A stretch of DNA of 23,465 nucleotides from Victivallales bacterium (GTDB lineage: Bacteria; Verrucomicrobiota; Lentisphaeria; Victivallales; Victivallaceae), in contig JAHOYW010000005.1 in NCBI GenBank assembly GCA_019038735.1, positions 1-23,465 of the forward strand. Reading direction: 5' to 3'. This document shows, one piece after another, positions 1 to 23,465 of this stretch; position 1 is the stretch's first letter; each line of letters opens with the position of its first letter. The notes under the pieces are model-generated. The model worked only from the letters and a program-made list of their open reading frames with translations, did not search any database and was not told the origin of the DNA. A program made the position numbers and the translations under genes.

Positions 1-485
<485 letters not shown>

Positions 486-488
486 GCT

Positions 489-555
489 TAAGCAAAACTT
501 GCTTAGCAAATAGATCTAAACCCGAAGTCCAATAATATTGTTCTTCGGGTTTTTT
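489..555 (+). terminator. Two hairpins and a T-run between gap and pgk
   Basis: A 7-bp hairpin (TAAGCAA, loop AAC, TTGCTTA, 489-505) lies just after the gap stop codon. A second hairpin follows with 10-bp arms AAACCCGAAG (518-527) and CTTCGGGTTT (543-552), a 15-nt loop and a short T-run to 555. The second has the form of an intrinsic terminator. It lies only 28 bases before pgk, so it may be a partial terminator or 3'-end stabiliser that lets some transcription continue into pgk. Confidence 0.75.
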
Positions 556-582
556 CATTAAAAAATCCATACGGAGAAAATT

Positions 583-1806
583 ATGAATTTGAATAAAAAA
601 ACTGTCAAGGACGTTGATCTTAACGGTAAACGCGTAATCATGCGTGTTGACTTTAATGTTCCACTAAAAGACGGCGTAATAACTGACGATACTCGTATTC
701 GCGCGGCTCTGCCTACCATTAAGTATATCATCGAAAATGGCGCGTCATTAACTCTTTTGACACATCTCGGGCGCCCTAAAGGCGAAGCTAATCCGGAATT
801 TACCGTGAAGCCGGCAGCTGATCATCTCGCTGCTCTGCTTGGTAAAGATGTCAAATTTGTCAGCGACTGCATTGGAGCAGAAGCTGTTGCCGATGCTCAA
901 GCTCTGAAACCAGGTCAGATCATGTGCTGCGAAAACACTCGCTACCACAAAGAAGAAGATATGAAATGCAAGGGAGACGCGGATAAAATTGCTGCTCAGG
1001 AAGCATTTGCGGCTGAATTGGCTAAGCTCGGTGACGTTTACGTCAATGATGCCTTCGGTACAGCTCATCGCGCTCACGCTTCTACTGCTGTTATCACTAA
1101 ATTTATCGACAAAGAAAACTGCGTAGCAGGTTTTCTTCTTGATAAAGAAATTCAATATCTTGGTCAGGCAGTAGCTAATCCGGCTCGTCCTTTTGCCGCT
1201 ATTATCGGCGGTGCAAAAGTTTCTGGAAAACTCGAAGTGCTTACAGCTCTTATCGAAAAAGTTGATACTATTTTGATTGGTGGCGGAATGGCTTATACTT
1301 TCCTCAAAGCTCTTGGTCATTCAATAGGTAATTCACTTTGCGAAGATGATTTGCTTGATGTAGCAAAAACTACTCTCGAAAAAGCCAAAACAAAAGGTGT
1401 GAAATTCTTGTTGCCTGTTGATAATATAATTGCTGATGATTTCTCTAACGATGCCAACACTGAAATAGTTGGTGTTGAAATTAAAGACGGCTGGCTGGCT
1501 CTGGATATCGGTCCTAAAACAGCTGAATTATATGCCAATGAAATACTCGATGCGAAAACAGTAGTTTGGAACGGACCTATGGGATGTTTTGAAATGCCTA
1601 AGTTCGCTGACGGAACTATGATCGTTTGTTCAGCAGTAGCTGACAGTGATTCTGTAAGCATTATCGGCGGTGGCGACTCGGTCGCGGCGGTTAATCAAAG
1701 CGGACTCGCTGACAAAATGAGCCATATCTCAACAGGTGGCGGAGCTTCTTTGGAATTTCTCGAAGGAAAAGACCTCCCGGGAGTATGTGCTTTAACTGAT
1801 CGTTAG
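583..1806 (+). CDS. pgk: Phosphoglycerate kinase
   Basis: It transfers the acyl phosphate of 1,3-bisphosphoglycerate to ADP, giving 3-phosphoglycerate and ATP in glycolysis, in the cytosol. The 407-residue length is typical. Visible hallmarks are MRVDFNVPL near residue 20, the HLGRPKG substrate loop, the NDAFGTAHR motif, the nucleotide-binding GGAKVSGK segment, WNGPMGCFE, IIGGGDSVAAV and the C-terminal STGGGASLEFLEG. The ATG at 583 has GGAG at 573-576, a good spacing. It follows gap and is closed by a strong terminator. The long antisense open frames inside it (748-1320 and 1317-1661, minus strand) match nothing and are taken as shadows. Confidence 0.99.
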   Translation: MNLNKKTVKDVDLNGKRVIMRVDFNVPLKDGVITDDTRIRAALPTIKYIIENGASLTLLTHLGRPKGEANPEFTVKPAADHLAALLGKDVKFVSDCIGAEAVADAQALKPGQIMCCENTRYHKEEDMKCKGDADKIAAQEAFAAELAKLGDVYVNDAFGTAHRAHASTAVITKFIDKENCVAGFLLDKEIQYLGQAVANPARPFAAIIGGAKVSGKLEVLTALIEKVDTILIGGGMAYTFLKALGHSIGNSLCEDDLLDVAKTTLEKAKTKGVKFLLPVDNIIADDFSNDANTEIVGVEIKDGWLALDIGPKTAELYANEILDAKTVVWNGPMGCFEMPKFADGTMIVCSAVADSDSVSIIGGGDSVAAVNQSGLADKMSHISTGGGASLEFLEGKDLPGVCALTDR

Positions 1807-1821
1807 TCATCAAAGACTATT

Positions 1822-1858
1822 AGCTAAGGAGCAATTTTACTCCTTAGCTTTTTTTTTT
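1822..1858 (+). terminator. Intrinsic terminator after pgk
   Basis: Perfect 10-bp stem AGCTAAGGAG (1822-1831) and CTCCTTAGCT (1840-1849) with an 8-nt loop, followed by an unbroken T-run to 1858. It lies 15 bases after the pgk stop. A second, all-AT hairpin with a T-run (ATCAAT, TTTT, ATTGAT, 1882-1897) lies a little downstream and may be a back-up. Confidence 0.92.
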
Positions 1859-2225
1859 GCAATTAATAGCTTTTTAACCATATCAATTTTTATTGATTTT
1901 TTAAAGAGTCTTAATTCTTTTGTAAGGGTTTAATTATTAATATGTTACCTTGTAGATTGTTGATTTAGATAAAATTTTCTTTATGTATTTACATTTCATT
2001 TGCTCTTTGATGACATGTTGCAATTCGTTTGCAATAAGCTAATTATGATTCAGTAATGAAGTTGGCACAGAACTTTCTATATAACTTAATGAGAATGAGA
2101 GGATATAGTATTACTTGCTTGGAGGCTTTCAGAGGAGGAGGCGTATAGCTAAGAGGGGTATGTTTGCCGAGTTTCGTTTGCTTTTACGAGCAATCGGATT
2201 TCGGTTTTTTTGTCTTTCGACAATA
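1859..2225 (+). other. Gene-free stretch with a possible small transcript
   Basis: No convincing protein gene is visible between the pgk terminator and the promoter region of the next gene. The stretch is AT-rich up to about 2090 and then becomes purine-rich, with several GGAGG-like tracts at about 2120-2160. It ends in the terminator-like hairpin listed separately at 2167-2211. Because pgk already has its own terminator, a second terminator far downstream suggests an independent short RNA somewhere in about 2000-2211. It matches neither RNase P RNA, tmRNA nor SRP RNA as I know them. I could not fix a convincing promoter, so start and size are unknown. Confidence 0.35.
2167..2211 (+). terminator. 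Terminator-like hairpin ending an orphan transcript
   Basis: A long imperfect hairpin: CCGAGTTT then CGTTTGCT (2167-2182), loop TTTACG, AGCAATCG then GATTTCGG (2189-2204). It has three T:T or wobble interruptions per arm at most and is followed by seven T residues (2205-2211). It is some 350 bases past the pgk terminator and upstream of the next gene's own promoter, so it belongs to neither gene. A 22-codon frame from the ATG at 2160 overlaps it and is probably accidental. Confidence 0.6.
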
Positions 2226-2295
2226 TAAAATGAAGTAAATCCAAAATATATATTTCTCATTTTAGGTTCAACTTATATTTTATTTACTCATTTTA
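2226..2295 (+). repeat. Imperfect inverted repeat abutting a -35 box
   Basis: The left arm (2226-2250, starting TAAAATGAAGTAAAT) and the right arm (about 2273-2295, ending ATTTACTCATTTTA) are reverse complements with one single-base and one two-base interruption over about 22 paired positions. They are separated by about 22 bases. The right arm ends exactly where the -35 element of the promoter at 2296-2324 begins. This could be an operator or a cruciform or hairpin element. It is AT-rich, so some of the match could be composition. Confidence 0.5.
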
Positions 2296-2324
2296 TTGCA
2301 ATTTAAAAGATTGAATACTATAAT
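2296..2324 (+). promoter_or_regulatory. Sigma-70-type promoter for the phosphoesterase gene
   Basis: TTGCAA (2296-2301), 17-base spacer, and a perfect TATAAT (2319-2324). The predicted transcription start near 2331 gives a leader of about 35 nt before the ATG at 2366. It also excludes the TTG at 2327 as a translation start, because that codon would lie upstream of the predicted RNA start. Confidence 0.8.
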
Positions 2325-2365
2325 TATTGCAGGAGTTTTTTTTAAGCAATCAGGGAGTTTGCTTT

Positions 2366-3463
2366 ATGAGTGATTCGCCACATGTATTTATATATCTGAC
2401 CGGTCCAGGTTGGCATATCCTTCAAGAACATGGGTTTCTTAATAAAGATTGCAAACATCAATTTCCTATACATGCCCAACTAGGTTGTTCACATGCGGCA
2501 CTTTCTACCGCGCTTACAGGCAAAAAACCGGATGAACATGGTCGTTTCAGCAGTTATTATTTTAAAAAGAGCAATACCGCGCTGGAAACCGCACAGCGTT
2601 TTTATACTAAAGTCCTAGGCAAAAAATCTGGTTATTATGGAAAATACTCTGTTCCTATACGCAATCTTAATTGTTTTGTGCAAAGTAATCATCAAGCAAT
2701 GAGTTTAACTCCTGGTCACTTTGCTCCTTTAATTAGTATAGTTGATTTGGTTAAAGAAAAAAAATTAGCTCATTGTATTGTTAATGCAAACTCTAGTTCT
2801 CCAATTCCGGCTTTAAAGAATATAACTCGCAGACTCGAAAATAAATCTCTAGACTTTGCCTTTGTGCAGATTGAGGAAATGGATAATTTACTACATTATT
2901 ATCCGCGTGACCATCAAAGAATTAGCAAGAAGTTAAAGCAGTACGAAAAACAAATAAAAAAAATTATTTCAGCAGGCAATACTAAAAATTCAAATTTTAA
3001 TTTAACAGTATTGTCTGGACATGGCATGACTTTTGCGCCGCAAAAAATAAATATTAAAAAGAAAATTGATTCTCTTGGGATGACTTACGGATATGATTAT
3101 CATGCTGTCTATGATCCGACTATGGCCTTGTTCTGGTACAAGACTAAGTTTGCTAAATCCATTATTTTGGATAAATTACGTGAACTTAGGCATTGTAAGG
3201 TATTGAATTTAAAAGACAAAAAAGATTTTGGAGTAAATTTTAAAGACCGTCGTTATGGTGAAACAATTGCCTTAGTTGATCCGGGATTTCAAATTTCACC
3301 AAATGACGTATTGGCAAAGCCATTACCCGGGATGCATGGTTATGATCCATATCATTCTGACTCACTCGGAGCCTGCCTCTCCACTCAGGCAATAGCCCCT
3401 TCGCCAGGGCAGGTCAAAGATTTTTTTAATATCATGGCAAACTTTGTCAATGAGCATCAATAA
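2366..3463 (+). CDS. Alkaline phosphatase superfamily phosphoesterase (nucleotide pyrophosphatase/phosphodiesterase-like)
   Basis: About 365 residues. The fold family is suggested by a nucleophile region (GCSHAALSTALTGKKPDEHG, near residues 40-59), a metal-ligand pair in VQIEEMDNLLHYYP (Asp and His near 172-176), SGHGM near 217-221 and the C-terminal GMHGYDP near 322. The family hydrolyses phosphate mono- or diesters with two metal ions; the substrate here is unknown. The usual SDHG metal motif reads SGHG, so one expected aspartate is absent. No signal peptide is visible, so it is probably cytosolic. I chose the ATG at 2366 because GGAG sits at 2354-2357. It is a single gene with its own promoter, and it is lysine-rich and more AT-rich than its neighbours, which may mean horizontal transfer. 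Its tail overlaps folK by 17 bases, convergently. Confidence 0.75.
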   Translation: MSDSPHVFIYLTGPGWHILQEHGFLNKDCKHQFPIHAQLGCSHAALSTALTGKKPDEHGRFSSYYFKKSNTALETAQRFYTKVLGKKSGYYGKYSVPIRNLNCFVQSNHQAMSLTPGHFAPLISIVDLVKEKKLAHCIVNANSSSPIPALKNITRRLENKSLDFAFVQIEEMDNLLHYYPRDHQRISKKLKQYEKQIKKIISAGNTKNSNFNLTVLSGHGMTFAPQKINIKKKIDSLGMTYGYDYHAVYDPTMALFWYKTKFAKSIILDKLRELRHCKVLNLKDKKDFGVNFKDRRYGETIALVDPGFQISPNDVLAKPLPGMHGYDPYHSDSLGACLSTQAIAPSPGQVKDFFNIMANFVNEHQ

Positions 3464-3917
3464 TTTGTCTGACGCTTTCGGCAGTGTCCGGAAAAATCCA
3501 TTCAGGAGCTATATCGGCTAGTGGTTTCAGGACAAAGAGGCGGCTTGCGGCGCGGGGATGCGGGATTTGTAAATTGCTTGTTTTGATTATTTTATTGCCA
3601 AATAAAATTATATCTAAATCCAGAGTACGTGGGGCGTTGAAAGCATGTTTTTCCGGGCGTCCAGCGGAGATTTCTATTTTTTGACATAATTTCAACAGTT
3701 TTTCTGCTGTTCCTGCCCATTCGCCGATTAACGCGGCATTAGTGAAATCTGGCGAGTCTGGCGGACAACTTTCTGCTTTGCTGTAAAATAATGCTGACAT
3801 TTTTATATTTTTTAAACCATTTTTACTTAATTTACTTATTGCGGAAGTAAAAACAGCTTGACTGTCACCTATATTCCCACCTAGAGCAATGGCTATTTTA
3901 TTTAATTTTGTCTTCAT
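3447..3917 (-). CDS. folK: 2-amino-4-hydroxy-6-hydroxymethyldihydropteridine pyrophosphokinase (HPPK)
   Basis: It transfers pyrophosphate from ATP to 6-hydroxymethyl-7,8-dihydropterin in folate synthesis. At 156 residues it matches the usual monofunctional length of about 160. Visible motifs are the N-terminal ALGGNIGD (11-18), GRP near 86-88, the signature RTLDLDIILFG (97-107) with its metal-binding aspartates, and IPHPRA (118-123). I chose the ATG at 3917 rather than the TTG two codons upstream because AGGA lies 7 bases before it. No other folate gene is adjacent. Its end overlaps the convergent phosphoesterase gene by 17 bases. Confidence 0.93.
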   Translation of the reverse strand: MKTKLNKIAIALGGNIGDSQAVFTSAISKLSKNGLKNIKMSALFYSKAESCPPDSPDFTNAALIGEWAGTAEKLLKLCQKIEISAGRPEKHAFNAPRTLDLDIILFGNKIIKTSNLQIPHPRAASRLFVLKPLADIAPEWIFPDTAESVRQIIDAH

Positions 3918-3941
3918 TCTCAATCCTTGTTCGAAAAACCC

Positions 3942-3969
3942 TTGTTGCGGGGTTATATTTCATTAATAT
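3942..3969 (+). promoter_or_regulatory. Candidate promoter for fmt
   Basis: TTGTTG (3942-3947), 16-base spacer, and TAATAT (3964-3969) in the 89-base gap between the divergent folK and fmt starts. The predicted RNA would have a leader of about 30 nt with no Shine-Dalgarno sequence. Confidence 0.45.
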
Positions 3970-4006
3970 ACAACAGATTAATAAACTTTTTAATTAAAAT
4001 TTAATA

Positions 4007-4957
4007 ATGATTGATAAAATTCGCATATATTTTATGGGCGCGGGCAAAATAGCCGTGCCGCTACTGCAAACTCTCGCGGGAGCGGAAAGTATTGAATTGC
4101 TCGGAATCGGTACACAAGTTGATCAGCGGGCGGGCAGGAAAAAACAGTTTAGACCAACACCGGTCGGACAGTTTGCCGTAGAAAATAAACTTGAAGCAGA
4201 CAAGATAGAGTCTGTTAAAGCTTCGGGTTTTATGGATAAAATACGCGCTCTTGATTTGGATTTTATTGTTGTCGTGTCCTTTGGACAGATTTTGCGTCAG
4301 GAGCTTCTGGATATTCCAGGATGCTGTTGCCTGAATGTTCATGCGTCTATTTTACCTGAATACCGTGGAGCTTCGCCGATAAGTGCCGCGGTCCTTAATG
4401 GTGATGTTGAGAGCGGCATTGCTTTTATGAAAATGGATAAAGGTCTTGATACCGGGGATGTCTATAAAATTTTAAAAATGCCGCTTCAAGGGAATGAATA
4501 TGCTGATTCGCTTGAAAAGAAATTGGGAGATCTGGCGGCTGAAAACATTGTTGAAACTTTGGAACAAATAAAGAACGGACAATTATTAGCTTGTAAACAA
4601 GACGAAAAACAAGCGACTTTGACTAGTAAAGTCAAAAAAGATGACGGTGAAATTAATTGGAGTCTGCCGGCAGAGAAGATTGAAGCAATGGTCAGAGCCT
4701 ACCACTCATGGCCGGGAGCTTATTTTACTTTGCAGGGCAAAAAAGGACAAATTAAACTCAATATTATTGAGGCACGTTGTGTAAAAGATATATCCGGGGA
4801 AGCCGGAAGAGTTTTACAAGCAGACAAAAAAGCTTTGATTATCGCATGCGGCGGAGAGGCTTTAGAAATTTTAAGATTAGTTCCTCAGGGAAAAAAAGAA
4901 ATGTCAGGACCAGCTTTCTTGAATGGTCACCGCTTGAGTGCGGGAACAAAAATTTAA
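4007..4957 (+). CDS. fmt: Methionyl-tRNA formyltransferase
   Basis: It formylates the amino group of methionyl-initiator tRNA using 10-formyl-tetrahydrofolate. At 316 residues it has the normal length. The N-terminal IRIYFMGAGKIAVP corresponds to the family start. The catalytic block NVHASILPEYRGASP (110-124) gives Asn110 and His112, with Asp148 in MDKGLDTGD. The C-terminal OB-fold tRNA-binding domain begins near residue 205 (KKDDGEINW, RAYHSWPGAYF). The ATG at 4007 is needed to include the first strand but has no visible ribosome binding site in an AT-only leader. The next gene, rng, starts 23 bases after the stop and is probably co-transcribed. Confidence 0.97.
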   Translation: MIDKIRIYFMGAGKIAVPLLQTLAGAESIELLGIGTQVDQRAGRKKQFRPTPVGQFAVENKLEADKIESVKASGFMDKIRALDLDFIVVVSFGQILRQELLDIPGCCCLNVHASILPEYRGASPISAAVLNGDVESGIAFMKMDKGLDTGDVYKILKMPLQGNEYADSLEKKLGDLAAENIVETLEQIKNGQLLACKQDEKQATLTSKVKKDDGEINWSLPAEKIEAMVRAYHSWPGAYFTLQGKKGQIKLNIIEARCVKDISGEAGRVLQADKKALIIACGGEALEILRLVPQGKKEMSGPAFLNGHRLSAGTKI

Positions 4958-4980
4958 TTATGAAAAGGATGATAAATCAG

Positions 4981-6630
4981 ATGGAAAAAACAAAAAAACG
5001 AATAATACTTAGCTGCGAAACGCTGGAAACACGTTTTGCCTTGCTAAACAATGACAAACTGGAAGAATACGAAATCGAGCGGGAAAGCGATGTCGCTAAA
5101 GCTGGCTCGGTGTATCTTGGGAAAATTGTAAATCTTGAAGCATCACTGCATGCCGCTTTTGTTGATATTGGCGCGGGCAAAAACGCTTTTCTGCATTATT
5201 GGGATATGCTTCCGGCGACTTTCGATATGAAAGATAAACTGCCTGACGATGAAAAAGGAAAAGAACAGGGTGTTAAAAAGAAAAATACACCTTTTGCTGA
5301 GAAGGTAAATTCTTTTTTGAAAAAGGACACCAAGTCCAAGCAAATTCGAGAAAAAAAGACAAAGCGTCAGAGGCAGCAATACACCATAAAAGATATTCCA
5401 ACTCTTTTCCCTCCTGGAACAGAATTACTTGTACAGGTAGTCAAAGCACCAATCGGAACTAAAGGCGCCAGACTGACGACAAACATTTCAATACCGGGTC
5501 GTTATCTTGTGCTGTTACCATATTCGGATCACATCGGATTGTCTAGTAAGATTGATAAAAAAGCGGAACGTAGCAGGTTGAAAAAGATTATTTCCAGTCT
5601 TGACATACCGCAAGGGATGGGAGTGATTTGCCGTACCGTTGGAGAGGGGCGAAAAGGAATATTTTTTAAGCGTGATCTTGATATGTTACTTGATTACTGG
5701 CATAAAGTGGAAAATATGTTGGAAAAACCTAAAGTTCCCTGTGAAGTTTATCGCGAACCGAATTTGCTTGAGCGAACTGTGCGTGATTTAATGACGGAGG
5801 ATATTGACGAAATTCATATTGATAACGCGGAAGATTACAGCAAAATCCGTAATTTATTGAATAAGTTTGGCGGTCAAAAAATGGCGGCGAAAGCCGCGTG
5901 TTACAAACAGGCGAAACCAATTTTTGAGTTTTTTAATGTCAAAAATCAGATTAATCAAATTTTCACCCGTGAAGTACCTCTGCCGAGCGGCGGTTGTATT
6001 TGTATAGATGAGACCGAAGCTTTGATTGCTATTGACGTCAATACCGGCAAAGGCAAAGGAAAACGTGTTGGCGAACATCCCGAAGTTATTGTTCAAACCA
6101 ATATCGAAGCTGCTGAAGAAGTCGCTCGTCAATTGCGTTTGCGCAATATCGGAGGTCTGGTCGTAATTGACTTCATAGATATGCGTGCATCGCGGGATCG
6201 CGATCAAATATTTAAACTTATGCGTAAGCTGGTAAGAAATGACCGGGCTAAATCCAAAATTCTTCCGCTCAGTCGTTTAGGTTTAATGGAAATGACCCGC
6301 CAGCGCGAACACGAAAGTTTGCAAAGCACTGTTCTTGATCGTTGTCCTTACTGTAGTGGTTCCGGTCATGTTAAATCATCTTTATCAATGAGTGTGGAAA
6401 TTCAAAGACGTTTACATTCTATATTCAAATCACGAGGGAACAAACGTATTGCAATCCGTATTTTCATGCATCCGGACATCTTGACGCGTTTGAAAAACGA
6501 GGATGCTGAATTGTTTGACAGTCTCGAAAAGGAGTACGGCAGAGATTTAAGTTTCCGTGGCGACAGCAGTATGCATCATGAGGAATTTAAGCTGGTGGAG
6601 CCTGAAAGCGGTAGGATATTAAAGGGCTGA
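4981..6630 (+). CDS. rng: Ribonuclease G/E family endoribonuclease
   Basis: A single-strand-specific endoribonuclease for rRNA maturation and mRNA decay. At 549 residues it is longer than classical RNase G (about 490) and lacks the long C-terminal scaffold of RNase E. The S1-like domain starts at SVYLGKIVNLEASLHAAF (43-60). It is interrupted by a lysine-rich insertion at about 80-140 and resumes at PPGTELLVQV. The catalytic metal aspartates are in AIDVNTGKG (Asp352) and VVIDFIDM (Asp397). The zinc-link motif is CPYCSGSGH (Cys455, Cys458). Three in-frame ATGs exist (4960, 4969, 4981); only the last has a usable AAGGA, 11 bases upstream at 4965-4969. The frame stays open upstream into fmt, but that part is not family sequence. 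Confidence 0.95.
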   Translation: MEKTKKRIILSCETLETRFALLNNDKLEEYEIERESDVAKAGSVYLGKIVNLEASLHAAFVDIGAGKNAFLHYWDMLPATFDMKDKLPDDEKGKEQGVKKKNTPFAEKVNSFLKKDTKSKQIREKKTKRQRQQYTIKDIPTLFPPGTELLVQVVKAPIGTKGARLTTNISIPGRYLVLLPYSDHIGLSSKIDKKAERSRLKKIISSLDIPQGMGVICRTVGEGRKGIFFKRDLDMLLDYWHKVENMLEKPKVPCEVYREPNLLERTVRDLMTEDIDEIHIDNAEDYSKIRNLLNKFGGQKMAAKAACYKQAKPIFEFFNVKNQINQIFTREVPLPSGGCICIDETEALIAIDVNTGKGKGKRVGEHPEVIVQTNIEAAEEVARQLRLRNIGGLVVIDFIDMRASRDRDQIFKLMRKLVRNDRAKSKILPLSRLGLMEMTRQREHESLQSTVLDRCPYCSGSGHVKSSLSMSVEIQRRLHSIFKSRGNKRIAIRIFMHPDILTRLKNEDAELFDSLEKEYGRDLSFRGDSSMHHEEFKLVEPESGRILKG

Positions 6631-6720
6631 ATCTTTTAAAATATCCAGTCCAGAATTAATCTGGTCGTGGTCTCGCGGCGACTTTAGCTATAGATATAAA
6701 CACTATGATTTTGACGAACA

Positions 6721-7143
6721 ATGATAAACATCACAAAAAATATAATCATTCCTGATGAGGAATTGAAAGAAGAATTCTTCCTTGCATCAGGCTCCGGCGG
6801 GCAGCATGTCAATAAAGTTGCTACGGCGGTTCGTCTGCGTTATAACGTGCGTACATCCAAAGTCTTGCCTTCTGATCTTCAGCAACGACTTTTGGATAAA
6901 TACCAAGCACGAATAACCAGTGATGGCGAAATATTAATCGAAGCGCGCCGTTCACGCAATCGCGAAAAAAACCGTCTTGACGCGGCGGAACGTTTAAAGG
7001 CATTAATCCTTAACTTTCTGCATCCACCCAAAAAACGTCGTCCAAGCAAGCCAACATACAATTCAGTCAAACGCCGGATTGAAAGCAAAAAAAAACATGG
7101 TGCTAATAAAAAACTAAGAGCAAAAAAGCCATCACTGGATTAG
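6721..7143 (+). CDS. arfB: Alternative ribosome-rescue peptidyl-tRNA hydrolase ArfB (YaeJ)
   Basis: It releases nascent chains from ribosomes stalled without a stop codon. The tail enters the empty mRNA channel and the GGQ loop hydrolyses peptidyl-tRNA. At 140 residues it has the length of ArfB, not of RF1/RF2. The SGSGGQHVNKVATAV motif (23-37) carries GGQ. The C-terminus is the expected long basic tail (KKRRPSKPTYNSVKRRIESK onward). The ATG at 6721 has no clear Shine-Dalgarno sequence. It lies 90 bases after rng on the same strand; that gap holds a small hairpin without a T-run. A structured repeat begins at the base after its stop codon. Confidence 0.95.
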   Translation: MINITKNIIIPDEELKEEFFLASGSGGQHVNKVATAVRLRYNVRTSKVLPSDLQQRLLDKYQARITSDGEILIEARRSRNREKNRLDAAERLKALILNFLHPPKKRRPSKPTYNSVKRRIESKKKHGANKKLRAKKPSLD

Positions 7144-7370
7144 AAAAATCTTCTAAAATAAAAATCCGCTTGACCGCGGTCGCTGGTGTAGCGGGCGACA
7201 GCGCTACTCGTCCCTCTCCAAGGGGCGACACTTAAGCCCGGAGGGCGCATTAGACCAATGCCGTTCTTGACTCTGCGTAGGCTGAGCCTGAGCAAAGCGA
7301 AAGGCAAAAGTGAGGCTTTGGGAAATTAGCATAGCGATATTTTCCAAAGATGCGAACGATCGAGCTGTCA
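7144..7370 (+). repeat. Structured element, left copy (inverted partner at 8480-8688; omega-RNA/HEARO-like)
   Basis: It starts immediately after the arfB stop. Reading +, it has an outer 38-nt block (7145-7182) that matches the other copy at 37 of 38 bases and ends in the palindrome GACCGCGGTC. Hairpin A follows (GTAGC, loop GGGCGACAGC, GCTAC, 7188-7207), then hairpin B abutting it (TCGTCCCT, loop CTCCA, AGGGGCGA, 7208-7228). Next come the linker ACTTAA, hairpin C (GCCC, GGA, GGGC, 7236-7246) and GCATTAGACC. After a variable part lies hairpin D (TTTGGGAAA 7317-7325, TTTTCCAAA 7340-7348), whose 12-nt loop is TAGCATAGCGAT, and finally GATGCGA to GAGCTGTCA (7349-7370). GACAGC in loop A can pair with GCTGTC (7364-7369), a possible pseudoknot, and GCAT (7247-7250) with ATGC (7350-7353). 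No protein frame is supported here. Confidence 0.8.
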
Positions 7371-7396
7371 AAAGAAAATATTTCCTGCTATTTTGA

Positions 7397-7425
7397 TTGA
7401 TTTTATATGTTTTCTACAGTACATT
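7397..7425 (+). promoter_or_regulatory. Candidate promoter for mrr
   Basis: TTGATT (7397-7402), 17-base spacer, and TACATT (7420-7425), upstream of a strong purine-rich ribosome binding site (GGAGAGG, 7449-7455). An alternative -10, TATCAT at 7433-7438, has only a poor -35. This lies inside the left structured element's inner edge, so mrr probably has its own transcript. Confidence 0.35.
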
Positions 7426-7457
7426 AGTGCATTATCATACAGAAAAAAGGAGAGGAA

Positions 7458-8415
7458 ATGATTCCAAAATATGAAGAAATAATGCTACCGTTCCTCAAGT
7501 ATATTGCAGATGGGAAAGAACACGGGTTGAGTGAAACTCATGATGCCTTGGCTAAACAATTTAAATTGACAGAGGATGAGCTTAGAAAACTTTTGCCAAG
7601 TGGAAGACAGCCTGTGTTTAGAAACAGATTAGGCTGGGCAAGGACTTATTTAAAAAAAGCAGGACTTATTTAAAAAAAGCAGGACTTATTTAAAAAAAGC
7701 AGGACTTCTAACCTCTCCTAAAAGAGCCCATTTTATAATCAATGACAAAGGCTTATCACTTCTGAAAGAAAAACCAACCGAAATATCTTCTAAATTTTTA
7801 ACAAAATATGACGATTTTGTAGAATTTAAATCAAGGAAAAAAGATAAAAAAGACGATGAATATTTGTTGCAAGTCGAACTTATTAACAATACCGATCAAA
7901 CCCCAGAAGAAGCTCTTGAGTACGCTTATCAAAAACTCCATTCAGAATTATCTAAAGAATTACTTGATATTGTAAAATCATGTTCTCCTGATTTTTTTGA
8001 AAATCTTGTTATAGATTTACTTATCACGATGGGGTATGGAGGTTCAAGAAGAGAAGCTGGACAAGCGATGGGAAAATCTGGCGATGGCGGAATTGATGGA
8101 ATAATTAACGAGGATAAACTCGGACTTGATGTTATATATCTTCAAGCGAAGCGGTGGGAGAACACTGTGCCAGTAAAAGAAATTCGTGATTTCACAGGAG
8201 CACTTGCGTCTAAGAAAGCTAAAAAAGGAATATTTATTACAACTTCGAGTTTTTCAAAAAGTGCTTACACGTTTATCGAGCAAGTAGAATATAAAATAAT
8301 TCTGATTGATGGTGAACGCCTTGCAGATTTGATGATAGAACATAATGTTGGACTGTCTGCGGTAAGCACCTATCATGTTAAAATTATTGACTCTGATTAT
8401 TTTGAAGAAAATTAG
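7458..8415 (+). pseudogene. mrr: Mrr-type restriction endonuclease, frame broken by a 20-bp triplication
   Basis: Mrr is a type IV restriction enzyme that cuts methylated DNA. The N-terminal winged-helix part (MIPKYEEIMLPFLKYIADG to NRLGWARTYLKKAGL, 7458 to about 7670) stops at the TAA at 7671. The rest continues in the +1 frame to 8415, starting TSPKRAHFIINDKG and including the PD-(D/E)xK catalytic core: FFENLVIDLL, GDGGIDGII, then QAKRW, and the downstream GIFITTSSFS and DGERLADLMIE. The interruption is three copies of AGGACTTATTTAAAAAAAGC at 7641-7700. With one copy the gene reads straight through as 305 residues, close to E. coli Mrr (304). As written the products would be a 71-residue fragment and an unstarted catalytic domain. 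It may be decayed, phase-variable or misassembled. It is AT-rich against its neighbours and has no partner methylase. Confidence 0.9.
7641..7707 (+). repeat. 20-bp tandem repeat, three copies plus 7 bases, inside mrr
   Basis: The unit AGGACTTATTTAAAAAAAGC occurs perfectly at 7641-7660, 7661-7680 and 7681-7700, followed by the partial AGGACTT at 7701-7707. Each unit contains a run of seven A. Since 20 is not a multiple of 3, each copy gained or lost changes the reading frame of mrr. One or four copies leave it open; two or three close it. Confidence 0.97.
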
Positions 8416-8447
8416 CAAAACGCATAACACGCAAAATTGAAGATAAT

Positions 8448-8476
8448 CAAACTACTTAGTGCAATATATTAGTTTG
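8448..8476 (+). other. Hairpin after mrr without a T-run
   Basis: Perfect 7-bp arms CAAACTA (8448-8454) and TAGTTTG (8470-8476) with a 15-nt loop, 33 bases after the mrr stop. No T-run follows on +, so it is a weak candidate for an mRNA 3' end. It sits at the inner edge of the right structured element. Confidence 0.35.
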
Positions 8477-8479
8477 TGT

Positions 8480-8688
8480 GACAACTCGAACGCTCGCATC
8501 TTTTTTCAAAAAACCGCTGTGCTATTTTTGAAAAAAGCCGAGCTTTGTCGAGAGCTGAATGGGTCTAATGCGCCATCCTTCGCAAAGCTATGGATGGCTT
8601 AAGTTTCGACCGCTTAGGCGGTCGACCAACGCTGTCGCCCGTTGGATCAACGACCGCGGTCAAGCGGATTTTTATTTTAAAAGATTTT
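8480..8688 (-). repeat. Structured element, right copy (inverted partner at 7144-7370; omega-RNA/HEARO-like)
   Basis: Read on the minus strand it begins at the base after the pta stop and has the same order of parts as the left copy. These are the outer 38-nt block (8688-8651), then hairpin A (CCAAC, loop GGGCGACAGC, GTTGG, plus-strand 8626-8645), abutting hairpin B (TCGACCGC, CTAA, GCGGTCGA, 8606-8625), then ACTTAA. Hairpin C is longer here (GCCATCC, 13 nt, GGATGGC, 8572-8598), followed by GCATTAGACC. Hairpin D is a perfect 12-bp stem (8501-8512 with 8525-8536) with loop TAGCACAGCGGT, and the end runs GATGCGA to GAGTTGTCA. Loops and linkers are kept while stem bases change in pairs. The plus strand at 8654-8673 (CCGC, GGTCAA, GCGG, then T-rich) could also act as a weak terminator for transcripts coming out of mrr. 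Confidence 0.8.
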
Positions 8689-9699
8689 TTATACCATACT
8701 CTGGCAGACTGTTATTGCCGCTACTCCATGAATATCCTCAGCCGAACAACCACGCGATAAATCGTTGATCGGACGAGCCAATCCCTGTAGGATCGGTCCA
8801 TAAGCTCCGGCTCCGGCCAAACGCTGAGTTAGTTTATAAGCTATGTTTCCGGCATTTAAGTCGGGGAAGATTAAAACATTTGCCGCTCCGGCAAGTTTGC
8901 TGTCAGGAGCTTTGGATTTAGCTACTGATGGAACTATTGCCGCGTCAACTTGAAGTTCGCCGTCGGCGATTATATCTAAGTTTTCAGCTTCGATCTTAGC
9001 TTTGAATTTTTTGGAAGCTTCAACAATCTTGTCAAGAAGTTCGTGCTTGGCACTGCCGTAAGTCGAGAATGAAAGAAATGCTACTTTAGGAGTTTTCCCC
9101 ATCAATGAACGGTAGGTATTGCAGGTTGCGATAGCGATATCAACTAGTTGGTCGGCATCGGGATCAGGATTTACGGCGCAGTCCGCGAACAATAATACAT
9201 TGTCTCCGGATTCCGTTGGAGTAAGTAAATCCATTATCATGCAACTGCTACCAGTTTTGATTCCAGGGGAGGTGCCGACACAGTTAAATGATGCCCTGAG
9301 CATATCTCCGGTAGAGGCGATACTGCCCGCCACTAAACCGTCAACCATATTATTGCGGGTCATTAAAGCCCCAAAGAAAATACGATTTTTGATGGATTCT
9401 CGAGCTTGTTCGATGGAAATATTCTTTTTCTTGCGGATTTCTTTGAATTGTTCAGCGTATTCCTCGAAGAAATCACAGCTTAGGTAATCAAGACATGTGA
9501 ATTTACGTTCAGAGATATTGGCTTTCGCGCAAGCGGCAACGATTTCTGATTCAGTGCCGAGGACTATGACTTCAGAAGCAATTTTGTCTTCGATAATCAT
9601 GTTGGCGGCGGCGACTACCCGTGGATCCTGACCTTCGGGTAAAACTAATTTTTTAGCCCCTTGACGAGCTTTTTCTATAAATAAATCAATAGCAGACAT
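8689..9699 (-). CDS. pta: Phosphate acetyltransferase (phosphotransacetylase)
   Basis: It interconverts acetyl-CoA plus phosphate and acetyl phosphate plus CoA, working with AckA to make acetate and ATP. At 336 residues it is the short single-domain form without the N-terminal DRTGG regulatory region of the enteric enzyme. Visible motifs are KLVLPEGQDPRVVAAA near the start, FFGALMTRNNMVDGLVAGS, then SSCMIMDL, LFADCAVNPDPDADQLVDIA, LSFSTYGSA, DGELQVDAA, and the C-terminal NVLIFPDLNAGNIAYKL. The ATG at 9699 has AGGA 8 bases upstream. It follows ackA by 21 bases and should share its transcript. Its stop codon directly adjoins the right structured repeat. Confidence 0.97.
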   Translation of the reverse strand: MSAIDLFIEKARQGAKKLVLPEGQDPRVVAAANMIIEDKIASEVIVLGTESEIVAACAKANISERKFTCLDYLSCDFFEEYAEQFKEIRKKKNISIEQARESIKNRIFFGALMTRNNMVDGLVAGSIASTGDMLRASFNCVGTSPGIKTGSSCMIMDLLTPTESGDNVLLFADCAVNPDPDADQLVDIAIATCNTYRSLMGKTPKVAFLSFSTYGSAKHELLDKIVEASKKFKAKIEAENLDIIADGELQVDAAIVPSVAKSKAPDSKLAGAANVLIFPDLNAGNIAYKLTQRLAGAGAYGPILQGLARPINDLSRGCSAEDIHGVAAITVCQSMV

Positions 9700-9720
9700 G
9701 AATATATCCTTATGTTTGGC

Positions 9721-10926
9721 TTAAGCTGGATGAGTGATGGAAGTAACAACATTACGAGCTATCATCAATTCCTCGTTAGTCGGCATTACAACAATAGCTG
9801 ATTTGCTTTCCGGAGTTGAAATGACACCTTTTTTACCTAGAGTTTCCTCATTTTTCTTTTTGTCGGCAATAATACCGATGCAGTCTAAGTTTTTGATGAT
9901 TTTCCAGCGTATAAAGTCGCTCCATTCACCGATGCCGCCAGTGAAGACAATAGCGTCAGCTCCGCCTAACAAGGCGTAGTATGAACCAATATATTTTACA
10001 ATACGGCGAGTGAACATACGGCGCGCACGCAAGGCTTGTTGGTCGCCCTGCTTTTCCGCCGCAATAATATCACGCATATCAGAGCTGCCGATACCGGCAA
10101 CACCCAGTAAACCGGATTGTTTATTCAAAGTATCGTCGATTTCATTGCGTCCCTGTCCGAGTTCAACGAGACGAAGAACTATCGCCGGATCAATATCTCC
10201 GCAGCGAGTTCCCATGACCAGACCTTCCAAAGGAGTCATGCCCATTGTCGTATCCAGGACATTACCGTTACTGATTGCCGCCATACTGCAGCCGTTACCG
10301 AGATGACAGGTAATCAATTTCATGTGGTCATACGGCTTGTTGAGGTATTTTCCGGTGGCAATCGCGACGAAATGATGAGATGTTCCGTGAAATCCATAAC
10401 GGCGGATACCGTATTTAGTATAAAGATCGTAAGGAACTGCGTACAGGAATGCTTCAGGCGGCATGGATTGATGAAAAGCTGTATCAAAAACAGCAATATT
10501 AGGTATGTTGGAGAAAATCTTTTCGCAAGCTGTGATACCGCTTAAATTAGCTGGGTTATGCAGTGGAGCCAAAGCAAAACAATCTTTGATAGCAGCTTTT
10601 ACATTTGAATTTACTATAGCTGGTTTTGTAAAACGCTCGCCGCCGTGAACTACCCGATGCCCAATAGCCTGAACTTCAGACAGACATTTTATGACACCGC
10701 ATTCCTTATCTACGAGGATATCGCAAATACTTTTTAGCGCGTCAGCATGGTTTTTTACTTTCGGGTCAAATTCTTTTTTAAATCCATCATGGCGGGAATA
10801 AATCAAATGGGGGCAATCACTGCCTAGTCTTTCGACCATGCCTTTTGCTAAAACTGTTTCATCGGTCATTGCGAACATCGTAAATTTCAGTGATGAACTG
10901 CCCGCGTTTAATACTAGGACTTTCAT
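9721..10926 (-). CDS. ackA: Acetate kinase
   Basis: It makes ATP and acetate from acetyl phosphate, in the cytosol; it belongs to the ASKHA kinase superfamily. At 401 residues it has the normal length. Motifs are the N-terminal VLNAGSSSLKF, GHRVVHGGERF, VFDTAFHQSMPPEAFLYAVP, RRYGFHGTSHHFVA, CHLGNGCSMAAI, GTRCGDIDPAI and FTGGIGEWS. The ATG at 10926 has AAGGA 7 bases upstream. It is the first gene of an ackA-pta pair, with a candidate promoter and operator in the preceding 177-base gap. Together the pair marks substrate-level ATP formation by acetate fermentation, or acetate uptake in reverse. Confidence 0.98.
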   Translation of the reverse strand: MKVLVLNAGSSSLKFTMFAMTDETVLAKGMVERLGSDCPHLIYSRHDGFKKEFDPKVKNHADALKSICDILVDKECGVIKCLSEVQAIGHRVVHGGERFTKPAIVNSNVKAAIKDCFALAPLHNPANLSGITACEKIFSNIPNIAVFDTAFHQSMPPEAFLYAVPYDLYTKYGIRRYGFHGTSHHFVAIATGKYLNKPYDHMKLITCHLGNGCSMAAISNGNVLDTTMGMTPLEGLVMGTRCGDIDPAIVLRLVELGQGRNEIDDTLNKQSGLLGVAGIGSSDMRDIIAAEKQGDQQALRARRMFTRRIVKYIGSYYALLGGADAIVFTGGIGEWSDFIRWKIIKNLDCIGIIADKKKNEETLGKKGVISTPESKSAIVVMPTNEELMIARNVVTSITHPA

Positions 10927-10986
10927 GTCTTTTCCTTGTTTTTTATGTTATGTGCTAAGACAACCCAGCCCCCTGTGTCTTATAAA

Positions 10987-11016
10987 ATAATATAGAGCGG
11001 AAATCCCTATTTCCAA
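10987..11016 (-). promoter_or_regulatory. Candidate ackA-pta promoter with an overlapping dyad
   Basis: On the minus strand TTGGAA (11016-11011) is followed by -10 candidates TATATT (16-base spacer) or TATTAT (18-base spacer, 10992-10987). Between them lies an inverted repeat, GGAAAT, CCCT, ATTTCC (plus-strand 10999-11014), well placed for a repressor. The rest of the 177-base gap (10927-11103) is AT-rich, with no clear terminator for the upstream bax1-like gene. Confidence 0.45.
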
Positions 11017-11103
11017 ATAAAAAAATAATAATGTAAGGAAAAATATTGAGTATCTCATAAAGTCAGTATTAATATAAATAAATTTTAACTTTGAAGCATA
11101 TAT

Positions 11104-12345
11104 CTAGTTAGCTTTTTTGCTATTTTCATTTAATAGCTTATTCACTCGGGCTACTCCGGGGAAATCCCTGAATAAAAAACCTTTTTGTTGAAAATATGTG
11201 CTGTTTTCGAGTAATTGCCTTAAGTCGCCTTTGAGCAGGGCTCTGTCTACTCCCAGCAACAATGGTAAATCTGGATTAACTTCGCAAAACTCTAAGCGCT
11301 TGAGTAAAGCTCCGCGATGCCAGCGATGAAATAATTCCAAATGGATGATTTTGCCTTTTTTATTTTGGAAATTCAGATCCGGGAAAACTATTTCGTCTTT
11401 TTTAGTTTTGATGAAAGGGGTTTCGCCGCTTATTTTCCAGTCTTCGATTTTTTCTTTGAATAGACGATGGAAAATTATGATTTCTTCTGGTATGTAGGCA
11501 GTGAAATTGCGGTAATGTGATACTAAATTACTTGTTTCATCTAAATTTAAACGATAGATTTTATTGCTTAGTTTCACGTCGGCTTTGAGCTGCCATTTGG
11601 GCAGGGCGCAGACTGCCGGGAAAAATACTGCCAGTTGCAAACCGTATTTGCGGCTGTTTTCAAGAATGCTAGCCGGACCGCTGATTTTCAAATTCATGAC
11701 AATTATATTTTTTTCGCCGACCGGACTTTTGACTTGTTTTATTTCAGCCAGCAGACGAAAGAATTTAAGATATTTGAATAATCTCCGTAATTCAGCCGGG
11801 TCCGGTGAGGCAACTTTTACTTCTATTTCCGAGGCGTGGAATAATAATCCCTGTACTTGAGCACAATTATAGCGCTCAAGTAATTCGCGCGGGAAAACTT
11901 CCTTGAATTTTGTCAGTGTTTCATTTTCCGGCAGGTCAGCGAAAATATCATGTGTAACGAAATCTTTTATTTCAGCTTCATCAATTAGTCTTTTATGGTA
12001 TTCTGCGTAATCTTCCGCGCCTTTTTTTATTAAGTCCGCGGCTTTGAGAAAAATTTGCCGACGCAAGCTTGGATAATCGAAATCCTCCGCCTGAGAAAAA
12101 TCGCAACGATCCAATACCAGTTTATTCAATCCTCTGGTCAATTTTAAGTCACGATGAGATTTTAGAACAGGTTCGACCAGCTCCTCGATTTCTCCGCGAG
12201 TCAGGTTTTCGCCCTCTTCCTGTCCATGATATATGGTCAACAAATCCTCCGCAATCCGCAATAAAGAGCTATCGTTCGTTGCGATGAAATTCGGACGGAC
12301 GTATTTCCCCTGTTTGCGGAATTTTACTAAATCTTTTGTCAGCAT
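11104..12345 (-). CDS. DUF790 / Bax1-like nuclease, partner of the XPB helicase
   Basis: This 413-residue protein fits the DUF790 family, whose archaeal member Bax1 binds XPB helicase and acts as a structure-specific nuclease in a DNA-repair assembly. The N-terminal part begins LVKFRKQGKYVRPNFI, a typical DUF790 opening. A helical middle leads to QVQGLLFHASEIEV, and the C-terminal part holds the presumed nuclease site (VFPDLNF followed by IHLELFHRW), which resembles a divergent PD-(D/E)xK site. Its ATG shares one base with the TGA of the helicase gene (TGATG at 12347-12343), so the two are translationally coupled, which supports a complex. Function beyond the family is inference from this pairing. 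Confidence 0.85.
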   Translation of the reverse strand: MLTKDLVKFRKQGKYVRPNFIATNDSSLLRIAEDLLTIYHGQEEGENLTRGEIEELVEPVLKSHRDLKLTRGLNKLVLDRCDFSQAEDFDYPSLRRQIFLKAADLIKKGAEDYAEYHKRLIDEAEIKDFVTHDIFADLPENETLTKFKEVFPRELLERYNCAQVQGLLFHASEIEVKVASPDPAELRRLFKYLKFFRLLAEIKQVKSPVGEKNIIVMNLKISGPASILENSRKYGLQLAVFFPAVCALPKWQLKADVKLSNKIYRLNLDETSNLVSHYRNFTAYIPEEIIIFHRLFKEKIEDWKISGETPFIKTKKDEIVFPDLNFQNKKGKIIHLELFHRWHRGALLKRLEFCEVNPDLPLLLGVDRALLKGDLRQLLENSTYFQQKGFLFRDFPGVARVNKLLNENSKKAN

Positions 12346-13760
12346 CAGCGCCTCCTTTTGAAATTTTGGAAGCTTGATTTTTTATAAGCGCGATGTTCGC
12401 GGCGGCGTTTACTGACGTTTTCTTCGGAAGTGCCGGCACTTATCAATTCGTACAAAAGAGCCTGTTTTCCGTTGCCGGCACGGAGGATTCTGCCTAAGCG
12501 CTGGACGTGTTCGCGGATGCTGCCGCTGCCGGAAACTATTATTCCTACGCTCGCCTCGGGTACGTCAACCCCTTCGTTGAGAACTTTGCTGCTTATCAAT
12601 ACCGGGTATTTGCCGGAACGGAAAAAATCCAACATTTCTTTGCGTTCAGCGACTTTGGTATGATGCGTCAAAACCGGCATTATGAATTTTCGTCCGAGCA
12701 AATAAGCTGTTTTGTTGTCGGCGGTGAAAATAATTATTCGTTCGCCTTTATGGCTGATGATTAAATCCCAGACTTTACGGATTTTAGCGCGTCCGCTGCG
12801 GGCAATGCGTTTTTGTTCAAGGAAAGCGTTGAAAACTTTTCGTCCTCCCGGTATTCGCGCGCATAGTCCGAGAAATTGTGCCCAGGCTTCTTTGCGTTGG
12901 AAATTTATACCGTTGCGTTTGACAAAATCAAGGTAAATCTGCCGGTTGCTTATGTAGGCAATGGCTTCATCATTGTCCAATTCGACTTTCAATTGTTTTG
13001 TTTCGTATGGTGCGAGAATATTGCCTTCGAGTTCGTCAATATGAATTTGGCAACACAAAGGACCAATCATCTCAGTCAAAATCTGTTCGCCTTCGTATTC
13101 GAGTTCGGGAGTTGCGGTCAATCCCAAGCGGTATGGAGCGAGTGCCATTGAGGCGGCAGTACGGTTTATAGGACCGGGGAGGTGGTGGCATTCGTCAAAA
13201 ACGATAAAGGCGAAACGATTCCCCATGAATTCCATATTTATCACCGCGGAATCATAAGTTGTTACAGTAATATCGCGAATGTCGCGCGACCCGCCGCCGA
13301 GCATGCCAATTTGCATATTGAAAAACTTTTCCAGAACGCCAGTCCATTGTTGAAGTAAATCAATAGTCGGTACGACAATTAATGTTGGACGCTGAAGATA
13401 ATTGATAGCCTGTACCGCCAGAAAAGTTTTGCCCGAACCGGTCGGCAAAGCAGTTACCGCGCGGCATTGAGATTCTTTCCAGCGTTCCAAAGCTTCCTGC
13501 TGATGCTGTCGCGGCAAAAAATCAGTATTAAGTTTTAGTTTGAGCGGAGCAAACTTTTTTGCCTCATCTTTGTAAGCGCTATTGCATTCACGCAGAGCCA
13601 GCACCAGCGGAGCGTAAAGATGCGCCATACAGCGATGACATGAGACGCGTTCATCATATTTGATTTGGCGCAGTAAAGGGATGGGAAGTTTTTCCAGCGG
13701 CAGATTTTCAAGCAGCAAAGTACCCGCATCAAAGGCAATATTAACCGGGGCATTACTCAT
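12345..13760 (-). CDS. XPB/Rad25-type superfamily 2 DNA helicase
   Basis: This 471-residue helicase couples ATP hydrolysis to DNA unwinding. Visible motifs are the Q-type PRQHQQEALERW (83-94), Walker A PTGSGKT (106-112), motif II DECHH (189-193), motif III LTATPE (214-219), and in the second RecA domain IIIFTADNKTA, SSKVLNEGVDVPEA and motif VI QRLGRILR. The short N-terminal region includes FDAGTLLLEN, as in XPB-like proteins. The ATG at 13760 has AGGA about 10 bases upstream. The overlapping DUF790 gene downstream makes an XPB-Bax1 module. Such pairs are best known from archaea. A role in nucleotide excision or other DNA repair is likely but not shown here. Confidence 0.9.
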   Translation of the reverse strand: MSNAPVNIAFDAGTLLLENLPLEKLPIPLLRQIKYDERVSCHRCMAHLYAPLVLALRECNSAYKDEAKKFAPLKLKLNTDFLPRQHQQEALERWKESQCRAVTALPTGSGKTFLAVQAINYLQRPTLIVVPTIDLLQQWTGVLEKFFNMQIGMLGGGSRDIRDITVTTYDSAVINMEFMGNRFAFIVFDECHHLPGPINRTAASMALAPYRLGLTATPELEYEGEQILTEMIGPLCCQIHIDELEGNILAPYETKQLKVELDNDEAIAYISNRQIYLDFVKRNGINFQRKEAWAQFLGLCARIPGGRKVFNAFLEQKRIARSGRAKIRKVWDLIISHKGERIIIFTADNKTAYLLGRKFIMPVLTHHTKVAERKEMLDFFRSGKYPVLISSKVLNEGVDVPEASVGIIVSGSGSIREHVQRLGRILRAGNGKQALLYELISAGTSEENVSKRRREHRAYKKSSFQNFKRRR

Positions 13761-13798
13761 AATTTTAAATTCCTTGCAGCCCTTGATATTTAATATAA

Positions 13799-14059
13799 TC
13801 AGTTTTTTGGCGGGCGGAATGCTACGATAGCTCCGAGCACCAAAAATCCCATAATGAAACCGATTATACTTGTTCTGTAATCAGTACCTGTTGCTTTATT
13901 TACAAAAAGGAGCCAGAATGCGAATGCGAAAAAAAATCCGCCGGGAATTGCAAAGATAAGTCCTTTCCCCCAGTTAGGATAGTTTGCTGGAGCATCTTTC
14001 GGTAAGCTAATTCCCATAGGTAATTCGTAATTATCATTATTTTTTTCTTCATCAGTCAT
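13799..14059 (-). CDS. Small two-helix membrane protein, function unknown
   Basis: 86 residues. A charged, soluble N-terminus (MTDEEKNNDNYELP) is followed by two likely membrane segments, about 32-53 (LIFAIPGGFFFAFAFWLLFV) and 64-81 (TSIIGFIMGFLVLGAIVAF), and a short basic tail (RPPKN). With both ends probably on the cytosolic side it is a helical hairpin. It is 14 bases after ilvH and 38 bases before the helicase, on the same strand, so it is probably co-transcribed, but neither neighbour suggests a role. The start has only a weak GGAC upstream. I recognise no family. Confidence 0.7.
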   Translation of the reverse strand: MTDEEKNNDNYELPMGISLPKDAPANYPNWGKGLIFAIPGGFFFAFAFWLLFVNKATGTDYRTSIIGFIMGFLVLGAIVAFRPPKN

Positions 14060-14073
14060 GACTGCTGGTCCAT

Positions 14074-14571
14074 TTAAAATTCTTCATCCCTAGATAATGC
14101 GACACGACCGGAACGAGCAAGTTTGATTTCTCCGAAATCAGTGAGCAAACTAATGAAATCATCAATTTTGGTGGCTCTTCCCGAAAGTTCGATGCCGAGT
14201 TCATTTTTATGAACAGTAACAATTTTACCTTCGAAGATTTCTACGAGCTGAATAATTTGAGATTTTTTATTTGCGTCAGTAACCTGAATTTTCATTAAAG
14301 CGATTTCACGTTGAATAAAGTTCTGATTCGTTAAATCTTCGACTTTGAGGACATCAACGAGTTTATTCAACTGGCTGTCAATTTGCTCTATCACAGTTTC
14401 ATCACCTTTGGTAACGATAGTCATTTGCGAAAGTTTCGGATCTTGAGTTTCATTGACAGTTAATGAAGTGATATTGTAACCGCGTCCACTGAATAATCCG
14501 GAGACTCGCGCTAAAACACCAAATTTATTATCTACCAGTACGGAAATAGTGTGTGTGTCTTGTTTGCTCAT
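14074..14571 (-). CDS. ilvH: Acetolactate synthase, regulatory (small) subunit
   Basis: It binds valine and tunes the large subunit that makes acetolactate for branched-chain amino acids. At 165 residues it has the normal length. It has two parts: an N-terminal ACT domain (HTISVLVDNKFGVLARVSGLF, then GRGYNITSLTVN) and a C-terminal domain (ALMKIQVTD to ELSGRATKIDDFISLL). I chose the ATG at 14571, three codons inside the longest frame, because AAGGA then lies 9 bases upstream; the first ATG would overlap that site. The large-subunit gene ilvB/ilvI is not next to it, which is unusual. trpF precedes it by 18 bases. Confidence 0.95.
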   Translation of the reverse strand: MSKQDTHTISVLVDNKFGVLARVSGLFSGRGYNITSLTVNETQDPKLSQMTIVTKGDETVIEQIDSQLNKLVDVLKVEDLTNQNFIQREIALMKIQVTDANKKSQIIQLVEIFEGKIVTVHKNELGIELSGRATKIDDFISLLTDFGEIKLARSGRVALSRDEEF

Positions 14572-14589
14572 GATAATCATTCCTTATTT

Positions 14590-15264
14590 TTATATAGTTT
14601 CGCTTAGAAATGCTAATTTTGCGTTTTTTACATAAGTGGCGCACTTTTCCTGATCGCAGTTTTCAGTTTCATCGTCTTTTAAGCGACTGCACGCGTCAAC
14701 ACCGTAAGGCATAATTTGTTTTACTGCTTCGGCGACATTTTCGCTGGAAAGACCTCCGCTGATCATTACCGGCAGTGAGCATTGACTGACAAATTCCGCG
14801 GCATCGCGCCAGTTATAGACTTTATTTTCATCTTGTTGTCCAATCAAATTGACTTCACTGTTGTAGCAATCAAGACTAATTGCGTCAATTACCGGATATA
14901 CTTCTTCCATTTCAACAAGCTTTTGTGTATTATTTATATATTCGCAGATAATAATTTTTGCGTAAACCGGCAGCAAATCCCGCAATTTAAATACTTCTTC
15001 ATTAGTAACGCCGTGCAATTGGACGGTATAGATATTCGCGCGTGTCATGATTTCTTCAACCTCTTCCGCTTTATTGAGATGCGTAACGATGACCGGACTT
15101 ATATAAGGAGGGAGTTGTTGCGCTAGACGGCTTGCGGTACTTGCCAGAATAAATGTTTTTGATCTGTGTAGCTGTCCGACCAGAAATCCGACAGCATCGG
15201 CTCCGGCGTCAATAGCGGTTTGTAGCTCATGTTCGTTCTGAATTCCACATATTTTTATTTGCAT
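14590..15264 (-). CDS. trpF: Phosphoribosylanthranilate isomerase, divergent
   Basis: The family opens the ribose ring of phosphoribosylanthranilate in tryptophan synthesis with a TIM-barrel enzyme. At 224 residues it has the normal length. The first strand has IKICGI with the catalytic-type cysteine, then DAVGFLVG, QLHG, an aspartate in AISLDCYN where the second catalytic residue is expected, and MISGGLSSENVAEAV. The C-terminal phosphate motif, usually like DVSSGVE, reads DACSRLKD and is followed by an unusual acidic, cysteine-containing tail, so substrate binding may differ. The start ATG overlaps the end of coaX by 10 bases, and GGGAG lies 12 bases upstream. No other tryptophan gene is present. 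It could be a relative with another substrate. Confidence 0.8.
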   Translation of the reverse strand: MQIKICGIQNEHELQTAIDAGADAVGFLVGQLHRSKTFILASTASRLAQQLPPYISPVIVTHLNKAEEVEEIMTRANIYTVQLHGVTNEEVFKLRDLLPVYAKIIICEYINNTQKLVEMEEVYPVIDAISLDCYNSEVNLIGQQDENKVYNWRDAAEFVSQCSLPVMISGGLSSENVAEAVKQIMPYGVDACSRLKDDETENCDQEKCATYVKNAKLAFLSETI

Positions 15265-15962
15265 TTGCTATAAATCTCCCAAGCTTTAAGTATTCCCTTT
15301 AAAGTAAAGTCATCTCCGGCATATTCAATGCCTGAAATATTTTTTATGAAAAAATCTGCATCACCGCCAGTGGCAACTAAGCATAAATCACCATTTACAC
15401 TTTTACGCATTATCTGAATAAGTTCTTTTACAGCTCCAAGGACACCGGAATCTATTCCTAGAAGCATTTGGTCGCCCGTCGCTATTCCCGGACCTTTGGG
15501 TGCCGGCATTTTCAGTGAGACCAATGGTAATTGAGCTGTATAATCATGCATACAATTACGCAGTAACGCACGTCCCGGAGCAATTGCGCCGCCAGTAAAC
15601 ACTTTATTTTTATCAAGCAATTCAAAAGTTATTGCCGTTCCAAAGTCAATACATAAAGCTGGTAATGTAAACTTATCTTCCAGTGCAATCAGGTTTGCGA
15701 GCCTATCCGTGCCCAAAGTGCTGGCATCAACCATGCTCAAATCAATATTGCATTGACAGCCTGGTTCCAGCCAGAAAATATCCCGATTTTTCAAGATGCT
15801 GCGAAATTTAGGAACGACAGTCGCGGCGGCTATCGGTGTTTTTTTCGGCAACATTTCGCTATTCAATTCCGCCGTTAAAATTTTTCGAGACGAATTGATT
15901 TTGCCGTTTCCGGCTTCCGCGATTATTGTATGTGTATTGCCAATATTTAATAGAACAAGCAT
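15255..15962 (-). CDS. coaX: Type III pantothenate kinase
   Basis: It phosphorylates pantothenate in the first step of coenzyme A synthesis; CoaX-type enzymes are not feedback-inhibited by CoA. At 235 residues it is a little short of the usual 250-260. Visible motifs are NIGNT at 6-10, LGTDRLANLIA, IDFGTAITFELLD, GGAIAPGRALL, the LPLV segment and VATGGDADFF. The first motif is normally DxGNT, so the conserved first aspartate is asparagine here. The catalytic-region aspartate in IDFGTA is kept. The ATG at 15962 has no obvious ribosome binding site. It overlaps trpF by 10 bases and lies 36 bases after manC. Confidence 0.9.
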   Translation of the reverse strand: MLVLLNIGNTHTIIAEAGNGKINSSRKILTAELNSEMLPKKTPIAAATVVPKFRSILKNRDIFWLEPGCQCNIDLSMVDASTLGTDRLANLIALEDKFTLPALCIDFGTAITFELLDKNKVFTGGAIAPGRALLRNCMHDYTAQLPLVSLKMPAPKGPGIATGDQMLLGIDSGVLGAVKELIQIMRKSVNGDLCLVATGGDADFFIKNISGIEYAGDDFTLKGILKAWEIYSKCK

Positions 15963-15998
15963 TATATTGCTACTTTTTGTTATGTGGGAGAAGTATAA

Positions 15999-17096
15999 TT
16001 AAATGAATTTGGATAATTCCGCATTAACGCCGAGAGTATGCACTAATTCTTTAATTCTTTGTGCGGATTTTGCATTACAGACCAGAGTCGCGTCGTCAGT
16101 ATGCACAATAATCAAATCCTCTACATCAATAGCCGCGATCAAATGTCTGGAATCGCTAACAACAATATTATTATTGGAATCAATGCCTTCAAACAATCCG
16201 CGCACAACATTATCATCTTTATCATGACGGATCTGGTTGCGCAGTGCTGTCCAACTACCGACATCGTCCCAGTCAAAAGAACATTCCGCGACAATAACAT
16301 TTTTAACTTTTTCCATTACCGCGTAATCAATTGAAATTTTGTCACACTTTCCGTATTCTTCTGCTAAAGCTTGTTCAATATCGTCATTGGCATATGCTTC
16401 ACCTAGTCGCTTTGCCATTAACTCAAGATGCGGAGCGTGTTGACGGAAAGCTTCTGTAATTGTTTTGATTGACCAGATAAACATGCCGCTGTTCCATTTG
16501 TAATTACCATCAGCAAGGAATTTTTTGGCAGTTTCGATATTGGGTTTTTCTTTGAATCCGAGGCTCTTAAAGAAGTTTGTATGTACCCCGTCAGGAAGTT
16601 GTTCGCCGCATTTTATATAACCATATCCGGTACTAGCTGATGCGGGATTAACTCCGATTGTAATAATACTGTCCTTTTCTCCAGCAAGCTCTGCGCAATC
16701 TTTGAGTTCGCTGCGCATTGCCTCAACATTGCGAATAACATGGTCAGCCGGTAGCAAAAACATCACAGCCTTGTCGTTTCCAGCTTTAGCACGAACGATT
16801 CCTGCGGCAAGCGCGACACATGGTGCGGTATCTCTTCCGATTGGTTCACCGATGATATTTTCTTCCGGCAGGTTTTTCAGTAGAGACTGCATTGGCGCTA
16901 CATAATCCTGATTGGTAATAATCAGGATATTTTCTTCCGGCACTAGAGGTTTCAAGCGCTCGACAGTTTGTTCAAGCAGTGTCAAATTGCCTATTAGACG
17001 TAATAATTGTTTTGGATGATTTGTCCGGCTTTGAGGCCAAAAACGTTCACCTTTGCCACCAGCCATTACTACTGCGTAAAAATTCTTATTTTCCAT
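15999..17096 (-). CDS. manC: Mannose-1-phosphate guanylyltransferase
   Basis: It makes GDP-mannose from mannose-1-phosphate and GTP for surface polysaccharides and glycans. At 365 residues it has the nucleotidyltransferase domain and a short C-terminal part, without a fused phosphomannose isomerase domain. Motifs are VVMAGGKGERFWPQSR (9-24), NHPKQLL, GEPIGRDTAPC, LLPADHVI, STGYGYIKCG, FKEKP, NSGMFIW, the SIDYAVMEK segment and FDWDDVGSW. The ATG is 8 bases after the pilC stop and has no clear Shine-Dalgarno sequence, so it may rely on reinitiation after pilC. ManC fits best, but a related sugar nucleotidyltransferase specificity cannot be excluded. Confidence 0.92.
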   Translation of the reverse strand: MENKNFYAVVMAGGKGERFWPQSRTNHPKQLLRLIGNLTLLEQTVERLKPLVPEENILIITNQDYVAPMQSLLKNLPEENIIGEPIGRDTAPCVALAAGIVRAKAGNDKAVMFLLPADHVIRNVEAMRSELKDCAELAGEKDSIITIGVNPASASTGYGYIKCGEQLPDGVHTNFFKSLGFKEKPNIETAKKFLADGNYKWNSGMFIWSIKTITEAFRQHAPHLELMAKRLGEAYANDDIEQALAEEYGKCDKISIDYAVMEKVKNVIVAECSFDWDDVGSWTALRNQIRHDKDDNVVRGLFEGIDSNNNIVVSDSRHLIAAIDVEDLIIVHTDDATLVCNAKSAQRIKELVHTLGVNAELSKFI

Positions 17097-17104
17097 AATT
17101 TATT

Positions 17105-18373
17105 TTAACCAAGTTTTTCAATAATTTTAGTAAGTGGCATAAAGAGTGCGATAACAATAGTACCAACGACCACCGCCAGACCCACAATCATTAGAGGCTC
17201 AATAAGTGAAGTCAACGCGCCCACCGCATTGTCAACTTCTTCCTCATAAGTATCCGCTACTTTTTCAAGCATATCGGGTAACTTACCAGTTTCTTCACCC
17301 ACCTCAATCATACTTACTACCATTTCCGGGAAGATTTTAGTCGCGCTAAGCGGCGGAGCAATACCCTCTCCTTCTTTTACTGCATCATGCACTTTCCCCA
17401 CCGCAATGGAGACCACTTCATTACCCGCGGTATCTTTCACGATAATCAGAGCTCCCAAAACACCAACACCTGAAGCCATCAAAGTTCCAAGCGTTCTGGC
17501 AAAACGAGATATGGAGGTTTTCGCGATAATTGGTCCGAATAAGGGCATATTGTATTTAATCCAGTCAAAGGCGTATTTACCTTTTTTTGTTTTCCCGATT
17601 ATTTTCAGGATGATAATAAAGGCGACAATTCCTCCAATACAATACAAGGCCTGATTTTTCATCACCTCTGAAGTATTAATAACCCATTGTGTAATCATCG
17701 GCAATGGCTCACCTTGAAGCAGGTCATCAAAGATCTTTGTAAAGTTAGGAACAATAAAGATCATCAATCCACTAGTAACACCGCCGGCAACAACTAAAAC
17801 CACAATAGGATAAATCAATGCGGCTTTAACTTTTCCCGCGATTCTCGCGGAACTTTCCATAAACTGCGCCAGACGGTTGAGAATAGTTTCCATCGCACCC
17901 GCTGCTTCACCGGCACGGATCATATTTAGGAATAATTTATCGAAGGATTTAGGGTTTTTTGCAAGAGCTTCCGAAAAGGTAGCACCTGTTTCAACCGCGT
18001 CGGCGGTTTCGCCAATAACCATTTTTACAATCGGATCTCTGGACTGTCTTTCTAAAGTTTTAAGAGAACGGATCAAAGGCAGTCCGGCATCCAGCAGGAT
18101 AGCTAACTGACGGGTAAAGAGAGTAAGTTGTTTACGCTTGATTACCGGCGTACCGATAGTAATATTCAGTCCACCGCCAGCTTTTTTCTTAGGTGCAGCA
18201 CCGCCTTTTTTCTTGCTTGCAACAGCCTTCGTCTCTTTAGCGGCTTTTATAGATGTCGGGTACAAGTTTTGTTTTTTCAACGCAACCGCAGCTTGTTCTT
18301 CTGTGGGAGAATCAATCTTGCCTTTGCGCTCTTTGCCATCCGAATCCATTGCGACATATACAAATTGTGGCAT
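17105..18373 (-). CDS. pilC: Type IV pilus inner-membrane platform protein
   Basis: PilC/GspF sits in the inner membrane and links the PilB and PilT motors to pilin insertion and removal. At 422 residues it has the usual length. A cytosolic N-terminal domain (MPQFVYVAMDSDGKERKGKI) is followed by a lysine/glycine-rich linker (about 54-69). There are two repeats of the T2SSF domain, each with FTRQLAILLDAG-like (about 85) or FARTLGTLMASG-like (about 295) motifs. Membrane segments lie at about 190-215, 243-262 and 390-415. The ATG at 18373 has AAGGAG 8 bases upstream. It lies directly downstream of pilT, 29 bases away. Confidence 0.96.
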   Translation of the reverse strand: MPQFVYVAMDSDGKERKGKIDSPTEEQAAVALKKQNLYPTSIKAAKETKAVASKKKGGAAPKKKAGGGLNITIGTPVIKRKQLTLFTRQLAILLDAGLPLIRSLKTLERQSRDPIVKMVIGETADAVETGATFSEALAKNPKSFDKLFLNMIRAGEAAGAMETILNRLAQFMESSARIAGKVKAALIYPIVVLVVAGGVTSGLMIFIVPNFTKIFDDLLQGEPLPMITQWVINTSEVMKNQALYCIGGIVAFIIILKIIGKTKKGKYAFDWIKYNMPLFGPIIAKTSISRFARTLGTLMASGVGVLGALIIVKDTAGNEVVSIAVGKVHDAVKEGEGIAPPLSATKIFPEMVVSMIEVGEETGKLPDMLEKVADTYEEEVDNAVGALTSLIEPLMIVGLAVVVGTIVIALFMPLTKIIEKLG

Positions 18374-18402
18374 TTGCGTTCTCCTTAATATTTAATTGTT
18401 AT

Positions 18403-19470
18403 TTATTCTAAAGTTGCTAGTTTTTCAATTATTGATTCAGGATCTTGTGATTTAGTAATTAAATCATTATAACTGATTAGATTTTTACTATACAGCTCAA
18501 CTAAGTGGGAATCAAGTGTATTCATTCCATATTTTGCTCCTGTCTGCAATTCCGAGGAGATACGGAAAGTTTTATTATCACGAATTAGAGCTTGAATTGA
18601 GGGTGTTGAGACCATGATTTCAAATGCGGCGACACGACCTGGTTTATCTTCTCTCGACAGGAGGACTTGCGATATTACCGCGACCAGTGAAGTTGCCAGC
18701 TGTGTTCTGATCTGTCCTTGCTGTTCAGTGGGAAAGGCATCAATGATACGGTCAATCGTTCCGACCGCACTTGAAGTATGGAGTGTCCCGAAAACTAGAT
18801 GACCAGTTTCAGCGGCAGTGATAGCGGCTTCAATAGTTTCCAGATCTCGCATTTCACCCACGAGGATCACATCAGGGTCTTGGCGTAAAGCTCTTCTTAA
18901 AGCTTCACCGAAACCTGTAGTGTCAACACCGATTTCACGTTGAATGACCATACTGCGTTTATTCTTATGATAAAATTCTATCGGGTCTTCAACGGTAATA
19001 ATATGATGAGCCATTTCTTCATTGATAATATTGAGCATTGACGCGAGGGTTGTAGATTTACCACTACCGGTCGGACCGGTTACCAGAATCAATCCTCTTG
19101 GACGGAATAACAAATCTTTAATGTGCATGGGTAATCCGATTTGTTCCATAGTAAGCAGATCATTAGGAATTTGTCGTAGAACTGTGCCGAAAAATCCTCT
19201 TTGTTTGAAAGCACTTACACGAAAACGTGCCTGTTCTCCGAAAGCAAAACCAAAGTCAACAGAACCGCATTCCTGGATTTGTCTCATATGTTCATCGGAA
19301 GCAATTGATTTAACCATGGACTCAGTATCTTCAGCGGTCAGATGATCTACTTCTAGAGGGGTTAATTCCCCGTTAACTCGAACCATTGGCGGAGCATTTA
19401 CTTCGACATGTAAGTCACTTGCGCCTTCATCAACTACTAATTGCAGTAATTCTGTCATACTGATACTCAT
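18403..19470 (-). CDS. pilT: Type IV pilus retraction ATPase
   Basis: A hexameric motor that powers pilus retraction, twitching and DNA uptake. At 355 residues it has the normal length. Motifs are SDLHVEVNAPPMVRVNG (18-34), Walker A GPTGSGKST (132-140), the Asp box VEDPIEF (160-166), the Walker B region RQDPDVILVGEMRD (196-209) and the His box GTLHTSSA (228-235). The region near the usual PilT AIRNLIRE motif reads IQALIRDNK. GGAGG sits 6 bases before the ATG. It lies 11 bases after pilB and belongs to the same operon. Confidence 0.97.
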   Translation of the reverse strand: MSISMTELLQLVVDEGASDLHVEVNAPPMVRVNGELTPLEVDHLTAEDTESMVKSIASDEHMRQIQECGSVDFGFAFGEQARFRVSAFKQRGFFGTVLRQIPNDLLTMEQIGLPMHIKDLLFRPRGLILVTGPTGSGKSTTLASMLNIINEEMAHHIITVEDPIEFYHKNKRSMVIQREIGVDTTGFGEALRRALRQDPDVILVGEMRDLETIEAAITAAETGHLVFGTLHTSSAVGTIDRIIDAFPTEQQGQIRTQLATSLVAVISQVLLSREDKPGRVAAFEIMVSTPSIQALIRDNKTFRISSELQTGAKYGMNTLDSHLVELYSKNLISYNDLITKSQDPESIIEKLATLE

Positions 19471-19481
19471 TAAAACCTCCC

Positions 19482-21170
19482 TTATGTGTATCTGAGAACT
19501 TCATCTACAGTTGTTTCGCCATTTACAATAGTTTGGACACCATCCTCCCGGATGGTTACCATGCCTTGTTCCCGTGCTTTTTCCCTGATGGCTACGGTTG
19601 GCGCGTTTTTTAAAATTAACTCCATTAATTCAGGAGACATTGTTAGAAGTTCACATATTGATTTACGACCGCGATACCCTGATTCGTTGCAATTCTGACA
19701 TCCTTTACCATAATAAAATTTGCGGTCGCCGATGTCATCACGGACGAGATTTAATTTTTCTAATTCTTCGTCTTTCGGCTCGTAAGGTACACGACAATTT
19801 TTGCAAACTCTCCTTATGAGTCGTTGACTGACTATTCCTGCGATAGAAGAACAGAGGAGGAATGGTTCAACCCCCATATCCACCAGACGAGTTACAGTTC
19901 CAGCTGCGTCATTTGTATGTAAAGTACTAAATACAAAGTGACCAGTAAGCGCGGATTCAATAGCAGTCTGCGCGGTTTCCAAGTCACGAATTTCACCAAT
20001 CATTATTCGGTCAGGGTCTTGACGAAGGAATGCCCGGAGAGCTTTCTGAAAAGTCATTCCGTAGGCATTGTTGACAGGTAATTGAATAATCCCTTCAATA
20101 TCATACTCGACCGGGTCTTCAGCAGTAAGGAGTTTTTCGCCAATTTCATTTACTTCCTGTAAGGCTGAATAAAGAGTTGTTGTTTTTCCGGAACCCGTTG
20201 GACCGGTTACCAGCAGAATACCGTTCGGCATATGAATTATGTCACGCAATTGAGCCAGCACGTCGGTGCTTATTCCGAGTGCATTCAAGTCGAGATTGAC
20301 CACAGAGCGGTCAAGAATACGCAACACTACTGATTCGCCGTAAGATGTCGGCAGTGTTGCAACACGCAAGTCGATAGGTTTGCCACCGATTTTCAATTGA
20401 ATTCGTCCATCCTGAGGGAGTCGTCGTTCAGCGATATTCAAGCCGCTCATAATCTTAACACGACTTATCACCGGTACCGCCAGGCTTTTTGACGGCGGCG
20501 GCATTTCATAAAGAGTGCCGTCAACGCGATAACGGATTCTAAAAGATGTTTCAAAAGGTTCAAAATGAATATCACTTGCCTGGTCTTTTATCGCCTGATA
20601 CAGGATTACTTCCACAAAACGGACAATCGGAGCGTCGTTTGCGGCATTTTCCAAGTCAGTAACATTATCATAAATCTGTTCATCTTCTTCATCACCTGAC
20701 ATTTCGGAAAGGACGTCATGTACAGAGGCAACTGTAACAGGATAATATTTTTCAACGGCAGTATCAATAGTATCTTGCTCCGCGACCAGCACTTGGATTT
20801 CAAGTCCGAGAATAAACTGTAGTTCTTCGATAACCTGATAGTTCATCGGATTTTTAGCGACTACTTTCAGGTTATTGTCTTCCATGGAAACCGGGATAAC
20901 TCCGTACGCACGGGCAATTTCCGGGTCAATCATTTGGATTACTTCGTGTTTTATGTCCGCTTGCTTGAAATCAAAAATTTCAGTTCCAAGATTATCCGCA
21001 AAATGTTGAAGTATTTCTTGTTCAGTAAGAAATCCGTAATTAATAATGACTTCCCGGAACGATTTTCCGGTACGATCATGTTCTTCTTCTGAATCTTGAA
21101 TTTGTTCAGAAGTACAAATTCCATCAGTCAAGAGAATATCTTTCAGGGCTTGACCTTCAGCATCTAACAT
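19482..21170 (-). CDS. pilB: Type IV pilus extension ATPase (PilB)
   Basis: It is the motor for pilus assembly. At 562 residues it has an N-terminal MshEN/GspE_N-type region (1-145, the type that can bind cyclic di-GMP) and then the ATPase core. Visible motifs are ASDIHFEPFE (198-207), Walker A GPTGSGKT (323-330), the Asp box AEDPVEY (350-356), GEIRDLETA (392-400) and the His box STLHTNDA (415-422). A four-cysteine zinc motif lies at Cys456, 459, 491 and 494 (CKNC and CQNC). GGA lies about 11 bases before the ATG. It is 41 bases after a second, related ATPase gene. As the copy next to pilT and pilC it is the better candidate for PilB, but either could be GspE-like. Confidence 0.94.
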   Translation of the reverse strand: MLDAEGQALKDILLTDGICTSEQIQDSEEEHDRTGKSFREVIINYGFLTEQEILQHFADNLGTEIFDFKQADIKHEVIQMIDPEIARAYGVIPVSMEDNNLKVVAKNPMNYQVIEELQFILGLEIQVLVAEQDTIDTAVEKYYPVTVASVHDVLSEMSGDEEDEQIYDNVTDLENAANDAPIVRFVEVILYQAIKDQASDIHFEPFETSFRIRYRVDGTLYEMPPPSKSLAVPVISRVKIMSGLNIAERRLPQDGRIQLKIGGKPIDLRVATLPTSYGESVVLRILDRSVVNLDLNALGISTDVLAQLRDIIHMPNGILLVTGPTGSGKTTTLYSALQEVNEIGEKLLTAEDPVEYDIEGIIQLPVNNAYGMTFQKALRAFLRQDPDRIMIGEIRDLETAQTAIESALTGHFVFSTLHTNDAAGTVTRLVDMGVEPFLLCSSIAGIVSQRLIRRVCKNCRVPYEPKDEELEKLNLVRDDIGDRKFYYGKGCQNCNESGYRGRKSICELLTMSPELMELILKNAPTVAIREKAREQGMVTIREDGVQTIVNGETTVDEVLRYT

Positions 21171-21211
21171 ACTCGAGATTTCCTTGCTTGTTATTTTTCT
21201 TGATTGTTAAT

Positions 21212-22930
21212 TTATTCCGAGTCCTGCAAAGTAAGACGAATAACTTCTTCGATACTTGATATTCCTGATTCCGCTTTGTGTAGTCCGTCATCACGCAATG
21301 AGCGCATACCGTTTTTTCTTGCCTGATCTCTAATTACACTACTAGGTTCATTTGCAAAAATCAGTTCGCCGATATCAGGAGTAAGAATGAAAATTTCATA
21401 AATACCTATACGACCTCTATATCCAGTGCCGTCGCAGTTCGAACAACCCGCGCCTTTATAGAATTTATGGTTTTCCAAATAATCCGCGTCAATTCCAAGC
21501 AGGCGGCATTCCGCCGGAGTAGGGATGGCTTCTTCCACGCATTCACTACAGTTACGCCGCAGGAGACGTTGTGCCATAATAGCCCGTACACCCGATGCGA
21601 CGAGGAAGTTTTTAACACCCATGTCAATCAAACGAGTAATCGCGCCCGGAGCGTCATTTGTATGTAATGTGCTGAAAACCAGATGTCCTGTAAGCGCGGC
21701 GTTGATCGCGATTTCAGCGGTTTCAAGGTCACGAATCTCACCAACCATTATTATATCCGGTGATTGTCGCAGCATCGCCCGCAGTGCTGTCGAGAATGTC
21801 ATATTGATTTCGCGCGCTACTTGTACCTGATTAATACCGTCAAGCTGATACTCGACCGGGTCTTCGACTGTAATAAGTTTTCTGGTCGGTAAATTAATAG
21901 TATTAAGGAAGGCGTACAGAGAAGTTGTTTTTCCAGAACCCGTTGGTCCTGTTACCAAGAAAATTCCGTCGGGCAAGGAGATGATTTCGTTAATCATTTT
22001 GAAGTCATCCGCGAGAAATCCCAATTTTGGAATATCCAGCTGGATACTTGATTTATCAAGAATACGCATGACGATACTTTCGCCATGAGTCGTTGGGATT
22101 GTCGAAACACGTAAGTCGATGTCAACATCACCCATTTTCAGCCGTATGCGTCCGTCTTGAGGTATACGTTTTTCGGTAATATCAAGTTTAGACATGATTT
22201 TTAAACGAGAGGTTAAGTTTGCCTGTAAATATTTAGGAGGAGCTTCCTGTTCAATCAGTCTGCCGTCAACTCGATAACGGACACGGTAGCGTTTTTCTAG
22301 GGGTTCAAGATGAATATCACTCGCGCGTAATTTATGAGCATCAACAATTAAGAGGGAGACGAGTTTTACAATAGGAGTGTCGTCTTCTGTATAAGTGTCC
22401 TCATCTCCGCCGAGGGCTCCCATGAGCATTTTTGCGGAAGCTTCCTCTTCGTCAGCAAGCTCGTCAATATAATGTTCAACGGTCTCTTTGGAGTGCGCGT
22501 ATTTTTCTTGGATAACACTATGAATCTGTTCTGCCGAAGCGGCAACCGCGTCAACATCACAGCCAAGTAAATAACGTAATGAGTCAATAGTTTCAACATC
22601 GCTCGGGTCACTTATTGCCACGGTAATTATATTGTCATGCTTCATTACCGGGACGACTTGATACTGCATTACGACATCAGGACTTAGGGCTTCAATAACT
22701 TCATCCTGAAAAACATAGCTTGATAGATCGACTACTTCCATTCCATATTGATTAGCGAGCATTGCGAGCAATTGTTCTTCTTCGACGTGACCGAGGACTT
22801 TTAATGCGTCAACAACATCTAAATTTCCATCACTGGAACCCACCTCTTCCCAAGCTTCTTCAACTTGTTCATCGCTAACCATGCCATACTCTTGGAGAAG
22901 TTCTAAGATATAATCACTGTCTTTAGCCAA
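21212..22930 (-). CDS. Second PilB/GspE/MshE-type assembly ATPase
   Basis: 572 residues from the chosen start. An N-terminal MshEN-like region (1-145) leads through an acidic linker (about 155-185, DELADEEEASAKM and GGDEDTYTEDD) to the ATPase core. Visible motifs are ASDIHLEPLE (203-212), Walker A GPTGSGKT (328-335), VEDPVEY (355-361), GEIRDLETA (397-405), STLHTNDA (420-427) and zinc cysteines 461, 464, 496 and 499. It is clearly a paralogue of the next gene. The longest frame begins at a TTG at 22957 with no ribosome site; the TTG at 22930 has AGGGA 9 bases upstream and is preferred. It is the first gene of the pilus block. Two extension ATPases may serve different pilin sets or a type II secretion system. 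Confidence 0.92.
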   Translation of the reverse strand: MAKDSDYILELLQEYGMVSDEQVEEAWEEVGSSDGNLDVVDALKVLGHVEEEQLLAMLANQYGMEVVDLSSYVFQDEVIEALSPDVVMQYQVVPVMKHDNIITVAISDPSDVETIDSLRYLLGCDVDAVAASAEQIHSVIQEKYAHSKETVEHYIDELADEEEASAKMLMGALGGDEDTYTEDDTPIVKLVSLLIVDAHKLRASDIHLEPLEKRYRVRYRVDGRLIEQEAPPKYLQANLTSRLKIMSKLDITEKRIPQDGRIRLKMGDVDIDLRVSTIPTTHGESIVMRILDKSSIQLDIPKLGFLADDFKMINEIISLPDGIFLVTGPTGSGKTTSLYAFLNTINLPTRKLITVEDPVEYQLDGINQVQVAREINMTFSTALRAMLRQSPDIIMVGEIRDLETAEIAINAALTGHLVFSTLHTNDAPGAITRLIDMGVKNFLVASGVRAIMAQRLLRRNCSECVEEAIPTPAECRLLGIDADYLENHKFYKGAGCSNCDGTGYRGRIGIYEIFILTPDIGELIFANEPSSVIRDQARKNGMRSLRDDGLHKAESGISSIEEVIRLTLQDSE

Positions 22931-22987
22931 AATGTTGTTTCCCTGATGAAAATGCAATGTTTAAAGTTAATCATTCAGTGTACGTTC

Positions 22988-23016
22988 ACAATAGCGATTA
23001 TTTTTATAGATTTCAA
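22988..23016 (-). promoter_or_regulatory. Candidate promoter for the pilus operon
   Basis: On the minus strand TTGAAA (23016-23011), 17-base spacer, and TATTGT (22993-22988). This would start RNA near 22981, about 50 bases before the TTG start of the first ATPase gene. It is the only good candidate in this gap for the minus strand and could drive the long co-directional block down to the bax1-like gene. Confidence 0.45.
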
Positions 23017-23051
23017 GTTTTTTTGCAAATATTTATTAACTCTTTATTTGA

Positions 23052-23079
23052 GTTGCGAGTCGCAAGTTGTGAGTTGTGA
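23052..23079. repeat. Four 7-bp units with an embedded palindrome
   Basis: Consecutive units GTTGCGA, GTCGCAA, GTTGTGA, GTTGTGA. The first two form the perfect odd palindrome TTGCGA-G-TCGCAA (23053-23065). It sits between the divergent candidate promoters of the pilus operon and the CNNM gene, so it could be an operator or simply a short tandem repeat. Confidence 0.6.
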
Positions 23080-23120
23080 GAAAAAAAGGGAACAAAAGAC
23101 TTAGGATTCTCTCTATTTTT

Positions 23121-23149
23121 TTGCTTTTTTTTCTTTTGGGGTTTATATT
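23121..23149 (+). promoter_or_regulatory. Candidate promoter for the CNNM-family gene
   Basis: TTGCTT (23121-23126), 17-base spacer, and TATATT (23144-23149; TATTAT at 23146-23151 is an alternative). The predicted RNA start near 23156 leaves a leader of about 150 nt before the ATG at 23308, which contains a 37-codon open frame. Confidence 0.35.
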
Positions 23150-23190
23150 ATAGATATATTATTAACAAATTGGAATAGCATTTATATTTA

Positions 23191-23304
23191 ATGAAAGACA
23201 ATATGCTTGAAAACGACAAAGATGACCCTGATTCGACGAAAAAATATCGATCGATGAATCCTGCCTCATGCCTCTGCTCGCTGAAAAATAATGGAGATTT
23301 TTAG
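23191..23304 (+). CDS. Short open frame in the leader of the CNNM gene (doubtful)
   Basis: 37 codons from an ATG at 23191 to a TAG at 23302-23304, only 3 bases before the next gene's ATG. The protein is hydrophilic with an acidic/basic start (MKDNMLENDKDDPDSTKKYR) and two cysteines. No ribosome binding site precedes it and I recognise no family. Its end overlaps the ribosome binding site of the next gene, so if translated it could couple to that gene; otherwise it is chance. Confidence 0.2.
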   Translation: MKDNMLENDKDDPDSTKKYRSMNPASCLCSLKNNGDF

Positions 23305-23307
23305 CGG

Positions 23308-23465
23308 ATGGAAATCTTTAATAACATCTTTATACAGTTAATTCTACTCTTGACATTCCTTAGCTTATCCGCCATATTCTCAGGCTCGGAAACCGCTTTG
23401 TTTTCTCTTAGTCGGGCCCGTTTGCTTAGTTACAAAGAATCGTCAGATCATCGACAGCGGACCGT
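23308..23465 (+). CDS. CNNM/DUF21-domain membrane protein (hemolysin/CorC family), N-terminal part
   Basis: Only the first 52 residues are in the window. A hydrophobic first helix (FIQLILLLTFLSLSAIF) leads into SGSETALFSLSRARL, the signature of the DUF21 transmembrane domain shared by CNNM/CorB magnesium transporters and proteins annotated as hemolysins. The family usually continues with CBS domains and a CorC-HlyC domain, which lie beyond the window. The ATG at 23308 has GGAG at 23293-23296. Transport of magnesium is the best-supported role of the family. Confidence 0.9.
   Translation, partial: MEIFNNIFIQLILLLTFLSLSAIFSGSETALFSLSRARLLSYKESSDHRQRT

What the first reader, a model, noticed from the sequence alone, without database searches (positions are those of the whole stretch)
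7144..8688. Two inverted, structure-conserving elements flank the mrr locus
Seen directly: the segments 7144-7370 (+) and 8688-8480 (-) have the same order of parts. The outer 38 nt match at 37 of 38. Inside, loops and linkers are conserved (GGGCGACAGC, ACTTAA, GCATTAGACC, a 12-nt loop TAGCAYAGCGRT, GATGCGA, TCGAG) while stem bases differ in matched pairs. Hairpin A changes from GTAGC/GCTAC to CCAAC/GTTGG, hairpin B from TCGTCCCT/AGGGGCGA to TCGACCGC/GCGGTCGA, and hairpin D is wholly replaced but still pairs. Both copies keep a possible pseudoknot between GACAGC in loop A and GCTGTC or GTTGTC near the inner end. Paired changes are the mark of selection on a folded RNA or folded single-strand DNA.
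Basis: seen in the sequence. Interest (0 to 1): 0.85.

Follow-up and report, generated by a model that had tools for sequence, protein, structure and literature searches.

The report
Structured RNA repeats beside bacterial genes
The two folded repeats belong to a large, uncatalogued family of short mobile DNA elements in Victivallales bacteria that carry a knotted RNA, often sit just behind the stop codons of genes, and in one form insert almost to the base in front of ribosome-binding sites.

Summary
A (7144-7370, +) and B (8689-8479, -) are two of about 40 copies in this 1.74-Mb Victivallales genome. The three other same-genus genomes have copies; 27 of 78 family genomes match (own included). 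No Rfam family matched.

On 78 copies a structure with two pseudoknots pairs in 94.6% of cells (slid controls 36-47%), with 348 double-change cells against 90 in shuffles. G-U cells exceed A-C cells 135 to 29 (62 to 29 without two dominant pairs), favouring RNA read in the sense of the upstream gene.

The core rides in short inverted-repeat elements with four end sequences in two classes. The 'a' form in G001 makes 8-bp target duplications and has a Shine-Dalgarno AGG 3-4 nt beyond its 3' end plus duplication in 18 of 22 copies (background 2.7%). In G000/G002, 41 of 47 sense-oriented copies lie within 25 nt of a stop codon.

Host function (co-transcribed barrier plus antisense terminator) is inference; whether selection acts on host or element is open.

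The parts
7144..7370 (+). Copy A of the element: A-rich leader directly after the arfB-like stop codon, structured core (7159-7364), 3' end GCTGTCA
   Evidence: R1 E=2.1e-37 for 7159-7364
8479..8689 (-). Copy B: leader directly after the pta stop codon, core (8485-8674), 3' end TTGTCA
   Evidence: R1 E=5.9e-39
6631..6681 (+). Third, truncated copy (leader, P1 of the GTCCAGAATTAATCTGG type, PK strand, start of P2) directly after the RNase E/G stop codon
   Evidence: by eye near-identical to the 5' module of L063 (G000 contig 47)
7166..7179 (+). Copy A hairpin P1: CCGC 7166-7169 with GCGG 7176-7179; with the A-rich leader, terminator-like on the minus strand
   Evidence: sequence; a hairpin in the first 28 nt of 111 of 119 copies, 18% of shuffles
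7180..7198 (+). Copy A pseudoknot PK: TCGCT 7180-7184 with GGCGA 7194-7198
   Evidence: sequence; helix 1: 95.2% paired, 4 of 5 pairs with changes on both sides (copy A itself is not in that alignment)
7188..7207 (+). Copy A P2: GTAGCG 7188-7193 with CGCTAC 7202-7207
   Evidence: sequence; helix 2: 97.6% paired, 6 of 6 pairs with changes on both sides
7208..7228 (+). Copy A P3: TCGTCCCT 7208-7215 with AGGGGCGA 7221-7228
   Evidence: sequence; helix 3: 95.9% paired, 6 of 8 pairs with changes on both sides
7236..7246 (+). Copy A P4: GCCC 7236-7239 with GGGC 7243-7246
   Evidence: sequence; helix 4 (three pairs): 94.4% paired
7247..7353 (+). Copy A P8: GCAT 7247-7250 with ATGC 7350-7353; crosses P7 (second pseudoknot)
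   Evidence: helices 5-6: weaker, 82% and 72% paired, gapped in up to 26 of 78 copies
7266..7364 (+). Copy A P7: CTTGA 7266-7270 with TCGAG 7360-7364, closing around P6
   Evidence: helix 7: 96.1% paired; CTCAAA/TTTGAG in L063 and L219; CTCCCGC/GCGGGAG in G121
7271..7309 (+). Foreign dispersed repeat inserted between the P7 strand and P6 of copy A (about 39 nt, edges approximate)
   Evidence: absent from most aligned copies; matches other contigs alone
7316..7349 (+). Copy A P6: CTTTGG 7316-7321 with CCAAAG 7344-7349
   Evidence: helix 8: 96.4% paired, 5 of 5 pairs with changes on both sides
8635..8653 (-). Copy B pseudoknot PK: minus-strand TCGTT (8653-8649) with GGCGA (8639-8635)
   Evidence: sequence
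8626..8645 (-). Copy B P2: minus-strand CCAACG (8645-8640) with CGTTGG (8631-8626)
   Evidence: sequence
8606..8625 (-). Copy B P3: minus-strand TCGACCGC (8625-8618) with GCGGTCGA (8613-8606)
   Evidence: sequence
8500..8537 (-). Copy B P6: 13-pair hairpin 8500-8512/8525-8537
   Evidence: I14
8485..8552 (-). Copy B P7: minus-strand CTCGA (8552-8548) with TCGAG (8489-8485); P8 GCAT (8571-8568) with ATGC (8499-8496) crosses it
   Evidence: sequence
7864..8415 (+). Mrr-type (type IV) restriction enzyme, C-terminal part; occupies the space between A and B, probably unrelated to their function
   Evidence: PF04471, 7.4e-37; mREase_IV, 4.1e-62
6721..7143 (+). ArfB-like RF-1 domain gene, upstream neighbour of A
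   Evidence: PF00472, 3.3e-20
8689..9699 (-). pta, upstream neighbour of B; the G002 orthologue (92% identical) also has an element at its 3' end

Best explanation
A and B are two copies of a family of structured RNA repeats of Victivallales bacteria. Shown: a core of about 170 nt whose sense strand (that of the upstream gene) is conserved as hairpins P1-P4 and P6, an H-type pseudoknot (PK/P2) and a second crossing helix pair (P7 with the weaker P8). Shown: the core is carried by short inverted-repeat elements (MITEs) with four end sequences, in two classes by duplication length (8 bp: a, c; 6 bp: b, d). Shown: copies of the 'a' form have an 8-bp target duplication and their 3' end a few nt before a Shine-Dalgarno sequence. 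Shown: in this genome and G002 most sense-oriented copies sit within 25 nt of a stop codon. Inferred: the element is co-transcribed with the upstream gene as 3'-UTR or intercistronic RNA, and the fold works as a barrier that insulates cistrons and blocks 3'-to-5' decay. Also inferred: the A-rich leader plus P1, read on the other strand, is an intrinsic terminator that stops antisense transcription before it enters the gene, so tail-to-tail pairs such as A/B act as two-way insulators of convergent genes. Identity as a conserved RNA-bearing mobile family: about 0.9. The functional role: about 0.4.
For: Copies: 46 model matches in the own genome at E<=1. Of 41 genomes, 7 had matches: G000, G001 (67), G002 (43), G003 (9) and three with one each. 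With the wider model R2, 27 of 78 family genomes (at most 36 candidates scored per genome) and 25 of 387 phylum genomes (at most 7 scored) match, all 25 in the same order. R1 over the order: 12 of 137.

Fold: 94.6% of 2939 cells paired, 30 of 39 pairs with changes on both sides, all five measures above all 500 shuffles and all slid controls (78 copies). Hairpin P1 in 111 of 119 copies. G-U 135 against A-C 29 cells.

Selection: among 27 recent G001 'a' copies, stems changed at 12 of 1782 sites and loops at 128 of 2781.

Mobility: of 'a' copies with both ends recognised, 14 of 19 have exact 8-bp duplications (16 with at least 7; control 0 of 342); 'b' 6 of 6 exact 6-bp; 'c' 4 of 6 exact 8-bp.

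Placement: AGG at +3/+4 after the duplication in 18 of 22 (background 2.7%), and AGG read outward at the other end in 2 of 26; SD adjacency also in G000 L222 and G002 L215. Upstream gene on the same strand in 96 of 132 copies with an upstream gene on the contig. 41 of 47 within 25 nt of the stop codon, chance 0.10, or 0.125 with element lengths taken out of the gaps.

Antisense terminator-like 89 of 118 copies, sense 1 of 118, random 30 of 620. Close pairs in G000+G002: 9 tail-to-tail, 2 direct, 0 head-to-head.
Against: No expression data, so transcription of the element is not shown. In six G000/G002 orthologous 3'-end sites, with neighbouring proteins 88-96% identical, the cores are 49-76% identical (the lowest a truncated G002 copy) and never each other's best match (ranks 16, 32, 15, 3, 2, 8 of 32). 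That fits turnover or re-insertion as well as host-level conservation of each copy. 'b' copies show no stem protection (47/840 stem, 92/1582 loop; one helix was not scored there) and no sense bias (5 same, 10 opposite). Stem protection in 'a' could reflect selection on source elements. The G-U excess is absent in P2, P6 and P7; 73 of the 135 cells come from two pairs, without which it is 62 to 29; mutational bias could add to it. P8 is weak (72-82% paired). 12 of 30 G002 copies lack the antisense terminator-like pattern, many of them, by eye, with a P1 type not directly next to the A-run, and the tool's stricter scan called no terminator in 6600-8800. In G001 close pairs are not mainly tail-to-tail (1 of 5). 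The structure was read from these same sequences, which favours it over slid controls.
Confidence: 0.5

Rival explanations
1. The fold serves the element, not the host: the RNA (or the DNA that encodes it) is needed in cis for mobilisation by a transposase supplied elsewhere, and host copies are by-products.
For: The core is conserved inside elements with four end sequences; recent bursts in G001 and G129; core turnover at shared sites; near base-precise target choice in 'a'; no sense bias in 'b'.
Against: No transposase was found with these ends: the one full-length ISL3-type gene of G000 showed no matching ends in the 2.3 kb held, and the listed end pairs in G129 were short (list truncated). 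Different ends suggest different transposases, which makes one shared RNA cofactor less likely. Old, divergent copies in G000/G002 keep their pairs. The position after stop codons would be unexplained.
Confidence: 0.28
2. The core is a self-cleaving or processing RNA (ribozyme-like) that trims the 3' end of the upstream mRNA or separates cistrons.
For: Compact double-pseudoknot topology; invariant positions outside the stems; location between stop codon and the next gene.
Against: No match to any Rfam family, ribozymes included, in the copies searched at E<=5-10; no experimental hint of a cleavage site.
Confidence: 0.1
3. DNA-level explanation: quasi-palindromes kept paired by template switching, or hairpins of single-stranded DNA acting in replication or recombination.
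For: Stem types occur as discrete variants shared among copies (P1, P3), as expected if stems are rewritten; G-U and A-C cells are about equal in P2, P6 and P7.
Against: Template switching cannot easily keep the interleaved PK and P2 helices or the long-range P7; the G-U excess elsewhere is strand-specific; loops and linkers are conserved as well.
Confidence: 0.08
4. A and B are the long inverted ends of one composite transposon that carries mrr.
For: Tail-to-tail orientation, 38 of 39 outer bases alike; accessory AT-rich genes in several such intervals; in one other pair (C78) the mates are near best matches.
Against: In eight of nine pairs mates are no more alike than other copies. G002 has the element at pta without an mrr or arfB match in the 0.75 kb left of that contig. 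I saw no duplication outside the pair. Most copies have no partner within 3 kb on the held contigs.
Confidence: 0.04

Closest known systems
bcr1 and other bcr repeats of the Bacillus cereus group
   Same: About 150-nt MITE-like dispersed repeats; copies found in UTRs and within operons; some bcr families have conserved secondary structure (passages of PMC3446304; table of PMC2267715).
   Different: Different lineage, no Rfam match; here two pseudoknots, several kinds of ends for one core, and a Shine-Dalgarno-adjacent insertion in the 'a' form, none of which the passages I saw mention.
YPAL/RU-2 and ERIC of Yersinia and enterobacteria
   Same: 127-168-bp mobile stem-loop repeats; YPAL makes target duplications and is read with upstream genes, with a possible effect on upstream RNA stability; ERIC is co-transcribed with its neighbours (passages of PMC2229807; sizes also from the listing of PMC2759123).
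   Different: YPAL duplications of 3-26 bp and targets at dyad symmetry; here 8- or 6-bp duplications, inverted-repeat ends, an SD-adjacent target in 'a' and a covarying double pseudoknot.
IS1202-family elements (ISAjo2 relatives)
   Same: One orientation at a fixed distance (5 bp) from a protein-binding site (abstract start of PMC10132070, search listing).
   Different: 1.5-kb elements aimed at dif/XerC sites; here 0.4-0.5-kb elements, 3-4 nt plus the duplication away from a Shine-Dalgarno motif.
STAXI motif and other candidate structured RNAs of Weinberg 2010 (including Acido-Lenti-1, RF01687)
   Same: STAXI is a repeated pseudoknot of unknown role; Acido-Lenti-1 is listed for Lentisphaerae (passages of PMC2864571).
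   Different: No match to any Rfam family, RF01687 included, in the window and the 12 loci searched.

Membership tests
MITE (non-autonomous inverted-repeat element) | Terminal inverted repeats | tested here: met
   'a' GGTAGTGTCAAAAAT/ATTTTTGACAGAACC, 'b' GACGRCACCGMCAAAAGT, 'c' GGCTGTGTACTAAAC..; 'd' GACGGCAGTCTCA by eye, its tip resembles 'b'; not visible at the outer edges of the window copies
MITE (non-autonomous inverted-repeat element) | Target-site duplication | tested here: met
   14 of 19, 6 of 6 and 4 of 6 exact in G001 'a', G001 'b' and G129 'c'; not seen for the window copies
MITE (non-autonomous inverted-repeat element) | A related autonomous element supplies the transposase | tested here: inconclusive
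   none found; draft genomes, truncated lists
bcr1/YPAL/ERIC-type structured repeat | Short dispersed, intergenic folded repeat | tested here: met
bcr1/YPAL/ERIC-type structured repeat | Co-transcription with neighbouring genes | not testable with these tools
   no expression data held
bcr1/YPAL/ERIC-type structured repeat | Sequence relationship to one of those families | not tested
   the repeat families themselves were not compared; the exact P3 pattern hit only two Victivallales genomes among the genome contigs
Known Rfam RNA family | Match above gathering score | tested here: not met
   no match of the window to 4227 families
omega-RNA of IscB/IsrB elements | RRXRR-domain protein in the genome | tested here: inconclusive
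   0 of 4 genomes, but the control genomes were silent too
Composite transposon with long inverted ends | Two ends of one unit are homologous beyond background and flanked by one duplication | tested here: not met
   window mates 65.5% identical against a mean of 68.4%; eight of nine pairs at background; no flanking duplication seen
Integron attC site | Integrase and R/L core boxes | not tested
   features recalled; the host genes here are chromosomal genes such as pta

The most novel reading that the evidence does not exclude
The conserved RNA itself directs where the element goes: in the 'a' form the structured transcript (or an RNA-protein complex built on it) recognises ribosome-binding regions, giving an RNA-assisted transposon that inserts in one orientation directly before Shine-Dalgarno sequences and thereby installs an RNA insulator between cistrons. 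The evidence shows the precise target and the conserved RNA, not a link between them.
Probability: 0.08. Interest if true: 0.95.

Novelty: new variant of a known kind. Interest (0 to 1): 0.72.

Why it matters
Structured mobile repeats are known, but this one joins features that I have not seen together: a covarying double-pseudoknot RNA shared by elements with different ends, and a form that sits almost to the base, 3' end first, before Shine-Dalgarno sites. If the RNA insulates cistrons, it is a lineage-wide regulatory part spread by transposition. If it steers insertion, it is a new way of choosing a target. Either way it gives many natural compensatory variants for testing an unknown RNA fold.

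Tried and rejected
Known RNA families: Rfam at gathering score and at E<=5-10 gave only scattered weak matches that I take as chance. IscB/omega-RNA: no RRXRR protein, control silent. ISL3 transposase as the mobiliser: one full-length gene in G000 contig 81 without matching ends in the stretch held. Autonomous copy for the 'c' ends in G129: 103 ends, the listed pairs short, list truncated. Phages, plasmids, viral contigs: no match (one copy or one pattern each). A sense-strand terminator at the 5' edge: 1 of 118. My first structure had a local hairpin P5 (CTCG/CGAG); P7 fits better (96.1% of cells against 274 of 312). My first P4 and P6a registers were wrong and were corrected.

Rows dropped before counts: of 37 G000, 32 G002, 6 G003 and 49 G001 copies, 82 were chosen by length (150-195 nt) and, for G001, by hand (18 of 49, close duplicates left out); A2 holds 78 of these, four with insertions or deletions left out. 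Copy A itself is not in A2 because of its insert. For target duplications, 13 of 32 'a' and 11 of 17 'b' copies had no pair of ends recognised by my patterns. For the SD offset, 10 of 32 'a' copies had no 3' end found. For orientation, 12 of 144 copies had no upstream gene on the contig. One 'c' element at a contig start was not usable. Gene calls are from my own simple codon-usage caller. Other copies of G001 lie outside the stretches that I fetched.

A claim that SD-adjacent MITEs are not in print rests only on the searches and 100 of an open-access library. None of the 12 papers listed holds the word Victivallales. Papers: PMC2229807, PMC3446304, PMC2267715 and PMC2864571 were seen as found passages only; PMC10132070 and PMC2759123 as search listings only; the rest as listings. 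That ISL3-type elements have such ends is recalled.

Full report
CHECK OF THE OBSERVATION. The two segments are inverted copies as described: inverted arms of 70, 32 and 25 nt, and outer 39 nt with one difference. A lies directly after the stop codon of an arfB-like gene (6721-7143), B directly after the stop codon of pta (8689-9699, minus strand); between them is an mrr-type restriction gene (mREase_IV) whose frame is broken upstream of 7864. A carries a separate dispersed repeat inserted near 7271-7309. A third, truncated copy lies at 6631-6681, directly after the RNase E/G stop codon.

A FAMILY, NOT A PAIR. DNA search of the same genome (G000, 72% complete) gave 54 pieces. A covariance model of 22 copies (A1, R1) found 46 places in G000 at E<=1, 40 of them at E<=1.4e-8. 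In one search, 7 of 41 genomes had matches: the four of the genus (G001 67, G002 43, G003 9) and three others with one each. R1 matched 12 of 137 genomes of the order at E<=1e-4. A wider model (A3, R2) matched 27 of 78 family genomes and 25 of 387 phylum genomes, all 25 in the same order. These scans score a limited number of candidates per genome (36 and 7) and their E-values are rough, so counts are lower bounds. One copy each against phages and plasmids, and one pattern against viral contigs, gave nothing; Rfam gave nothing for the window and 12 loci.

THE FOLD. On 78 aligned copies (A2) I wrote a structure with P2, P3, P4, P6 and P7, the pseudoknot PK and the crossing helix P8. It pairs in 94.6% of 2939 cells; slid versions reach 36-47%. 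30 of 39 pairs show changes on both sides; 348 double-change cells against 90 in shuffles; no shuffle of 500 reaches any observed value. The shuffles ignore relatedness, and the structure was read from these same sequences, so these numbers are strong, not final. P1 could not be aligned across its types; a hairpin is present in 111 of 119 copies (18% in shuffles). P8 is weak (82% and 72%). G-U outnumbers A-C 135 to 29; without its two dominant pairs 62 to 29, and 19 pairs lean to G-U, 8 to A-C. So the structured strand is probably that of the upstream gene; P2, P6 and P7 are neutral on this point (10 G-U, 13 A-C). P7 is supported by CTCAAA/TTTGAG copies and, in G121, CTCCCGC/GCGGGAG.

MOBILITY. 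In G001 the core sits in inverted-repeat elements. 'a': 404-480 bp, exact 8-bp duplications in 14 of 19 (16 with at least 7; control 0 of 342); 'b': 244-254 bp, exact 6-bp duplications in 6 of 6. 'c' in G129: 275-365 bp, exact 8-bp duplications in 4 of 6. A fourth end sequence, 'd', occurs in G127 and in one G001 copy; its tip resembles 'b', so there may be only three kinds. Two copies of G000 (L034, L036) and one of G002 (L215) still show an 'a'-like left end; the window copies do not. I found no autonomous copy.

TARGET. For 'a' the bases after the duplication are striking: an AGG begins 4 nt later in 14 of 22 and 3 nt later in 4 of 22 (one at 1, one at 5, two without), with a start codon at the expected distance in 19 of 22; background 2.7% for offsets 3-4. 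At the other end an outward AGG at any offset up to 19 occurs in 2 of 26, so it is the 3' end that faces the gene. The same is seen in a G000 copy (L222, ACTCTAAAAAGGAGG) and, with its 8-bp duplication, in a G002 copy (L215). I judge that selection against harmful insertions does not explain a peak one or two bases wide. The 'b' and 'c' right flanks that I printed show no such pattern.

PLACEMENT. Among copies with an upstream gene on the contig, that gene is on the same strand in 24 of 34 (G000), 23 of 29 (G002), 5 of 6 (G003), 30 of 46 (G001), 10 of 13 (G129) and 4 of 4 (G118, G121, G127): 96 of 132. Within G001, 'a' is 25 same, 6 opposite, and 'b' 5 same, 10 opposite. In G000 and G002, 41 of 47 same-strand copies lie within 25 nt of the stop codon; a random base in the same gaps would do so in 10%, or 12.5% with elements taken out of the gaps. 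On the opposite strand, leader and P1 look like an intrinsic terminator in 89 of 118 copies (sense 1 of 118; random 30 of 620); the stricter tool scan found none in the window, where P1 has only four pairs. Close neighbours in G000 and G002 are tail-to-tail in 9 cases, direct in 2, head-to-head in none, but eight of nine mates are not more alike than other copies, and G001 lacks the pattern.

SELECTION OR TURNOVER. In 27 recent G001 'a' copies stems are changed seven times less often than loops (12 of 1782, 128 of 2781), but not in 14 'b' copies (47 of 840, 92 of 1582; one helix unscored). At six 3' ends shared by G000 and G002 the cores are only 49-76% identical and not best matches; one of these is a truncated G002 copy. 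The 5' modules come in discrete types whose mix differs between the genomes. So sites persist while sequence is exchanged; whether by re-insertion, conversion or mutation is open.

MECHANISM. I commit to a co-transcribed intercistronic or 3'-UTR barrier with an antisense terminator at its gene-proximal edge, spread by transposition (functional part about 0.4). The chief rival is that the RNA serves the element. Known relatives by kind are bcr repeats and YPAL/ERIC (passages); membership by sequence was not tested against them directly. Verdict: a real, large and uncatalogued structured mobile repeat family; new variant of a known kind, with an SD-adjacent insertion mode that I have not found described in the searches listed.

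Noticed in passing
window 7641-7707: A 20-nt unit (AGGACTTATTTAAAAAAAGC) stands three times in a row inside the mrr gene, next to the place where its reading frame is broken.
   Followed up: no
window 7271-7309; L035, L046, L048, L051, L054 and others: A REP-like repeat (CTCTGCGTAGGCTGAGCCTGAGCAAAGCGAAAGGC) dispersed in the genome; several element copies carry it or a relative in a loop (A, L034, L036, L050).
   Followed up: partly
L203 10350-11103 (G002, after pta): In G002 the space after the pta element holds an AT-rich reading frame without a Pfam match instead of mrr, so this spot may be a site of gene exchange.
   Followed up: partly
L208 4964-6163; L037 170-1183: Tail-to-tail pairs enclose accessory genes: YefM-YoeB toxin-antitoxin genes and a DUF2806 gene (AT-rich intervals).
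   Followed up: partly
L105, L108, L111 3' flanks; L044 interior: A second small inverted-repeat element (CGGCTCAAGAGGACTTTCGCCCTCC ... GGAGGGCGAGACTCCGTCGAGCCG) lies beside several copies.
   Followed up: no
L040, L049, L057, L060 3' flanks: A recurring sequence like CAATCTTTCCCGCGTGAGCG just downstream of several cores.
   Followed up: no
G021 contig 1, 1472263-1473011: Three 80-nt model matches within 750 bp in a near-complete genome: the 5' module (P1-PK-P2-P3) may exist on its own.
   Followed up: no
L245 1501-1632 (G003); L247 1501-1647 (G002): 'b'-type ends around other contents: L245 holds a different hairpin sequence, L247 what looks like an internally deleted core.
   Followed up: partly
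L119-L149 'a' copies, 3' half: A nested palindromic segment (ACTTTATCGCCACTTCCTTGTCAA ... TTGACAAAAAAGCAGCGATAAAGT) sits between core and right end in most 'a' copies printed but not all.
   Followed up: no
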